Source of the DNA: Methyloversatilis sp. RAC08
GTDB lineage: Bacteria; Pseudomonadota; Gammaproteobacteria; Burkholderiales; Rhodocyclaceae
Reading direction: 5' to 3'
Length of the DNA stretch: 64,000 nucleotides
Assembly (NCBI RefSeq): GCF_001713355.1
Contig: NZ_CP016448.1
Coordinates: 558,001 to 622,000, forward strand
The position numbers and the translations under genes are program-made. A model generated the notes under the pieces. That model had not been told where the DNA came from and did no database searches. It worked only from the letters and a program-made list of their open reading frames with translations. Positions 1 to 64,000 of the stretch are shown here, piece by piece (within the stretch, counting starts at the first letter, position 1; each line of letters begins with the position of its first letter).

Positions 1-501
1 CCAGCCGAAGTCGCAGAAGATGGTTTTCATCGCCACCCGCAGGCCTGACTGGTTCGGGTAGTAACTGCGCCAGGTCGGCGGCGAGCTTTCGATCAGTTCG
101 GTCGAAATGGCCGGCCGGACGAAGATGAAGTCGTTGTGGAAATACTGTCGGTGCAGGATTTTGGTCGTGACCGAATTGAAGAAGGTTTCGGCCAGTTCGG
201 GCTGCTGGTGATTCACGAGCAGCCCGATGTACAGCAGCTTGGCCTGCTGCCAGGTGTTGTCGTCCAGCGAATCGGCATGAAACTCGTTATGCAGCCGATC
301 GACGCACTCGCGCACACGGTCGTCGTAATACTGGATGCGCTCGCGGATGCAGCGGTGCTGACCCTGCCAGTCCGCCTGTTCGAAGCGCTCCTTGGCATTG
401 CCGCTGACCATGCGGAAAAGGCGATAGTGCTTGTCGAAGCCGTCGATCAGCGCCTGCGCAATGGCCTGGGCGACCCGGTTCTGGCCTGCCGGAAGATTCA
501 T
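1..501 (-). CDS. aceK: Isocitrate dehydrogenase kinase/phosphatase (partial, N-terminal part)
   Basis: Reverse-strand reading frame of 167 codons that runs off the left edge; it begins MNLPAGQNRVAQAIAQAL and contains the stretches YHNDFIFVRPAIS and YYPNQSGLRVAMKTIFCDFGW-like typical of AceK N-terminal regions. AceK is normally about 570-600 aa, so roughly the first 30 percent is present and the kinase domain lies outside the window. The enzyme reversibly phosphorylates isocitrate dehydrogenase to divert isocitrate into the glyoxylate bypass. It is divergent from icd, its substrate's gene, and aceA and aceB follow within 10 kb, which supports the call. The ATG at 501 is the only start near the first conserved residues. 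Confidence 0.9.
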   Translation of the reverse strand, partial: MNLPAGQNRVAQAIAQALIDGFDKHYRLFRMVSGNAKERFEQADWQGQHRCIRERIQYYDDRVRECVDRLHNEFHADSLDDNTWQQAKLLYIGLLVNHQQPELAETFFNSVTTKILHRQYFHNDFIFVRPAISTELIESSPPTWRSYYPNQSGLRVAMKTIFCDFGW

Positions 502-699
502 GTGCTGTCCGCCCTGTCTGTGAAGGTCTGGATTCTATTGCGGGAGGCCGCCTGACGGGCACCCGCGCCGCACAATCGCGCCCGGCAGTCGCAGCAGGTG
601 TCGCATCAAATCGCGATTGGGGGATAATCGCGCTGGCCCGCTGGCGGCAACCCCGCCGCAGGGACTATAACCAGACAACACACCAAGGAGCTGGATGGC

Positions 700-1944
<1,245 letters not shown>

Positions 1945-1986
1945 TCCGGCACATACCGCGCGCCCGAAACGAAGCATCGGGTGCGC

Positions 1987-2041
1987 GGCAGTACAAAACA
2001 AAAAACCCGGTCCTGGACCGGGTTTTTTGTTTTGTACTGCC
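1987..2041. terminator. Bidirectional terminator between icd and the cold-shock gene
   Basis: A perfect 27-bp inverted repeat around a single-base centre (1987-2013 against 2015-2041). The core is CCCGGTCC/GGACCGGG flanked by A-run and T-run, so each strand shows a GC stem followed by U-rich sequence. It lies between convergent genes and should stop transcription from both. Confidence 0.95.
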
Positions 2042-2051
2042 TGTCGGGCGA

Positions 2052-2255
2052 TCAAGCCGCCTGGATGTTCGCCGCCTGTTTGCCTTTCGGGCCTTGCGTC
2101 ACTTCAAAACTCACTTTCTGACCTTCCTTGAGCGTCTTGAAGCCTCCCATCTGAATCGCGGAAAAATGCGCGAACAGATCTTCGCTGCCGTCGTCGGGCG
2201 TGATGAAGCCGTAACCTTTGGAATCGTTGAACCACTTCACAGTGCCAGTTGCCAT
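2052..2255 (-). CDS. Cold-shock domain protein (CspA family)
   Basis: 67-aa single cold-shock domain protein. RNP1-like motif KGYGFI and RNP2-like motif DLFAHFSAI are both present after the [11 protein letters not shown] start. Such proteins bind single-stranded RNA and DNA and act as RNA chaperones. The frame is open further upstream, but the ATG at 2255 gives the family-standard N-terminus and is preceded by a GGAGAGGAAG ribosome site. The roughly 380-bp gap upstream would accommodate a long 5' leader, a common feature of csp genes; that part is inference. Confidence 0.95.
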
Positions 2256-2638
2256 TGCTGTCTTCCTCTCCGCTGCTCGAATGACCCGAAATCCCCGTTG
2301 TGTGTGCACTTCAAGTTCTGATGCTCTGACTCCGGGAACTACCGACCCTGCGGGAACTCCGCAACGGACTGAGAATCCGATCACGCAAGAGCTTGAACCA
2401 AGTACAAATCGGCATTTAGCCCAGATGTCCTGAACGGTCAAGACGTTTCCATTGTGCAGTACGGCACATCACCATGGCCACTATACGAGCCCGTTACGCG
2501 ATGAAGGCCTGTCACATGTTCAGTCCGGAATGAGCGCCTGCCGGGCGGATCGGGTGGATGTCGACGGCCCGGAAAAGACCCCTGAAAGCCGTAGAATTCC
2601 CGTGTTGCAGAGCGGTTGATTGTGATTAGAATGAGGCC
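2256..2638. other. Intergenic region between the csp gene and clpS
   Basis: 383 bp with no convincing coding sequence. It must hold the divergent promoters: the csp leader on the reverse strand and the clpS promoter near 2605-2632. No clear terminator or structured RNA was recognised by eye. Confidence 0.5.
2605..2632 (+). promoter_or_regulatory. Candidate sigma70 promoter of clpSA
   Basis: TTGCAG (2605-2610) and TAGAAT (2627-2632) are separated by 16 bp. The expected start of transcription would fall at or next to the clpS ATG at 2639, implying a very short or absent leader. Read by eye only. Confidence 0.35.
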
Positions 2639-2947
<309 letters not shown>

Positions 2948-2948
2948 A

Positions 2949-5219
2949 ATGATCGCGCAGGAGTTGGAAGTCAGTCTTCACATGGCATTCGTCGAAGCAC
3001 GGCAGAAGCGCCATGAATTCATCACGGTCGAGCACCTGCTGCTCGCGCTGCTCGACAATCCTTCAGCCGCAGAGGTGCTACGTGCGTGTGCCGTCAATAT
3101 TGACGACCTGCGCAAGGAGTTGTCTGCTTTCATCAACGAGCACACGCCCGTGGTCGATGGCAGCGAAGAAATCGACACGCAGCCGACGCTAGGATTCCAG
3201 CGCGTGATCCAGCGCGCCATCCTGCACGTACAGTCGTCGGGCAAGAAGGAAGTCACCGGCGCCAACGTGCTCGTCGCGATCTTCGGCGAGAAGGATTCGC
3301 ACGCGGTGTACTTCCTGCAGCGTCAGGGCGTCACGCGGCTCGATATCGTCAATTTCATTTCGCATGGCATCACCAAGTCGGCACAGCCCGCTGCCGCGAA
3401 CAAACCCGAGGCCGAGCAGTCCGAGCAGGAGCCGGAAGGCAGCCAGGCAGGCGGTGCGCTCGACAGCTTCACGCAGAACCTGAACGCACAGGCGCTGATG
3501 GGCAAGATCGACCCTCTGATCGGTCGCGATGACGAACTCGAACGCGTCATTCAGACGCTGTGCCGCCGACGCAAGAACAACCCGCTGCTGGTGGGCGAAG
3601 CCGGCGTCGGCAAGACCGCCATCGCGGAGGGTCTCGCGCGCCGCATCATCGAAGGCCGAGTTCCCGACATTCTTGCCGACGCAACGATCTATGCGCTCGA
3701 CATGGGTGCGCTGCTCGCCGGAACCAAGTACCGCGGCGACTTCGAACAGCGTCTGAAGTCGGTGCTGAAGCAGCTGCTCGACAACGCGAACGCGATCCTG
3801 TTCATCGACGAGATCCACACGCTGATCGGTGCAGGCGCAGCCTCCGGCGGTACGCTTGATGCGTCCAACCTGTTGAAGCCGGCACTGTCTTCCGGGCAGC
3901 TGAAGTGCATCGGTGCGACGACCTACACCGAGTACCGCGGCGTGTTCGAAAAGGATCACGCCCTATCGCGCCGGTTCCAGAAGATCGACGTCAATGAACC
4001 GAGCGTCCAGGAAACCGTGTCGATCCTGAAGGGCCTGAAATCACGCTTCGAACAGCATCACGGCGTCAAGTATTCGTCGACGGCACTGTCGTCGGCGGCA
4101 GAACTGTCGGCCCGGTACATCAACGACCGTCACCTGCCCGACAAGGCGATCGACGTGATCGATGAAGCAGGTGCCGCCCAGCGCGTGCTGCCCAAGTCGA
4201 AGCAGAAGAAGGTCATCGGCAAGACCGAGATCGAAGAAATCGTCGCGAAGATTGCGCGCGTTCCTTCGCAGCACGTGTCCAACGACGATCGCTCCGCGCT
4301 GCGCAACCTCGACCGCGATCTGCGGAATGTGGTGTTCGGTCAGGAGAAGGCCATCGACGCACTGGCGACCGCGATCAAGATGTCGAGATCCGGTCTGGGC
4401 AATCCGCAGAAGCCGATCGGCAGTTTCCTGTTCAGCGGCCCGACCGGCGTCGGCAAGACGGAAGTTGCGCGTCAGCTGGCCTACTGCATGGGCATCGAAC
4501 TGGTGCGTTTCGACATGTCCGAATACATGGAACGCCACGCAGTCAGCCGGCTGATCGGTGCTCCCCCGGGCTATGTCGGCTTCGACCAGGGCGGCCTGCT
4601 GACCGAGGCGGTGACCAAGAAGCCGCATTGCGTACTGCTGCTCGACGAGATCGAGAAGGCGCACCCGGACATCTACAACATCCTGCTGCAGGTGATGGAC
4701 CACGGTACGCTGACCGACAACAACGGGCGCCAGGCTGACTTCCGCAATGTGGTCATCATCATGACGACCAACGCCGGCCAGGAAACACTGCAGAAATCGG
4801 TGATCGGCTTTACCGACGACCGCAAGCCGGGCGACGAAATGGTCGATATCAAGCGCCTGTTTACGCCAGAGTTCCGCAACCGTCTTGATGCCATCATTTC
4901 CTTCAAGCCACTCGATCACGAAATCATCCTGCGCGTGGTCGACAAGTTCCTGATGCAACTGGAAGGTCAGCTGCAGGAGAAGAAGGTCGAGGTGGTTTTC
5001 TCGGACACGCTGCGTTCCTGGCTCGCCGAGTCCGGATTCGACCCGCTGATGGGTGCGCGCCCGATGGCACGCCTGATTCAGGACACGATCCGCTCGGCAC
5101 TGGCCGACGAGTTGCTGTTTGGCCGCCTGACCAATGGCGGCAAGGTGACCATCGACATCGATGCCGACAAGAAGGTAAAGCTGGTATTCGACGAAGAGGA
5201 AGCCGTAGCACCGGCGTAG
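2949..5219 (+). CDS. clpA: ATP-dependent Clp protease ATP-binding subunit ClpA
   Basis: 756 aa, matching E. coli ClpA (758). It is the AAA+ unfoldase that feeds ClpP. An N-domain is followed by two AAA modules: Walker [10 protein letters not shown] and Walker [10 protein letters not shown] in the first, GPTGVGKTE and [11 protein letters not shown] in the second. The start [14 protein letters not shown] at 2949 is the family N-terminus; the frame extends 17 codons further up into clpS but that extension is not conserved. It is co-transcribed with clpS and ends at a GC-rich hairpin with a T-run. Confidence 0.97.
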
Positions 5220-5235
5220 TGCCGGGAGTTACAGC

Positions 5236-5265
5236 AGAGGCGGCCCGCGGGCCGCCTCTTTTTTT
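5236..5265 (+). terminator. Rho-independent terminator after clpA
   Basis: The stem AGAGGCGGCCCG/CGGGCCGCCTCT is followed by a run of T residues, 17 nt after the clpA stop codon. Confidence 0.9.
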
Positions 5266-5334
5266 GCCCCGGCTTTCTTGCTCCATTTTTCTTGCACCGA
5301 CTTCAACCGTGTTTCCAATGGGAAAGGACACAGC

Positions 5335-5814
5335 ATGACGATTCAGACAGCAGATCTGTGCGACCAATTCGAAGCCGACCTGCGCATCTGCGCGCCCATG
5401 TTCCGCAGCTTCGGCGGGCACAGCGCCTTCGGTGGTCCGATCAGCACCTTGAAGCTGTTCGAAGACAACGGGCTGGTGCGCAAGGCACTCGAGACACCTG
5501 GCAACGGCAAGGTGCTTGTGGTCGATGGCGGCGGATCGATGCGCCGGGCGCTGGTCGGCGACCAGATCGCTGCGCTGGCAGTGAAAAACGGTTGGGCAGG
5601 TATCGTCGTCTATGGCTGCATCCGCGACTCGGCCGCCATTTCGCAGATGACCATCGGGGTGATGGCGCTCGGCACCCATCCGCTCAAAACCGTGAAACGC
5701 AATGAAGGCCAGAGCGACATCACGGTCAGCTTCGGCGGCATCGACTTCGTCCCCGGACATTATCTGTATGCGGACGGAGACGGCATCATCGTGAGTGCGC
5801 GCGCACTGATCTGA
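5335..5814 (+). CDS. rraA: RraA-family protein (ribonuclease E activity regulator / HMG aldolase-like)
   Basis: 159 aa from the ATG at 5335. The fold family contains both the RNase E inhibitor RraA and 4-hydroxy-4-methyl-2-oxoglutarate aldolases. The sequence [32 protein letters not shown] and [14 protein letters not shown] carries the conserved G-x-x-R-D type motif (here GCIRDS) shared by both. Sequence alone does not separate the two functions; the aldolase activity requires a divalent metal. An upstream in-frame start exists but the family N-terminus begins at [10 protein letters not shown]. It stands alone between the clpA terminator and the AT-rich aceA leader. Confidence 0.85.
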
Positions 5815-6223
5815 AGTAAATCCGTGTATCGCAGCGCACCAAAATTCGAGCGCTTTCCGGGTTTATTTCACACCTTGTTGTCGATTAAAATACCAAGCAA
5901 CTGTTTTTAAAAAGAAAAATATTTCTTATATCTTATAGAAGACCTCTTGTTGCTTTGCCCAAGGATCTTTATACTTCGCTTGTCACGATCGTCGCCTGAT
6001 ACTGCTGTCAGTCGGTTTCCGGATGCCCGGCCTGCATGTCACCACCCATGACTTCATGCCAACGCCGATTTCGTGGTTCGGCCCGCACCAGCACTCGATG
6101 GCCGAAAGGATGTCCGGACAACGCAACCGGACAGGGGCGTCAAGCCGCTTCAGATTCAGATGCAGGCCGCGCAGCGCGCACACGCTGAGCGACCGTTTTT
6201 TGTTTTTTCTCCGAGGATGAGCA
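5815..6223 (+). other. AT-rich upstream region of aceA
   Basis: 409 bp without a gene. The 5870-5960 part is markedly AT-rich (A-runs and TTATATCTTATAG-like sequence) compared with its surroundings, as expected for a regulated promoter or upstream element of aceA. No specific operator could be assigned. Confidence 0.45.
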
Positions 6224-7522
6224 ATGAGCACGAAAGATCAGGAAATCGCCAAGATTCAGAAGGATTGGGACGAGAACCCCCGCTGGAAGGGCATCAAGCG
6301 CGGCTACACCGCAGCCGACGTCTACCGCCTGCGCGGTTCGTTCCCGGTCGAGTACTCGCTGGCCCGCCGCGGCGCTGAAAAGCTGTGGGATCTGGTTCAC
6401 AACGAGCCGTTCGTCAACTGCCTCGGCGCACTGACCGGCGGTCAGGCCATGCAGCAGGTGAAGGCCGGCGTGAAGGCGATCTACCTGTCGGGCTGGCAAG
6501 TTGCCGCGGACAACAATTCGTACGAAGCGATGTACCCGGACCAGTCGCTGTACCCGGTTGATTCGGTGCCGACGGTCGTCAGCCGCATCAACAACAGCTT
6601 CAAGCGCGCTGATGAAATCCAGCACGCCAAGGGCATCTACGAAGGCGACAAGGGCTACATCGACTACTTCGCGCCCATCGTGGCAGACGCAGAAGCCGGT
6701 TTCGGCGGCGTGCTCAATGCACACGAACTGATGAAGGCGATGATCCGCGCCGGCGCCGGTGGCGTGCATTTCGAAGACCAGCTGGCGTCCGTGAAGAAGT
6801 GCGGCCACATGGGTGGCAAGGTGCTCGTGCCGACGCAGGAAGCCGTTCAGAAGCTGATTGCGGCCCGTCTGGCTGCCGACGTCTACGGCGTACCGACCCT
6901 GATTCTGGCCCGTACCGACGCGGAAGCGGCTGACCTGCTGACCAGCGACTGCGACGCCAACGACAAGCCCTTCGTCACCGGCGAGCGCACGGCCGAAGGC
7001 TTCTACAAGACCAACAAGGGTCTGGATCAGGCCATCTCGCGCGGTCTGGCCTATGCGCCCTACGCCGATCTGATCTGGTGCGAAACCGGCACGCCGGACC
7101 TGGCATTCGCCAAGGCTTTTGCCGATGCGATCCACGCCAAGTTCCCGGGCAAGCTGCTGGCGTACAACTGCTCGCCGTCGTTCAACTGGAAGAAGAACCT
7201 GGACGATGCGACCATCGCCAAGTTCCAGCGCGAACTGGGCGCCATGGGCTACAAGTACCAGTTCATCACGCTCGCCGGCATCCACAACATGTGGTACCAC
7301 ATGTTCGATCTGGCGCAGGACTACGTCGCCCGCGGCATGTCTGCCTACGTCGAAAAGGTGCAGGAGCCGGAATTCGCGGCCCGCGACCGCGGCTACACCT
7401 TCGTGTCGCACCAGCAGGAAGTCGGCACCGGCTACTTTGACGATGTGACCACCACGATCCAGGGTGGCGCTTCGTCGGTGACCGCGCTGACCGGCTCGAC
7501 CGAAGAAGAACAGTTCCACTGA
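6224..7522 (+). CDS. aceA: Isocitrate lyase
   Basis: 432 aa. Cleaves isocitrate to succinate and glyoxylate, the first step of the glyoxylate bypass used for growth on acetate and other C2 compounds. The catalytic loop KKCGHMGG with nucleophile Cys193 is intact, as are the substrate-binding stretch [11 protein letters not shown], the metal-site region [13 protein letters not shown], and YNCSPSFNW. Length fits the shorter E. coli-type enzymes (434). A LysR regulator gene lies between it and aceB. It ends before a strong terminator. Confidence 0.97.
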
Positions 7523-7550
7523 GTTAGTCCCCCGCGCAAGCGGAATGAAA

Positions 7551-7584
7551 AAGCCGCCGGATTTGCATCCGGCGGCTTTTTTTT
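7551..7584. terminator. Terminator after aceA
   Basis: The hairpin AAGCCGCCGGAT/ATCCGGCGGCTT is followed by a T-run, 28 nt after the aceA stop. The A-run on the other side may let it serve the convergent lysR gene as well. Confidence 0.92.
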
Positions 7585-7613
7585 CGCATGCTTTCACCGA
7601 AGATTACCCGCGA

Positions 7614-8564
7614 CTACTCTTCGTCACCCGACTGAGGCAATTCGGGCATGTGAGTCCCGCCGGATTCCCAGTAAGCCAGATCGCCATACGTCAGCTTCAG
7701 CAGATCCACGAACAGCCGGACACGCAGCGGCAGATGACGGCGCTGCGGAAACAGCGCAAAGATGCCCATCGGCGGTGCCGCGAAGTCGTGCAGCACCTCC
7801 ATCAGCGCACCGGAAGCCAGATCCTCGCGCACCTCCCAGTACGAACGCCAGGCCAGTCCGAGTCCGCTCACCGCCCAGTCGCGCAGCACGGCCCCGTCAT
7901 TGCATTCGACCAGATGCGTGATGCGCAATGTCAGCGGCTCGCCATGAGCCATGAAATTCCAGCCACGCGACTGCGCACGGTTCGGTCCGAGCCCCAGGCA
8001 GCGGTGCTGCAGAAGGTCGTAAGGATGACCGGGCTTGCCAAACCGCTGCAGGTATTCCGGGCTCGCGACAACGACGCGACGCGTCTCGCCCAATTTGATA
8101 CTGATCATGCTGGAATCCGGAAGGCTGCCGATCCGGACTGCGCAGTCCACGTTCTCGTTCACCAGGTCGACCATCCGATCGGTCAGATCCAGCGAAATCT
8201 TGACCTCCGGATTGAGGCCCATGAAGCGCTTCACCAGCGGCGCGACATGACGGCGACCGAAGCCGGCAGGTGCGCTGACGCGCAGCAGTCCCGTGGCACG
8301 CGCCCCACCGGCGCCGACAGCAGCATCGGCGCTGGCCATCTCGTTCAGGATGCGCTGGCAATCTTCGAGGTAGGCCGTGCCCTCATGGGTCAGCGTGAGC
8401 TTGCGGGTCGTGCGCAGCATCAATTTCACGCCCAGCCGCTCTTCCAGCGAGTCGATTCGCCTTCCGATCACGGCCGGCTGCACCCCTTCAAGCTTGGCTA
8501 CTGCAGACAGGCTGCCCTGGGCAGCAACCGAAACGAAGGATTCAATCTCTTTGAAGCGGTCCAT
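7614..8564 (-). CDS. LysR-family transcriptional regulator (between aceA and aceB)
   Basis: 316 aa. An N-terminal winged helix-turn-helix (residues 1-60, FKEIESFVSVAAQGSLSAVA, with RRIDSLEERLGVKLM) is followed by a LysR substrate-binding domain. The GLLRVSAPAGFGRRH and GSLPDSSMIS stretches resemble the CrgA/DmlR-like subgroup. It lies convergent to aceA and divergent from aceB. A role in controlling the glyoxylate bypass is plausible from location only; the effector is unknown. A short palindrome directly upstream could be its own operator. Confidence 0.85.
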   Translation of the reverse strand: MDRFKEIESFVSVAAQGSLSAVAKLEGVQPAVIGRRIDSLEERLGVKLMLRTTRKLTLTHEGTAYLEDCQRILNEMASADAAVGAGGARATGLLRVSAPAGFGRRHVAPLVKRFMGLNPEVKISLDLTDRMVDLVNENVDCAVRIGSLPDSSMISIKLGETRRVVVASPEYLQRFGKPGHPYDLLQHRCLGLGPNRAQSRGWNFMAHGEPLTLRITHLVECNDGAVLRDWAVSGLGLAWRSYWEVREDLASGALMEVLHDFAAPPMGIFALFPQRRHLPLRVRLFVDLLKLTYGDLAYWESGGTHMPELPQSGDEE

Positions 8565-8570
8565 TTTGTA

Positions 8571-8583
8571 CTTTTAGTAAAAG
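8571..8583. promoter_or_regulatory. Palindrome upstream of the lysR gene
   Basis: CTTTTA-G-TAAAAG is a perfect 6-bp inverted repeat centred 13 bp before the lysR ATG. It is flanked by two near copies of TGTACTT (about 8567 and 8589). It sits in the 300-bp divergent region with aceB and could be a LysR or other regulator site. Confidence 0.35.
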
Positions 8584-8864
8584 ATAAATGTACTTAAGCG
8601 GAGCTTAACTATTGCATAAGGAAAGTCTAGTATTTGTGCAGATGCAGCAATTCACACCGGGCACAAGCCGGTCTGATGCATCGGACGTTAGACCTCGGTC
8701 CTCCCGTCTGCAGATGGCGCAACCCGACTTCTGCGGCACATCCTTCCGGCGACGGCACCACCGCTGATCGGCTGGATGTGAGGGACGGCCACCTCTGGTC
8801 CGGAGCACGTAGCACTTCCGCTCACGTCACACCGGCTCGCGAACTGCCATCGGAGCGCACGCTT

Positions 8865-10490
8865 ATGACTATTGCTGAATCGACCCAGAAGCTCGACCGC
8901 ACAGCGGAACTGCCGGAAGGCGTGATCATCACCGCGCCGGTCAGCGCCGAGTACCGCGAAATCCTGACGCACGAAGCCCTCGCGCTGCTCGCGAAGCTGC
9001 ACCGTCAGTTCGAGCCTCGTCGTCGCGAAGCGCTCGCCGCGCGTGTCAAGCGCGCTGCCGAACTCGACGCCGGCATGCCGATGGACTTCCTGCCCGACAC
9101 GCTGCATATCCGCGAAGGCAACTGGAAGATTGCACCGCTGCCCCCGGCGCTCCAGCGCCGACGCATTGAGATCACCGGGCCGACCGAGCGCAAGATGGTG
9201 ATCAACGCGCTGAATGCCGGCGCCGACAGCTACATGAGCGATTTCGAAGATTCGAATTCGCCGTCGTGGGACAACCAGATCACCGGACAGATCAATCTGC
9301 GCGACGCCATCCGCCGCACCATCAGCGTCGAGAAGGACGGCAAGACCTACGCGCTGAACGATGAAGTGGCCGTGCTCCAGGTGCGTCCGCGCGGCTGGCA
9401 CCTCGACGAGAAACATGTGCTGATCGATGGTCAGCGCGTGTCCGGCGGCCTGTTCGATTTCACGCTCTACTTCTTCCACAACGCGAAGGAATTGATCGCT
9501 CGTGGCGCTGGCCCCTTCTTCTATCTGCCGAAGCTGCAGAGCCACCGCGAGGCGCGGCTGTGGAACGACGTGTTCGTCGCTGCCCAGGAGGCCCTCGGCA
9601 TCCCGCGCGGCACGATCAAGGCCACGGTGCTGATCGAAACGCTGCATGCCGCGTTCGAAATGGACGAAATCCTTTACGAACTGCGCGATCACAGTGCAGG
9701 CCTGAATGCCGGCCGCTGGGATTACATCTTTTCCTGCATCAAGGCCATGCGCAACAACCGCGACTTCTGTCTGGCTGACCGCAGCAAGATCCTGATGACA
9801 GTGCCGTTCATGCGCGCGTACGCGCTGTCGCTGATCAAGACCTGCCACAGGCGCGGCGCACCGGCGATCGGCGGCATGAGCGCGCTGATCCCGAACAAGA
9901 AGGATCCGGACGCGAACGAAAAGGCGCTTGCCGGCATCCGCGCCGACAAGCATCGCGATGTGACCGATGGCTACGACGGCGGCTGGGTGGCACACCCGGG
10001 TCTGGTCGCACCGGCGCTGGCGGAATTCGTCGCCGTGCTGGGCGACCGCCCGAACCAGTTCGACAAGCAGCTTCCGGACGTCAATTACGGCGCCGCCGAC
10101 CTGCTCGACTTCCGTCCCGAAGGCCCGATCACGGAAACCGGCCTGCGTACCAACATCAATGTCGGCATTCACTATCTGGGCGCCTGGATGGATGGCAACG
10201 GGTGCGTGCCCATCCACGGTCTGATGGAAGATGCCGCAACGGCCGAAATCAGCCGGGCTCAAGTGTGGTCCTGGATCCGCAGCCCCAAGGGCATTCTGGA
10301 CGACGGTCGCAAGGTCACGGCAGACATGGTGCGGGCGCTGATCCCGCAGGAACTGGACAAGATCAAGGCGCTGCTTGGCGCCGGCTACAAGGACACCTAC
10401 ATGCGCGCCGCCAACCTGTTTGGCGACATGTGCGTGGCCACCGAACTGGCCGACTTTCTGACGCTGCCGGCTTACGAACGCATGGAGTAA
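8865..10490 (+). CDS. aceB: Malate synthase A
   Basis: 541 aa from the ATG at 8865 (E. coli AceB is 533). Condenses glyoxylate with acetyl-CoA to malate. Visible catalytic elements are the RPRGWHL arginine region, the SDFEDSNSPSWDN acidic motif, YLPKLQSHREARLW, VLIETLHAAFEMDEI, and GRWDYIFS. The frame is open about 77 codons further upstream, but that extension is not family-like; GGAG at 8852 supports the chosen start. Together with aceA it completes the glyoxylate bypass. The two genes are separated by a lysR gene rather than forming a single operon. Confidence 0.96.
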   Translation: MTIAESTQKLDRTAELPEGVIITAPVSAEYREILTHEALALLAKLHRQFEPRRREALAARVKRAAELDAGMPMDFLPDTLHIREGNWKIAPLPPALQRRRIEITGPTERKMVINALNAGADSYMSDFEDSNSPSWDNQITGQINLRDAIRRTISVEKDGKTYALNDEVAVLQVRPRGWHLDEKHVLIDGQRVSGGLFDFTLYFFHNAKELIARGAGPFFYLPKLQSHREARLWNDVFVAAQEALGIPRGTIKATVLIETLHAAFEMDEILYELRDHSAGLNAGRWDYIFSCIKAMRNNRDFCLADRSKILMTVPFMRAYALSLIKTCHRRGAPAIGGMSALIPNKKDPDANEKALAGIRADKHRDVTDGYDGGWVAHPGLVAPALAEFVAVLGDRPNQFDKQLPDVNYGAADLLDFRPEGPITETGLRTNINVGIHYLGAWMDGNGCVPIHGLMEDAATAEISRAQVWSWIRSPKGILDDGRKVTADMVRALIPQELDKIKALLGAGYKDTYMRAANLFGDMCVATELADFLTLPAYERME

Positions 10491-10514
10491 GCCTTACCCA
10501 CCGCAGCATCACTG

Positions 10515-10542
10515 ACGGCACCCCACAAGGGTGCCGTTTTTC
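10515..10542 (+). terminator. Terminator after aceB
   Basis: The stem ACGGCACCC/GGGTGCCGT with a short loop is followed by T residues, about 25 nt after the aceB stop codon. Confidence 0.9.
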
Positions 10543-10576
10543 TTTTCGCCCGACTCTCGCCGGGAGCGGAAACAGA

Positions 10577-10602
10577 AAAGGCCCGGAAACCGGGCCTTTT
10601 TG
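10577..10602. terminator. Second hairpin terminator between aceB and the cytochrome gene
   Basis: AAAAGGCCCGG-AAA-CCGGGCCTTTTT is a symmetric stem with A and T runs on both sides. It lies 27 nt past the stop of the reverse-strand cytochrome gene, so it probably serves that gene. Confidence 0.85.
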
Positions 10603-10628
10603 CATTCGTTCAGTGCGTCTGTGCGCAC

Positions 10629-11012
10629 TTACTCCATCGGGAAAACCTTGCCCGGGGCGATCTTGCCATCGGAACGACCCTTGAGGTAGGCGTACAGGCT
10701 GTCGGCCTTCTCGCCCTTCAGGAAGGGGTGCGGCGGCATGCCGCGATCAGCATGCGAACCTTCAACCACAATCTGGAGAAACTCTTCCTTCGGGACCTTC
10801 TTCAGGCTTTCGATCAGCGACGGACCGACCATGCCTTCCTGGTTGGCACCGTGACAGCGCTCACACGCCGCGGCACGCCAGGTACGCCAGCCGGTCATCG
10901 TCTTGGCGTCAACCTTGTTGCCTTCGGCAACGGTATAGGGGGCTGCGTCCTGCGCCATGGCTGTAGCCGCCATTGCAGCGAGCACGATGCCTACCAATTG
11001 TTTGCGAATCAC
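10629..11012 (-). CDS. Small periplasmic c-type cytochrome
   Basis: 127 aa from the GTG at 11012. An Sec signal peptide (residues 1-20, ending AMAQ) precedes one haem site CERCH with distal Met candidates (GMVGPS, GMPPHP). The body ending LYAYLKGRSDGKI resembles cytochromes that accept electrons from PQQ-dependent alcohol dehydrogenases; that link is inference. The start codon is non-ATG: an upstream TTG at 11018 sits only 2 nt from the AGGAG, while the GTG has the normal 8-nt spacing. A close paralogue anchored as a lipoprotein is encoded at 55765-56304. Confidence 0.8.
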   Translation of the reverse strand: MIRKQLVGIVLAAMAATAMAQDAAPYTVAEGNKVDAKTMTGWRTWRAAACERCHGANQEGMVGPSLIESLKKVPKEEFLQIVVEGSHADRGMPPHPFLKGEKADSLYAYLKGRSDGKIAPGKVFPME

Positions 11013-11194
11013 GATCAACTCTCCTCGAATAATGGGTGATGGTGCAGTTGGAAAAACGAATGCTCAGGCCAAAAGGATTACATGACCTGCGATAAACAAG
11101 AGATAAGTATCTGCTTATGGCTTTAACCCATCGAACTTATAATGTTATCGCGTGACTCCCGTTAAAAAAAGGGATGGCACAAACTTTCAAATAA

Positions 11195-11644
11195 TCAAAG
11201 GCTTCCGGTCGAACCGAAGCCACCTTCACCGCGCGATGACGCATCGAACGTGTCGACACGGCGCAGCTCCACCTGTACGACCGGTACAACCACGAGCTGT
11301 GCAATACGTTCCATCGGTTGAAGGACAAACGCCGTGTCACCCCGGTTCCACAGCGACACGAAAATCTGTCCCTGGTAGTCGGAATCGATCAGCCCGACCA
11401 GATTGCCCAGCACGATGCCGTGCTTGTGGCCCAGACCGGAACGCGGCAGCACGATTGCCGCCAGGCCGGGATCGGCCAGATGAATGGCGATGCCGCTCGG
11501 CACGAGCAGCGTGTCGCCCGGATTGACGGTGGTCGTCGCCTCGATGCAGGCACGCAGATCGAGGCCGGCCGAGCCGGCCGTCGCATAAGCCGGCAGGGCA
11601 TCGTTCAGGCGTGGGTCAAGAATCTTGTAGTCGAGCACGGACAT
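11195..11644 (-). CDS. dut: dUTP diphosphatase
   Basis: 149 aa, normal for the trimeric enzyme that hydrolyses dUTP to dUMP and keeps uracil out of DNA. The five motifs are visible: [38 protein letters not shown] and the C-terminal [10 protein letters not shown]. It follows coaBC with a 7-nt gap on the reverse strand, the arrangement found in E. coli (dfp-dut), so the two are likely co-transcribed. Confidence 0.96.
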
Positions 11645-11651
11645 TGCGGGT

Positions 11652-12854
11652 TCAGTCCTTCAGCAGTCGGGAAACATGTTCGAGAATGGCGCGCGCCACA
11701 ACGGGCTTGGACGCACGTTCCAGCGGGTGGCGACCTGCGTCGTCATACAGCACGACCAGATTGTCTTCGCTACCGAGACCGTCCGACACCAGATTGCCGA
11801 CGACCAGCGGCAGCCGCTTGTTGCGCCGCTTGTCCTGCGCATAGGTATCAAGATCGTGGCTCTCGGCGGCAAAACCCACGCAGAACGGCGCATCGGCGCG
11901 CGCCGCCACTTCGGCGAGGATGTCGGGATTGCGCACCAGTTCCAGTGACATCGAATCGGCCGACTTCTTGATCTTGCGTGCGCTCGGGCTGGCCGGCCGG
12001 TAATCGGCCACCGCAGCCACGGCAACGAACACGTCCGTACCGGACAGGTTGTTCAGCACCGCATCTCGCATGTCACGGGCACTCGCCACATCGATGCGTC
12101 GAACGCCGCGGGGCAGCGCGAGCGCCGTCGGGCCGCTGACCAGCGTGACACGGGCCCCCGCCCGCACAGCCGCCTGCGCCAGCGCATACCCCATGCGCCC
12201 GGAACTCAGGTTGGTGATGACACGCACCGGGTCAATCGCCTCGGACGTCGGACCCGCAGTGATCAGCACCTGCCTGCCGGCGAGTGACTTCGGCGTGAAA
12301 TGCGACAGCACGGCCTCCAGCAAATCCGCCGGCTCGACCATGCGCCCGGCACCGACTTCGCCACAGGCCTGTTCGCCGGCGGCCGGGCCTTCCATATATG
12401 TACCGTCGCCCACCAGCGTTGCAACATTGCGGCGGGTCGCCGGGTGTTCCCACATCTGGCGGTTCATTGCGGGTGCAACCATCAGCGCGCAGCCTTGGTC
12501 ACGGGCGAGGCACAAGGTGCTCAGCAGATCGTCCGCCCTGCCCTGCGCCAGTCGTGCGATGCAGTCGGCCGTCGCAGGCGCAATCAGTATCAGTTGCGCG
12601 TCGCGCGTCAGGTCGATGTGCGCCATGCCGTTGGGCATGCGCGCGTCCCACGGATCGGACCATACGGCCTGGCCGGTGATGGCCTGGAAGGTGGCCGGCC
12701 CGACGAAATGCATGGCGGACTCGGTCATCACGACACGCACGTCCGCACCGGCTTTCACCAGCAGCCGCGCCAGCTCGGCCGACTTGTAGGCCGCCACACC
12801 ACCGCTGACACCGAGCACCACGGTACGCCCGGACAGTTCGGAGACGGGTTTCAT
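11652..12854 (-). CDS. coaBC: Bifunctional phosphopantothenoylcysteine decarboxylase / phosphopantothenate-cysteine ligase
   Basis: 400 aa. The N-terminal flavoprotein CoaC domain (about 1-190) includes [10 protein letters not shown], the PAMNRQMW motif and the [10 protein letters not shown] flap with its cysteine. The C-terminal CoaB ligase domain begins near [16 protein letters not shown] with [10 protein letters not shown]. It makes 4'-phosphopantetheine for coenzyme A. The frame is open upstream into radC on the other strand, but [19 protein letters not shown] at 12854 is the family start. Divergent from radC and upstream of dut. Confidence 0.95.
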
Positions 12855-12900
12855 GACGATGTAGTATCCTGATCCGGTTGAACTGGAGGATTGTAACGCG

Positions 12901-13578
12901 ATGGCGATCAAGGACTGGAGCGAGGACCAGCGTCCGCGCGAGCGCCTGCTGGCGCACGGTGCGGAATCACTGTCGCCGGCCGAACTGCTGGCCATCTTCC
13001 TGCGCGTCGGTGTGACCGGCAAGTCGGCGGTCGATCTGGCGCGCGATCTGCTCGATCACTTCGACAACAGTGTGCTCGCGCTGAGCACCGCTCCGATTGA
13101 AGAGCTGTGCCGCGTCAAGGGCATGGGCACAGCGAAATCGGCGCAACTCAAGGCCACACTCGAACTGGCGCGCCGCGCGCTGTCCGAACAGATGAAGGCG
13201 CGAGATGCGCTGAGTTCGCCCGACGCCGTTCGCAACTGGCTGAAGCTGCGCCTCGGCGGACTTGGCCACGAAGTGTTCATGGTGCTACTGCTCGACGCAC
13301 AGAACCGTCTGGTGCAAGCGGTCGAACTGTTCCGCGGCACCCTGACGCAGACCAGCGTGTATCCGCGCGAGGTCGTGAAACTGGCTCTGGCGCACAACGC
13401 GGCCGGCGTCATCCTGGCGCACAACCACCCGTCCGGCGTTGCCGAACCGTCGCGTGCCGACGACTTCCTGACGCAGTCGCTCAAGCAGGCGCTGGCACTC
13501 GTAGACGTGCGTGTACTGGACCATGTGATCATCGGCGGCGGGGCAACCTGCTCGTTCGCGGAACGCGGGCTGCTGTGA
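12901..13578 (+). CDS. radC: RadC family JAB/MPN-domain protein
   Basis: 225 aa, the full family length. An N-terminal helix-hairpin-helix region ([21 protein letters not shown]) precedes a C-terminal JAB1/MPN domain with the metal-binding signature HNHPSG and downstream Asp. Despite the historical name, a direct DNA-repair role is not established for the family. Divergent from coaBC with a 46-bp spacer, as in many proteobacteria, and followed by rpmB-rpmG. Confidence 0.93.
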
Positions 13579-13583
13579 AATAC

Positions 13584-13613
13584 TTGAGCAGGAATTGAAC
13601 AGTCCGCTATAAT
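13584..13613 (+). promoter_or_regulatory. Candidate promoter of rpmB-rpmG
   Basis: TTGAGC (13584-13589) and a perfect TATAAT (13608-13613) are separated by 18 bp. They lie about 30 bp before the rpmB start, right after the radC stop. Confidence 0.65.
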
Positions 13614-13643
13614 CGCGAGCTTTTCCGCTTCTGGAGCCAGAAC

Positions 13644-13880
13644 ATGTCCCGCGTTTGCCAAGTTACCGGGAAGTCGCCGATGGTGGGTAACCACGTTTCC
13701 CATGCCAACAACAGAACCAAGCGCCGCTTCCTGCCCAATCTCCAGCAACGCCGTTTCTGGCTGGAGTCCGAAGGTCGTTTCGTCAGCCTGCGCGTAAGCA
13801 CCAAAGGGCTCCGGACGATCGACAAGAAGGGCATTGAAACAGTACTCGCCGAAATCCGCGCACGCGGCGAGAAAATCTAA
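13644..13880 (+). CDS. rpmB: 50S ribosomal protein L28
   Basis: 78 aa, the normal length. The start [23 protein letters not shown] and NLQQRRFW are family hallmarks. Part of the large ribosomal subunit. In an operon with rpmG 50 nt downstream, preceded by a strong-looking promoter. Confidence 0.97.
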
Positions 13881-13930
13881 CCACGCATTCAGTTCCGGCC
13901 GCGCCGGACTCGACACGAAGGGAATACGTC

Positions 13931-14098
13931 ATGGCCAAGGGCGGACGCGACAAGATCAAGCTGGAATCCACTGCCGGCACCGGTCATTTCTACACGACCA
14001 CGAAGAACAAGCGCACCAAGCCGGAAAAGATGGAAATCATGAAGTTCGATCCGAAGGCGCGCAAGCACGTGATCTACAAGGAAACCAAGCTGAAGTAA
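13931..14098 (+). CDS. rpmG: 50S ribosomal protein L33
   Basis: 55 aa. The protein starts [16 protein letters not shown] and contains [17 protein letters not shown]. It has no cysteines, so it is the zinc-free (C-minus) form of L33; whether a zinc-binding paralogue exists elsewhere cannot be judged here. It forms the usual rpmB-rpmG pair and ends 45 nt before a terminator. Confidence 0.96.
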
Positions 14099-14142
14099 GG
14101 CTTGAGAAGGCGCGCGGCTGATGCAGCCCGCACCACCTTCGA

Positions 14143-14183
14143 CGCAATAAAAAAACCCGCTCGAAGCGGGTTTTTTTATTGCG
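14143..14183. terminator. Terminator after rpmG
   Basis: A perfect 19-bp stem (14143-14161 with 14165-14183) around a CGA loop. The core is AACCCGCT/AGCGGGTT with A and T runs. It lies between convergent rpmG and purM and can work in both directions. Confidence 0.95.
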
Positions 14184-14249
14184 TGCGATCCGCTGGCGGA
14201 GCATCAGTCAGCTCGATGCACTGAGCACGGAAACCGCCGACGGTCGCGA

Positions 14250-15305
14250 TCAGCTCACGACGGTCTGCGCTTCGCCGTCGCCGCAGCGCACGATGTGGCC
14301 GATGCGATGCACGGTTTCACCGGCGCCGGACAGCGATGCCACGGCATGATCCGCATCCGCCGCGGCCACGATGACCACCATGCCGATGCCGCAGTTGAAC
14401 ACGCGGTACATTTCCTGTTCGGCGACGTTGCCGGCCTCGCGCAGCCAGGCGAACAGCGGCGGCAGCGTCCAGGACGACGCATCGATGTGCGCAGACAGTC
14501 CGGCCGGCAGCACGCGCGGCACGTTGTCGAGCAGGCCGCCGCCGGTGATGTGCGCCATGCCCTTCACCAGGCCGGGCGCCTCCTTCATCAGCGCCAGCAG
14601 CGGCTTCACGTAGATGCGGGTCGGTTCGAGCACGGTATCGCGCAGGCTGCGGCCGTGGAAGTCGGCGTCCAGGTCCGGCGCGTCGCGTTCGAGTATCTTG
14701 CGCAGCAGCGAATAGCCATTCGAATGCGCGCCGCTGGATGCCAGCCCGAGCACCACGTCGCCCTCGGCAATGGTTTCGCCGGTGATCAGCGCCGACTTTT
14801 CGGCGATGCCGACCGCGAAACCCGCCAGATCGTATTCGCCGGCCGGATACATGCCCGGCATTTCGGCGGTTTCACCGCCGATCAAGGCGCAGCCGGCCAG
14901 TTCGCAGCCGCGCGCGATGCCGCCGACGACACGCGCCGCGGTATCGACGTCGAGCTTGCCGCAGGCAAAGTAGTCGAGGAAGAACACCGGTTCGGCGCCC
15001 TGCACCAGGATGTCGTTCACGCTCATCGCCACCAGATCCTGGCCCACCGTATCGTGACCGTCGAGCTGGAAGGCCAGCCTGAGCTTGGTGCCGACGCCAT
15101 CCGTGCCCGATACCAGCACCGGTTCGCGATAGCTTTTCGATACTTCGAACAGCGCGCCGAAGCCACCGATGCCGCCCAGCACCTCGGGCCGCATCGTGCG
15201 TTTGGCCAGCGGCTTGATGCGCTCGACCAGCGCATCACCGGCGTCGATATCCACACCGGCGGCGGCGTAGCTCAGAGGGGGGCGGGAATCCTTGGAAGCT
15301 GTCAT
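14250..15305 (-). CDS. purM: Phosphoribosylformylglycinamidine cyclo-ligase
   Basis: 351 aa from the ATG at 15305. AIR synthetase of purine biosynthesis. It begins [20 protein letters not shown] and has the family motifs [31 protein letters not shown] and HITGGGL. The open frame continues about 50 codons upstream into the perM promoter region, but the normal PurM N-terminus starts here. Divergent from perM. The purM-perM-hda neighbourhood is common in beta- and gammaproteobacteria. Confidence 0.95.
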
Positions 15306-15478
15306 GACATGCGGGGCGCACAGCGCCGGAAAAGATGAGGACGGGACGGGTCGTAAAGCGAAACTTGCTACACTCATGGCCGATTTCGTCGCGAATCGAA
15401 AGTTTTTTCGACAGCGCTCGTTCTGCGTCGGCGCACGCTCTTCAAGGGTGCGCATTCTACCCCTGACCGCACCACCTC

Positions 15479-16564
15479 ATGACCTCTCCTGGCATCGACC
15501 GCAAACAAACCCTGCTGTGGGCCGGCGTGGGCCTGTCCATCGTCGCGCTGCTGTGGCTGCTCGGCCCGGTACTGTCGCCCTTCATGCTGGGCCTGGTGCT
15601 GGCCTACATCTTCGAGCCGCTGGTCGAGCGGCTGTGCCGGCGCGGCATGCCGCGCACGCTGGCCGTGGTGCTGGTCATCCTGTTCGTGATCGGTCTGGTG
15701 ATCGGGCTCATCCTCATCCTCGTGCCGGTCATCCAGCAGGAAGTGCGCATGCTGGTTGAGCGTCTGCCCAGCTACCTGACGGCGGCGCATGACCAGCTGG
15801 TGCCGTGGGTGAAGGAGCATCTGGGCATCACGCTTCAGCTCGATGTGAACAGCCTGCGCAGCTTCATTACGAAGAACTGGACGAGCGCACAGGACTTCGC
15901 GATGGTGGCGCTCGAATACGTGACCAGCCAGGGCGTCGTCATCGTCGGCGTACTCGCCAACGTGCTGCTGACACCGGTCGTCATGTTCTACCTGATGCGC
16001 GACTGGTACAGCCTGCGCGAGCGTGTCAGCAGCTTCATCCCGCGGCCGTGGCTCGCTCGCACGTTGCGGATGGCCGACGAAATCGATGTCGTGCTGGCCG
16101 AATTCCTGCGCGGTCAGCTGTCGGTGATGGCCGCGCTGGCCGCCTTTTACTGCATCGGTCTGTGGCTGGCCGGCGTCGACTATGCGCTGCCGCTCGGCCT
16201 GCTGTCGGGCCTGCTCGGCTTCATTCCCTATGTCGGTTTCTCGGCCGGACTGCTGCTGTCGCTGATGGTGGCCACCTTGCAGTTCCAGGGCTGGCCGCCG
16301 GTGATCGGTGTGGCCATCGTCTACGGCGTCGGTCAGGTGCTGGAAAGCTTCCTGCTGACGCCCTGGCTGGTCGGCGAACGCATCGGCCTGCATCCGCTGG
16401 CCGTCATCTTCGCGCTGATGGCCTTCGGCCAGTTGTTCGGCTTCGTCGGCGTGCTGGTCGCGTTGCCGGCATCGGCCGCGCTGCTGGTCGGTCTGCGCGA
16501 GGTGCGGCGGCACTATCTGGCCAGCCAGCTCTACCAGGGCGATTCGCCGAAAATCATCGAGTGA
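15479..16564 (+). CDS. AI-2E family transporter (PerM-like permease)
   Basis: 361 aa integral membrane protein with about seven to eight hydrophobic segments: an N-terminal pair (residues 12-50), a segment near 65-85, a soluble stretch, then a cluster from 150 to 340. The YALPLGLLSGLLGFIPYVG motif is characteristic of the AI-2 exporter superfamily. Transported substrates in this family vary (some are Na+/H+ antiporters), so the substrate is unknown. Its stop overlaps the hda start (TGATG), indicating coupled translation. Confidence 0.88.
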   Translation: MTSPGIDRKQTLLWAGVGLSIVALLWLLGPVLSPFMLGLVLAYIFEPLVERLCRRGMPRTLAVVLVILFVIGLVIGLILILVPVIQQEVRMLVERLPSYLTAAHDQLVPWVKEHLGITLQLDVNSLRSFITKNWTSAQDFAMVALEYVTSQGVVIVGVLANVLLTPVVMFYLMRDWYSLRERVSSFIPRPWLARTLRMADEIDVVLAEFLRGQLSVMAALAAFYCIGLWLAGVDYALPLGLLSGLLGFIPYVGFSAGLLLSLMVATLQFQGWPPVIGVAIVYGVGQVLESFLLTPWLVGERIGLHPLAVIFALMAFGQLFGFVGVLVALPASAALLVGLREVRRHYLASQLYQGDSPKIIE

Positions 16565-17253
16565 TGCGCCAGCTTCTGCTCGACATCCGTCCGATCGCCG
16601 CGCCCAGCCTGAACAACTTCGTCGCCGGGGCCAATCGCGAACTGCTGGCCCGGCTGCGCAGCACGGCCGCCGGCGAACCGGGGCCGTCGATCTATCTGTG
16701 GGGCGAAACCGGCAGCGGCCGTACGCATCTGCTGCGCGCTCTGGCTGCCGAAGCCACGGCGCGTGGTCTGTACCTCGACGCCGACCAGGTGAACAACACT
16801 GCGGCCGACACCCTGATCGCCGCACTGCAGGCGACCCGCGCCGGCGTGTGGCTGTTCGACGACATCCGGCTACTGGAGCCGCTGGCCCAGGGCGCGCTGT
16901 TCCGGGCGATCAATCTGGCCGCAGCGCGCGGCATCACGGTGGTGGCCGCAGCCGATGGCGCACCGCGCGATTTGCCGCTGCGCGAGGATCTGCGCACACG
17001 CATCGGGCAGATGCTGGCCTTCCGCATCCAGCCGCTGCAGGATGAGGAACGCCTGGAGCTGCTGCAGGCACATGCCGCGGCACGCGGCATGAAAGTCGAT
17101 GTCGACGTATTTGACTACCTGATGCGCCACGGCCGACGCGACATCCGCTCGCTGCTGGGCATCCTTGACCTGCTGGACGAACATTCGCTGACCCGCCAGC
17201 GGCCGGTGACCTTGCCGCTGCTGCGCGAAATCATGCAGACCCGACTACTCTGA
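16564..17253 (+). CDS. hda: DnaA regulatory inactivator Hda
   Basis: 229 aa, a DnaA-like AAA+ protein lacking the DNA-binding domain. It stimulates hydrolysis of DnaA-ATP with the DNA clamp and so limits re-initiation. An N-terminal clamp-binding-like sequence (RQLLLDI) precedes Walker A GETGSGRTH, the Walker B-like VWLFDDI, and the C-terminal lid ending RPVTLPLLREIM. The first residues overlap the stop of the perM gene by one base. A HAD phosphatase gene follows 15 nt later. Confidence 0.93.
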   Translation: MRQLLLDIRPIAAPSLNNFVAGANRELLARLRSTAAGEPGPSIYLWGETGSGRTHLLRALAAEATARGLYLDADQVNNTAADTLIAALQATRAGVWLFDDIRLLEPLAQGALFRAINLAAARGITVVAAADGAPRDLPLREDLRTRIGQMLAFRIQPLQDEERLELLQAHAAARGMKVDVDVFDYLMRHGRRDIRSLLGILDLLDEHSLTRQRPVTLPLLREIMQTRLL

Positions 17254-17268
17254 ACCGGACATACCGCC

Positions 17269-17970
17269 ATGGAACTGGTGCTTTTCGACCTCGACAACAC
17301 ACTGCTCGCCGGAGATTCCGACTTCGAGTGGGCGCAATTCCTGATCTCGAGAGGCGTGCTCGACCGCGAGCTGTACGAAGCGCGCAATGCCACCTTCTTC
17401 GAACAGTACAAGGCCGGCACGCTGGACATCCACGAATTCCTGAACTTCCAGTTGGCCCCGCTGGCACGCCACCGGCGCGAGGAACTCGACGCATGGCACG
17501 CGGAATTCATGGCGCAGCAGATTCGCCCGCGCCTGACCGACGGCGCGCGCGGCCTGGTCAACGGGCACCTCGAAACCGGTGCGCTGTGCGCCATCGTCAC
17601 CGCGACGAACAGCTTCATCACCGGGCCGATCGCACGCGAGCTCGACATTCCGCACCTGATCGCCACCGTGCCGGCGCAGATGAATGGTGAATTCACCGGT
17701 CAGCCACGCGGCACGCCGGCCTTTCGCGAAGGCAAGGTCGAACGCGTCGAGCGCTGGCTGGAAGAACTGGGACTCTACCTGGGCAGTTTCCGCCGCACCG
17801 CCTTCTACAGCGATTCGCTGAACGACCTGCCGCTGCTGAGCCGCGTTGACCACCCGGTCGCGGTTGATCCGGACCCGACGCTGGAAGCCCACGCGCGCGC
17901 GAAAGGCTGGCAGATCATGCATCTGCATACGGCGGGCGCCACGGACGGCAGCACCGAAAATGACCTTTGA
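17269..17970 (+). CDS. HAD-IB family phosphatase
   Basis: 233 aa. The N-terminal motif LVLFDLDNTLLAGDSD carries the catalytic DxDxT-type aspartates. Motif II is IVTATNSF, a conserved Lys lies in FREGKVERV, and motif IV is YSDSLNDLPLL. The SerB-like subgroup includes phosphoserine and histidinol-phosphate phosphatases, and some betaproteobacterial members next to hda have been annotated as histidinol phosphatases; the substrate cannot be fixed here. It lies 15 nt after hda and is likely in the same transcript. Confidence 0.85.
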   Translation: MELVLFDLDNTLLAGDSDFEWAQFLISRGVLDRELYEARNATFFEQYKAGTLDIHEFLNFQLAPLARHRREELDAWHAEFMAQQIRPRLTDGARGLVNGHLETGALCAIVTATNSFITGPIARELDIPHLIATVPAQMNGEFTGQPRGTPAFREGKVERVERWLEELGLYLGSFRRTAFYSDSLNDLPLLSRVDHPVAVDPDPTLEAHARAKGWQIMHLHTAGATDGSTENDL

Positions 17971-18077
17971 GTGACCACTGATCGACCACCGAGCGACGAT
18001 TGAGCAACCAACCGGCGACCGCCGGTCGGCTGCGGACGCGGACGCTATACTTCAGCACCCACGACCGGATCATTGCC

Positions 18078-18509
18078 ATGGAACGCAACACGCGCCAGCG
18101 CAGCGCCATACTGGGATCAATCGAAACCGCCGCCCGGCCGTTGTCGCCGGCGGAAATCCACGAGCTGGCGCGGACCGACATTCCGGCGCTCGGGCTGGCG
18201 ACCGTCTATCGCAACATCCGCATGCTGATCGACGACGGCCGCATCCGCGAGGTCGACCTGCCCGGCGAGCCGCCGCGCTATGAACTCGCCAATCTGGGCC
18301 ACCACCACCACTTCAAGTGTCGTCAGTGCGACCGCGTGTTCGACATCGTGGAATGCGCCACCGACTGGAACCGCCTCGCTCCGGCCGGTTTTTCGGTCGA
18401 ATCGCATGACGTGACGCTGTTCGGCCGCTGCGACCAGTGCGGAGGCGAACGAAATGAGGGTGAAGCCGTGCCCGCGCACGTGCATCACCCCGGTCATACG
18501 CACGACTGA
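18078..18509 (+). CDS. zur: Fur-family regulator, probably the zinc repressor Zur
   Basis: 143 aa from the ATG at 18078. The N-terminal winged helix includes PAEIHELARTDIPALGLATVYRNIRMLID. The C-terminal dimerisation domain has the GHHHHFKCRQCDRVFDI metal site and two CxxC pairs (CRQC, CDQC) typical of a structural zinc. A His-rich C-terminus (HVHHPGHTHD) is present. The next 7 kb encode a ZnuD-like receptor, PEP-CTERM proteins, a DUF1826 protein and a COG0523 GTPase, which points to zinc rather than iron as the signal. The frame is open upstream, but MERNTRQRSAILG is the natural start. Confidence 0.72.
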   Translation: MERNTRQRSAILGSIETAARPLSPAEIHELARTDIPALGLATVYRNIRMLIDDGRIREVDLPGEPPRYELANLGHHHHFKCRQCDRVFDIVECATDWNRLAPAGFSVESHDVTLFGRCDQCGGERNEGEAVPAHVHHPGHTHD

Positions 18510-18522
18510 CGGGTCGGCAGGA

Positions 18523-19242
18523 TCAGCCCTGGCGGCGACGGCGCATCACGCCGATCAGCCCCAGGCCGGCGGCCAGCATCGCCCAGGTGCCCGGTTCCGG
18601 CACCGGAGCCAGCAGCGTTCCCACCGCACCTTCGAACACCTCTTCATCCAGCCCGCTGTTGAACGCCAGATAGAACGGTGTCGAAAAGCCCCAGTCGTCC
18701 GGCGCGCCGATTTCCAGCGTGATCAGATAAGCGGCTGCCGTGGCGGCGCCGTCGCCGGAAATCGTGAAATCGAGGTGGGCGTGAATGTCGCCCGCACCCG
18801 AGACCTGGGCGATCGCGCCGACCGGATTGCTCACCCCGGTCGAACTGAAAAGGGTATTCAGGCCCAGCACGTCGAGGATGCCGAGCGTCACGCCCGACGC
18901 GGCGGTCGACCACGTTGAACCGTTCCACGACTGCAGCACGCCGATACCCCGGTAGCGAATGATGGCGCCGACGGGCAATGCGTCGTCTTCCGAAATGAAT
19001 CCCGGGTCGTCGGTCGAGAACAGGCCGCCGGCAAAGTCGCGGAAGTCACCTTCGAACAACGCATAGCCGTTGGCGGCGCGCTCGGCCAGGCCTTCCGGAT
19101 CGACGACGATGACGCCGCCAGCCACGCCCAGTTCGACATCACCGGCGTGCAGATGCTGCGCCTGCGCGGCACCGGCGGTCAGGAACAGCGCGGCCGACAG
19201 GCCGATGGCACGAAAAAATGGGGCAACGGACAACAGATTCAT
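18523..19242 (-). CDS. PEP-CTERM sorting-domain protein A of the zinc locus
   Basis: 239 aa. A signal peptide (residues 1-29, ending AGAAQAQ) is followed by HLHAGDVELGV and a beta-rich body. The C-terminus is VPEPGTWAMLAAGLGLIGV plus RRRR, the exosortase recognition tail: PEP motif, hydrophobic span, basic end. It is paralogous to the protein at 21513-22358; both share a GDF-DF-GG-STDDPGF block and HAHLD. Function is unknown. It is divergent from the TonB receptor gene across a candidate Zur site, suggesting a zinc-regulated surface or matrix protein. Confidence 0.82.
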   Translation of the reverse strand: MNLLSVAPFFRAIGLSAALFLTAGAAQAQHLHAGDVELGVAGGVIVVDPEGLAERAANGYALFEGDFRDFAGGLFSTDDPGFISEDDALPVGAIIRYRGIGVLQSWNGSTWSTAASGVTLGILDVLGLNTLFSSTGVSNPVGAIAQVSGAGDIHAHLDFTISGDGAATAAAYLITLEIGAPDDWGFSTPFYLAFNSGLDEEVFEGAVGTLLAPVPEPGTWAMLAAGLGLIGVMRRRRQG

Positions 19243-19340
19243 GATGAGAACTCCCGACAAGGGTGAAAGGGAAACGGGGCGCAAGAGCAGACGGACGCAG
19301 CGCTCGACCACAGTTCGCGGCCGCTGTTTGTTGATACCGC

Positions 19341-19353
19341 GTTATTATTATCA
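19341..19353. promoter_or_regulatory. Candidate Zur operator (site 1)
   Basis: GTTATTATTATCA, or TGATAATAATAAC on the other strand. It lies in the divergent region 36 bp before the TonB receptor ATG and about 100 bp before the reverse-strand PEP-CTERM gene. It shares TGATAA with sites 2 and 3 and resembles the AT-rich palindromes bound by proteobacterial Zur. By eye only. Confidence 0.45.
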
Positions 19354-19388
19354 TATTTTCGTCGCCGCGCATCTCCTTCCGCACCCCC

Positions 19389-21503
19389 ATGTCCCGAAAC
19401 ACCATCCCATCGCGCAGGGTGCGCCTGCGCTGGCTGCTGGTCGCCCACCTGCCACTGCTCGGCCTGCCATGCCAGCCGGCCGCAGCCCAGGCCGAACTGC
19501 CGGAGGTGAAGATCGAAGCAGAGCGCCTGCCTGACACCCCGACCGAGCCGGCTGGCCGCGCCAGCACGCTGCGCGGCGAGGCGCTGCGCGATCGCAAGGC
19601 GGGCACGCTGGGCGAAACGCTGAGCGAAGAAGCCGGCGTCCACAATGCATCCTTCGGCACCGGCGTCGGCCTGCCGGTAATCCGCGGACTGGGCGGCGCA
19701 CGGGTGAAGGTGCTGAACAACGGGGGCGGCACGCACGACGCCACCACCTTCAGCCCGGACCACGCCTCGACCGCCGATGCCACGCTGGCCGACAGCATCC
19801 GCATCCTGCGCGGCCCGGCCACCATCCGGTATGGCGGCGGTGCCATAGGCGGTGTGGTCGACGTCAGCGACGAGCGCATCCCGACCCGGGTGCCGGCGCG
19901 CGCGATCAGCGGCTCGCTCGACACCAGCTTCAACCGCAATGGCGCCGAACGCGTGCATGCCCTGCGGCTGGATGGCGGAAATGCGCTGTTCGCGCTGCAC
20001 GGCAGCGCGCTGAGTCGCGACCGCGGCGACAGCCGCATTGCCGGTTGCGCCATCGACGATGCGGCGGTCGAACAGCAGTTCGGGCTGATCAACACGCGCA
20101 ACAGCTGCGGCCGGCTGTACAACAGCGATGCGCGGTCGGCATCCGGCACGCTGGGCGGCAGCGTGTTCCTGGGCAACGCACTGTTCGGCGCCGCGGTCAA
20201 CAACGCATCGAACGAATACGGCATTCCGCCTGCGCCCGGGCACAGCCACGGTGGCGACGACCGGGTGCGCATCCGCATGGACAACCGCCGGGTGGATACC
20301 CGCGCCGAGTGGTTGGGCGATGGCTGGCTGCAGGCCTTGCGCTACACAGGTGGCCATATCGACTACCGGCACGACGAAGTCGACGAAGGGGTGGTGGCCA
20401 CCACCTTCCGCAACAAGGCGATCGAACAGCGGCTGGAACTGGAACATGCTTTCGGCGAACATCTGAGCGGCACGCTGGGCGTGCATCACCTGCGGCGCGA
20501 TTTTTCGGCGCTCGGCGCGGAAGCGTTCATCCCGCAGACCGGGCTGCGCAGCTCCGCGGTCTACGCGGTGCAGCGCGTGCGTGTGTCGGACTGGACGCTG
20601 GATCTGGGCTGGCGCGGCGAAATCACCCGCGTGCAGGCCGGTGATCGAGAGCTGGCTGGCGGCTTCACGGTGAGCTTTCCGGCGCGCCGCTTCAACACGC
20701 AGAGCACTTCGGCCGCGCTGAGCTGGCAGCTCAGCGAACCGATGTCGCTGACGCTGACCGGGTCGAACGCGCGCCGCGCGCCCGACATCCACGAGCTGTA
20801 TTCGCTCGGGCCGCACTTCGCGACCCGCACCTACGACATCGGCGACCCCGACCTCAAGCCGGAAACCGCGCGTTCGGTCGAACTGGGCGGGCTGTACGAG
20901 TCGGGCAGGCTCAGGCTGTCGGCGAACCTGTTCGCCAACGACATCGACGACTACATGTTCCAGCGCACGCTGCCGGTGTTCTACGACACCGACGAGGAGC
21001 AGTTCCGCTTCGCCTGCGTGCGGCTGGAGGAGTGCCTGACTGTCGTGCAATACACGCAGAGCCGCGCGCGCTTTCGCGGCTTCGAAGCGGAAGCCGCGCT
21101 CAAATGGACGGCCACGAAACTGGGCGACATCGAGTGGTCGGTGTTCGGCGACCGCACACGCGGGCGCCTGACCGAACTGGGCGAAGATGTACCGCGACTG
21201 CCCGCGTTCCGGGTGGGCAGCCAGCTCGCGTTGCGCCAGGGCGCCTGGTCAGGGCGCGTGCGGGTGACCCACCACGCGGCGCAGGATCGGCCGGGCGCGA
21301 ACGAAACCACGACTGGCGCCTACACACTGGTCAGCGCCAATCTGAACCACGTCCGTGCGCTCGGCGACGGCCGCACGCTGACGCTGTTCGCGCGCGGCCG
21401 CAACCTGCTCGACCGCGAGGCGCGCAACGCCACGTCCTTCCTGCGCAATTTTTCGCCCGAACCCGGGCGCAGCATCGAAGTCGGTCTCAGCCTGACCTTC
21501 TGA
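19389..21503 (+). CDS. TonB-dependent outer-membrane receptor, ZnuD-like
   Basis: 704 aa. A signal peptide (about 1-34, ending AAAQA) leads into a plug domain (about 40-160) with LPEVKIEAERL, DSIRILRGPATIRYGGGAIGGVVDV, then a 22-strand-type barrel ending in the terminal aromatic signature IEVGLSLTF. Histidine-rich elements occur in the plug and loops (HSHGGDD near 295, FSPDHAS). ZnuD of Neisseria is the zinc- and haem-responsive member this most resembles, and the neighbouring Zur-like regulator and COG0523 GTPase support zinc uptake. It is flanked by two paralogous PEP-CTERM genes on the opposite strand. Confidence 0.8.
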   Translation: MSRNTIPSRRVRLRWLLVAHLPLLGLPCQPAAAQAELPEVKIEAERLPDTPTEPAGRASTLRGEALRDRKAGTLGETLSEEAGVHNASFGTGVGLPVIRGLGGARVKVLNNGGGTHDATTFSPDHASTADATLADSIRILRGPATIRYGGGAIGGVVDVSDERIPTRVPARAISGSLDTSFNRNGAERVHALRLDGGNALFALHGSALSRDRGDSRIAGCAIDDAAVEQQFGLINTRNSCGRLYNSDARSASGTLGGSVFLGNALFGAAVNNASNEYGIPPAPGHSHGGDDRVRIRMDNRRVDTRAEWLGDGWLQALRYTGGHIDYRHDEVDEGVVATTFRNKAIEQRLELEHAFGEHLSGTLGVHHLRRDFSALGAEAFIPQTGLRSSAVYAVQRVRVSDWTLDLGWRGEITRVQAGDRELAGGFTVSFPARRFNTQSTSAALSWQLSEPMSLTLTGSNARRAPDIHELYSLGPHFATRTYDIGDPDLKPETARSVELGGLYESGRLRLSANLFANDIDDYMFQRTLPVFYDTDEEQFRFACVRLEECLTVVQYTQSRARFRGFEAEAALKWTATKLGDIEWSVFGDRTRGRLTELGEDVPRLPAFRVGSQLALRQGAWSGRVRVTHHAAQDRPGANETTTGAYTLVSANLNHVRALGDGRTLTLFARGRNLLDREARNATSFLRNFSPEPGRSIEVGLSLTF

Positions 21504-21512
21504 AGCCGACGT

Positions 21513-22358
21513 TCAGCCTCGGGCGCGCCGCGCCGCCGCGGCGCACAGACACAAGCCGGCCAGCATGGCCATCCAGGCAGCCGGCTCGGGCACCGGTGCC
21601 AGCGCCCGCGCGAGAAAGGCTGTTTCGTACTGCGCCGCGCTAAGCCCGTAGTTGAACACCACATGAAAAGGGTCGGAATCGACGTACAGGCCGCGACCGC
21701 CGACCGACGCCTCATCGGTCAGCTGCAGCGTGACCATGTAGGCACCGCTTGCTGCAGCGCCTTCGATGTACCAGTCGAGATGGGCGTGGAAAGCGCCGTT
21801 GCTGCCGGCATCATCAATCGTGGCCGTCACCGGACCGGCGATGCCAGTGCCGGTGAACAAGGTGCCCGCGGAATAGAGATTGAACGCGGCGGCTGCGCCC
21901 GGCGGTGCGAGACGCGGATTCACCAGCGATTGAATGTAGGCGTTGGCCACCGCAGGCGGCACGGCACCGAACAGGCGCACGCCGACGCCGCTGTAGGCGG
22001 TCGTCCATTCGCCGGTCGCTGGAGTCCATTGCTGCAGCGTACCCAGCGCACGGAAGCCGATGAAGTCGCGCGCGCTTGCGCTGCCGGACAGCGCACCCGC
22101 AAAGGCCTGAAAACCCGGATCGTCGGTGCTTTTCGGCCCGCCCTCGAAATCGCCGAAATCGCCCGGAAACAGCGCATGGCCGGTCAGGTAGTCGAAGGGC
22201 TGGGTATCGAAGGGCAGGTCGCCATAGGCACCGGTGATCAGCTGACTGCCGGCCACCGGGCCGTTGTCGAGGCTGATCGACACATCGAAATGGATGGCGT
22301 GGGCCGACACGGCATGCAGCATCAGCAGGCCGAAGGCAAGTCGGGGCAGGACGGACAT
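21513..22358 (-). CDS. PEP-CTERM sorting-domain protein B of the zinc locus
   Basis: 281 aa. A signal peptide (1-21, ending HAVSAHA) precedes IHFDVSISLDNGPVAGSQL and the block FPGDFGDFEGGPKSTDDPGF shared with protein A at 18523-19242. FHAHLDWYIEG and YMVTLQLTD also align with protein A. The tail is VPEPAAWMAMLAGLCLCAA followed by RRARG. It is convergent with the TonB receptor gene and divergent from the third PEP-CTERM gene across two candidate Zur sites. Role unknown; a metal-binding or receptor-associated surface protein is one possibility. Confidence 0.82.
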   Translation of the reverse strand: MSVLPRLAFGLLMLHAVSAHAIHFDVSISLDNGPVAGSQLITGAYGDLPFDTQPFDYLTGHALFPGDFGDFEGGPKSTDDPGFQAFAGALSGSASARDFIGFRALGTLQQWTPATGEWTTAYSGVGVRLFGAVPPAVANAYIQSLVNPRLAPPGAAAAFNLYSAGTLFTGTGIAGPVTATIDDAGSNGAFHAHLDWYIEGAAASGAYMVTLQLTDEASVGGRGLYVDSDPFHVVFNYGLSAAQYETAFLARALAPVPEPAAWMAMLAGLCLCAAAARRARG

Positions 22359-22388
22359 GGCGGGAACTCCGAGCGAGACGATAGCTGA

Positions 22389-22405
22389 TGATAACGCATT
22401 GCTAT
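22389..22405. promoter_or_regulatory. Candidate Zur operator (site 2)
   Basis: TGATAACGCATTGCTAT lies about 31 bp upstream of the reverse-strand PEP-CTERM gene B start at 22358. It matches the TGATAAcG half of site 3. Weak as a palindrome. Confidence 0.35.
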
Positions 22406-22432
22406 TTACAACAGTGCGCAAGCGGCTTATCT

Positions 22433-22451
22433 TGATAATACGTTATCGTTA
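22433..22451. promoter_or_regulatory. Candidate Zur operator (site 3)
   Basis: TTGATAATACGTTATCGTTA contains the near-perfect palindrome GATAA-TACG-TTATC (22434-22447). It lies about 45 bp before the ATG of the PEP-CTERM gene at 22492, overlapping where a promoter would be. Confidence 0.45.
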
Positions 22452-22491
22452 GTGAATGCGCATCCCACCCCACCCCTGAAGGAGCTGTTTC

Positions 22492-23331
22492 ATGATCAGA
22501 TCAAGTCTGCTGGTGCTGGCCGGCGTGCTGTCGCTGGGCGCCCAGGCCAGCGAGCCGCTGCGCGGCGACGAAGGCATCGGTTACTACGTTGCCGTGGATT
22601 CGCTGGCGACCATCGCATCGGGCACCTATGCCGGACAGGCCAACCCGAATTACGGGCGCCTGACCTTCCTGTTCGACCACGGCAATCACTTCCACGGCAT
22701 TGGCGCCTACAGCTACACCGGCCCGGGCAGCGCACCGGTGGTCAATGGCACCAACGCGAACAACCGCATCCCGGAAACCTACACGCTGGCCGCCCCCCTG
22801 CCGCTGACGGCGGGCAGCGGCAGCTACGCCGGTCTGCTGGTCAGCGGTGTATTGCCCGAATCGGCCCTGCAGCATGAATACAGCTATCTCGGCATGTCAT
22901 CCATCCAGTCGCTGGCGGGCAACCCGGCAGGCAGCGAACGTGATGTGCTGTTCAACAGCAGTGGAGGCCGCTGGAACGGCACGCTCGACAACGTGAGCGT
23001 TGCGCTCAAGCTCGAATCGATCACGCCGGGCCTGAAGGTGGCTGCCAACGGCGACACCGACCTGTTCGACACAGGCAATCTTTACCTGCTCGGCGCCGGC
23101 AACAGCTTCGACTTCCTTCCGGTGTTCTGGACCGCTGCCGGTGCCGCCCCCGGCACCTACAGCGCACAGTTCTCGCTGGTCAACCTGGGCAGCAATCTGG
23201 CCGTACGCGACAGCGGCACCTTCCATTTCGACTTTGCCGTCGCGGCACCGGTGCCCGAACCCGGCACCTGGGCCATGCTGCTCGGCGGCCTTTTCATGAT
23301 CGGTCTGACCGCCGCTCGCCGCGCCCGCTGA
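22492..23331 (+). CDS. PEP-CTERM sorting-domain protein C, all3515-type
   Basis: 279 aa. A signal peptide (1-20, ending LGAQAS) is followed by a His-containing body (FLFDHGNHFHGIGAYSYTGPG) and the tail VPEPGTWAMLLGGLFMIGLT plus AARRAR. The GNHFHGIGAYSYTGP region resembles the family annotated as all3515 Zur-repressed PEP-CTERM proteins; I recall this from family naming and could not search. A good GAAGGAG ribosome site precedes the start. The DUF1826 and GTPase genes follow on the same strand, so this is probably the first gene of a zinc-regulated operon. Confidence 0.8.
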   Translation: MIRSSLLVLAGVLSLGAQASEPLRGDEGIGYYVAVDSLATIASGTYAGQANPNYGRLTFLFDHGNHFHGIGAYSYTGPGSAPVVNGTNANNRIPETYTLAAPLPLTAGSGSYAGLLVSGVLPESALQHEYSYLGMSSIQSLAGNPAGSERDVLFNSSGGRWNGTLDNVSVALKLESITPGLKVAANGDTDLFDTGNLYLLGAGNSFDFLPVFWTAAGAAPGTYSAQFSLVNLGSNLAVRDSGTFHFDFAVAAPVPEPGTWAMLLGGLFMIGLTAARRAR

Positions 23332-23409
23332 ACCTGACCGGCGGGCAGGCCTGCGCCACCCGCCGGGTCAGGGCTCTCTGAACAACATGCTCTGGCCTGC
23401 ACGCCCACC

Positions 23410-24057
23410 ATGAACAAACGTGTATACATCGCCATCGCGCCGCCCTGTCCCGTCACGCGCGACGTCAGCGAACCGGCGGATCTGGCGCTTGTTCTCGATC
23501 CGGACTGCAATCTGGTCCGTCTTGCACGGCCACTGTCGGCCGGGCTGACCGACTATCTGCAGGCTGCCTGCGCAACGGGTGCGCTGCGCAGCGGACTGCG
23601 TACCGAACTTGAGCCCGGCGAAACCCTGGCCGCCGATGCCCTGCCCGATCTGTCAGGACGCGACGCCCTGCGCGAAGAGGTGCGACAGCTCGCATCACTG
23701 CTGGCCGATCTCACCGATTGTCCGAAAGTGGCCGTTCGCATCGAAGTACTCGAACGCGCCATGTGCCCGCGCCTGCATATCGATCACGTGGGCCTGCGCC
23801 TGCTGTGCACCTGGATCGGACCGGCCACCGAATGGCTGGCCGATGCCGACGCCGACCGCAGCCGGCTCGGCACCGATGACGTGATGCCTGATCCGTCGGC
23901 ACTGCGCCGTGCCGACGCCGGCGACATCCTCGTCCTGAAGGGCGAAGGCTGGCCGGGCAATGCCGGCCATGGCGTGATCCACCGGTCGCCGGCGCTGACA
24001 CCGGCGCAACCGCTGCGTATCATCGCGGCGCTCGACGCGCTCTTCCCCATGCCCTGA
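23410..24057 (+). CDS. DUF1826 domain protein
   Basis: 215 aa, the usual family size. Recognisable parts are PKVAVRIEVLERAMCPRLHIDHVGLRLLCTWIGPATEWL and the C-terminal GDILVLKGEGWPGNAGHGVIHRSP. Together they give H-x-D and a later His arranged like a metal-binding double-stranded beta-helix; this reading of the fold is inference. No signal peptide, so cytoplasmic. DUF1826 genes commonly sit beside COG0523 GTPases in zinc-responsive loci, as here (83 bp upstream of the GTPase). No strong ribosome site is seen. Confidence 0.8.
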   Translation: MNKRVYIAIAPPCPVTRDVSEPADLALVLDPDCNLVRLARPLSAGLTDYLQAACATGALRSGLRTELEPGETLAADALPDLSGRDALREEVRQLASLLADLTDCPKVAVRIEVLERAMCPRLHIDHVGLRLLCTWIGPATEWLADADADRSRLGTDDVMPDPSALRRADAGDILVLKGEGWPGNAGHGVIHRSPALTPAQPLRIIAALDALFPMP

Positions 24058-24140
24058 CATCGCACAGCGGTCTGCCCGACAGACCCCGAAGTCCGGACAA
24101 GGCCGGGGCCGTCACCCGACCTTCTGCCCGGACAACCGAC

Positions 24141-25337
24141 ATGCCCGCCATCCTTCCCGTCACCCTGCTTTCCGGCCTGCCCGGCGCCGGAAAAACCACG
24201 TTGCTGAGGCACCTGCGCAATCAGTCCGACGGACAGCGCATCGGCCTCATCGTCAATGAACTGCGCAGCGTCGACATCGACGCTGCAACCGGCGCGGCGC
24301 CAGACGACGTACTTGTCTGCCTGTCGCCGCACGACATGCAGGCCGCCGCGGCGCACTTCGCGCAAGCCGACTTCGACGCGCTGGTCGTCGAGCCCTCGGG
24401 TTTTTCGGAACCGACCGGCATGGTTGAAACCTTCCGTACAGGACTGGGCCAGCACGCCCGCTTCGACACGCTGGTCACGGTGCTCGACGCATGGAACTTC
24501 TACCGCGACTATTTCAGCCGCGACACCGTTGCACAGCGCATGGCAAGCCTGGGGGTGCCGGCCGGAAACGATCAGCGTACGGTGATCGACGTGCTGCTCG
24601 ACCAGGTCGAATTCGCCGACGTGATCGTGCTGAACAAATGCGATCTGGTGAACGATCAGCAGCGCGGCATCCTGCTGGGCATGCTGCGCGCACTCAATCC
24701 GCGGGCGGACCTGATCGAGGCCACGCACGGCCGGGTCGCTGCGGCAAGCGTGCTCGGCACCGGACGTTTCGACCCCGACGCCACGGCTCGTTCCGCCGGC
24801 TGGATGCAACTGATGCGCGGCTCTCCGGTTCCCGAAACGCCAGCCTTCGGCATCCGCAGCTTCACCTGGCAGGCGCGCCGGCCCTTCCATCCGATGCGCT
24901 TTGCACAGCTGATCCACGAAAAGTGGCGCGGCGTGCTGCGCAGCAAGGGCTATTTCTGGCTCGCAAGCCGCAACGGTCACATCGGCGAGTGGGAACAGGG
25001 CGGCGCGATCAGCCGCCTGCGCTCCGGCGGCCACTGGTGGTGTTTCACGCGCGAGGAGGAGTGGCCGCAGGAGGCGGGCCACCTGGCCCACATCCGGTCA
25101 CGCTGGGACGAAACCTGGGGCGATCGCCGGCAGGAACTCGTATTCATCGGCATGGGCATGGATGAGGCCGCGCTGAAGCGCCGCTTCGACGAGTGCCTGC
25201 TGACCGATGAAGAAATGGGCTTTGGCGAAAGCGCCTGGGCCAACCTGACTGATCCGCTGCCCGCGTGGCACGAAGATCACGATGAAGGTGGGCATGGCGA
25301 CCACCCGGGCGACGCCCCCGGGCCGGGCCGCCACTGA
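24141..25337 (+). CDS. COG0523 (CobW/ZigA-like) GTPase lacking the CxCC motif
   Basis: 398 aa. G3E-family GTPase: Walker A GLPGAGKTT (12-20), switch region VVEPSGFSEP, NKCD base-recognition motif, and a CobW C-terminal domain (about 245-370). The C-terminus is His- and Asp-rich (HEDHDEGGHGDHPGD), as in zinc-related members. The conserved GCxCC metal-transfer motif that should follow the NELRSVDID segment is absent; that position reads DDVLVCLSPHDMQ, with a single Cys. Members of this group are proposed zinc metallochaperones. The change is in a normal-looking full-length protein, so it does not look like a pseudogene. Confidence 0.85.
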   Translation: MPAILPVTLLSGLPGAGKTTLLRHLRNQSDGQRIGLIVNELRSVDIDAATGAAPDDVLVCLSPHDMQAAAAHFAQADFDALVVEPSGFSEPTGMVETFRTGLGQHARFDTLVTVLDAWNFYRDYFSRDTVAQRMASLGVPAGNDQRTVIDVLLDQVEFADVIVLNKCDLVNDQQRGILLGMLRALNPRADLIEATHGRVAAASVLGTGRFDPDATARSAGWMQLMRGSPVPETPAFGIRSFTWQARRPFHPMRFAQLIHEKWRGVLRSKGYFWLASRNGHIGEWEQGGAISRLRSGGHWWCFTREEEWPQEAGHLAHIRSRWDETWGDRRQELVFIGMGMDEAALKRRFDECLLTDEEMGFGESAWANLTDPLPAWHEDHDEGGHGDHPGDAPGPGRH

Positions 25338-25341
25338 CGGG

Positions 25342-25581
25342 TCAGCCGCCGGGCACGCCGGTGCGATTGACCTGGCTGTAGAAAATCTTCTGGTTGTGCA
25401 GGCTGCCGAGCAGCTCGTTCAAATCGCGGATCTGACCATCGTTGGCGCGGCTTTCTTCGCTGTTGGCATCACCGCTGGCCAGCACGACATGGGCCAGGAT
25501 ACCGATCCGCTCACGCACGGCCTCTTCGATCAGATCGATCTGTTGAATCGTCAGCTGGAACGACTTCTGGTGTTTCGACAT
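25342..25581 (-). CDS. Small conserved-looking hypothetical protein
   Basis: 79 aa, MSKHQKSFQLTIQQIDLIEEAVRERIG at the start. No signal peptide or membrane segment; predicted mostly helical with a central charged region (SGDANSEESRANDGQIRDLNELLG). It is convergent with the GTPase gene, with only 4 bp between stop codons. A GGGAG-like ribosome site lies upstream of the ATG at 25581. Function unknown; codon use is like its neighbours, which supports it being real. Confidence 0.6.
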   Translation of the reverse strand: MSKHQKSFQLTIQQIDLIEEAVRERIGILAHVVLASGDANSEESRANDGQIRDLNELLGSLHNQKIFYSQVNRTGVPGG

Positions 25582-25869
25582 GGTTCGACTCCCGGGAATT
25601 GCGCAATGCTGCAAGCGTAGCGCGAATCGCCCGCGCGTGTGTTCTGCGCGGCACGCTGGCGCACGCGATTGCCTTCGATCCCGCTGACTGCATCGCCCGC
25701 CCGCCTTTGCGGCCCTTGTGTTTGTAACGGTTACGGATGCACCATGGCGTTGCAACGTGGTGCCGTATCGATGGATGCACTGTCCCGGTACGCATGCCAC
25801 CTGACACATGTGGTGTCCGCAGCAACTTGAACGCGGCCGCTGCACGACGACCAGAGGACACCGGACGCC

Positions 25870-28020
25870 GTGGCTACGAAGCTTCGCAAGGGCACAGTAG
25901 ACAACCCCCCGGTCGGCTCGAACGATCCGGATCAGGACGGCTCACTGTTCCGCGCCCTGCTCGACAAGATGCCCGACGGCGTATTCGTCGCGCAGGACTA
26001 CCGCTTCGTCTTTGCCAACGCCGCCCTTCCGCGCATGCTGGGCTATACCTACGACGAATTCGTCGGCCTGCCCTTCTCGGCGGTGATCCCGCCCGAGATA
26101 CTCGACCTCTGGAACGAACGCTTCCGCGCTCGCATCGGTGAGGGCGACGAGCCGCCGAACACCTACGAAGTCCGCTTCCTGTGCAAGGGTGGCCAGCGCA
26201 AGCTGCCGATCGAACTGAATGCCAACCGCCTGATGTTCGGCGGTCAGCGCAGCGTACTGGGCATCGTGCGCGACATTTCGAACCGCAAGCGCACCCTGGA
26301 GGCCCTGCGTGAAAGCGAGGATCGCTTTCGCGGCAGTTTCGAACAGGCCGCGGTCGGCATGGCGATGGTGGATCTCGACGGCCACTTCCTCAGCGTGAAT
26401 CCCAAGCTGTGCGCCATCCTCGGTTATCCGGCCACTGCGCTGCACGCGCTCACCTTCCAGCAGATCACGCATCCGGACGACCTTGACGCTGATGTCGAGC
26501 TGATGCAGGGCGTGCTGCGTGGCGACCACGCCACCTACACGCTGGAAAAGCGCTACCTGCGTAGCGACGGAAGTGCGCGCTGGGCGAGGTTGACCGTTTC
26601 GCTGATGCGTGAGGCGGATGGCACACCCTCGCACTTCATTTCCGTGGTCGAGGACATCCACGACCAGCGCATGGCGCAGGCCGCGCTGGCCGACAGCGAA
26701 TTGCGCCATCGCCTGCTGATGCACAACCTGCACGCCGGTCTGCTGATCTGCGCACCCGACGCACGCATCACCTACGGCAACCCGGAAGTCTCGCGCATGC
26801 TGCACGCCGACCCCAGGGCCGTGATCGGAAAGTCCGTGCCGGAGCTGGGCTGTACCTTCCGCGACGAGCACGGCAGCCCGCTGTCACTGGAGAACGACCT
26901 GTTGCAACGGGTGCGACATTCCGGCCGGGAGCTGACCGATCTGGTGCTGAGCATCCATCGTTCGGACGACGTCCCGCCGGTCTGGGCGCTGGTGCATGCC
27001 TATCCCGAATTCGACACCTCACGCCGCTTCTCGCGCATCGTGCTGATGTTCATCGACATCACGGATCGCAAGCGACTCGAAGCGGAACTGCTGGCCGACC
27101 GGCAGATGAAGGCGGCTGCCCTCGATGCGATGACCTCGCATGTCGCGGTGCTCGACCGGCAGGGCGTCATCGTCGAAACCAACGCCAGCTGGGGGCGGTT
27201 TGCCGAGCGGGGCGGCTACGGCCGCGGCAAGTCATTCAACGGTGTGAATTACCTCGACGTGCTGGCGCATGTGACCGGTCCGGACGAGGCATATGCCAAA
27301 GCGGCAAGCGACGGCATCGAAGCCGTCATGGCCGGGCGCAGCCCGTTGTTCCAGATGGACTACCCCTGCCACTGCCCGACTGAGCGGCAGTGGTTCGCGA
27401 TGAAGGTGACGCCGATGGACGCGCAGCGCGAGCGCGTGCTGGTCAGTCACGAGAACATCACCAGCATCAAGCTGGCCGAAGAAGCGATCCGCATCCTGGC
27501 CAACACCGATGCATTGACCGGCCTCGCAAACCGGCGCCACTTTCTCGAAATCGCCGAAGAGGAATTCGCGCGTGCGCAGCGCTACAACACACCGCTCGCG
27601 GTGCTGATGGCCGACCTCGACTTCTTCAAGGCGATCAATGACCGCTACGGTCACGCCGGCGGCGACACCGTGCTGCGCCATTTCGCGATCACCCTGTCCA
27701 GCCTGCTGCGCGATTCCGACTCGGCCGGGCGCGTCGGCGGCGAGGAGTTTGCCGTACTGCTGCCGCATACCTCGCTGGACGGCGCACAGGCTTTTGCCGA
27801 ACGACTGATGGAATGCATCGCTGCCACGCCACCCGATATCGACGGCGCCCTGGCGCCCTACACAGTGAGCATGGGCATCAGCGAAATCGATGCCGGCAGC
27901 AAGGATTTTTCTGCCCTGCTGCGCTGTGCCGACGATGCGCTGTACCGCGCCAAGCACAATGGCCGCAATCGCTACGAAGTACTGACTGCGCAAGATCGCA
28001 GCCCGCCGGCCGGCGGCTGA
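25870..28020 (+). CDS. Multi-PAS sensor diguanylate cyclase
   Basis: 716 aa, GTG start. Four PAS-type sensor modules can be traced (about residues 20-140, 148-275, 276-400, 405-530), with repeated PAC-like ends such as VRDISNRKR, VEDIHDQR, FIDITDRKR and HENITSIK. The C-terminal GGDEF domain (about 545-705) has the active-site signature GGEEF near residue 620. An RDSD sequence five residues upstream fits the RxxD inhibitory site, so product inhibition is likely. It makes the second messenger c-di-GMP in response to an unknown signal. No membrane segments, so soluble. Confidence 0.9.
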   Translation: MATKLRKGTVDNPPVGSNDPDQDGSLFRALLDKMPDGVFVAQDYRFVFANAALPRMLGYTYDEFVGLPFSAVIPPEILDLWNERFRARIGEGDEPPNTYEVRFLCKGGQRKLPIELNANRLMFGGQRSVLGIVRDISNRKRTLEALRESEDRFRGSFEQAAVGMAMVDLDGHFLSVNPKLCAILGYPATALHALTFQQITHPDDLDADVELMQGVLRGDHATYTLEKRYLRSDGSARWARLTVSLMREADGTPSHFISVVEDIHDQRMAQAALADSELRHRLLMHNLHAGLLICAPDARITYGNPEVSRMLHADPRAVIGKSVPELGCTFRDEHGSPLSLENDLLQRVRHSGRELTDLVLSIHRSDDVPPVWALVHAYPEFDTSRRFSRIVLMFIDITDRKRLEAELLADRQMKAAALDAMTSHVAVLDRQGVIVETNASWGRFAERGGYGRGKSFNGVNYLDVLAHVTGPDEAYAKAASDGIEAVMAGRSPLFQMDYPCHCPTERQWFAMKVTPMDAQRERVLVSHENITSIKLAEEAIRILANTDALTGLANRRHFLEIAEEEFARAQRYNTPLAVLMADLDFFKAINDRYGHAGGDTVLRHFAITLSSLLRDSDSAGRVGGEEFAVLLPHTSLDGAQAFAERLMECIAATPPDIDGALAPYTVSMGISEIDAGSKDFSALLRCADDALYRAKHNGRNRYEVLTAQDRSPPAGG

Positions 28021-28058
28021 GCCACGACCGGCCGGGAACAGCTGCCGCGGGCAGTCGC

Positions 28059-29039
28059 TTAAGCCACCTGCCGGGTCGCGCGGCAGGCCACACCAGCGCG
28101 CAGCGTGCGCGCCAGCGACTGCAGCGAGCCGCCCGCCTGATAGCTGAAACTCACGTCGAGCCCCTCGCCCGCCTTCAGGCTGATCGGCGCATCGAGCGGC
28201 AGCACGAGATAGTCATTGAGCCAGTCCACCGTGTCGCCTTCGGCAGCGCGGATCGCGAGAATGTTCTTGGTGACGAAGCGCAGCGCATTCACCGTGCCTT
28301 CCTGCTCCATCGTGAAACTGCCGGCCCAGCGGATGTCCGGCGACACGCCGTCATCGAAGTCGAGCACGCTGTAGACCTGCGGCGCGGCCAGTTCCAGCGA
28401 TCCTTCATGCACTGCGCCGACGCGCTGGAACTGCATGATCGGTGCCTGGAAGCCGAAGAAATCATAGGTCTGCTGCAGCGGCTGTACCGCCATGACGGCT
28501 GCGGTCGGAATGAACACCGGCAGACGGTCGCCGAAGCGCGCGCGGTAGCGCGCCTTGAACGCATTGATCACCTCGACCTGCTTCTCGCGCAGCATGCCGA
28601 CGTGGATCATTTCGCAGATCACGACATCGACCGGTTCCGGCGGCAGGTACTCGAAGGCGTCGCCATGCACCACCTCGACCTTGTGGCCGTTGGCGTTGTA
28701 CGCCAGCAGTCGGCGCGCCTCGGTCACCATGTCCGGGTTGTATTCCACACACCACACCTTGCTCGCGTGCGCCGCGGCGAAGCACGACAGCACGCCGGTG
28801 CCGCCGCCCAGTTCGAGCACGCGCGCGCCCGGGAACACCACGTGGTCGATGGCCGCCTTGAAGTTGGCCATGCGATTGGCGTCCATCAGCATGTTGTGGT
28901 GGTAATGCAGGGGAATGAACTGGCCCAGGTAATGCGGCTCGGCAATCTCCTCGCGCAGTACGGCCTCGGACGAGGAATCGGCCTGCGGGCGCAGGAATCG
29001 GACTGCGGGTTCCATCAAAGACATGTCGAGCCCCTTCAC
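28059..29039 (-). CDS. Class I SAM-dependent methyltransferase, PRMT-like
   Basis: 326 aa from a GTG at 29039 (an ATG at 29024 is an alternative). The SAM-binding motif ARVLELGGGTGVLSCFAA is preceded by YHHNMLMDANRM, and VICEMIHVGMLREKQV resembles the double-E loop of protein arginine methyltransferases. The C-terminal half is beta-rich like the PRMT barrel. Substrate unknown. Its GTG overlaps the TGA of a small upstream ORF (GTGA), suggesting coupled translation. Bacterial PRMT-like enzymes act on varied substrates, so protein arginine is not assured. Confidence 0.8.
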   Translation of the reverse strand: MKGLDMSLMEPAVRFLRPQADSSSEAVLREEIAEPHYLGQFIPLHYHHNMLMDANRMANFKAAIDHVVFPGARVLELGGGTGVLSCFAAAHASKVWCVEYNPDMVTEARRLLAYNANGHKVEVVHGDAFEYLPPEPVDVVICEMIHVGMLREKQVEVINAFKARYRARFGDRLPVFIPTAAVMAVQPLQQTYDFFGFQAPIMQFQRVGAVHEGSLELAAPQVYSVLDFDDGVSPDIRWAGSFTMEQEGTVNALRFVTKNILAIRAAEGDTVDWLNDYLVLPLDAPISLKAGEGLDVSFSYQAGGSLQSLARTLRAGVACRATRQVA

Positions 29040-29275
29040 GAAGTCGTTGGTTCGGCCTGGATCGGCGCGCCTTTGCCGGTAGAGGCAGCCGTCGGGTCAG
29101 GCTTGCCGGCAACATCTGCCGGAAACCGGTCGCCGAAGACCGGAGCGCCGTCACCGGTGGCCGCTGCAGCCGGTGACGAAGTCTCCATTGCAGCAACCGT
29201 GCCAGCTGCGGCGGCCGTGTCGGCGCCGCGTGCCCGGTACGTGGAACAAAAGTCGATGACCAGCCGAGCGCGCAA
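29036..29275 (-). CDS. Possible small Ala/Pro/Gly-rich protein coupled to the methyltransferase
   Basis: 79 aa from a TTG at 29275, or 50 aa from the ATG at 29188. The C-terminal part contains two related TG-x-GAP segments (TGDGAPVFGDRF and TGKGAPIQAEP). It has no recognised domain. Its TGA overlaps the GTG of the methyltransferase gene, which is the main reason to list it. The ribosome sites are weak and the composition is simple, so it may be spurious. If real it could be a substrate or a leader; that is speculation. Confidence 0.35.
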   Translation of the reverse strand: MRARLVIDFCSTYRARGADTAAAAGTVAAMETSSPAAAATGDGAPVFGDRFPADVAGKPDPTAASTGKGAPIQAEPTTS

Positions 29276-29325
29276 GGCGCGCGGCCTTGTTCGGGGAAAA
29301 GCGTCGGGGAAACTGCTGGGACAAC

Positions 29326-29349
29326 AAAAAAGCGCCCCGAAAGGCGCTT
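29326..29349 (-). terminator. Terminator after the tRNA-Ser gene
   Basis: On the reverse strand the stem AAGCGCC/GGCGCTT is followed by TTTTT. It lies about 15 nt past the tRNA 3' end. Confidence 0.85.
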
Positions 29350-29361
29350 GATTGCTTGCTG

Positions 29362-29453
<92 letters not shown>

Positions 29454-29517
29454 GGGGTACTGCGGCACTTCATGGTCGTGAAGCGGCGCGCAGTGTAGCA
29501 CAGGGCGCGCGGCGCCG

Positions 29518-29541
29518 GAAAAGAGGGCGCGTTTTCGCGCC
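29518..29541 (-). terminator. Probable terminator after serS
   Basis: On the reverse strand GGCGCG-AAAA-CGCGCC is followed by CTCTTTT. It lies about 10 nt past the serS stop codon and before the tRNA gene. The T-run is short. Confidence 0.6.
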
Positions 29542-29551
29542 GGGCGGGCGT

Positions 29552-30949
<1,398 letters not shown>

Positions 30950-31012
30950 CTAACAGCGACCACCGCCCGCAACGGTATAGTAAGGAAGCCTTTCCCTTCT
31001 CACGCAATCGTC

Positions 31013-31279
31013 ATGCTTTCACTTCGAGACTGTCTCGATCACAGCAATCTGAGCGAACTGGAAGTCGGTGTGCTCGCCGACTACACCGGTCTGCCGACCA
31101 TGCTCGCCGCCACGCTGGCGGGCGCAATGCTGCAAAGCGAAGGCGGCGCCGACCTGATGCTGCGCATCCTGCAGGACGCCGATAAGCAGGCGTCCGAGCA
31201 CCTGGACCTTGATCAGCGCAAACGCACCAAGGCCGCGATCGAACGCTTCTGCACCGTGCATCGTCCCGAGTTGCACTGA
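31013..31279 (+). CDS. Small hypothetical protein
   Basis: 88 aa from the ATG at 31013 (MLSLRDCLDHSNLSELEVGVLADYTGL). Predicted helical and soluble; LDLDQRKRTKAAIERFCTVHRPE forms the C-terminus. I do not recognise a named domain. The composition and frame use fit the neighbouring genes. The frame is open further up but MLSLRDCLDHSNL looks like the natural start. It lies just before a REP element. Confidence 0.6.
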   Translation: MLSLRDCLDHSNLSELEVGVLADYTGLPTMLAATLAGAMLQSEGGADLMLRILQDADKQASEHLDLDQRKRTKAAIERFCTVHRPELH

Positions 31280-31306
31280 GGCGACCCACTCTGGCAGAGA
31301 CCTAAC

Positions 31307-31398
31307 TGTGGGAGCGACCGCCCGGTCGCGATCCGCACTTCGCACGGGTGACGGCGCACGTTTGATGCGCGGAATCGCGAGCGGCGCTCGCTCCCACA
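31307..31398. repeat. REPIN-like inverted repeat (REP subfamily 1)
   Basis: Two inverted arms beginning TGTGGGAGCGACCGCCCGGT at the left and ending GGCGCTCGCTCCCACA at the right, about 92 bp in all. Each arm folds as a small palindrome. The same TGTGGGAGCG head occurs in the repeats at 47251 and 51555. Confidence 0.8.
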
Positions 31399-31416
31399 AA
31401 AAAACCGCGTCCTTCC

Positions 31417-31447
31417 TGTGGGTGCGACCGCCTGGTCGCGATCCGCT
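31417..31447 (+). repeat. Single REP unit
   Basis: TGTGGGTGCGACCGCCTGGT followed by CGCGATCCGCT. It is an almost identical copy of the left arm of the REPIN just upstream, differing at two positions in the first 20 bases. Confidence 0.75.
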
Positions 31448-31462
31448 CGTCGCCCGGGGCGG

Positions 31463-32137
31463 TTACGCGCGAGAACGCCGACGGCCCAGACCGCCGACCA
31501 GGGCGAGCCCGGCTGCGAACAGGGCCCAGGCGCCCGGTTCGGGCACTGCGGTGACGGTCAGCGAAATGTTGTCGATGCCGGTATTGAAGCTGTCCGGGCC
31601 GAAACGCAGCACGAGTCCATTGGCGCTAGACACGCCGGGCATGAAGCTGAGCGGCGTCAGGCCGGCGTCGAAGGCGCCGGAGCTCCACAGCGTGGCGCCG
31701 GTGAGCAGATCGAGCACGACAGCCGATGAGCCGTCATTGCGGTTCAGGTAATCTCCGAAATCCATCGAGTTCAGCGTGACGATTTGACCGCCCCCGGGCG
31801 TGAAGGTGAATTCAGCGCTGTACTGCGAAGAATTCAAACCACCCCAGGCAACATTCACCAGACCGCTGTAGCCCTCCGCCCAGAAATTCAGGCTCGGTGC
31901 AGACGTTTGACCGGTGCTCGCCAGCACTGTTCGATGCGACACGTCGAGCACGCCGGCGATATCGCCGTAGCTCTGGCCGATGACCAGGCCGCTCGTGCAG
32001 ACCTGGTTACCGTCGTTGCCGCAGATGTTGCCGGAAAAATCGAGCAGCACATTGGTTGCGGCCGCAGCCGGTGCGGATGCCAGCAGCGCGGTCAGTCCGA
32101 GCCTGGCAAGCAGGGTCGGAATCCGGTGACACGTCAT
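31463..32137 (-). CDS. PEP-CTERM sorting-domain protein
   Basis: 224 aa with an excellent AAGGAG ribosome site before the ATG at 32137. A signal peptide (1-27, ending APAAAA) leads to TNVLLDFSGNICGNDGNQVCTSGL, a beta-sandwich-like body with FNTGIDNISLTVTA, and the tail VPEPGAWALFAAGLALVGGL plus RRRSRA. The body resembles carbohydrate-binding or surface PEP-CTERM proteins with a conserved IDNISL end; function unknown. It is divergent from the cyanate operon and its stop lies just past a REP unit. Confidence 0.85.
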   Translation of the reverse strand: MTCHRIPTLLARLGLTALLASAPAAAATNVLLDFSGNICGNDGNQVCTSGLVIGQSYGDIAGVLDVSHRTVLASTGQTSAPSLNFWAEGYSGLVNVAWGGLNSSQYSAEFTFTPGGGQIVTLNSMDFGDYLNRNDGSSAVVLDLLTGATLWSSGAFDAGLTPLSFMPGVSSANGLVLRFGPDSFNTGIDNISLTVTAVPEPGAWALFAAGLALVGGLGRRRSRA

Positions 32138-32375
32138 GAAGCACTCCTTGTTGGCCTGAAGGTGTGACACGCCAGCAAAAAGCAGGCCGCAGCCCGCAAG
32201 TGATTGAAATAATTACGGTTCGCCCACCCTGTTGCGCGCGTGCTGTAAAGTCGGGCGACACGCCTTCTGCATGCACTGTAGTGCACGCACTACACGACAA
32301 TCACATCTGTCGTGATACCGGGTCGGGTCGTGGCTGCCTAGCATGGACACCATGAACCGGCCTGGAGACCTCCCG

Positions 32376-33098
32376 ATGATGTCGCAACGCAAGCGCGGCT
32401 TCCGGCTTGGCATCTATGTGTTCAAGGACGTCGAAATAGTCGACTTCACCGCGCCGCACGGCGTGTTTTCGGTGGCACGGCGGTTCGACCCGGAACTGGA
32501 CGTGTTCCTGATCGCCGATGCGATGCGCCCGGTGCAGGCGCAGGCAGGTTTCACCGTGCTGCCCAACTACAGCTTCGCCGACCAGCCGGCGATGGATGCC
32601 TTCCTGATTCCCGGCGGCGCCGGCACGCGGCAGGAAACCTGGAACACCCGGCTGCACGACTATATCGATGCGCTGCCGCGCACCTGCCTCCTGACCAGCG
32701 TGTGCACCGGTTCGTGGATCTACGGCCACATGGGCCTGCTCGACGGCATTCCGGCCACCAACCGCAAGGAACCCGACCGGCTCGAAGCGTCGCACCTGGG
32801 CAAGGTGCCGATCGACCGCCTGGCCGAAATCGCGCCCGCCTGCCGCATTTCGCGCGCCCGGGTGGTGGATGCCGGCCGCATCGTGACCGCCGGCGGCATC
32901 GCCTCGGGCATGGAACTGGGCTTTCACCTGCTGCGCCGCGCCGGCTACGACGAAAGCTTCATCCGCGACGTGGCGCGCTGCATGGAATACGCCGCCGCCT
33001 ACGACACCTACGCGCACGACATCGAATACGCACCCAATCCCGTCCCCTGCCTTTCTCCGGCCGCACCGCTTTCCCAACCCGCCCCTTTTTCCCAGTAA
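32376..33098 (+). CDS. DJ-1/PfpI family protein at the head of the cyanate operon
   Basis: 240 aa from the ATG at 32376 (GGAG 8 nt before; an ATG 33 nt upstream has no ribosome site). DJ-1/PfpI fold with nucleophile Cys110 in LLTSVCTGSWIYG and the EIVDFTAPHGVFS N-terminal motif typical of the GlxA/isonitrile-hydratase-like branch. It lacks the AraC DNA-binding domain. The next genes encode an NrtA-type transporter and cyanase. A hydratase acting on a nitrile- or isonitrile-type nitrogen source would fit, but the substrate is inferred from context. Confidence 0.75.
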   Translation: MMSQRKRGFRLGIYVFKDVEIVDFTAPHGVFSVARRFDPELDVFLIADAMRPVQAQAGFTVLPNYSFADQPAMDAFLIPGGAGTRQETWNTRLHDYIDALPRTCLLTSVCTGSWIYGHMGLLDGIPATNRKEPDRLEASHLGKVPIDRLAEIAPACRISRARVVDAGRIVTAGGIASGMELGFHLLRRAGYDESFIRDVARCMEYAAAYDTYAHDIEYAPNPVPCLSPAAPLSQPAPFSQ

Positions 33099-33120
33099 GC
33101 CCCCTCCGAGGAGATCGTCC

Positions 33121-34482
33121 ATGAGCACATTCAGAAACCCGTTCGACGCCAACGTGAAACTCAGCGGCTGTTCGTGCGGGCGTCACCACAGCCAGGCCGA
33201 ACACGAACAGGCGGAGCTGCTGTCGGAAGAAGCCATGCTCGACCGCGTGGTCGAAGGCGCGGTGATGCGCGCGCTGTTCCCGCACGACGAAACTCGCCGC
33301 AACTTCATCCGCGCCGTCGGCACCAGCACGGCGATGGCGGCGATCTCCACCTTCCTGCCGCTGGGCACCGTGAAGGACGCCTTCGCCTCCCCCGGTCCTC
33401 TCGAAAAGACCAAGCTCAAGGTGGGCTTCATCCCCATCACCTGCGCCACGCCCATCATCATGGCGCACCCGCTGGGCTACTACTCGAAGCAGGGTTTGGA
33501 CGTGGAAGTCGTCAAGACCGCCGGCTGGGCGGTGATCCGCGACAAGTCGCTGGCGAAGGAATACGACGCCGCCCACATGCTGTCGCCGATGCCGCTGGCG
33601 ATTTCGGTCGGCGCCGGCTCGAACCCCATCCCGTGGACGATGCCAGCGGTCGAAAACATCAACGGCCAGGCGATCACGCTGTCGGTGAAGCACAAGGACA
33701 AGCGCGACCCGAAGATGTGGAAGGGCTTCAAGTTCGCCGTGCCCTTCGACTATTCGATGCACAACTACCTGCTGCGCTACTACCTGGCCGAGCACGGCAT
33801 CGACCCGGACGCCGACGTGCAGATCCGCTCGGTGCCGCCGCCCGAAATGGTGGCCAACCTGCGCGCCGGCAACATCGATGGCTTCCTCGCACCCGACCCG
33901 GTGAACCAGCGCGCGGTGTATGACGGTGTGGGCTTCATCCACACGCTGACGAAAGACATCTGGGAAGGTCACCCATGCTGCGCCTTCGCCGCCAGCAAGG
34001 AATTCGTCACCACGATGCCCAACACCTACAAGGCACTGCTGCGCGCCGTCATCAGCGCTACCGCCACGGCCAGCAACCCGGCCAACCGCAAGCAGATCGC
34101 CGAAGCGATCGCGCCGGCCAACTACCTGAACCAGCCGGTCACCGTGGTCGAACAGGTGCTCACCGGCACCTACGCCGACGGTCTCGGCGGCATCCAGAAG
34201 GTACCGGGCCGCATCGGCTTCGAGCCCTTCCCGTGGGAATCCTTCGCCGTGTGGATCCTGACCCAGATGAAGCGATGGGGCCAGATCAAGGGCGACATCG
34301 ACTACCAGAAGATCGCCAAGGAAGTGTTCCTCGCCACCGACGCCGCGGCGCTGATGAAGGAAGTGGGCCTGCCGGTGCCGACCAGCACGACCAAGAAGTT
34401 CTCGGTCATGAAAAAGGAATTCGACCCGGCCAAGCCGGAGGAATACCTGAAGAGCTTCAAGATTTCGAAGGCGAATGCATGA
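33121..34482 (+). CDS. NrtA/CmpA-type ABC transporter substrate-binding protein (probable cyanate)
   Basis: 453 aa. The unusually long N-terminal region begins with SGCSCGRHHSQAEHEQ, followed by a twin-arginine signal (ETRRNFIRAVGTSTAMAAIS, about residues 58-77), so export by Tat is likely. The mature NMT1/NrtA-like domain includes KVGFIPITCATPIIMAHPLGYYSKQGLDVE and GFLAPDPVNQRAVYDG. It belongs to the nitrate/bicarbonate/cyanate transport group. Its stop overlaps the permease start by ATGA. Location with cynS points to cyanate. Confidence 0.85.
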   Translation: MSTFRNPFDANVKLSGCSCGRHHSQAEHEQAELLSEEAMLDRVVEGAVMRALFPHDETRRNFIRAVGTSTAMAAISTFLPLGTVKDAFASPGPLEKTKLKVGFIPITCATPIIMAHPLGYYSKQGLDVEVVKTAGWAVIRDKSLAKEYDAAHMLSPMPLAISVGAGSNPIPWTMPAVENINGQAITLSVKHKDKRDPKMWKGFKFAVPFDYSMHNYLLRYYLAEHGIDPDADVQIRSVPPPEMVANLRAGNIDGFLAPDPVNQRAVYDGVGFIHTLTKDIWEGHPCCAFAASKEFVTTMPNTYKALLRAVISATATASNPANRKQIAEAIAPANYLNQPVTVVEQVLTGTYADGLGGIQKVPGRIGFEPFPWESFAVWILTQMKRWGQIKGDIDYQKIAKEVFLATDAAALMKEVGLPVPTSTTKKFSVMKKEFDPAKPEEYLKSFKISKANA

Positions 34483-35330
34483 CACGCAACAAACCCTGGC
34501 TGGCACCGCTGCTGTCGGCCCTCTTCTTCGCGCTGTTCGTCGGCGTGTGGTACCTCGCGACCTCGACCACGGCGGCCCCGGTCGCCGGGCCGGCGGTCGA
34601 CCCCGAGTACGCCGCGCTGCTCGGCGCGCAGGCGGCGACCGGCGGCCAGTCGGCCATGCCCGGCCCGGGCGAGGTGGCGGCCAAGATCTGGGAACACGTG
34701 AAAGACCCGTTCTACGATCGCGGCACCAACGACAAGGGGCTGGGCATCCAGATCGGCTACTCGATCGCCCGCGTGCTCGGCGGCTACCTGCTGGCCGCGC
34801 TGGTGGCGATTCCGCTCGGCTTCCTGATCGGCATGTCGCCGCTTGTATACAAGGCGCTCGACCCCTTCATCCAGATCCTGAAGCCGATCTCGCCGCTGGC
34901 CTGGATGCCGCTCGCGCTCTACACCATCAAGGACTCGGGCATTTCCGCCATCTTCGTCATCTTCATCTGTTCGCTGTGGCCGATGCTGGTGAATACCGCG
35001 TTCGGCGTCGCGTCGGTCCGGCGCGAGTGGCTCAACGTCGCGCGCACGCTGGAAGTGAAACCGATCCGCCGCGCCTTCCTGGTGATCCTGCCGGCGGCCG
35101 CGCCGACCATCCTGACCGGCATGCGCATTTCCATCGGCATCGCCTGGCTGGTCATCGTCGCGGCCGAAATGCTGGTCGGCGGCACCGGCATCGGCTACTT
35201 CGTGTGGAACGAGTGGAACAACCTCTCCATCACCAACATCATCACCGCCATCCTGCTGATCGGGCTGGTCGGCATGCTGCTCGACCACCTGCTGGCCTGG
35301 GTCGCGCGCGCCATTTCGTGGAGAGAGTGA
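34479..35330 (+). CDS. ABC transporter permease, NrtB type
   Basis: 283 aa from the ATG at 34479, overlapping the stop of the substrate-binding gene (ATGA). One N-terminal membrane segment (about 9-28) is followed by a periplasmic stretch and five segments from about 95 on. The EAA loop is WLNVARTLEVKPIRRAFLVILPAAAPTILTG. Pairs with the ATPase encoded 1 nt downstream. Inner-membrane channel of the putative cyanate importer. Confidence 0.88.
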   Translation: MTRNKPWLAPLLSALFFALFVGVWYLATSTTAAPVAGPAVDPEYAALLGAQAATGGQSAMPGPGEVAAKIWEHVKDPFYDRGTNDKGLGIQIGYSIARVLGGYLLAALVAIPLGFLIGMSPLVYKALDPFIQILKPISPLAWMPLALYTIKDSGISAIFVIFICSLWPMLVNTAFGVASVRREWLNVARTLEVKPIRRAFLVILPAAAPTILTGMRISIGIAWLVIVAAEMLVGGTGIGYFVWNEWNNLSITNIITAILLIGLVGMLLDHLLAWVARAISWRE

Positions 35331-35331
35331 A

Positions 35332-36195
35332 ATGACCCAGCCCTTCCTGAAGATCGAAGGCCTGAAGCGCCAGTTTCCGCAGCCGGGCAACCCGAACCCC
35401 GACCCGGTGTTCGAAGACGTGCATTTCGGCATCGAGCGGGGCCAGTTCGTCTGCGTGCTCGGCCACTCCGGCTGCGGCAAGACCACCATCCTGAACATCC
35501 TCGCCGGTCTGGATGAAGCCACCGCCGGCCACGTCATCATGGACGGTCGCGAAGTGCGCGGCCCGTCGCTCGACCGTGGCGTGGTATTCCAGGGCCATGC
35601 GCTGATGCCGTGGCTGTCCGCGCTGAAGAACGTCGAATTCGCCGTGCGCAGCCGTCACCCGGAATGGAAGCGCGAACAGGTGCGCGAGCACGCGGTGAAA
35701 TACCTCGAACTGGTGCACCTGGGCCAGGCGCTCGACAAGAAGCCGGCCGAACTGTCCGGCGGCATGAAGCAGCGCGTCGGCATCGCGCGGGCGTTTTCGA
35801 TCGAACCCAAGATGCTGCTGCTCGACGAACCGTTCGGCGCCCTCGACGCACTCACGCGCGGCAGCATCCAGAGCGAACTGATCGGCATCGTCGAAGCCAC
35901 CAAGCAAACCGTGTTCATGATCACCCACGACGTGGACGAAGCCATCCTGCTGGCCGACCGCATCGTGCTGATGACCAACGGCCCGCGCGCCAAGATCGCC
36001 GAAATCGTCGTCAATCCGATGCCCCGGCCGCGCGACCGCGAAACCCTGCACCAGCAGCCCGAGTTCTACCCGCTGCGCAACCACCTGGTCGACTTCCTCG
36101 TGAAGCGCTCGCGCGCCTTCGCGCCCGGCGCCGACTGGGATCCGAAGAACCCGCCCCTCGTGTACCCCGGCGCGCCCGCCCGCGCGGCCGCCTGA
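35332..36195 (+). CDS. ABC transporter ATPase, NrtD/SsuB type
   Basis: 287 aa. Walker A GHSGCGKTT, Q-loop region FQGHALMPWL, signature LSGGMKQRVGIARAF, and Walker B MLLLDEPFGALD, with the switch histidine in MITHDVDEA. The C-terminal extension beyond the core (about residues 220-287) is typical of nitrate/taurine-type ATPases. It is joined to the permease gene by a 1-nt spacer and followed by cynS. Confidence 0.92.
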   Translation: MTQPFLKIEGLKRQFPQPGNPNPDPVFEDVHFGIERGQFVCVLGHSGCGKTTILNILAGLDEATAGHVIMDGREVRGPSLDRGVVFQGHALMPWLSALKNVEFAVRSRHPEWKREQVREHAVKYLELVHLGQALDKKPAELSGGMKQRVGIARAFSIEPKMLLLDEPFGALDALTRGSIQSELIGIVEATKQTVFMITHDVDEAILLADRIVLMTNGPRAKIAEIVVNPMPRPRDRETLHQQPEFYPLRNHLVDFLVKRSRAFAPGADWDPKNPPLVYPGAPARAAA

Positions 36196-36225
36196 CCCAC
36201 CCTCAACCATCCGAAGGAGAAGCAC

Positions 36226-36669
36226 ATGAAACGCGAAGACGTCACCGACCTCATCGTCGAAGCCAAGGTTGCCAAGGGCCTGAAGTGGGCCGACATCGCC
36301 AGCGCCATCGGCCTCAGCAAGGAATGGGTCACCGCCGGCCTGCTCGGCCAGATGACCTTCACCGCCGAACAGGCCGCCATCATCGGCAAGATGCTCGACC
36401 TGCCGGCCGACGCCGTCACGCAACTGCAGGTCGTGCCCTACAAGGGCTCGCTGCCGACCTCGGTACCCACCGACCCGCTGATCTACCGCTTCTACGAACT
36501 GATCAGCGTGTACGGCACCACCTTCAAGGCCCTCATCCACGAAGAATTCGGTGACGGCATCATGAGCGCCATCGACTTCAAGATGGACCTGGCAAGGGAA
36601 GCCAACCCGGCGGGGGATCGGGTCAGCATTACGATGAGCGGGAAGTTCTTGCCGTACAAGACGTACTGA
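36226..36669 (+). CDS. cynS: Cyanate hydratase (cyanase)
   Basis: 147 aa. Converts cyanate and bicarbonate to ammonia and CO2. An N-terminal helix-turn-helix-like region precedes the catalytic domain; the active-site residues Arg88, Glu91 and Ser114 (in YRFYELISVYG and GDGIMSAIDF) are each offset by 8 from E. coli Arg96, Glu99 and Ser122. A good GAAGGAG site precedes the ATG. It closes the operon. No carbonic anhydrase gene (cynT) is seen here. Confidence 0.96.
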   Translation: MKREDVTDLIVEAKVAKGLKWADIASAIGLSKEWVTAGLLGQMTFTAEQAAIIGKMLDLPADAVTQLQVVPYKGSLPTSVPTDPLIYRFYELISVYGTTFKALIHEEFGDGIMSAIDFKMDLAREANPAGDRVSITMSGKFLPYKTY

Positions 36670-36720
36670 TCGTACTGATGCGAAGTGCTTGACCGGCGCC
36701 GCAGGCGCGGGTCATATTGA

Positions 36721-36755
36721 GGCCGCATGACCCGAGGAGGGCATGCGGCTTTTTC
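36721..36755 (+). terminator. Terminator after cynS
   Basis: The stem GCCGCATG-A-CCC/GGG-CATGCGGC is followed by TTTTTC. It marks the downstream end of the core-like operon, just before base composition falls. Confidence 0.85.
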
Positions 36756-36896
36756 TTCACCAAACTTATTCGATCGCGCAACGTGGGCCGATAAGTCGCA
36801 TTCTCGTGCAGCTCAATCAGTTGAGTGCACATCATCGAAATCGAACGCTATGAGCTTTGCCGCGTTGATTGTTGTGATCACTAGATAAGGGCACGT

Positions 36897-37988
36897 ATGT
36901 CTCAAGAAAAGGAAATCGCTGTTCAAGAGGCCACTTTTGTACAGGAAGACTCTGAACCGCCAGTTCCGCCGCAAGATGTAGTTGCGTATAACGAACTCAG
37001 GTCATGCGCAGATCTCTTTCGCATGTACAGAAACAAGAAGCTAGAGATACAACCCGACTTCCAACGCGACGTTGTTTGGAAACAGGATGATCAGTCAAGA
37101 TTTATTGATTCACTAGTAAAGCAACTTCCAATTCCCAGCATGTGCTTCAGCCTTGACTACAAAACTCAGCAATGGAAGGTTATTGATGGCCTTCAGAGAA
37201 TGAGTTCAATCATTCGCTTTCTTGGGGACGCTCCTTGGAAACTAAGTGACCTGTCGGATATCCATCCTCGCTTGCGTAGCGCAACAAATAATAGCCTCAG
37301 GGACGGCGATGAGGAACAAAAGAAACTTTATGCACTTGTTGAGGACGTATCGATTCCAGTAACTGTCATACGATGTGATTACTCGCAACCCAGTCACATG
37401 TTATATTTATTTACCATATTTCATCGCCTAAACTCTGGGGGCGTTCGTCTTACAAACCAAGAAATTCGAAATTGTATATATAGCGGCTATTTTAATAACC
37501 TACTCAAGAGCTTCGATAAGAGCAACGCGGATTGGATAGCCGTAAAGAAGCGAATATGGGGTTCGCTAGATCGATTCCGTTCAATTGAAGTCTTGCTAAG
37601 GGTACTCGCACTTTCAGAAGAGAGGGCAAAATACGACGGAAATCTAGCTAGATTTTTGAACGACTTTATGCACCGCTCTACGGGAAAGTCAAATGACGAA
37701 TCCGACGCCCTTTTGGATCAATTGAAAAAAACAGTTTTTTACACCCGGCAAGCTCTCGGCAAAGAAGGGCGACGAAAGCTGCCGTTGGTTCTCGTCGAGG
37801 CATTAATGGTTGGCCTCTACTCGAATCTTAGTTCAATCACCAATTCATCTTCACCGGGGGCATTACAAGCCGGGTATGCCAAGATGGTGGGAGATGCATC
37901 TTTTTCTGAGAGTGCGCGCTATGCGGTAACCAGCGTCGACAATGTTCGCACTCGCCTAATAGTCGCGGTGAAGGCGTTTTCGGCTTAA
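36897..37988 (+). CDS. DUF262 domain protein of a two-gene island pair
   Basis: 363 aa. The N-terminal DUF262 (GmrSD/ParB-like) domain includes KKLEIQPDFQRDVVWKQDDQ (48-67), LPIPSMCFS, and VIDGLQRMSSI with the DGxQR signature at 97-101. The usual C-terminal HNH (DUF1524) nuclease of GmrSD type IV restriction enzymes is not recognisable. A stop and the next gene's start abut (TAAATG). Base composition is much more AT-rich than the flanking operon, indicating transfer. Likely part of a defence or toxin module; the target is unknown. Confidence 0.8.
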   Translation: MSQEKEIAVQEATFVQEDSEPPVPPQDVVAYNELRSCADLFRMYRNKKLEIQPDFQRDVVWKQDDQSRFIDSLVKQLPIPSMCFSLDYKTQQWKVIDGLQRMSSIIRFLGDAPWKLSDLSDIHPRLRSATNNSLRDGDEEQKKLYALVEDVSIPVTVIRCDYSQPSHMLYLFTIFHRLNSGGVRLTNQEIRNCIYSGYFNNLLKSFDKSNADWIAVKKRIWGSLDRFRSIEVLLRVLALSEERAKYDGNLARFLNDFMHRSTGKSNDESDALLDQLKKTVFYTRQALGKEGRRKLPLVLVEALMVGLYSNLSSITNSSSPGALQAGYAKMVGDASFSESARYAVTSVDNVRTRLIVAVKAFSA

Positions 37989-38501
37989 ATGGCTGCCGTA
38001 GAAGCAACACTTAAATTGCTAGACGCGTGGTACAACGAACCCACACAGGGGGGTGATCGCCCTAAGCTTTTATCGAAGCTCTCCGTTCTCGAATTATGCG
38101 GATGGCTGGAGGGGGAGTTTGATCGCCTTGCGCTAGTTGTCGACGAGATTTCTTTAGGCGCATCCGATTGGGTGAAGCAGAATATTCTAGACAGTACAAA
38201 CGGTTTCTTGTACGACCAACATTGGAGAAAAATGTTGGTACAAATAGTCGGGGAATGTTTCGCTCGCCGCATCGAAATAGAAATGGAGGATCGATATCCA
38301 GGCTCCTTATCGCAGATGAAAAGCCTTCTTGGAGGGTTATGGAAAATCCGCTGCGAATATGCGCATGCAGACATGACGGCCAACGCTATATCGATGAAGA
38401 GCTTTAGCGCGCCTAGCTGGTCGACCAATCAGTATCGATTACTACGAAAGCTATTGGGTCAGTACGAAGCAGTTCTAAGAGACGTTCTCTCCGACATCTA
38501 G
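37989..38501 (+). CDS. HEPN-like protein paired with the DUF262 gene
   Basis: 170 aa, all-helical by appearance. It carries an Rx4H motif (Arg121 to His126 in KIRCEYAHADM), the hallmark catalytic pair of HEPN ribonucleases, near the C-terminal third. It starts with no gap after the DUF262 stop, so the two are surely co-translated. HEPN proteins of the MAE_28990/MAE_18760 type are known to sit beside DUF262 genes; assignment here rests on the motif, size and pairing. A role as an RNase toxin or abortive-infection effector is inferred. Confidence 0.65.
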   Translation: MAAVEATLKLLDAWYNEPTQGGDRPKLLSKLSVLELCGWLEGEFDRLALVVDEISLGASDWVKQNILDSTNGFLYDQHWRKMLVQIVGECFARRIEIEMEDRYPGSLSQMKSLLGGLWKIRCEYAHADMTANAISMKSFSAPSWSTNQYRLLRKLLGQYEAVLRDVLSDI

Positions 38502-38677
38502 AGGGACATACCACGAAGAGAACAATGGAGGACATATCGTGAGGATTTTCCGCGACAAGGACTCAGGGAGCTGACCGACATCCGCAGCCGTAAAAAATAG
38601 GGGACGATGGCGATGTACCACGACCAAAGTATTGGTTTTTAACACGTGGGCTCTCCCCAATGGCGTTAGGAGGCAAC

Positions 38678-38749
38678 ATGGAAATCAAAGAAAAATTCGT
38701 TCTCTTTGTACAATCTGCACACCATCATCATTACCACACGCGACGATGA
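38678..38749 (+). CDS. Possible 23-residue peptide ORF
   Basis: ATG at 38678 preceded by AGGAGG (38668-38673). The peptide begins MEIKEKFVLFVQSA and contains four near-consecutive histidines (HHHHYH). A shift of frame at about 38710 would instead give TIIITTRDDDGSVEIREV, so this could be a frameshifted gene end rather than a true peptide. Listed only for its ribosome site. Confidence 0.2.
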   Translation: MEIKEKFVLFVQSAHHHHYHTRR

Positions 38750-39159
38750 TGGAAGCGTTGAAATAAGAGAAGTATAGCCATATAGCTATCGCCCAAAAGC
38801 GGTGATAAGAATTTCTTCTGCCATGAGATAGCGAAAGGTCGAATTCGAACGTTCCACTTTTCACGCTTCATTTTAGTGGAATAAGCACACCATCTACTTA
38901 CCCCGCGCTTGCCCGTTGAGGTTTAACTACGGTGGTTTCGTGTCTGGCCACAATGCGCATAGTCATTGCATCGATGTCCGTGGCGATAGCGAGTCACAGG
39001 CTGAAATCCCGTCAAAGTTCTAACTCTGCGTTCGAGGCAGCCCCAGCGAAAAGCTGTGCCGGCACCTCAACTCACGTTAGCGGCAAAAGTTTCGAGTGAT
39101 CATCGAATTCGACGGCGCCATGGAACAAGAAAAGCAATTGGGGATGCAGAAACATTTCC

Positions 39160-39290
39160 CCGCCTCCCAAACCGCACGGGAGTGCGGGTCGTAATCGAAC
39201 AGTCGCGGCGCCATTACAACTTCGTACGACCACGCTCTGCACTGAGCCACCTAACCCAAGCGCAATTCGTCGACCTATGTCAGGTAAGGA
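39160..39290 (+). pseudogene. Remnant of an integrase-type transposase
   Basis: The translation contains RRHYNFVRPRSALSHLTQAQFVD, which matches the end of the rve integrase core in IS3/IS481-type transposases (pattern YN-x-x-RPH-x-AL-x-x-LTP). The catalytic domain upstream is not intact and no terminal repeats were seen. A decayed fragment. Confidence 0.55.
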
Positions 39291-39453
39291 CCACAGAGAC
39301 GACTCCCTCAAGTAATTCAATATATGTAGAATCGGAACAGGTCAATATCCTGGCCAGAGCCCATATGCTTATATTAGTACAATCGATTAAGAGCGCGCCG
39401 ATATTCGCCACCCCCACTCTTCTGAAGCATTTAAGATAAACAAAGGACTACAA

Positions 39454-40980
39454 GTGGACAAAGAGAAAGAGAGGTCGAGCTCATTCGAGAGAAATAAAAA
39501 ACTCAAACAAATTTCATATATTCAAGCATCAATTATCATATTGACGCTATTCTTGGCCTTTGAAGAATACCGCGAAAAAGAAGATAAATTTCTTTACTTT
39601 ATTTCAGAAACAATAGGGGCGGCACTAGATGAACCAGCCAAATCAAAGTTCAACGTCCTACTTGGAGTCAGTTTTGATCATGGGACGGAGGTTAATCTGA
39701 TTTCAGATACTGTAGAACTAGCACCGATACACAAACCACGAGAATTATCTAAACTCGAAGCAACAGCCCATGCACTTACTTACTGGAGCAGGGATCAACC
39801 TAGCTTGGCTCAAAGATCATGGGCGCGATTCGAATTAGAGTCGTCATCATTGCCAGGGAAGGTTTACGCAACAATTTTTCTTCCGCCACCCATGTACGAT
39901 TCCCCCTTCTTTACTCTAGGACCATCCACTGGCGAAATAGACGATAAATGCTCGGATGAGTTGATACCCATCGCTTTGTCTAAAAGAATAAATATTATAG
40001 AATCTGAAATCATAAAATCCTTCCCCATACGCCCTTCAGTTCTAATAAATCCAATTAATCAACAAAAAAAGCCAGAAATTATTCGCCCAGAAAGAATCCC
40101 CTACTTTCCAATTCGAGCAGGATTTAATGTAACGTGGCAGCCATTTGCAGAACGCACGGCTTTGCTCCCATCACCCACGAAGTATCTTACCAATGATACC
40201 AGTCGTGAAAAATCGAACAAACCTGCCTTCGAAAATCGCAGTGTAAATATTCGCTTCTTCGATTGGACAATAGAATCTCAATATTCTAACTATCAAAATC
40301 TCGACACCAACCTCCCCTGCGAGGAGCAAATCACTCTTAAAGCAACCTCAAGCACGGGCGTTTTTTTGTCAGCTCACTCAGCAAGTGATCTCAGAGCACG
40401 ATCTCACATGAAGTTCTCCGACCCGACCCATTCACAATTAGGACTTCAACTATTGTCAGAAAAAAAGAGCAATATTCGCGCTCCAGTCGCAAACAGCAAC
40501 CTAGGTTATTCAAATTCAATTCTTGCCTTTTCAGTCATCTCGCTAGTACTTGGCTTGAACTTTGGCAGATTGGCTAGATTTAATTTGCTTGCAGGTGTTG
40601 CACCACTATCGAAAATTCACAAAAATACCAGCGGATCAGTCACCAAGCTCGACAGACTCGTAGTATTGTTTCTAGAGAGCAATGCTAGAATGGTGGTCTA
40701 TATAACCGGGGCTTTAGCCACTTTAATTACCCCATTGATTTATATTGTATCAAATTTTTTTTCCACCGTTTATCCGTTGAGTCTTCTTTGCGGTGAAGGA
40801 TTTTGCACGCTTGCAGTTTTGGAAAAACTTGGAGAAGCTTTCTTAAGCCATTCCTTACAAGATTTTTTCGGACTTCTCATTGTCATCATAGGGATGGTCC
40901 TCTCAGTAAATAATATGGCTTTGCTTATGAATCCGTATTTTTCGGAGTTAAAGAAGCAGAAGTCGCAGTGGCAGCTTTGA
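39454..40980 (+). CDS. Unknown membrane protein with a large external domain
   Basis: 508 aa, GTG start after AAAGGA. One hydrophobic segment near residues 22-40 (SYIQASIIILTLFLAF) is followed by a roughly 320-residue soluble domain with several cysteines and prolines. Three to four hydrophobic segments follow at the C-terminus (about 365-385, 415-440, 475-495). No family recognised. The gene is strongly AT-rich with A/T-ending codons unlike the chromosome, so it is a recent arrival. It lies between the DUF262/HEPN pair and the IS cluster; a link to that pair is unproven. Confidence 0.7.
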   Translation: MDKEKERSSSFERNKKLKQISYIQASIIILTLFLAFEEYREKEDKFLYFISETIGAALDEPAKSKFNVLLGVSFDHGTEVNLISDTVELAPIHKPRELSKLEATAHALTYWSRDQPSLAQRSWARFELESSSLPGKVYATIFLPPPMYDSPFFTLGPSTGEIDDKCSDELIPIALSKRINIIESEIIKSFPIRPSVLINPINQQKKPEIIRPERIPYFPIRAGFNVTWQPFAERTALLPSPTKYLTNDTSREKSNKPAFENRSVNIRFFDWTIESQYSNYQNLDTNLPCEEQITLKATSSTGVFLSAHSASDLRARSHMKFSDPTHSQLGLQLLSEKKSNIRAPVANSNLGYSNSILAFSVISLVLGLNFGRLARFNLLAGVAPLSKIHKNTSGSVTKLDRLVVLFLESNARMVVYITGALATLITPLIYIVSNFFSTVYPLSLLCGEGFCTLAVLEKLGEAFLSHSLQDFFGLLIVIIGMVLSVNNMALLMNPYFSELKKQKSQWQL

Positions 40981-41044
40981 AAAAATTAAACAAAGAAACA
41001 GAAAAATAGACGGGAACAATAGAGGACAGACCCGATGCCCTTAG

Positions 41045-42361
41045 CAGGCTGGTGAGAAACCCCGCCCCTTTTTTCCAGGCGCGGGTTTTGCGGCAGACTT
41101 CCCCCTCGAATCGTCCTTCTACTTTTCCAGATTTTCTATGCGCGGCCAAGAGAATCCCCAGACGTCGATGTTCAGCTACGTGAGTCTTGAGCAACGTGTT
41201 CCGAAGGACCATCCGCTGCGCGCCCTGCGTGCGCTGGTCGACGGCATCCTCGCGAACATGAGTGCGTTGTTCGACGAACGCTATTCGCATACCGGCCGCC
41301 CGTCTATCCCGCCCGAGCAGTTGCTGCGCGCTTTGCTCCTGCAGATCCTTTTCACCATTCGCAGCGAGCGCCAGCTCGTCGAACAACTCGACTACAACCT
41401 GCTGTTTCGCTGGTTCGTCGGCCTGGGCATGGACGATGTGGTGTGGGATCGCACGGTGTTCAGCATCAACCGCGACCGGCTGCTCGACGACGACATTGCC
41501 CGCCCGTTCTTCCGCCGCGTGCTGCATCTGGCGCAGTGGCAGGGTTTTGTGTCGGATGAGCACTTCAGCGTCGACGGCACGATGATCGAGGCCTGGGCCA
41601 GCCACAAGAGCTTCGTGCCCAAGGACGGCAGCGGCCCGGACAAACCAGCGGGGCGCAACCCCGAGACGAATTTCAAGGGTGAGAAGCGCAGCAACGCCAC
41701 GCACCACAGCACAACCGACCCGCAGGCGCGGCTGTACAAGAAAGGTGAATTCACCGAGGCGAAGTTGCGCTACATGACGCACGCGCTGTCGGAGAACCGC
41801 AACGGACTCGTCGTCGATGTCGAGAGCACGCAGGCCACCGGTCGCGCGGAGTGGGAAGCGGCGATCCGGATGGTGGATCGCAGCGTGCGCAAACCGGGCG
41901 CCACGGTCGGTGCCGACAAGGGCTACGACACCGCCGAATTCGTCGGCGAACTTGAGCGTCGCGGGATCCGCGCGCATGTGGCTCGAAAGGTCACCGGCAG
42001 CGCGGTCGACGGACGTACCGCGCGCGGCAAGGGTTATGCGATGAGCCTGAGGCGTCGGAAGATGATCGAAGAAGCCTTCGGCTGGATCAAGACGGTGGGC
42101 GGTCTGCGCAAGACGCGGCACAAGGGACTGGAGAAGCTGTCGGGGCAGGCGCTGTTTGCGTTCGCGGCCTACAACCTGACCAGACTGCTGAATCTGATGC
42201 GGCAGGTGGCCGCGTAAGGACAAGTACGTCCGCCGCTTGGCGAGCGGCGGAATGCAGGGGTGAAAGAACCCTGAATCAAGAGCCACGGCGCACTTCCGGT
42301 GCCGGAAAAAATGAACGGAAGGCCGTGATCCGGAAGGATTCAAGGGTTTCTCACCAGCCTG
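41045..42361. mobile_element. IS5-like insertion sequence
   Basis: Perfect 18-bp terminal inverted repeats CAGGCTGGTGAGAAACCC at 41045-41062 and its complement at 42344-42361. Total length is about 1317 bp with one transposase gene. The flanks read TTAG on the left and TTAA on the right, an imperfect 4-bp or exact 3-bp (TTA) duplication. It is intact by eye and sits in the left repeat of an older small element. Confidence 0.92.
41138..42217 (+). CDS. IS5-family transposase
   Basis: 359 aa DDE transposase. Catalytic candidates are Asp in HFSVDGTMIEAWASH, Asp in VGADKGYDTAEF, and Glu in RRKMIEEAFGWIK, the usual IS5 spacing with a Y-x-x-K-like WIK end. The N-terminal domain has LEQRVPKDHPLRALRALVD. 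It is high-GC unlike the AT-rich DNA around it. Full length inside intact inverted repeats, so possibly still active. Confidence 0.93.
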   Translation: MRGQENPQTSMFSYVSLEQRVPKDHPLRALRALVDGILANMSALFDERYSHTGRPSIPPEQLLRALLLQILFTIRSERQLVEQLDYNLLFRWFVGLGMDDVVWDRTVFSINRDRLLDDDIARPFFRRVLHLAQWQGFVSDEHFSVDGTMIEAWASHKSFVPKDGSGPDKPAGRNPETNFKGEKRSNATHHSTTDPQARLYKKGEFTEAKLRYMTHALSENRNGLVVDVESTQATGRAEWEAAIRMVDRSVRKPGATVGADKGYDTAEFVGELERRGIRAHVARKVTGSAVDGRTARGKGYAMSLRRRKMIEEAFGWIKTVGGLRKTRHKGLEKLSGQALFAFAAYNLTRLLNLMRQVAA

Positions 42362-42483
42362 TTAAGTTAGCGATTTCAGACGTTCTGTTAGGTACTGAAA
42401 GGAAATGACAACCGACGGTCCCTGTACGCAGACCACGACCCTCTTGGGCTTAACTTAACGGCATAGGGTCTGTCCCCTTTTGA

Positions 42484-42882
42484 CGCTATCACCGTCGCTG
42501 GCGCATCGAGGAGTGCTTCAAGGTGCTCAGGTTTCGTCTTGCGGTCGAGCACTTCTCGGGAGAACTACGCGATGCCATCCGTCAGGACTTCAGCGCTAAG
42601 GTCTGGTTGAGCAATCTGGTTGCAAGCTTCGCCTATCTGGCTCGTTCGTGCCAACCCGAGCCAGCACGCGAGCGCTTCACCCCGAACCTGAGCTACGCCA
42701 TGACCACCGTTGGTGCCGCATTGCCGCGCCTGCTGCGATGCCTCGCCAGACCTGGCGCCACCTTGCGCCAATTGCTCAAGCTCATTTCCAGTGCGCTTGA
42801 AGCGCCGCGGCCGGATCGATCCTTTCCAAGGAACAGGCAACCCGTCAAACCCGCTCGCCTTCGTGCGTACAAACCAGTTTGA
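42484..42882 (+). pseudogene. C-terminal remnant of an IS4-type transposase
   Basis: About 132 codons in one frame beginning RYHRRWRIEECFKVLRFRLA, which matches the Y-(2)-R-(3)-E-(6)-K region of IS4 transposases (YHRRWRIEECFK). It continues with VEHFSGELRDAIRQDFSAKVWLSNL to a natural stop. The catalytic N-terminal two thirds are missing, and the truncation point lies at the right end of the MITE at 42477. Confidence 0.75.
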
Positions 42883-43270
42883 AACGATGCTATTGACTTA
42901 AATTAACAGTTGGGCGTTTCCCCGGTTGGTGCAGATAACGTCTGGCGCCATATCTTTATGCTAGTGTTTCGGCATGTCGATGACGGCTGGCTACTGCAGG
43001 CGCCGTCCGCTTGTTTCTGATTGAATCAACTCTGCATGAGACTACCCACTCGTAATGGAAATATGGCTTCGCGGGCGGTGCACATTGCGTCCAGCGCTGC
43101 ACGCCGCCTGGTTGAGCAGCTCCCGCTGCCCTCACGGCGAGAGCTTGAGTTGATTCATCAAGGTACTGCGCCGTTCGTGTCGAAAAACCCCGTTTGAATC
43201 TGCCGCATTTCATGTGTGTCACCGTCCCTTGCCTGTCACTACCAAACTTCCAGAAAAGGCATCGCCAGTT
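42883..43270. other. Intergenic region between the IS cluster and a PEP-CTERM gene
   Basis: 388 bp. A short reverse-strand frame here has no family resemblance or clear ribosome site and is not called. No repeat or RNA gene was recognised. It marks the right-hand edge of the acquired island, where GC content rises again. Confidence 0.4.
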
Positions 43271-43966
43271 ATGAAGAAAATCACCGTCCTGACGCAGGCT
43301 CTCGCCGCAGGTCTGATATTTGCCGGCCAGGCAAATGCAGCGGTATACGAATACGTATTTCAGGATAACGTTGTCGTATTTCCGTTCTCATCGACGGATA
43401 TGAGTCAGAACATTACGGAGCGGTTGAGTGCGCCCTTCCTGAATATGACGGTTACGGACACCACCAACGGCATTGATGTGAGCATCAGGATCAACGAATC
43501 CTTCTCAGGATGGCTGGATTCCATGTTTCTCGACCATATGCCAGGGCTGGGCTTCGGCACTGCCGTGCATTATCGGCCGGCCTCTTCGTCCTCCGTTCCA
43601 CCGAGTGAGCCGTACTTCTATTCCGTCCCGGATGGCATCGATTCGCTCGGTACGGCCTATGACATTTCCGCCTGGACGCCAATCTCGACCATCCTTGGGT
43701 TCTCCTACGGCAACGCGTTTGGAGACAGTTTGACCGTCCATTTCCGCAATCTGCCTGAAGAGATATCAGCCGCGAATTTCACGCCGAAATATCTGCAAGT
43801 CAGGGAGACGTCATGGGGAAAGGCCAGCAATGGACAAGCCTTTGTGCTGGCAAGTCCGATCGCAGCCGTTCCTGAGCCGACCTCCGCCGCGTTATTGTGT
43901 GCCGGCATCGCTTTGATTGGCTGGTCTGCCAGGACAAGATTTTCCCGTACCGACAGGCAGCGCTGA
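43271..43966 (+). CDS. PEP-CTERM sorting-domain protein
   Basis: 231 aa from the ATG at 43271. The signal peptide MKKITVLTQALAAGLIFAG ends near NANA/AV (about 23). The body is beta-rich (VYEYVFQDNVVVFPFSSTDM...), and the tail is VPEPTSAALLCAGIALIGWS followed by ARTRFSR. It has no recognised domain. One of six PEP-CTERM proteins in the window. It lies alone next to the mobile island; codon use is intermediate. Confidence 0.82.
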   Translation: MKKITVLTQALAAGLIFAGQANAAVYEYVFQDNVVVFPFSSTDMSQNITERLSAPFLNMTVTDTTNGIDVSIRINESFSGWLDSMFLDHMPGLGFGTAVHYRPASSSSVPPSEPYFYSVPDGIDSLGTAYDISAWTPISTILGFSYGNAFGDSLTVHFRNLPEEISAANFTPKYLQVRETSWGKASNGQAFVLASPIAAVPEPTSAALLCAGIALIGWSARTRFSRTDRQR

Positions 43967-44424
43967 GATCCGCCGCGTGACAGCGGGTGGCAGACCGTTT
44001 TTCGATCTTGAACGTTGACGATTGAAAAATTCGGACTGTCGCCTGCAGTCTGGGCAACCTCAGTGGCAACTTCACGTTCGGGCCACCTTTTCCCTGCGCG
44101 CCGCTCGCCGGGATGGCTGGCCAGGCAGCATCAGCCTTGGATTCCACGCCCACGGAGACGTGCGTGGCTCGCATCCCGGAAGGCTTGCTGTACTGGCTCT
44201 GGTGCTGATCGACGAACTGCCCGAAGTGCGCTTTCCGCCGTCGCCCCGACCTGCGGATCCTTACCGAACACGGAGAGGGCGCGCCCTCTGCGCACGTTCG
44301 ATTCAGTGGGTTGGCACTCACTCGCTGAAAGCAATATTCTTAGCTGCACGTGCTAATCTCCGCGCCCTGTTCCGATCGACCCATACAGCATCTTATGGTT
44401 TTTCCCCGTCACACCGGATACGGC
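43967..44424. other. Region without a confident gene
   Basis: 458 bp between a PEP-CTERM gene and a lipoprotein gene. Several frames are open here on both strands but none has a recognisable domain, signal peptide or good ribosome site. Probably a decayed gene or a long leader. Confidence 0.4.
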
Positions 44425-44808
44425 ATGCGCATGCACGGCTGCCTGGCCATTTCGCTGCTCACGCTTGCTGCGTGCGCATCTGAAGTACCTCGTCATCCCG
44501 CCCGTTTCGAACCTGCGATTGAGGTTGTGTCGATGCGCAGCGTCGATCGCGAAATCGAAGTTCGCCTGAGTACCGGCTACACGCGCGTACTTGCATCAGG
44601 TTCGCGCTGGCGACAGGTCGGCGCAATTTCCGAGGGGGGCGTATATGCGTCGAACGGAAGCACATTTTCCGTCGAAGGTGCGCATGTCCACGAAGCCTAT
44701 CTCGTCGTGAAATCCGGACGACTCGTCGGATTCTATCTTCCTGTGGAGCGCGCATTTTCGCCCCTGTCTCCCGATCAAAACCCAACGCTCTGGAAGGAGT
44801 ACGAGTAA
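44425..44808 (+). CDS. Hypothetical lipoprotein
   Basis: 127 aa from the ATG at 44425: MRMHGCLAISLLTLAACASE has a lipobox (LAAC) with cleavage before Cys, so a lipid-anchored protein. The body (IEVVSMRSVDREIEVRLSTGYTRVLASGSRW) has no recognised domain. The stop overlaps the start of the next lipoprotein gene (TAATG), so the two are an operon. An ATG 30 nt upstream is an alternative start with no better ribosome site. Confidence 0.65.
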   Translation: MRMHGCLAISLLTLAACASEVPRHPARFEPAIEVVSMRSVDREIEVRLSTGYTRVLASGSRWRQVGAISEGGVYASNGSTFSVEGAHVHEAYLVVKSGRLVGFYLPVERAFSPLSPDQNPTLWKEYE

Positions 44809-45248
44809 TGCGCAGTACGTTTCAAATGATTGTCGTTGCCACCGCAGTGCTGGCCGGTTGCGCGTCCGGTCCGCGTTATGCGGAGGTCAGGCCCTCGATG
44901 CCAACACTGGCAGATGGCCAGGGGCGCATCCTGTTCTATCGGACAGGCAATGTTTTCGGCTCCGGCATACAGCCTGATGTGAAACTCAACGGAAAGGTTG
45001 TCGGCAGCGCTCAGCCGGGCGGATTCTTTTACATGGACGTGCCGGCCGACAATTACGAGGTCGTGCTGTCGACCGAAGTCGACAAAAAGCTCACTTTTGC
45101 GCTTGGCGCGAACGAAGAGAAGTGCGTGCGGCTTTCGGTTGGACTTGGCGTAGTGGTGTATCGCGTCTATCCCGAGATGGCGACACCTGAAACGTGCGAG
45201 AAGGAAATCCCCGAAACCAGTTTCATCGGACAGGCGAAGGGGAAGTAA
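44808..45248 (+). CDS. DUF2846-type lipoprotein
   Basis: 146 aa. The signal MRSTFQMIVVATAVLAGCAS has a lipobox LAGC. The body contains GRILFYRTGNVFGSGIQPDVKLNGKVVGSAQPGGFFYMDVPADNYEV, resembling DUF2846 proteins, which have a PEGA-like carbohydrate- or envelope-related fold. Starts on the last base of the upstream lipoprotein's stop codon. Cell-envelope location; role unknown. Confidence 0.78.
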   Translation: MRSTFQMIVVATAVLAGCASGPRYAEVRPSMPTLADGQGRILFYRTGNVFGSGIQPDVKLNGKVVGSAQPGGFFYMDVPADNYEVVLSTEVDKKLTFALGANEEKCVRLSVGLGVVVYRVYPEMATPETCEKEIPETSFIGQAKGK

Positions 45249-45567
45249 GCCCTCGCGAGCTGGACGGACATGCGCCGCCATCTGATGGCGCACGTTGCAG
45301 GTTCGTCCATCGCCCGCACCTCAACGACCGACGAGGCCATCGCCGGCCCGACTCGCTAAGTCAGCGGGATCGACACGGTTTTCATGCTGGCCATCAGAAG
45401 CCAGCGCAAGGCGGGCGTCCGGTCGCGACGGGCCAATGGGAAGCGTCGCAACATGACGTCCTCGACGCCCGCAAGCGATCCGGCGCCGCGGCCACTGTCA
45501 GCACCACAGTCAACACTGCCGGCAGCCCTGCTTCATGCGCACCCCATCCGCAGCAAAGTGGCAGCGC
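45249..45567. other. Region without a confident gene
   Basis: 319 bp between convergent genes. No domain, tRNA, terminator or repeat was recognised; frames that cross it continue antisense through the glycine-rich protein gene. Confidence 0.4.
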
Positions 45568-46239
45568 TCAGTCGCCGCCGCAACCGCCTCCGTCACCGCC
45601 CCCGTCCGACCCACCGTCGCCGAAGCCGTCGGTGCTGCCGTCGACGCCGTCGCTGCAGAAATCGCTGCCGCAGTAGGGCGTGCTGCCGCTGTTGTCCGCG
45701 CCCGCCCGGCGCACGACGCCGCAGTCCGGCACGTAACTGAAGCCGCCGGCGATATTCAGCTTGGCGTCCAGCGCGAACAGCAGCGGCAGACGGCTCGGTG
45801 CGCGCGGGTCGATGTTCTCCTCGCGGCAGGCGAACCACCAGCAGCGGCGCAGGCCCGCGTTCTTCAGCCGGTCGTCGGTCAGCACCACCGCTGGCGTGTG
45901 GTGCAGGAAGCGGCCGAAGCCCTGGCGGCAGAAGCTGTCGTAATTCTTCGTGCACAGAATGAATTCGTGCCACAGGTCATCCACCACCTGACTGGGCATG
46001 GCCACGAATTTGCGGCCGCTCTTCAGGTGCGCGAGGAAGAACTGCCGCAGCCCGTTCGCCACCAGCTGACAGTCCTTCAGCGACAGTTGCGGGTGACGCG
46101 CACGCAGCTTTTCGAACAGTCCCTTGGGCAGTTCGGCATGGCGGATATGCGCTTCGCGGCGCAGCGCGACATAGCGGAAGCGGAACACCAGCGCCACGCC
46201 CAGGAGGGCGACGGCTAGGACGATCAGCAATGGATGCAT
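45568..46239 (-). CDS. Membrane-anchored protein with Gly/Asp/Ser-rich tail
   Basis: 223 aa. One N-terminal membrane segment (3-20) is followed by a cytoplasmic-type domain with ARHPQLSLKDCQLVANGLRQFFLAH, VVDDLWHEFILCTKNYDSFCRQGFGRFLHHTP, recalling glycine-rich-domain proteins related to DUF1399. The last 35 residues are low-complexity (DGGSDGGGDGGGCGGD) and end in cysteine-glycine, as in that family. Function unknown. Its start lies 24 nt past the stop of the next reverse-strand gene, so the two may be co-transcribed. Confidence 0.7.
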   Translation of the reverse strand: MHPLLIVLAVALLGVALVFRFRYVALRREAHIRHAELPKGLFEKLRARHPQLSLKDCQLVANGLRQFFLAHLKSGRKFVAMPSQVVDDLWHEFILCTKNYDSFCRQGFGRFLHHTPAVVLTDDRLKNAGLRRCWWFACREENIDPRAPSRLPLLFALDAKLNIAGGFSYVPDCGVVRRAGADNSGSTPYCGSDFCSDGVDGSTDGFGDGGSDGGGDGGGCGGD

Positions 46240-46263
46240 GGGCGGGTGTTCGAGCTCTACGCT

Positions 46264-47049
46264 TCACCCTGCCTTCGGCACGACTGCGCTTCCCTGCAGC
46301 AGGTGTTCGCTGCCCGGGGGAAGGTGGAAGCTGCTCTTGAAATTCGCGTTCCACAAGGTATTCAGGGTGGCGCTCTGGTTCTCATCCAGCTCCCCGAACA
46401 CCTCGGAATCGACCAGCCGTTCCGCCGAGATGATGGTCGGCGACACGATCTGCGCACCCGAGAGCACCTCGAAAAATGCCAGGCCCGCGTAGATGCCGCT
46501 CTGGCCGCAGTGCGGGACCACCTGGATCACCGCCGGCTCGTTGCTGGTGTCGACGTTGCGACCGATCAACAGCAGCCGCGACTGGACCGGAAATCCGTAG
46601 TACTTGTATTTCATCGTCCGGCCGGCGCTGGTCCTGTACTGAAAGGCTGCGTGCAGGTAACCCGGCAACTCCAGGTTTCCGAAATCGAAATCCCGATACA
46701 CCCAGATCGACTTGCCATCCCGCACGGTCAGCAGATAGCCATAGAACTTCTTCCGCAGCGGCATCAGCTCCTCTTCCTTGGAACGCCAGGGCACGACCAG
46801 AAGCTCGTTGATCATGCGCAGCACCCCCTCGAAGGGCGCCGGCGAAAAAACCTGGGTGATGACGGACGTGAGCCCGAACGCCAGCGTCACACTGCCGACC
46901 GACGTGAGTACTTTCTGGACGAACGAATCGGGTACGAAGTGCGCCAGCAGCAGAATGAGGAACCCGACGATGAAAAGAAGGGAAAGGCTGAACAGCTTCT
47001 GACGCTTGTCGCGCAAAGCCACCACTTCGGTCGACGCACTTTTGCTCAT
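46264..47049 (-). CDS. Unknown two-transmembrane protein
   Basis: 261 aa from the ATG at 47049 with a GAGG ribosome site. Two adjacent hydrophobic segments (about 19-40 and 46-66) are followed by a soluble domain of about 190 residues containing FYGYLLTVRDGKSIWVYRDFDFG and YKYYGFPVQSRLLLIGRN. No catalytic motif was seen. The architecture (two membrane helices plus a beta-rich domain) resembles some membrane effectors of bacterial defence systems, but no sensor or nucleotidyltransferase gene is adjacent. Function unknown. Confidence 0.65.
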   Translation of the reverse strand: MSKSASTEVVALRDKRQKLFSLSLLFIVGFLILLLAHFVPDSFVQKVLTSVGSVTLAFGLTSVITQVFSPAPFEGVLRMINELLVVPWRSKEEELMPLRKKFYGYLLTVRDGKSIWVYRDFDFGNLELPGYLHAAFQYRTSAGRTMKYKYYGFPVQSRLLLIGRNVDTSNEPAVIQVVPHCGQSGIYAGLAFFEVLSGAQIVSPTIISAERLVDSEVFGELDENQSATLNTLWNANFKSSFHLPPGSEHLLQGSAVVPKAG

Positions 47050-47250
47050 GAAAACCTCGGGAAATTGCGCCTTCGAGTTGCCAAGGCGGGACTTCGGTTC
47101 ATCGTTCTTTTCTAGCGCGCAATGCTGACGTGCGCGGCCGCCGCGTGGAATGGTAACGGCGGCAGACCCCGGGGTTCAAACGATTTGCAGGCATGTTTGC
47201 GCATTCGGTCTGCAAGCGCTGCGGGAGCTGTACCTGTGGGAGCAGAGACC

Positions 47251-47334
47251 TGTGGGAGCGGCGGCCTCGCCGCGATATGCACTCTGCAATGCGACCATCG
47301 CGGCACTGATCGCGGCGAGGCCGCCGCTCCCACA
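47251..47334. repeat. REPIN (REP subfamily 2)
   Basis: Two inverted arms, left TGTGGGAGCGGCGGCCTCGC and right GCGAGGCCGCCGCTCCCACA, about 84 bp. The 26-bp arms are identical to those of the repeat at 51555-51626. A partial unit TGTGGGAGCAGAGACC precedes it at 47235. It lies inside a reading frame that ends in an Excalibur domain. Confidence 0.85.
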
Positions 47335-47394
47335 GGCGGCTCCCACGAAAACCAGCGCGAAGCGCCGCCCTGGCGGCACGGCTTCGGTTCAGAC

Positions 47395-47547
47395 ACATCG
47401 TTGAAGCGTCGCTGCGACGGCCGCCAGCACTGCAGTCAGATGACGTCGTGCGACGAGGCGACCTTCTTCATCAAGAACTGTCCGGACACGAAGACAGACG
47501 GTGACCGCGACGGCGTGCCGTGCCAGGAGCAGTGGTGCAGCTTCTGA
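47395..47547 (+). pseudogene. Truncated Excalibur-domain protein
   Basis: The C-terminal about 50 residues, from SLKRRCDGRQHCSQMTSCDE to the stop, form an Excalibur calcium-binding-like domain: CSQMTSC followed by NCPDTKTDGDRDGVPCQ with the DxDxDG-like aspartate motif and paired cysteines. Upstream in the same frame the sequence passes through the REPIN at 47251, and no signal peptide or cold-shock domain is found, so the normal N-terminus is gone. The frame is open from an ATG at 47122, but that part encodes repeat. Confidence 0.6.
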
Positions 47548-47701
47548 ACTGAAGTTTCTCTCGCCGGCGCCATCGTCCGTTCGACTGAGCGAAATCTCGC
47601 ACGGCCGCCCAATGCGCCCGGCTTGCCCACCGCGTGGCAACCGATGATCATGGAACACGGCAGAGGTCACCCTGATTTCTTCCGCCACCGGGATCCCACT
47701 G

Positions 47702-48703
47702 ATGAAAGCGACCACCGTACTTGCGAGCCTGCTCGCGTGCAGCACCTTCAATGCATTCGCCGTCACGCTGCCCCCTGAACCGGTGGCGCGCGACGACCTG
47801 TTCGAACTGACCGGCCTCACGCTCAGCATTTCGGCGCCCGGCATTCTGGCCAACGACAGCGGCACCGGCGTGATCGTCAGCAGCTTCTTCGATCCGGGGT
47901 CGGGCACGCTGAACAACCTGCTCACCAGCGGCGCCTTCCTGTACACGCCCGAGCGGGGCTTTTCCGGCATCACGACGTTCGACTACTCCATCCTCGACGC
48001 GTACAGCCGCTCATCGAGCGCCACGGTGACGATCGATGCCAGCACCACGCTGCCGCAGGCACGCGACGACTATTACACCTTGAGCGGCCTGACCCTCAAC
48101 GTTTCGGCGCCGGGCCTGCTGGCCAATGATCGCGGTGGCATTGGCGAGGTCGTCGTGGCCAGTTTCTTCGATCCGACCTCGGGCACGCTCGACAGCGTGA
48201 TCACCAACGGCAGCTTCAGCTACACCCCGGAGTACGGCTTCGCCGGTGTAGCAAGCTTCACCTACAGCAGCCTCGACGAGCTTGGCCGCAACGCCACCGC
48301 GACCGTGTTCATCGATGCGGCGGCGTCGATTCCGGTGGCGTTCGACGACACGTTCTCGGTACTCAGCGGCGGAACGCTCGACATCCTTGCACCCGGCCTG
48401 CTGGCGAACGATCGCGGCGGCATCGGAGAAGTCATGGTTTCGAGTTTCTTCGATCCGAGCAGCGGTACGCTGGCCAGCGTCTTCACCGATGGCAGCTTCC
48501 GCTACCTCGCCGATCCGGGCTTTGCCGGGCTGGCAACCTTCCAGTACTTTTCAATCGACGAGCTCGGCCGCACGAGTTCGGCGCTGGTCAACATCAATGT
48601 CGTGGCGGTACCCGAGCCGGGCACCTGGGCGATGATGCTCGGAGGCCTGGCGGTCATGACCGGCTTCGCAGGTCGCCGGCGCAGGAGGGCGACGAAGCAC
48701 TGA
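47702..48703 (+). CDS. PEP-CTERM protein with three cadherin-like repeats
   Basis: 333 aa. A signal peptide (1-20, ending NAFA) is followed by three tandem repeats of about 88 residues (about 28-112, 115-202, 203-290). Each is marked by A-x-DD-x6-GLTL, SAPG(I/L)LAND and SFFDP-x-SGTL, then a GF-G(I/V)-x-(T/S)F-Y end. These match cadherin-like/Ig-like adhesion domains. The tail is VPEPGTWAMMLGGLAVMTGF plus RRRRR. Likely an exported adhesive or matrix protein. The repeats are highly similar, indicating recent duplication. Confidence 0.85.
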   Translation: MKATTVLASLLACSTFNAFAVTLPPEPVARDDLFELTGLTLSISAPGILANDSGTGVIVSSFFDPGSGTLNNLLTSGAFLYTPERGFSGITTFDYSILDAYSRSSSATVTIDASTTLPQARDDYYTLSGLTLNVSAPGLLANDRGGIGEVVVASFFDPTSGTLDSVITNGSFSYTPEYGFAGVASFTYSSLDELGRNATATVFIDAAASIPVAFDDTFSVLSGGTLDILAPGLLANDRGGIGEVMVSSFFDPSSGTLASVFTDGSFRYLADPGFAGLATFQYFSIDELGRTSSALVNINVVAVPEPGTWAMMLGGLAVMTGFAGRRRRRATKH

Positions 48704-49297
48704 TTCTCGCAGGCACGTTCAGGGGATCGGTCCTCTACACGGTGGCACCGCATGTACGCGGCAGCCTCGTGTAAGGGGTCGGTCCCGTAGAAGGGCAAGC
48801 GGCGCGCGGATGTGGCCGCTGGTCACCACGGCCGCACGAGCGCCAACCTCCGGCTCGCGACGAACGCATTACCGCCAAGGTGGCGCTCGGAGGCTGCAAC
48901 CGCTGCGCCGACGCATGCAAGCCGCACGTCGATCATCACGCCGAATGCAAGGCCTGTCACGATGCGTGCCAGGACTGCATCAAGGCGTGCAAGACGCTGA
49001 CCTGACGCTGACCTGAGGATATCTATGACCTGCCGCAGCCGGCCAACGCTGCGCCGCTGGCTACTGCGGAAGCTGTTTCTGTGGGAGCAGCCTTTGTAGC
49101 AGCAGTCTCAGAGGGAGCGGCGATCCACGGCTGGCCCTGTATGGCCAGCCGGCTTTGCGGGCGGCGAGCAGTGCTCGCCGAAACCCCCGCTCCGATCTGT
49201 GCTGCGATGGCCGCATTGCGGAGTGAAAACAGGGGATGGACCGCGTGTTACGTCGCCCCCGGTTTTCTGTCGCCAGCTCCCAAGCCTGTTTCCTGCG
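48704..49297. other. Region with gene remnants and repeats
   Basis: About 590 bp between a PEP-CTERM gene and an AraC gene. It holds a Csp-like cysteine-rich fragment (48880-49005), two GGGxTCGGTCC-like direct repeats near 48721 and 48776, and a degenerate REP-like stretch with GTGGGAGCAGCC at about 49081 followed by an imperfect hairpin around 49130-49185. Confidence 0.5.
48880..49005 (+). pseudogene. Fragment of a four-helix-bundle copper-storage-like protein
   Basis: The last 41 codons of a frame read VALGGCNRCADACKPHVDHH then AECKACHDACQDCIKACKTLT. The repeated CxxxC/CxxC spacing and HxDHH resemble the C-terminal half of DUF326/Csp copper-binding proteins. The open frame continues upstream without an ATG or family-like sequence. 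Probably a truncated gene; a functional short protein from the GTG at 48880 is not excluded. Confidence 0.45.
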
Positions 49298-50305
49298 CTA
49301 GCCCGCCATGCGCTGCGCACGCCGCCATTTCGCGGGGGGTTGCCCGGTCAGGCGCTTGAACGCCCGCGAGAACGCCGCCTCGGATTCGTAACCGATCTCC
49401 TGAGCGACCGTGGCGACCGACGCCTGGCCTTCGCGCATCAGATTGGCACCGAGCTGCATGCGCCAATGGGTCAGGTAGTGCATGGGTGGCATGCCGACGC
49501 ATTCAACGAAGCGCTCATGCAGCGCGGAGCGCGAGAGGCCGACCCGTCGGCCCAGTTCATCCACCGTCCAGTCCTCTGCCGGGTGCGCGTGCATCAGCGC
49601 AATCGCCTTGCCGATGTAGCGATCGCGCAGCGCCGCGAGCCAGCCGCTGCCACCGTTCTCGGGCAAGGATTCAAGATAGCGGCGCGCGGCATCGACAAAC
49701 ACCATTTCGCTGACGCGCTCCAGCACCGCCGCACTTCCGGCCCGCCTGTGACGCGACTCCACGACTGCCTGTTCGAGCATGGGCGCGACCCAGGCGCCGA
49801 CACCGGTCGACGGAATGTGCAGCATCGGCGGCAAGGCCTGTATCAGCGGATTGAACGGCCTCAGGTCGCAACTGATGAAACCGCACACCAGCGTGATGCT
49901 GGCCCGACTGGAGGGCACTTCCGCACCCAAGTCGCACACGCCGTCGTGGAACGCGATCAGGATGGGTTTGGGATCGTCCCGCGTCGTCGCGCGCCAGGAT
50001 TGATCGCCCCCGGCCGCGCGCATGCCGGGCGCGCTGGAGAGCACGTGGGCATCGCCACGCGGGAACATGACGATGTCCCCCGCCTGCAGCGGTGTCGGCG
50101 CCTCGCCATTCATTCCTGCCCAGCCGCCGCCACGAAGGATCATGTGATAGGCGATCACATGCTCGGCGCCGGGACTGAGCGCGTCGGCCAGTTCCGGCGA
50201 CGGTGGCGTTTCCGCCACCCACTGATCGTCACAGCTCACGTAATAGAAGATGGCGCCGCGCAGACGCACACTCGTCAGAACATCCGACAACGGATCGCCC
50301 TGCAT
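49298..50305 (-). CDS. AraC-family regulator with cupin sensor
   Basis: 335 aa. The N-terminal cupin-like domain (about 1-190: HMILRGGGWAGMNGEAPTPLQAGDIVMFPRGDAHVL) is followed by two AraC helix-turn-helix motifs (about 235-330: WTVDELGRRVGLSRSALHERFVE and ATVAQEIGYESEAAFSRAFKRLTGQPP). Effector unknown. A strong GGGAGGG ribosome site precedes the ATG at 50305. It is divergent from a methyltransferase gene about 210 bp away, its most likely target. Confidence 0.88.
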   Translation of the reverse strand: MQGDPLSDVLTSVRLRGAIFYYVSCDDQWVAETPPSPELADALSPGAEHVIAYHMILRGGGWAGMNGEAPTPLQAGDIVMFPRGDAHVLSSAPGMRAAGGDQSWRATTRDDPKPILIAFHDGVCDLGAEVPSSRASITLVCGFISCDLRPFNPLIQALPPMLHIPSTGVGAWVAPMLEQAVVESRHRRAGSAAVLERVSEMVFVDAARRYLESLPENGGSGWLAALRDRYIGKAIALMHAHPAEDWTVDELGRRVGLSRSALHERFVECVGMPPMHYLTHWRMQLGANLMREGQASVATVAQEIGYESEAAFSRAFKRLTGQPPAKWRRAQRMAG

Positions 50306-50518
50306 GATCCCTCCCCGGCGGCGTCCTGATCAATTGCGCGGACACGGGGTCAGGTGATCGCGCAATCGCGGAGCCGCGAGCAAGTTTCAACGACATGCGG
50401 TGAATCGCCCACCGGCCCGGACATGAAGAATGGCCCCGTCGTCGCACACCGCCAAACGGACTCACCCATCGCACCACGGCGTGCGCGGCGCGCCCCTCAA
50501 CCCGTGAAGGAGATCGAC

Positions 50519-51352
50519 ATGTCAGCCGTAATCGAAACCCACAACACCGCGCCCGATTTCAACGCCATCAAGCAACGGCAGAATGCCACCTGGGCGAGTG
50601 GAGACTATGCCGTCATTGGCACGACGCTGCAAATCGTCGGCGAAACCCTCGCCGAGGCCGCCGACCTGCGCGCCGGCGAAAAGGTGCTCGATGTCGCCGC
50701 CGGCAACGGCAACGCAACCCTCGCCGCGGCACGCCGGTTCGCCGAAGTCACCTCCACCGACTATGTCGAGGCGCTGCTCGACAACGCGCGCGTACGTGCC
50801 GCTGCAGAAGGCCTGCCGGTGCAGTTCCGTGTCGCCGACGCGGAGCGCCTGCCCTTCGACGACGCCCGCTTCGACGTCGTGATGTCGACCTTCGGCGTGA
50901 TGTTCACGCCCGACCATACGGCGGCGGCCGGCGAAATGCTGCGCGTGGTGCGCTCCGGCGGCCGCATCGCGCTCGCCAACTGGACGCCCGCTGGCTTCAT
51001 CGGACGACTGTTCAAGATCATCGGCGCCTACGTGCCGCCGCCGCAAGGCGTGAAGCCACCCTCGCTGTGGGGAACCGAGCCGCACATCGTCGAGCTGTTC
51101 GGCCCCCGCGCAGCAGAACTGCGTTGCGAGCGCCGGCACTTCGTCTTCCGCTACCGCTCGGCCGCCCACTGGCTGGAGGTTTTCCGCACCTTCTACGGTC
51201 CGATCCACAAGGCCTTCGGTGCCGTGACGCCGGACGTCCGCCCGGCACTGGAGCGCGACATCCTGGCCCTGCTGGACGAACTCAATGTCGGCGGTCCGGA
51301 TGCGCTGGTGGTGCCTGGCGAATACCTTGAGGTCGTGATCACCCGGGCCTGA
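50519..51352 (+). CDS. SAM-dependent methyltransferase (UbiE/Methyltransf_11 type)
   Basis: 277 aa from the ATG at 50519 with a GAAGGAG site. SAM motif I GEKVLDVAAGNGNATLAAAR; motif II-like VADAERLPFDDARFDVVMSTFGVMFTPDH. The C-terminal part (PPSLWGTEPHIVELFG...) resembles small-molecule methyltransferases. Substrate unknown. The frame is open about 55 codons further up but MSAVIETHN is preferred. It lies divergent from the AraC regulator, suggesting control by it. Confidence 0.83.
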   Translation: MSAVIETHNTAPDFNAIKQRQNATWASGDYAVIGTTLQIVGETLAEAADLRAGEKVLDVAAGNGNATLAAARRFAEVTSTDYVEALLDNARVRAAAEGLPVQFRVADAERLPFDDARFDVVMSTFGVMFTPDHTAAAGEMLRVVRSGGRIALANWTPAGFIGRLFKIIGAYVPPPQGVKPPSLWGTEPHIVELFGPRAAELRCERRHFVFRYRSAAHWLEVFRTFYGPIHKAFGAVTPDVRPALERDILALLDELNVGGPDALVVPGEYLEVVITRA

Positions 51353-51554
51353 CGGAATGCGCACGTGAGACGGACCACGGAGCACGCCCGGCGCGCGCAG
51401 TCCGCCACCGCCGTGGCGTCCCGCGAATGCACGACGGCATCCGCCCCGACTGTTCGGTAGTGACTGACATCGTCCTCAAAGCAGCGCCCACTGCCGCGCG
51501 AGCAGAACCCGTGACAGCAGCCCCGGTGGAAGCCGCCTCCGTGGGAGGAACCTC

Positions 51555-51626
51555 TGTGGGAGCGGCGGCCTCGCCGCGATGCGCACTTCGCACAGCGATG
51601 ATCGCGGCGAGGCCGCCGCTCCCACA
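51555..51626. repeat. REPIN (REP subfamily 2)
   Basis: Inverted arms TGTGGGAGCGGCGGCCTCGC at the left and GCGAGGCCGCCGCTCCCACA at the right, 72 bp total, with the same 26-bp arms as the repeat at 47251-47334. A partial GTGGGAGGAACC unit precedes it at 51541. It lies in the 390-bp gap between the methyltransferase gene and the DUF1501 gene. Confidence 0.87.
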
Positions 51627-51745
51627 AGAAAACTCGATCCGCCTGCCGTGACCCCCTTGCCCCACGTTGCCCCGGCCGGACGCACTTATCGGCGCGACAT
51701 CGCCAAAAGGACCACTGAGCAAGACGACGAGGCTCCTCCCCCGCT

Positions 51746-52942
51746 TCAGCCGAACACCGGCACCGGCGCAAAACGGCCCTTGAGTATCGTGTCGGCGGCG
51801 CCGACCTTGAGCCAGCCGTCGATGGCGCTGGCGTAGACCGAGCGGAAGTCGGTGGTGTGGACAAGATTGTCGCCCGCGTCCAGCGCGCCCAGGTCGGACG
51901 GTGTGCCGTAGTGGCCGCCCTTGACCTGCTTGCCGGCGAAGAACATGACGTTGGCGGTACCGTGGTCGGTGCCCAGACTGGTGTTCTCCGGCACCCGGCG
52001 CCCGAATTCGGAAAAGATCAGCAGGCTGACGCGGTCGGCCTGGCCGATGCGCTCCATGTCGCGCAGGAAGCCGTGGATCGAATCCGAGGTGTAGGACAGG
52101 AGGCGCTGGTGCAGGTCGGCTTGCTGCACGTGGGTGTCGAACGCGTTGTTGCGGTAGCCCACGTAGTACAGCCGCGTCGGCAGTCCGGCCGCGATGCAGG
52201 CCGCGACCTTGGGCAGACCGAGCGGGACGATGCCGTAGTCCTGATTGGTCTTGTATTTCGACCACGCATCGCGCACCGCCAGCGACGATTCGCGCGCGCT
52301 CACCGCCACCTGTTCGAGGTAGCGGCGTGACGGGTTGTCCGCGCTGGCCACCGCCACATCGTCGAGCAGCGCACGCGCCTGGTGAAAGCCGCTGCGCACG
52401 AAGCGGTCCGGTTCGTCGAACACCACAGGCGTATGCACGCGGCTGCGCACCGCGAGCGACTGCGCGGTGTCGATGTTGAGCAGGTAGTTCGGCACCGGCG
52501 CCGGCGACATGGCGTCGGCCAGACGGCCAACCCAGCCGTAGTCGTCACCGCTGTTGGGCGTGGCGGTGTGCAGATAGGCCATCGACGTGAAATGCGAGAA
52601 CGACGGATTGTCGTAGCCGCAGCCGTGCACGATGGCGAGCCGGCCGTCTTTCCACAGCCGCTCGAAACCGGCCATGCCCGGGTTGAGGCCGAAGCGGTCG
52701 TCGAGCTTGCGCACCTTGTCCGGACGGATGCCGATCGTCGGCCGCAGGCGGTAGTAGCGGTCGTCGGCATAAGGCACGACGGTGTTCAGGCCGTCGTTGC
52801 CGCCGGACATTTCGAACACCACCAGGATGCGGTCCTCCGCTTCGGCCGCCGCGGCGGCGCGCGCGATGGTGCCGAAGACGCCGGGAATCATCAGCCCGGC
52901 AGAGGCCTTCAGGATGCGGCGGCGATTGTGGTCTGTGCTCAT
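51746..52942 (-). CDS. DUF1501 exported protein
   Basis: 398 aa. Twin-arginine signal (NRRRILKASAGLMIPGVFG). DUF1501 proteins have a sulfatase/alkaline-phosphatase-like fold; RILVVFEMSGGNDGLNTVVPY and LIFSEFGRRVPENTSLGTDHG are the characteristic N- and C-terminal motifs. It is in the same strand and close (39 bp) to a DUF1800 gene, the standard pairing. Substrate and role of the pair are not established. A GGAG ribosome site precedes the ATG at 52942. Confidence 0.93.
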   Translation of the reverse strand: MSTDHNRRRILKASAGLMIPGVFGTIARAAAAAEAEDRILVVFEMSGGNDGLNTVVPYADDRYYRLRPTIGIRPDKVRKLDDRFGLNPGMAGFERLWKDGRLAIVHGCGYDNPSFSHFTSMAYLHTATPNSGDDYGWVGRLADAMSPAPVPNYLLNIDTAQSLAVRSRVHTPVVFDEPDRFVRSGFHQARALLDDVAVASADNPSRRYLEQVAVSARESSLAVRDAWSKYKTNQDYGIVPLGLPKVAACIAAGLPTRLYYVGYRNNAFDTHVQQADLHQRLLSYTSDSIHGFLRDMERIGQADRVSLLIFSEFGRRVPENTSLGTDHGTANVMFFAGKQVKGGHYGTPSDLGALDAGDNLVHTTDFRSVYASAIDGWLKVGAADTILKGRFAPVPVFG

Positions 52943-52981
52943 GATGCGGACTCCTGCAGCGCGGGCTGCGGTGCTTTCGGT

Positions 52982-54805
52982 TCAGCCGAGTTGGTATTCG
53001 GGCCGGCTCAGCAGCACATGCAGCAGCAGGCGCAGAGAATCTTCGGCGTAGGTTGAAGTGGCCTTCATGTCGCGCGTGCCCAGTTCCCTTTCCAGGAAGG
53101 CTGACAGCTTGTGCCGCGTTGCCGCGTCGAGCTGCACCGACAGGAAGCGGCGTTCCAGATAGGTGACCACCTCTTCCGGCGTGCTGCAGCCGGCGTTCAG
53201 CACCATGCCGGTCAGATCCAGCCGGGCCACTGTGCGCGAGATAGGCTTCACGCGCTCGACCGCCATCTGCCAGCCGCGATAGCTGCCATAGCGCGTATTG
53301 AAGTCTTCGTCGCGGTCGCCGCTCAGGGTCGACATCGCCATCATTTCCATGCCGCCATCGGCACCGCCGGGTTTGGTGGCGGTGGTCAGATCGAGGCCGC
53401 TGCGGATGCGCTCATGCACGTAGCGGATTTCATAGCCGGCCTGCGCGGCCGGATAGCGATCGCCGGGAATGTAGTTGATGTCCGGCAGCGCCACGTCGAG
53501 CACGAAATTTCCGCGCTCCAGCAGCAGCCCCGGCGTGATCCAGCTGCGCCCCTGCGCCCAGCCGGCCACCGTCGGCGGATGCATCAGGCGCTGACCGAGG
53601 GCGGCCGTGGTTTCGTTGAAGTCGGGCACGCCGGGCACTTCGGTGAGGCCGAGCTTGCGATAGGTGGACACCACCAGTTCGACCGGCCCCTTGATGTGCG
53701 TCGCCACCGACTCGGGCGCATGGAAATCGCGCGACATCAGCAGCATTTCGAGGAAGGCCGCGATGTCGTAATTGACCGCCTTCAGCCTGCGGCCCAGTTC
53801 GTCGGCCAGCGCCGGATCGACGTCTTCGCGCACGAAGTGGCGGTACAGCTTGCTTGCCAGAAACCGCGGCGTGACCGGCTGGTCGAGAATGATGTCGATC
53901 ACCTGCACGCCATCGAAGTTGCCGCGCCGGCCGAGCACCTCCTTGGCGGCGTCATCGTGCTTCGCGGCATCGATGTGGAAGGCGACACCCTCGAAGTTCC
54001 AGCCGGTGAAGGCGCGGGCCGCCTCGCGGATGTCGTGCTCGCTGTAGTGCCCGACGCCCATGGTGAACAGCTCCATGATTTCGCGGGCGAAGTTCTCGTT
54101 CGGAGCGCCCTTCACGTTCACGCCGGCATCGAGGAAGGCGAGCATGGCCGGGTCCTGTGCGACCCCGATCAGCAAGGTGCGGAAGTTGCCCAGGCCCTGG
54201 CTCTGGAACAGCTCAAGCTGATTCAGCATCTTGCGGTAGTCGCGCACCTTGTCTTCGTTGGTGGCGAAGTGGCCGTGCCAGAACAGCGCCATCTTCTCCT
54301 GCAGCGGGCGCGGCGAGGTGAGCATGCGGTTCGCCCACCAGTAGGCGACGCGGTCGGTTTCGAGCTTGCTGGCGCGCAGCCAGTAGAAGAACTTGTTCAC
54401 CACCGGCTGCATGCGACGGTTGCCGCCGTCCTTCACGCGGACACCGATCACCTCGCCCTTGTCGCGGGCGGCATCGGTGGTGGCCGGCCGGCTGGCCGGG
54501 AACGGGTCCAGCCCCTCTTCGAACACGCCGGAATGATCGAACGGCGGCAGTTCGGCGGCGGGCGCGCCTTCGAAGTACACGAGGCGGCACACCGCCTCGG
54601 CGGGGGTCAGGCGGGCGAATGCGTCGATCTCGTCCGGCGTGCCGCCGAAGCCGGCGCGTTCGAGCAGGTGAGCGGCACGCGCACGGCTCCAGTCGGACGG
54701 ACCGATCGGGGCCAGATCTCCTGCAAACGGCGATGCGGCCGACGTCTGGGCGCTGAACAGAACGATCGCGAAAGCAACCAGCGCGGTCTGGGGGAATCGG
54801 GACAT
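52982..54805 (-). CDS. DUF1800 exported protein
   Basis: 607 aa from the ATG at 54805. Signal peptide (1-26, ending TSA/A). The body starts ARAAHLLERAGFGGTPDEID and includes KMALFWHGHFATN and NENFAREIMELFTMGVGHYSEHD, the DUF1800 hallmarks. The product follows the Sec pathway while its DUF1501 partner carries a Tat signal. The two genes are adjacent and co-directional, so they likely form an operon. An exported complex of unknown function. Confidence 0.93.
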   Translation of the reverse strand: MSRFPQTALVAFAIVLFSAQTSAASPFAGDLAPIGPSDWSRARAAHLLERAGFGGTPDEIDAFARLTPAEAVCRLVYFEGAPAAELPPFDHSGVFEEGLDPFPASRPATTDAARDKGEVIGVRVKDGGNRRMQPVVNKFFYWLRASKLETDRVAYWWANRMLTSPRPLQEKMALFWHGHFATNEDKVRDYRKMLNQLELFQSQGLGNFRTLLIGVAQDPAMLAFLDAGVNVKGAPNENFAREIMELFTMGVGHYSEHDIREAARAFTGWNFEGVAFHIDAAKHDDAAKEVLGRRGNFDGVQVIDIILDQPVTPRFLASKLYRHFVREDVDPALADELGRRLKAVNYDIAAFLEMLLMSRDFHAPESVATHIKGPVELVVSTYRKLGLTEVPGVPDFNETTAALGQRLMHPPTVAGWAQGRSWITPGLLLERGNFVLDVALPDINYIPGDRYPAAQAGYEIRYVHERIRSGLDLTTATKPGGADGGMEMMAMSTLSGDRDEDFNTRYGSYRGWQMAVERVKPISRTVARLDLTGMVLNAGCSTPEEVVTYLERRFLSVQLDAATRHKLSAFLERELGTRDMKATSTYAEDSLRLLLHVLLSRPEYQLG

Positions 54806-55071
54806 TGCGTGCGCTTCCGGAACAGGACGGCACACAGGCTAGACCTGACCCGCGTGGCATTTCCAGAGCAGTTCGCCCCGATGCGACTCGGGATTTTCTT
54901 GAATTTTTCTGACTCCCGCTGCCGAGTACCGGGCTGCGCGACTTTCGGACACCTGCAACGGACGCGCCGGGCCCGTGATGGACCTGCAGCTCGGCGCCCC
55001 TCGCACAGCGGCCTGCCCCCGGTTTCCCGGCACGCGGTATGCTGCGCCGCAACCCGTCCTGACTGCCCGCC

Positions 55072-55677
55072 ATGAATCGCCTCTACCAGTATTTCTTCCG
55101 TGGCCTGATCACGTTCCTGCCGGTGGCGCTGACCGTTTACGTGCTGGTGCTGTTCGTCACCTGGACCGAGCGGCTCGCGATGTCGATGATCCGGCCGATC
55201 ATCGGCGACTTCTATCTGCCGGGGCTGGGCATCGCCATCGGCGCGCTGATGATTCTCGCCCTCGGCGCCCTGGTGTCACAGCGGTTCACGGGGCGTCTGC
55301 TGTCATGGGTGGAACTGCCGTTCACCAATCTGCCGGTGGTGAAGAGCATCTATTCCTCGCTGAAGAATTTCGCCGACTACTTCGCCCCGCATGCGGAATC
55401 GGCGCAGCAGGTGGTGCTGCTGCGGATGCCCGGCAATGAGATGGGCATCGCCGGTCTGGTCACCCGGCAGTCGATGGCCGGACTGCCTGCCGGCCTGGCC
55501 GAACTGGAGGACCAGGTGGCGGTGTATCTGCCCATGGGCTACATGATCGGCGGCTACACCGTGTTCGTGCCGCGCAGCTGGGTGACGCAGGTGGACATGT
55601 CGGTCGAAGAGGCCATGCGCATGGCACTGATCGCCTACATGTCGTCGAACCGCGGGAAGCCGGACGCGGCGCCCTGA
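55072..55677 (+). CDS. DUF502 family membrane protein
   Basis: 201 aa. Two membrane segments (about 8-30 and 55-75), then a soluble domain with SLKNFADYFAPHAESAQQVVLLRMPGNEMGIAGLVTR and VAVYLPMGYMIGGYTVFVPRSWV, all hallmarks of DUF502. Role unknown in bacteria. It stands between the DUF1800 gene and a cytochrome gene; neighbours do not suggest a function. Confidence 0.9.
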   Translation: MNRLYQYFFRGLITFLPVALTVYVLVLFVTWTERLAMSMIRPIIGDFYLPGLGIAIGALMILALGALVSQRFTGRLLSWVELPFTNLPVVKSIYSSLKNFADYFAPHAESAQQVVLLRMPGNEMGIAGLVTRQSMAGLPAGLAELEDQVAVYLPMGYMIGGYTVFVPRSWVTQVDMSVEEAMRMALIAYMSSNRGKPDAAP

Positions 55678-55764
55678 CCGCGCCGTCAGACGTCGCCGAC
55701 GCGGGGCGCCACGCCGTCAAGGATCGCAGTACCCTGCTCGTCTCGAACCACCGGGAGAAACGCC

Positions 55765-56304
55765 TTGAAAACCGCTCAACTCATTTCTGCAAGCCTGCTC
55801 GCGCTGTTGCTGGGCGCGTGCGGTCAGCCGGCCGAACCCGAACCTGTCGCCCCGCCGCCCGCCGCGGCAACCGCTCCGGTCATTGAAGTCAGCCCGGCGC
55901 CCATCGCCGAGGTCACGGCGACGCCGGCGCCGGCCGCCGCCGCGCCAGCCCCTGAACCGGCGCCCGCAGCCACACCCGCGCCGGCCGAGGCACCGACGGC
56001 CGCAGCAACCGACGTCGCGGCAGCGGCTGCCGGCGGCGATGTCGTGAAGGGCTGGAAGGCCTGGCGGGCGGCTGCGTGCGAGCGCTGCCACGGTCCGGCG
56101 CAAGAGGGCATGGTCGGCCCGTCGCTGATCACGTCGCTGAAGACGCTGTCGAAGGACGACTTCAAGAAGGCCGTGCTCGAAGGGCGCATCGCACTCGGCA
56201 TGCCCGGCCACCCCTTCCTGGCCGACAAGATCGACGACCTGTACGCCTATCTGAAAGGGCGATCTGACGGCAGCGTCGCGAACGTGCGACCGGAAGGCGC
56301 CTGA
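55765..56304 (+). CDS. Lipoprotein c-type cytochrome
   Basis: 179 aa from a TTG start. The signal MKTAQLISASLLALLLGACG has a lipobox LGAC, followed by a long Ala/Pro-rich linker (about residues 25-92). The haem domain has CERCH and GMVGPS, and ends LYAYLKGRSDG. That domain is closely similar to the soluble cytochrome at 10629-11012, for example W-x-x-WRAAACERCHG-x-x-QEGMVGPSLI. The linker would place the haem away from the membrane. Partner dehydrogenase not in the window. Confidence 0.85.
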   Translation: MKTAQLISASLLALLLGACGQPAEPEPVAPPPAAATAPVIEVSPAPIAEVTATPAPAAAAPAPEPAPAATPAPAEAPTAAATDVAAAAAGGDVVKGWKAWRAAACERCHGPAQEGMVGPSLITSLKTLSKDDFKKAVLEGRIALGMPGHPFLADKIDDLYAYLKGRSDGSVANVRPEGA

Positions 56305-56445
56305 TCGCAGGCGGGGCAGCAGCAGCAGCCCCGCCACATTTTTCAGCATTCAGCCACCTCTGTGGCGCTCAAGTAATGCTGCACGCCTGCCGCAAACTCG
56401 CCTGACGGGAATTTTCCCCGCAGACATCGCGACAGAAAACGGATC

Positions 56446-58128
56446 GTGCGGATCGCATCCAACCCCTATTCGCTGAATACGCAGCGCCACCTTGACCAGA
56501 CGAGTCAGGGCATGGCACGCACGCTGCAGCGTCTGTCGTCGGGGTTGCGGGTCAACAACGCGGCCGACGACGCCGCCGGCCTGGCGATCGGTTCGCGCAT
56601 GGAGGCGCTGATCCGCGGCGAACGCCAGTCGGTGCGCAACATCAACGACGCCATTTCGATGGTGCAGGTGACCGAAGGCGCCATGGGTTCGATCGCCGAG
56701 TCGCTGCAGCGGGTGCGCGAACTGGCGGTCCAGGCGGCCAGCGACAGCCTGTCGACATCCGACCGGGCAGCGCTGCAGGAAGAAGCCGGCGCGCTGCTGC
56801 AGGGCATTACCCAGGTATCGCAGCACACCCAGTTCAACGGCAAACAGGTATTCGCGCAGACCACCGGCAGCATCGGCGGCGATGACCCGAACATCCGCGC
56901 CGTGGTCGACGGGCTGCGTCTGGGCTGGCTCGAAGAGGCGGAAACCCTGATCGGCGACAGTTTCGGCATCTATGGTGACGGTGCGTCACTGACCGTGAAT
57001 GTCACCTTCACCGACGGCGCCGGCGGCGTGGCGGCATCGGTGTCCGGTGTCGGCGCGCCCGGCGGCAAGGTGACCGATCAGTTCCTGAACATCGACATGG
57101 CGGATTTCTCGCCGCCGAACCTGCCCAATGGCGGCAACGCACCCTTCTACAACGATCGCATCATCGCGCACGAAATGGTGCATGCAGTGATGGGGCGTTC
57201 GATGAACTTCACCGCGCTGCCCAACTGGTTCAAGGAGGGCGCGGCCGAATTCATCCATGGCGCCGACGAGCGGCTGTCGATCGACTACAACGGCGGCGCC
57301 GGACTGGCCGGCATGCTGGCCGCATTCAACGCCGACAGTGTCGCCGCGAGCGCCGGCTACTCGGCCGGCTACGCCGCACTGCGCTACATGCATGACGAAA
57401 TCAAGGCGACCGGCGGCAAGGGCGTCAAGGACATCATGACCTATCTGAGCGCCAACGCCGGCAGCACGCTCGACCAGGCGCTCGCCAACGCCAGCGGCGG
57501 CGCCTTCGCCGGTCTGGCTGACTTCGGCACCCAATTCAACGCCGCTGCTGCCGGCTACATCGCCGGCCTGAATCTGACGAATGCCGACACCGGCGCCATC
57601 GGTGGTCTCGATGCCGACGGAGGCGCCGTGAAATCGGCCATCAGCGTGCTGACCGATCGCGGCACGCAGTACAGCGAACAGCCGCTGACCAGCTTCCAGC
57701 TCACCTGGCCGGGCGGCATCACCGGCGGCACCGGCGCCCAGCAGATGGCTTTCCAGGTCGGCGCGGCGTCGAAACAGACCATCAATGTGTCGGTGGGCGG
57801 CGTCAGCGCCATCAATCTCGGCGTGGATGGCGTCGATCTGACGAACCAGGCCACGCGCGCCATCGTGCATGTCGATCAGGCGATCGAACACCTCGCCGCC
57901 GAACGCGCCAAGCTCGGCGGCGTCATGTCGCGCTTCGACATGGCCACCCAGGCCGCGCGCCTGTCGGAAGAAAACACCAGTGCGGCGCGCTCGCGCGTCA
58001 TGGACGCCGACTTCGCGCAGGAAACCGCCGAACTGACGCGCAAGCAGATCCTGCAGCAGGCCGGTACGGCCATGCTGGCGCAGGCCAACGCCTTCCCGAA
58101 TCTCGCGCTGCAACTGCTGCGCGGCTGA
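56446..58128 (+). CDS. Flagellin with embedded metalloprotease domain (flagellinolysin)
   Basis: 560 aa, GTG start. The N-terminal flagellin D0/D1 helices (about 1-140: SNPYSLNTQRHLDQTSQGMA, LSSGLRVNNAADDAAGLAIGSRM) and C-terminal flagellin (about 460-560: SRVMDADFAQETAELTRKQI, ALQLLRG) enclose a large insert. The insert contains HEMVH (242-246) and a downstream WFKEGAAEF (261-269) that supplies the third glutamate, a gluzincin-type zinc protease site. Known as flagellinolysin, where the hypervariable region is a protease displayed on the filament. No other flagellar gene is near, so it may be a secondary flagellin. Confidence 0.9.
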   Translation: MRIASNPYSLNTQRHLDQTSQGMARTLQRLSSGLRVNNAADDAAGLAIGSRMEALIRGERQSVRNINDAISMVQVTEGAMGSIAESLQRVRELAVQAASDSLSTSDRAALQEEAGALLQGITQVSQHTQFNGKQVFAQTTGSIGGDDPNIRAVVDGLRLGWLEEAETLIGDSFGIYGDGASLTVNVTFTDGAGGVAASVSGVGAPGGKVTDQFLNIDMADFSPPNLPNGGNAPFYNDRIIAHEMVHAVMGRSMNFTALPNWFKEGAAEFIHGADERLSIDYNGGAGLAGMLAAFNADSVAASAGYSAGYAALRYMHDEIKATGGKGVKDIMTYLSANAGSTLDQALANASGGAFAGLADFGTQFNAAAAGYIAGLNLTNADTGAIGGLDADGGAVKSAISVLTDRGTQYSEQPLTSFQLTWPGGITGGTGAQQMAFQVGAASKQTINVSVGGVSAINLGVDGVDLTNQATRAIVHVDQAIEHLAAERAKLGGVMSRFDMATQAARLSEENTSAARSRVMDADFAQETAELTRKQILQQAGTAMLAQANAFPNLALQLLRG

Positions 58129-58812
58129 TCAACGCCGCGCTTCGGCCGGCTGCGCCCGCCTGAACAGCATGCGCAGCCCTGCCGCAGCCAGAAACGCCAC
58201 GATCAGGCCGATCACCCCCCACTTCAGCATCACGCTGTAATGCCCCCAGGCAAACAGCGCCTCGCCCGGGCCGTCGGCGCCGGCGGCCAGAAACATCAGG
58301 TGCGCAATGTTTTCGCTGACGTCGGCAAGACCGGCCAGCGGCGCCGCGAATGTCGCCGCCTGCCCGACGCGGCGCGGCGCGCCGCCGAGCGTGGCCGCAG
58401 CGCGCGCGCACAGCATCCACAGGAAGATCGAGTACGCCGTCATGAAGGCGAAATCGGCAAAGAGCGTCTGCCGCGCCGTGTGCAGCCGAGCATCCGGTGC
58501 GCGCGCTTCGACGCGCTGCTGCGCCGCGTCCGGCGGGCGCGCCGGCGCTGCGCACCCGTGCAGCACGCGCTGCGCTTCGGTGTCCGCACACTGACCGCCC
58601 CAGCTCTGCAGCACCAGCCGGGCACAGTCGGCCGAGCCCGCAAACTGCAGGTTCAGCATGCCGTGCGGCGTGCACGACATCTGGAGGTCGCGGTTGGTGG
58701 CCAGCACGAAAGCGCCGGTCACCACGGTCAGCAGCAGCGCGGCGATCAGCCGCACGGCGCTCGTCATTCCAGCCGCGCGTTCAGCGGCCCTTGCGGGCGT
58801 TCCGGATGACAT
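58129..58812 (-). CDS. Hypothetical integral membrane protein
   Basis: 227 aa from the ATG at 58812, preceded by GAGGG; an ATG at 58767 (212 aa) is an alternative start. About four hydrophobic segments: 20-40, 118-140, 150-172 and 192-215. Several cysteines (ADCARLVLQSWGGQC) lie in the external part. Family unknown. It is convergent with the flagellin gene (stops nearly touching). Confidence 0.68.
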   Translation of the reverse strand: MSSGTPARAAERAAGMTSAVRLIAALLLTVVTGAFVLATNRDLQMSCTPHGMLNLQFAGSADCARLVLQSWGGQCADTEAQRVLHGCAAPARPPDAAQQRVEARAPDARLHTARQTLFADFAFMTAYSIFLWMLCARAAATLGGAPRRVGQAATFAAPLAGLADVSENIAHLMFLAAGADGPGEALFAWGHYSVMLKWGVIGLIVAFLAAAGLRMLFRRAQPAEARR

Positions 58813-58990
58813 GTCCAGCCCTCATGGTTCGCGCGATCCAGGGCGGTCCCTGCTCCGCAGCGGATCACAGAATTCACTGCCCGCCCGTTGTGCGCAAGTC
58901 CCGGATCGGCAGAACCTGCGGCGCGGCGGCCTGTCTGTGCCGCAGGCACGCAGGGTCTGTTGCCCTGAGGTGCACACCGGAGGCAGGGCG

Positions 58991-59365
58991 ATGCTGAGCG
59001 AACTGATCGTGGCAGGTGTGGTGGGCGTGATGCTGTTTTTCACCGTGGCGGTCGCGCCCGGCATCTTCAAGGTGTTGCCGCAGCAGTGGGCCAGTGTGTA
59101 TGTGCGCAACTTCTTTCCCAAGTACTACGCCGTACTGGGCGCCGCCTGCCTGGTCGCGGCCGTGATCGATGCACCGCAGGCGGTGCGCATGGCGGCGGCC
59201 GTCAGCAGCGTGCTGTTCGCCATTTCACTGTGGGGTGTCACGCCGGCCGTGAATGCCGCCACCGACCGCGGCGACCGCCGCCGCTTCGGCCTGCTGCACG
59301 GGCTGAGCGTCGGGCTGAACGTGATCATCCTGATCGCGCTGGTGTGGGCGCTGTGGGCTGCCTGA
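58991..59365 (+). CDS. DUF4149 family membrane protein
   Basis: 124 aa from the ATG at 58991. Four hydrophobic segments; the AVAPGIFKVLPQQWASVYVRNFFPKYYAVLGAACLVAAV region matches DUF4149. A small integral membrane protein of unknown function, with a membrane topology of four helices. The frame is open upstream but the start chosen gives the family length. Confidence 0.8.
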   Translation: MLSELIVAGVVGVMLFFTVAVAPGIFKVLPQQWASVYVRNFFPKYYAVLGAACLVAAVIDAPQAVRMAAAVSSVLFAISLWGVTPAVNAATDRGDRRRFGLLHGLSVGLNVIILIALVWALWAA

Positions 59366-59536
59366 CCGTCGCCACACCGGGGTGCCCCCCTCGTCGGGCA
59401 GCGTGATAGGTGCCGGTTATCGGGTCATCGAAACTCGGTATTTCACAGCCTTCATGGCACTTCGGATACTCGTGCGGATGACTCGCGCAGTCTCCCTGTC
59501 CGGGTCGTCACCGCCCGTCAACCAAGGAGTCACCCG

Positions 59537-59836
59537 ATGATTACGCTCAAAGAGTCGCTGCGCACCGCGTCGCTCACCCTGCTGCTGTCGATCGCCGCCA
59601 GCGCCGCCCAGGCCGGCCCCGACGAGACGTCCGTGTATTTCATGGACTTTTCCGGAAAGATGCGCACGATGGAAGTCATGAAGAAGATGGACAGCGACGG
59701 CGACAAGATGATCAGCAAGGCCGAATTCATGAAAACGATGGAAATGAGTTTCGGCAAGATGGACAAGAACGGCGACGGCATGCTCGACGCCAAGGAATGG
59801 ATGGGCGAGAAGCATTACGGCGGCGGCAACGGCTGA
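59537..59836 (+). CDS. EF-hand calcium-binding exported protein
   Basis: 99 aa with an AAGGAG site. Signal peptide (1-26, ending SAAQA). Two EF-hand loops: DSDGDKMISKAEF (about 52-64) and DKNGDGMLDAKEW (about 76-88), each with the D-x-D-x-D/N-G pattern. Likely a periplasmic calcium-binding protein. The opposite-strand frame across this gene is an antisense shadow. Confidence 0.85.
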   Translation: MITLKESLRTASLTLLLSIAASAAQAGPDETSVYFMDFSGKMRTMEVMKKMDSDGDKMISKAEFMKTMEMSFGKMDKNGDGMLDAKEWMGEKHYGGGNG

Positions 59837-60061
59837 TCGGCAGGCCCGAGCTGCGCGCGTCACGCCGCCCGGCTATCCGCCGGGCGGCGTGGTCGCGAGC
59901 GGTGTGTGGTTCGCCCATGGGCGTGCAGACGGTACGCACGGCAACCTGATGATGCGCAAGTGCCCCGATCGACCCACGATGAGCACCGCAACGCGATGGC
60001 CGGGCGACGGTGCAGCAACCCGGGCGCCGCTGCGCCACCAGTCGTAAATTCGCACCACATC

Positions 60062-60481
60062 CTAGTCCGAATGGAAATGCAGCACCTGCAACAGCGAACG
60101 GCGTCGCGCGAGCGGTGCGACCGTCATGTCGGCGAGCATCGATTCCAGCCGGATCAGTTCGCCCAGCCAGGGCAGCGCCTGCAGTGTCTGCTGCTGCCCG
60201 AACCACCCGCCGGCCACGATCTGCTCGGCCTGCCGAAAAGTGACGACATCACGACGTTCGATGACCAGCCGCCGCACCAGCGCAAGGAAACACCGGCGGC
60301 CGATCATGGCGGCACTGCACGGATAGCGGCGGCGCAGCGCATCGGCAACCCGACGCTCGAGCGCACGCCGGTAGCGCTGCAGCAATGCGTCGGTCAGCCC
60401 GACGTCCGCTTCGATGCCCAGCGACCGCGCCGCCACGGCCCGCCGCAGTCCGTCCAGTTCGTCCTCTGCGGCGCGCGTCAT
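60062..60481 (-). CDS. DUF2063-like DNA-binding-type protein
   Basis: 139 aa, ATG at 60481. Contains LLQRYRRALERRVADALRRRYPCSAAMIGRRCFLALVRRLV and ALPWLGELIRLE, a pattern like the N-terminal domain of DUF2063 proteins (HvfC/BufC-like partners). The usual DUF692 partner gene is not next to it, and it is shorter than typical members. Function unknown. It is divergent from the LysR gene at 60703. Confidence 0.6.
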   Translation of the reverse strand: MTRAAEDELDGLRRAVAARSLGIEADVGLTDALLQRYRRALERRVADALRRRYPCSAAMIGRRCFLALVRRLVIERRDVVTFRQAEQIVAGGWFGQQQTLQALPWLGELIRLESMLADMTVAPLARRRSLLQVLHFHSD

Positions 60482-60702
60482 CGCGCGCCGCCTGCTGTCT
60501 TGCGCTCGGCGGCTTGCCGCGCCGCGGTGCGCGCCGTCAGACTGTCAAGGTGGGTGGGCATACTGGAACCTGAGTGGAACGTGAGCATTCCGCGACAAGA
60601 CACCGGATATTGTCGTCAGCGGAAGGACGTGCCGGAAATCACAAGTTTTCATCGAGCGATAAACCGTGCTTATCGCCCGGGCGCCGTCATCAGGAGTGAA
60701 AC

Positions 60703-61614
60703 GTGGAGCTTTATCAGATCCGCTACTGCCTCGCCGTGGCCGAAACCTTGAACTTCACGCGCGCAGCCGAACGCTGCTTCGTGTCGCAACCGGCACTGAC
60801 CAAGGCGATACAGAAGCTGGAAGACGCGCTCGGCGGGCTGCTGTTCGACCGCAGCAAGGTGGCGGTCAGCCTGACAGATTTCGGCCGCTCGATGCTGCCC
60901 AGCCTGCAGCAGATCTATGCCGCGACCAGCCAGACGCGCGAACTGGCACGCCGCCTGCAAAGGGACCGCGCGGAATCCGTACGCGTCGGCATCATCTGCA
61001 CGATAGACCTGAACGCCATCTTCCCGGCCTTCCTCGCCTTTCAGCACGCCTTCCCCAAGGCCGATATCCAGTTCCGCGAAGGTTCGATGGAGGCGCTGAT
61101 CGACGCGCTCGACAAGGGCGACATCGATGTCGCGCTGCTCGCGTCACCGTTTGCCATCGCCCGGCGCTTCAGCGGACCGGTGCTGTACACGGAGGATTTC
61201 GTGGTGGCGCACGGGCCGGCGCACCGCTTCGGCCAGCGGGCTGCCCTGTCGCTCACCGATCTGCAGGGCGAGGCCTACTGCCAGCGCAGCCTGTGCGAGT
61301 TCAGCCTCTACATCGAGCGCGTGATGGCCGAACGCGGCGTCGACGTGAAAGTCGTGCAGCAGACCCCGCGCGAAGACTGGGTGCAGACCATGGTCAGGGC
61401 CGGCGTCGGCGTCGCCTTCATGGCCGAATCGACCGCGCTATCGGGTGGCCTGTCCTTCAGCCGGGTACCGGACGCCCGCTTCGCGCGCGAAGTACGTGCC
61501 ATGGTGTTGGGCGACCGCCCGCACTCCGGTGCCGTCGACCAGCTGCTCGGCTTCCTGCCCGGCTTCGACTGGTCGCACATTCCCTGCCTGAAAAAGCCCG
61601 ACGCGACGGGCTGA
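60703..61614 (+). CDS. LysR-family transcriptional regulator
   Basis: 303 aa, GTG start. The N-terminal helix-turn-helix (ELYQIRYCLAVAETLNFTRAAERCFVSQPALTKAIQKLEDALGG-type) precedes an effector domain with VGIICTIDLNAIFPAFLAFQHAFPKADI and a Cys pair region (EAYCQRSLCEFS) reminiscent of OxyR-type redox cysteines (about Cys199 and Cys204). A redox role is suggested only by the cysteine spacing; CysB/OxyR similarity needs a search. Confidence 0.82.
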   Translation: MELYQIRYCLAVAETLNFTRAAERCFVSQPALTKAIQKLEDALGGLLFDRSKVAVSLTDFGRSMLPSLQQIYAATSQTRELARRLQRDRAESVRVGIICTIDLNAIFPAFLAFQHAFPKADIQFREGSMEALIDALDKGDIDVALLASPFAIARRFSGPVLYTEDFVVAHGPAHRFGQRAALSLTDLQGEAYCQRSLCEFSLYIERVMAERGVDVKVVQQTPREDWVQTMVRAGVGVAFMAESTALSGGLSFSRVPDARFAREVRAMVLGDRPHSGAVDQLLGFLPGFDWSHIPCLKKPDATG

Positions 61615-61865
61615 TCACACCCCTTCCGCACCGCACCCGCCTGACCCGCATGGCGCGCCGCCAGGCCAGCGTCTGGACAGCCACGTCTGCTCGCAACGGC
61701 GTTTCCCTGCACCCTTGTCGGTTCGTCTGAAAAATTAATTAATCATTAACAGCACATTAAGAATTCATTAATTCTGTGCTGTAATTCACGCAGGGGAAAA
61801 ACACCTGCCGCCAAGGCCGGGACCAGACCGCACGCCTGCCGTGCGGCGAGCGTGGGAGCAAGGGG

Positions 61866-62663
61866 ATGAATCGGGAAAGCAGTGAACTGTCGGTCTTGTG
61901 GTGGGGCGTGTTTCCTCCGCTGGTCATGATCGCGGTAGTCGTTGGCAACTATTTTGCGCCGCCGCTGTACGAACTGATGACGGTACGCGACGAAGTCAAT
62001 CCTTACGGCATCATCGAAAACGGCACCATCCTCGTCATGTTGCCGGCCATCGTCGCCGGCTTCATCGTGTTCTCGCGCCGCCGCGCCTTGCCGCACTGGA
62101 CGACCGGCTGGGTCGCGCTGGGCTGTGCCCTGGCCTGCATCTATTTCGCGGGTGAAGAAGCGAGCTGGGGCCAGCACTACTTCGGCTGGGAAGCCGGTGA
62201 GCGGATGAGCGAAATCAACAAGCAGAAAGAGACCAATCTGCACAACGTGAGCACCTGGTTCAACCAGAAGCCGCGCATGATCGTCGAATGGTGGCTGCTG
62301 CTCGGCGGCATCATCCTGCCGCTGTGGCGTGCGATCCGCCGATCGACGCCCGACACGACCTCATTCAGTCACTGGTTCTGGCCGACCCACATCGTGGTGC
62401 CGACCGCCGTGCTCTATCTCGCGCTGCGCTGCGGCTACTGGTACCAGAACGCGACCGAAGAAGTCATTCCTTACTGGACCTACGACCCGGAAACACGCGA
62501 GTACTACATCGCGCTGTTCCTGTCGCTGTATCTGCTGTCGATGTGGAGCCGCATGAACGGCATGCTGCGCGCATCGCAGGCTGAAGCGGCCCGTCAGCCG
62601 GCTGCGCGCGCCGGCGCCGCGGACCCGGCGGCCGAAAGCACCCCGCCGAACCAGCTCGCGTAA
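61866..62663 (+). CDS. Hypothetical polytopic membrane protein
   Basis: 265 aa. About six hydrophobic segments (15-35, 52-70, 82-98, 140-158, 178-192, 212-230). The loop FAGEEASWGQHYFGWEAGERMSEIN with its acidic, tryptophan-rich signature is distinctive and recurs in uncharacterised bacterial membrane proteins. The C-terminal 35 residues are Ala/Pro-rich. A start at 61866 follows GGGGATG-type spacing. Upstream is AT-rich promoter-like sequence (TTAATTAATCATTAAC). Function unknown. Confidence 0.72.
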   Translation: MNRESSELSVLWWGVFPPLVMIAVVVGNYFAPPLYELMTVRDEVNPYGIIENGTILVMLPAIVAGFIVFSRRRALPHWTTGWVALGCALACIYFAGEEASWGQHYFGWEAGERMSEINKQKETNLHNVSTWFNQKPRMIVEWWLLLGGIILPLWRAIRRSTPDTTSFSHWFWPTHIVVPTAVLYLALRCGYWYQNATEEVIPYWTYDPETREYYIALFLSLYLLSMWSRMNGMLRASQAEAARQPAARAGAADPAAESTPPNQLA

Positions 62664-62732
62664 CGCGCGCAGAGCGCTCGTCTGCGACTGTTTCGGGCAG
62701 CGCCCCCGGTCCGCGTGACCGCCGATCAGCGA

Positions 62733-64000
62733 TCAGTCGAATGGCAGCAGGCGGCCGAACGGCACGTGCGCGCGCCGGGCCGATTCCGGCACCGCCCACA
62801 GCACGGGCCAGCGCGGTCGGAAGCGCGCCGGGCCGTCGAGGTCGGTCAGCACGACGGCGATGTCCGGCCGATGACGGTCGGCTTCTTCGAGCAGCGGCGT
62901 GAAGTCGGTGCCGCCACCGCCGGTGAAGGTGAGCCCCCCCAGATCGGCGCGCCCGGCGGCGAACTGTTCGACGCGCTGCACCCGGTCGTCACCGATGATG
63001 AGTACCAGCCCGGCCTCGAGCCGGCGGCTGATGGCTTCGATCTCGCGCGTGAAGCGGGCCATCAGCGCATCGTCGATCGAGCCCGACACATCGACGATCA
63101 GCGCCAGCCGCGGTACGGTCTTCGCCGCGCTGAAGCCCGGTTCCCACGGCATGCGGTGGCGCGGGCCGGCGCGGCCCTGGTTGGCGATGTACGAACGCGA
63201 CGGCCGCGACCACGACACATCGCGCTTCGGCGACAGGCTGCGCGCGAGCTGGGTGCGCAACACCTGTTCCCACGGCGTGCGGCTGCGCGGCAGATCGGCG
63301 ATCAGCGTGCGCAGCATCGAATGCGCACCATCGTTCGCGTGGCCGCGGATCAGACGCTCGCTCCACTCGCGCGCCTGCTCCGCTTCCGCCTCCGGCGGGC
63401 CGCGCGTGCCGGGGGCGGGCACCAGGTCGCGTTCCGATTCGCAGCCGAACGCCCTGACCCGGCCCGACTTCGGTCCATCGGGTTGCGCGGCGGCTTGCGT
63501 GCCGTCCGCCTGCGGTGCAGGCGTGGTCGCACCGCCCGCCGTGTCGGCGTCCTGGCCACCGTGCTGGCGCGGCGTGCGGCTGCGCCCGCCCGACGGCGGC
63601 GGCCGGCGGTCGTCGATGGCCCGGTACAGGCGCTCGACATCCCATTCCAGCAGCGATTTCTCGACCGGCTGGTCGATGCCCAGCACGGTCGTCAGCAGGC
63701 GGTCGAGCTGTACGGCGGTGGCCGGCTGACGCAGCCATTCGAGGTGAGACAGCGCGCTGTTGATCAGCGCGTCGGCACACAGATTGAACAGCTGCAGGTC
63801 GACGTCGCCGAGCACCTGCTGCAGTTCGACGAAGCGCTGCGGGTGGCGCAGCGCGATGTGCAGCACCTCGTGCGCCACGCGAGCGGCCTGTTCCTCGATC
63901 GGCAGCCGCTCGAAGGCGGCACCGTAGAAGATGGTGTGGCCGTCTGTGGTGAGCGGCGCCGGCGTGGTGTCGGCGTCGGCCGGCAGGTCGCGATGGCGCA
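62733..64000 (-). CDS. vWA-like metallopeptidase-type protein (partial, COG3864)
   Basis: The frame is open from the right edge (RHRDLPADADTTPAPL...) to the stop at 62733, so the N-terminus is outside the window. The N-terminal DUF2201-type part contains FERLPIEEQAARVAHEVLHIALRHPQRF, with HEVLH like an HExxH zinc site. A low-complexity charged linker follows (about 190 residues from the edge). The C-terminal vWA-like domain has the MIDAS motif DVSGSIDD and TDF. Such proteins usually lie beside a MoxR AAA+ ATPase gene, which would be to the right. Confidence 0.88.
   Translation of the reverse strand, partial: RHRDLPADADTTPAPLTTDGHTIFYGAAFERLPIEEQAARVAHEVLHIALRHPQRFVELQQVLGDVDLQLFNLCADALINSALSHLEWLRQPATAVQLDRLLTTVLGIDQPVEKSLLEWDVERLYRAIDDRRPPPSGGRSRTPRQHGGQDADTAGGATTPAPQADGTQAAAQPDGPKSGRVRAFGCESERDLVPAPGTRGPPEAEAEQAREWSERLIRGHANDGAHSMLRTLIADLPRSRTPWEQVLRTQLARSLSPKRDVSWSRPSRSYIANQGRAGPRHRMPWEPGFSAAKTVPRLALIVDVSGSIDDALMARFTREIEAISRRLEAGLVLIIGDDRVQRVEQFAAGRADLGGLTFTGGGGTDFTPLLEEADRHRPDIAVVLTDLDGPARFRPRWPVLWAVPESARRAHVPFGRLLPFD

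Follow-up and report, generated by a model that had tools for sequence, protein, structure and literature searches.

Two exported PEP-CTERM proteins encoded on either side of a ZnuD-like receptor in Methyloversatilis sp. RAC08, here called P2 and P4, are beta-rich and represent two types of one undescribed family. Members of this family were found in 19 genomes across three samples, and every one of these (19 of 19) has a ZnuD-like receptor no more than 0.5 kb from a member, whether ZepA is present or not. The family tracks one receptor clade across 12 genera, with the anchor changing while the domain and its neighbor remain constant. The link of P2 and P4 is with the receptor, not with PEP-CTERM as such. 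The two proteins are probably dedicated, zinc-binding surface partners of a ZnuD sub-clade, with both the zinc binding and the physical partnership being inferred. The window, i.e. the whole stretch of DNA that was analyzed, is 64,000 nucleotides long.

Gene content of the locus

The first-pass annotation had described a zinc-deficiency gene set (Fur-family regulator, receptor, DUF1826 protein, and COG0523 GTPase) interleaved with three PEP-CTERM genes. This set is present, and all of its reading frames are open (Table 1).

Table 1. Genes and putative regulatory sites of the locus (window coordinates)
Feature	Coordinates	Strand	Evidence
Fur-family regulator, probably Zur	18078..18509	+	PF01475, 75.5 bits
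P2, exported PEP-CTERM protein, receptor-partner family	18526..19242	-	PF07589, 37 bits; IHAHLDF motif
Putative Zur site, P2/receptor divergent promoter gap	19332..19347		TGATACCGCGTTATTA, 2 mismatches vs TGATAANNNNTTATCA
ZnuD-like TonB-dependent receptor	19389..21503	+	Best solved relative ZnuD 4rdr, E=9.1e-59
P4, exported PEP-CTERM protein, second receptor-partner type	21516..22358	-	PF07589, 24.4 bits; FHAHLDW motif
Putative Zur site, P4 side	22389..22404		TGATAACGCATTGCTA, 3 mismatches vs TGATAANNNNTTATCA; weak taken alone
Putative Zur site, ZepA side	22433..22448		TGATAATACGTTATCG, 1 mismatch vs TGATAANNNNTTATCA; genome-wide best match
ZepA (all3515 family, Zur-repressed PEP-CTERM protein)	22492..23331	+	NF040463, 298 bits
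DUF1826 protein	23410..24057	+	PF08856, 171.5 bits
COG0523 GTPase, divergent ZigA-like, without CxCC	24141..25337	+	PF02492, 97.7 bits

All three PEP-CTERM tails are recovered in a genome scan (P2 39, P4 27.1, and ZepA 23 bits; Pfam cut-off 20.7). The ZepA tail is borderline for Pfam, because it reaches only 20.1 bits when the protein is scored singly, while exceeding the TIGR02595 cut-off (19.6 vs 16). The genome also yields two exosortase matches, so P2 and P4, together with their tail scores, qualify as exosortase substrates. A trio of adjacent PEP-CTERM genes could seem striking in itself; we rejected this because a scan of the whole genome gives 78 PEP-CTERM matches, with 7 such clusters (at least 3 within 5 kb) vs 0.33 expected at random, which makes the trio by itself unremarkable here.

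The third PEP-CTERM protein is, by sequence, a clear member of the ZepA family, covering the NF040463 model in full length (positions 1–227 of 227; cut-off 75 bits). The zinc role of ZepA was published in 2024 (PMC10957091). That paper already describes zepA neighborhoods with genes for Fur, COG0523, a receptor, and further PEP-CTERM proteins, proposes an outer-membrane receptor for ZepA, and states that the route by which ZepA hands zinc to the cell is unknown. The main idea of the first-pass annotation, i.e. that PEP-CTERM proteins take part in a zinc-starvation locus, is therefore largely known. That ZepA is an exported zinc-handling protein here is inferred by analogy with its relatives, as is its repression by Zur, with the putative site at 22433 as the only local support.

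The COG0523 protein carries the CobW nucleotide-binding domain (PF02492) and the C-terminal PF07683 domain, and scores 396.5 bits against NF038288, under the cut-off of 600. The CxCC metal motif is absent from all 4 Methyloversatilis copies examined; among 5 other copies, 4 have CICC and the fifth (L152) is without that stretch in the frame used. The protein is therefore an atypical COG0523 member, which the first-pass annotation had missed.

Regulator and promoter sites

The regulator is probably of the Zur type, as far as its sequence can tell. Its best solved relatives are 3mwm/7vo0 (metal uptake regulation), the third being 2o03 (FurB, zinc uptake regulation), followed by Fur and PerR entries. 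The NCBIfam Zur model NF008646 is not met (16.5 bits, cut-off 167), and the top NCBIfam match is a PerR model, under that model's own cut-off. Sequence does not reveal the metal of a Fur-family protein, a point also made in PMC10957091.

Three matches to the palindrome TGATAANNNNTTATCA fall in the two divergent promoter gaps of the locus, and with at most 1 mismatch the site at 22433 is the only one in the 3.94 Mb genome. The motif was derived from the window's own sites, so its count in the window is partly circular. Outside the window, an equivalent of the 19332 site (2 mismatches) is present in L009, L010, and L011, and a further genome (G384) provides an independent case of a Zur-type site of this motif. 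In G516, the gap between P2 and the receptor holds a 20/20 match to the Escherichia coli Zur motif vs 0.003 expected. No E. coli-type motif was found in the window's promoter gaps at up to 3 mismatches, and most loci that combine the receptor with its partners (hereafter modules) have a promoter gap without a convincing site of either motif. By eye, a GTTGCAT-like repeat was noticed in promoter gaps from other modules.

A distinct clade of ZnuD-like receptors

Residues D124, H125, E330, and H476 of the window receptor coincide with the zinc ligands D99, H100, E340, and H499 of ZnuD, and 20 of the 21 full-length receptors from modules retain all four (four of these rows are near-identical Methyloversatilis sequences). 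The receptor scores 324.4 bits against the NCBIfam ZnuD model NF038289, which does not meet the cut-off of 950; three receptors scanned with this model gave 279–338 bits. Haem-receptor models match as well, also under their cut-offs. Zinc transport by this receptor is inferred from its sequence. Together with the ZepA assignment and the promoter sites, the four ligands support the earlier zinc reading of the locus, and zinc control in this organism remains an inference because no expression or binding data were seen.

In the receptor tree, the module receptors and G183 form one group (20 rows, support 100/100), with 24 other ZnuD-like receptors outside; G183 has the clade receptor without P2 or P4 partners. 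Two near-identical Methyloversatilis rows and a partial row from G052 were excluded, the 25 nonmodule rows were L112, L125, and L128–L150, and receptor matches without an assigned locus were not used.

A family of receptor partners with interchangeable anchors

P2 and P4 are paralogs (33% identity over 209 columns, E=3e-21). Neither in these two proteins nor in the relatives scanned did Pfam or NCBIfam models pick up anything convincing besides the PEP-CTERM tail, and a profile of the family, searched against PDB sequences, gave nothing significant (best E=0.95). There is no visible relation to ZepA, which aligns only at the tail of P4. Predicted structures of P2 and P4 are of low quality (mean pLDDT 68.1 and 59.4), and since the N-terminal histidine region falls below 50, whether the histidines form one site is not visible. 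A Foldseek search, made with the P2 model only, returned no match at E<=0.001; its best row, a pilin (E=1.5e-3, TM 0.38), was not used.

The partner tree holds 41 domain rows, leaving out those from L009 and L010, fragments in L029 and L076, and the later-found G850. P4-type rows, including the window P4, form one group of 18 (support 100/99). An HxH motif is conserved across 40 of the 41 rows, and by reading, both family domains of G850 have HSH. With cleavage placed by eye, mature P2 begins QHLHAGD and mature P4 begins IHFDV. Many P2 rows have a His-rich mature N-terminus, and in G645 P2 ends in an HD repeat. The anchors vary from PEP-CTERM to an autotransporter fusion, a Kelch fusion, another tail, or none. 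Specifically, the P4 domain is fused to an autotransporter in G005, G468, and G597. Autotransporters display their passengers at the cell surface; the surface position of the PEP-CTERM forms is inferred.

Linkage of the family to the receptor clade

The genome samples comprised 399, 350, and 279 genomes, partly overlapping, with Cyanobacteria, Nitrospirota, and Planctomycetota outside their coverage. For the linkage count, a receptor was taken as "ZnuD-like" if BLAST aligned it with the window receptor at E<=1e-20 over >100 residues. The 19 linked genomes are 17 plus the RAC08 genome itself (G000) and G850, the last found after the rule had been formed. Outside Methyloversatilis, 33 of 39 domain matches have such a receptor within 1.2 kb. 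Two loci (L028 and L069) have a family member but no ZnuD-like receptor in the 19–20 kb that were read, and G254 has its P2 and P4 on separate contigs. A contig scan with P2 recovered 4 loci, and no relatives of P2 or P4 were found in plasmid records. The family was found in 0 of 6 ordinary ZnuD-like loci read for their neighbors; elsewhere its absence rests on the genome search. Such absences are not exhaustive, because only the best 5–10 first-look candidates per genome were scored.

In the 399-genome sample, the family occurs in 14 genomes, ZepA in 12, and both in 11 vs 0.42 expected (relatedness ignored; 5 of the 14 belong to one genus). A family tied to ZepA only is nonetheless rejected, as ZepA was not found in seven family-bearing genomes (G025, G072, G274, G516, G468, G597, and G645); in G850 it is absent from the 17 kb locus, the only region considered there. 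A part for PEP-CTERM proteins in zinc capture or receptor function, which the first-pass annotation had suggested, was known for ZepA homologs and is newly supported for P2 and P4 by the 19/19 linkage. The absence of PEP-CTERM genes from orthologous loci, which would have refuted it, was looked for and did not occur, with some genomes having the domain with another tail.

Possible roles of P2 and P4

We lean, with some reserve, toward a zinc-acquisition locus run by a Zur-type regulator in which P2 and P4 serve as surface co-receptors that pass on zinc. During zinc starvation, the falling zinc level would cause the regulator to leave the two divergent promoters, and derepression would lead to production of ZepA, the ZnuD-clade receptor, the DUF1826 and COG0523 proteins, and the P2/P4 pair. 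P2 and P4 would then be displayed at the cell surface beside the receptor, where they may bind zinc through the conserved HxH and, for many P2, through a mature N-terminus rich in histidine, and then pass it to the receptor in co-receptor fashion. Binding and contact are inferred, with no expression, binding, or mutant data at hand. A broader version is more tentative, and we would neither adopt nor discard it: that this ZnuD branch evolved a three-protein surface machine, which ZepA either feeds or competes with. In it, the receptor would work with a pair of paralogous co-receptors that bind zinc, and these could change their means of display while the domain and its receptor remain linked.

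P2 and P4 could instead capture or present a zinc complex, a zinc protein, or a zincophore without binding the ion themselves, and that complex would be the receptor's real substrate. Co-receptors such as TbpB bind a carrier protein. Here the partners are linked to the receptor, and they do not have to serve ZepA, since it was not found in seven family-bearing genomes. However, the near-universal HxH, the His-rich P2 N-termini, and the HD repeat of G645 point to binding of the metal itself, and we regard this alternative as unlikely, if still worth keeping in mind. It is more doubtful still that P2 and P4 have only a passive part in the biofilm or matrix and share nothing but regulation with the zinc genes, e.g. 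during surface remodeling under zinc limitation. PEP-CTERM proteins are generally tied to the biofilm matrix, to our knowledge most have no known function, and this genome has many of them in several clusters, but P2 and P4 follow one receptor clade across genera with swapped anchors and a constant domain and neighbor. A different ligand for the receptor (haem or another metal), with a signal other than zinc, seems very improbable, as the sub-threshold haem-receptor matches and the unfixed metal of the regulator (a limit also given in PMC10957091) are set against ZepA, the four ZnuD ligands, ZnuD as best solved relative, and the Zur-type sites.

With zinc-passing co-receptors as the preferred reading, a family that tracks a receptor clade and combines HxH with interchangeable anchors makes both zinc delivery by ZepA and the function of PEP-CTERM proteins testable, and this in an environmental genus that is harmless. 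If the broader three-protein version is true, PEP-CTERM proteins would have a concrete job as partners of TonB-dependent receptors, which might reach other receptors of the same genome.

Comparison with known systems

TbpA/TbpB and HpuA/HpuB are pairs of a TonB-dependent receptor and a surface co-receptor, and the locus described here likewise encodes such a receptor beside dedicated surface proteins. In contrast to those pairs, P2 and P4 have, by reading, no lipobox cysteine after the signal peptide, no sequence relation was found, and there are two partner types, displayed by an exosortase tag or an autotransporter. A comparison with TbpB for a shared fold is limited to the weak P2 model and its lack of Foldseek matches at the threshold above. 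If our reading is correct, this would be a zinc co-receptor principle distinct from that of the Neisseria lipoprotein co-receptors.

The azurin-OprC system for copper uptake, cited in PMC10957091, also has an exported metal protein interacting with a TonB-dependent receptor, but concerns copper and other proteins. Compared with Neisseria ZnuD (4rdr; PMC4557270), the plug and barrel match, the four high-affinity zinc ligands are kept, and the window receptor has a His-rich stretch at the position of the ZnuD loop's own; however, the module receptors are a separate clade with their own partner genes, and the three scanned fall below the NCBIfam ZnuD cut-off.

Another close system is that of ZepA/all3515 (PMC10957091). 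The locus has a full-length ZepA, and the neighbors described for that system, which are genes for a Fur-family protein, COG0523, a receptor, and further PEP-CTERM proteins, recur here. As far as the accessible part of that source goes, its text groups the neighboring PEP-CTERM proteins and names no family, and its Fig. 7A may show them. Here, by contrast, the two PEP-CTERM neighbors are one family that tracks a ZnuD clade, also where ZepA is not found. ZepA is already published, and the novelty appears to lie in the P2/P4 family and its linkage to the receptor clade.

Distribution of the partner family

P2 and P4, the two exported PEP-CTERM proteins that flank the ZnuD-like receptor, are paralogs (33% over 209 columns, E = 3e-21) with no visible relationship to ZepA, the third PEP-CTERM protein of the locus, and outside their tails we find no convincing Pfam or NCBIfam match. 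With the P2/P4 profile (A1), the family is found in 14 of the 399 genomes of the order sample and ZepA in 12 of the same genomes, and the two occur together in 11, compared with 0.42 expected when relatedness is ignored. ZepA is present without the family in G016, and the family without ZepA in G025, G072, and G274. A wider profile (A6) recovers the family in 5 of 350 class-sample genomes, 4 of them beyond the own genome, which alone has a ZepA match in that sample, and in 2 of 279 phylum-sample genomes, 1 of which (G850) is new. The partner family totals 19 genomes from 12 genera; with scoring limited to the top 7 to 10 candidates per genome, members were possibly missed.

The own genome is a single contig of 3.94 Mb, with the window at bases 558001-622000, and 3 other Methyloversatilis assemblies carry the same locus, with P2 identities of 88-91%. 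The gene order of this putative zinc-starvation locus, which the first-pass annotation proposed to look for in related genomes, is identical in 2 of these relatives (L009 and L010), and the third (L011) has everything but ZepA. In L011, the interval between DUF1826 and P4 holds no ZepA gene, nor does the rest of the locus, and P2, P4, the receptor, DUF1826, and COG0523 are kept. Separately, all four Methyloversatilis copies of the COG0523 GTPase are without the CxCC metal motif, the stretch itself being lost, and the tail is rich in His/Asp.

Coordinates of loci, genes, and putative sites (in the window unless a locus or genome is named)
Feature	Position	Strand	Description
Gene order	from 17269		HAD phosphatase, Fur, P2 (reverse), receptor, P4 (reverse), ZepA, DUF1826, COG0523
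ZepA	22492-23331
COG0523 GTPase	24141-25337
Palindrome TGATAANNNNTTATCA	19332		2 mismatches
Palindrome TGATAANNNNTTATCA	22389		3 mismatches
Palindrome TGATAANNNNTTATCA	22433		1 mismatch
G850 module	L160:6120-10056	one strand	P2, receptor, P4; Zur-like site (2 mismatches) ~125 bp upstream of P2 frame
G183 receptor	L151:7534-9825		module clade, no partner genes; one-mismatch Zur-type site upstream
G005 fused frame	L068:3225-9659 (G005:C1:362225-368659)	-	2145 residues
G274 partners	L075:7089-7982, 10243-11292		shared C-terminal stretch WAES..YP..FP..GYYARCY..SVCVG; no Pfam match
G645 P2-type protein	L102:4933-6396		long C-terminal extension, HD repeat at its end
L011 interval	L011:6617-6885		between DUF1826 and P4
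TonB receptors (L104-L106)	G000:C1:3799229, 975736, 3635654		PEP-CTERM genes ≤1.5 kb

The partners are linked to one receptor clade

In all 17 genomes read, a family member lies ≤316 bp from a ZnuD-like receptor, the distances in the own genome being 12 bp for P4 and 146 bp for P2. Outside Methyloversatilis, 33 of 39 domain matches are ≤1.2 kb from such a receptor. The other six are those of L028 and L069, with no ZnuD-like receptor in the 19-20 kb read, L076, which meets a contig end, and two in L068 and one in L102 that stand at 3.4 to 4.5 kb. The genome G850 was found after this linkage rule was formed, and its P2, receptor, and P4 genes are consecutive on one strand.

The receptor is matched at E ≤ 1e-80 in 36 of 200 order genomes. 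Eight matches exceed 440 bits, i.e. those of G000 (the own genome), G175, G005 (two), G029, G183, G072, and G025, and among these genomes only G183 is without the partner family. In a midpoint-rooted receptor tree of 44 rows, G183 clusters with the 19 module rows (group of 20, 100/100), apart from the 24 other receptors. No family member is present in any of six ordinary ZnuD-like loci, three of which have adjoining COG0523 and Fur-family genes.

The closest solved relative of the window receptor is ZnuD (E = 9.1e-59), whose ligands H100, E340, H499, and D99 align to H125, E330, H476, and D124. Chain numbering in this alignment is offset by 14 from the published numbers; the aspartate preceding H100 is D99 by that offset, and the available passage of the ZnuD paper prints D90. 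Of 21 full-length module receptors, 20 conserve all four ligands, the exception being G274 (Leu at H100); the partial G052 receptor shows both ligands it covers, and the same three short motifs occur in that of G850. Since L112, a second ZnuD-like receptor of the own genome, also carries the four ligands, these are a ZnuD trait and not specific to the module. Two other own-genome receptors are without them; the last ten could not be compared, for lack of a match at E ≤ 1.

Partner types and exchangeable anchors

A tree of 41 partner domains unites the P4 type in one group of 18 (100/99) and shows P2 rows to be more diverse. One G274 row, labelled P4 by quick BLAST, sits elsewhere on a long branch, and is also the only row of the 41 without an HxH motif. 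Modules usually contain one P4 and one P2; G468 and G597 have a second P2. The G254 receptor has P2 only, and P4 lies beside ZepA on a different contig; G005 has two modules plus one lone P2, and the G052 module is interrupted by a contig end. Many P2 rows have a His-rich mature N-terminus (e.g. QHLHAGD, EHLHEGD, and DHDHGGH, with signal peptide ends placed by eye).

Both P2 and P4 of the window bear PEP-CTERM tails. The P4 domains of G468 and G597 each form the front of an autotransporter that has its own beta-domain, and the P2 proteins of these genomes have VPxPA-type tails. A stop-free frame of G005 runs from a P4 domain through passenger repeats and an autotransporter beta-domain into a receptor plug and barrel; as there is no Met between the autotransporter end and the plug, the frame may encode a single polypeptide that has two outer-membrane barrels, or be an assembly artefact. 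The second G005 module has ordinary PEP-CTERM partners. Kelch repeats follow the P4 domain in G645, both G274 partners share a tail unlike PEP-CTERM, and no PEP-CTERM-like or other tail was seen on the G850 partners. All 12 genomes tested (a set without G850) have exosortase genes, G274, G468, G597, and G645 among them, and thus the anchor change in these four is not caused by exosortase loss.

Autotransporters deliver passengers to the cell surface. Because of this, the fusions are predicted to place the partner domain at the surface in three genomes, which suggests the same position in the remaining ones.

Putative Zur sites

The palindrome TGATAANNNNTTATCA occurs at ≤2 mismatches at 18 places genome-wide, including two in this locus, and the pattern read backwards at 3 places; the place at 22433 is the only one in the genome with a single mismatch. 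The motif was derived from the window's own sites, so its count there is partly circular. In L009-L011, the site between P2 and the receptor is conserved at 2 mismatches, and those of P4 and ZepA more weakly. In G384, from a different genus, the 10.5 kb contig has three places at ≤2 mismatches, i.e. upstream of P4, in the receptor/P2 gap, and in the Fur/ZepA gap.

Outside the order, the P2/receptor gap of G516 matches the E. coli Zur motif, as given in a review (PMC6103462), at 20 of 20 positions, where a first-order Markov control expects 0.003 full matches in the locus; a second site has one mismatch. Similar sites precede P2 in G645 and G850 (two mismatches) and the receptor in G183 (one mismatch), in AT-richer loci and without a control. 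A further two-mismatch place in G645 (8668) is distant from the genes concerned, and the G597 gap has two places with three mismatches. The remaining module loci have no convincing site for either motif. GTTGCAT-like words, seen by eye in receptor/P2 promoter gaps of L029, L035, L070, L071, L072, and L074, are perhaps another operator type.

Proposed role and relation to known systems

The receptor and the partner domain are the constant parts of the module, and the anchor and ZepA are variable. For this reason, the role inferred for P2/P4 is that of a co-receptor, or of a partner that captures metal for the receptor, which fits better than that of a matrix protein. Zinc is the likely ligand, its binding being inferred from the HxH motif and the N-terminal histidines. 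Structure models are weak (mean pLDDT 68.1 for P2 and 59.4 for P4), and show only a predicted beta-rich family, without bearing on the metal site.

Pairing of receptors with PEP-CTERM genes may be a broader theme. Three more own-genome TonB receptors have such genes nearby, and with the window included, 4 of 14 TonB receptors do, vs 0.74 expected (20 of 5000 random trials as high). The same genome has seven clusters of at least three PEP-CTERM matches within 5 kb, vs 0.33 expected at random.

The assignment of ZepA is firm (NF040463, 298 bits vs a cut-off of 75). In the accessible text of the ZepA paper, a zinc-handling role is shown for the Anabaena protein, and an E. coli assay shows the same for homologs of Proteobacteria, Nitrospirota, and the PVC group (PMC10957091, 2024). 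According to the same text, zepA has FUR-family, COG0523, receptor, and other PEP-CTERM genes in its vicinity and, in Proteobacteria, a 16-bp palindrome upstream; the authors propose that an outer-membrane receptor takes zinc from ZepA, and Methyloversatilis has no mention in the main text. As this paper reports both the zinc role and the neighbouring gene set, the core of the zinc-locus finding is already known. Among open-licence papers judged by titles and abstract starts, it is the only one found that joins PEP-CTERM/exosortase and zinc; subscription papers, figures, and supplements were outside this scope. Neither the P2/P4 family nor its link with a single receptor clade is described in the open-licence literature searchable here, and the known parts of the locus are ZepA and the ZnuD-like components.
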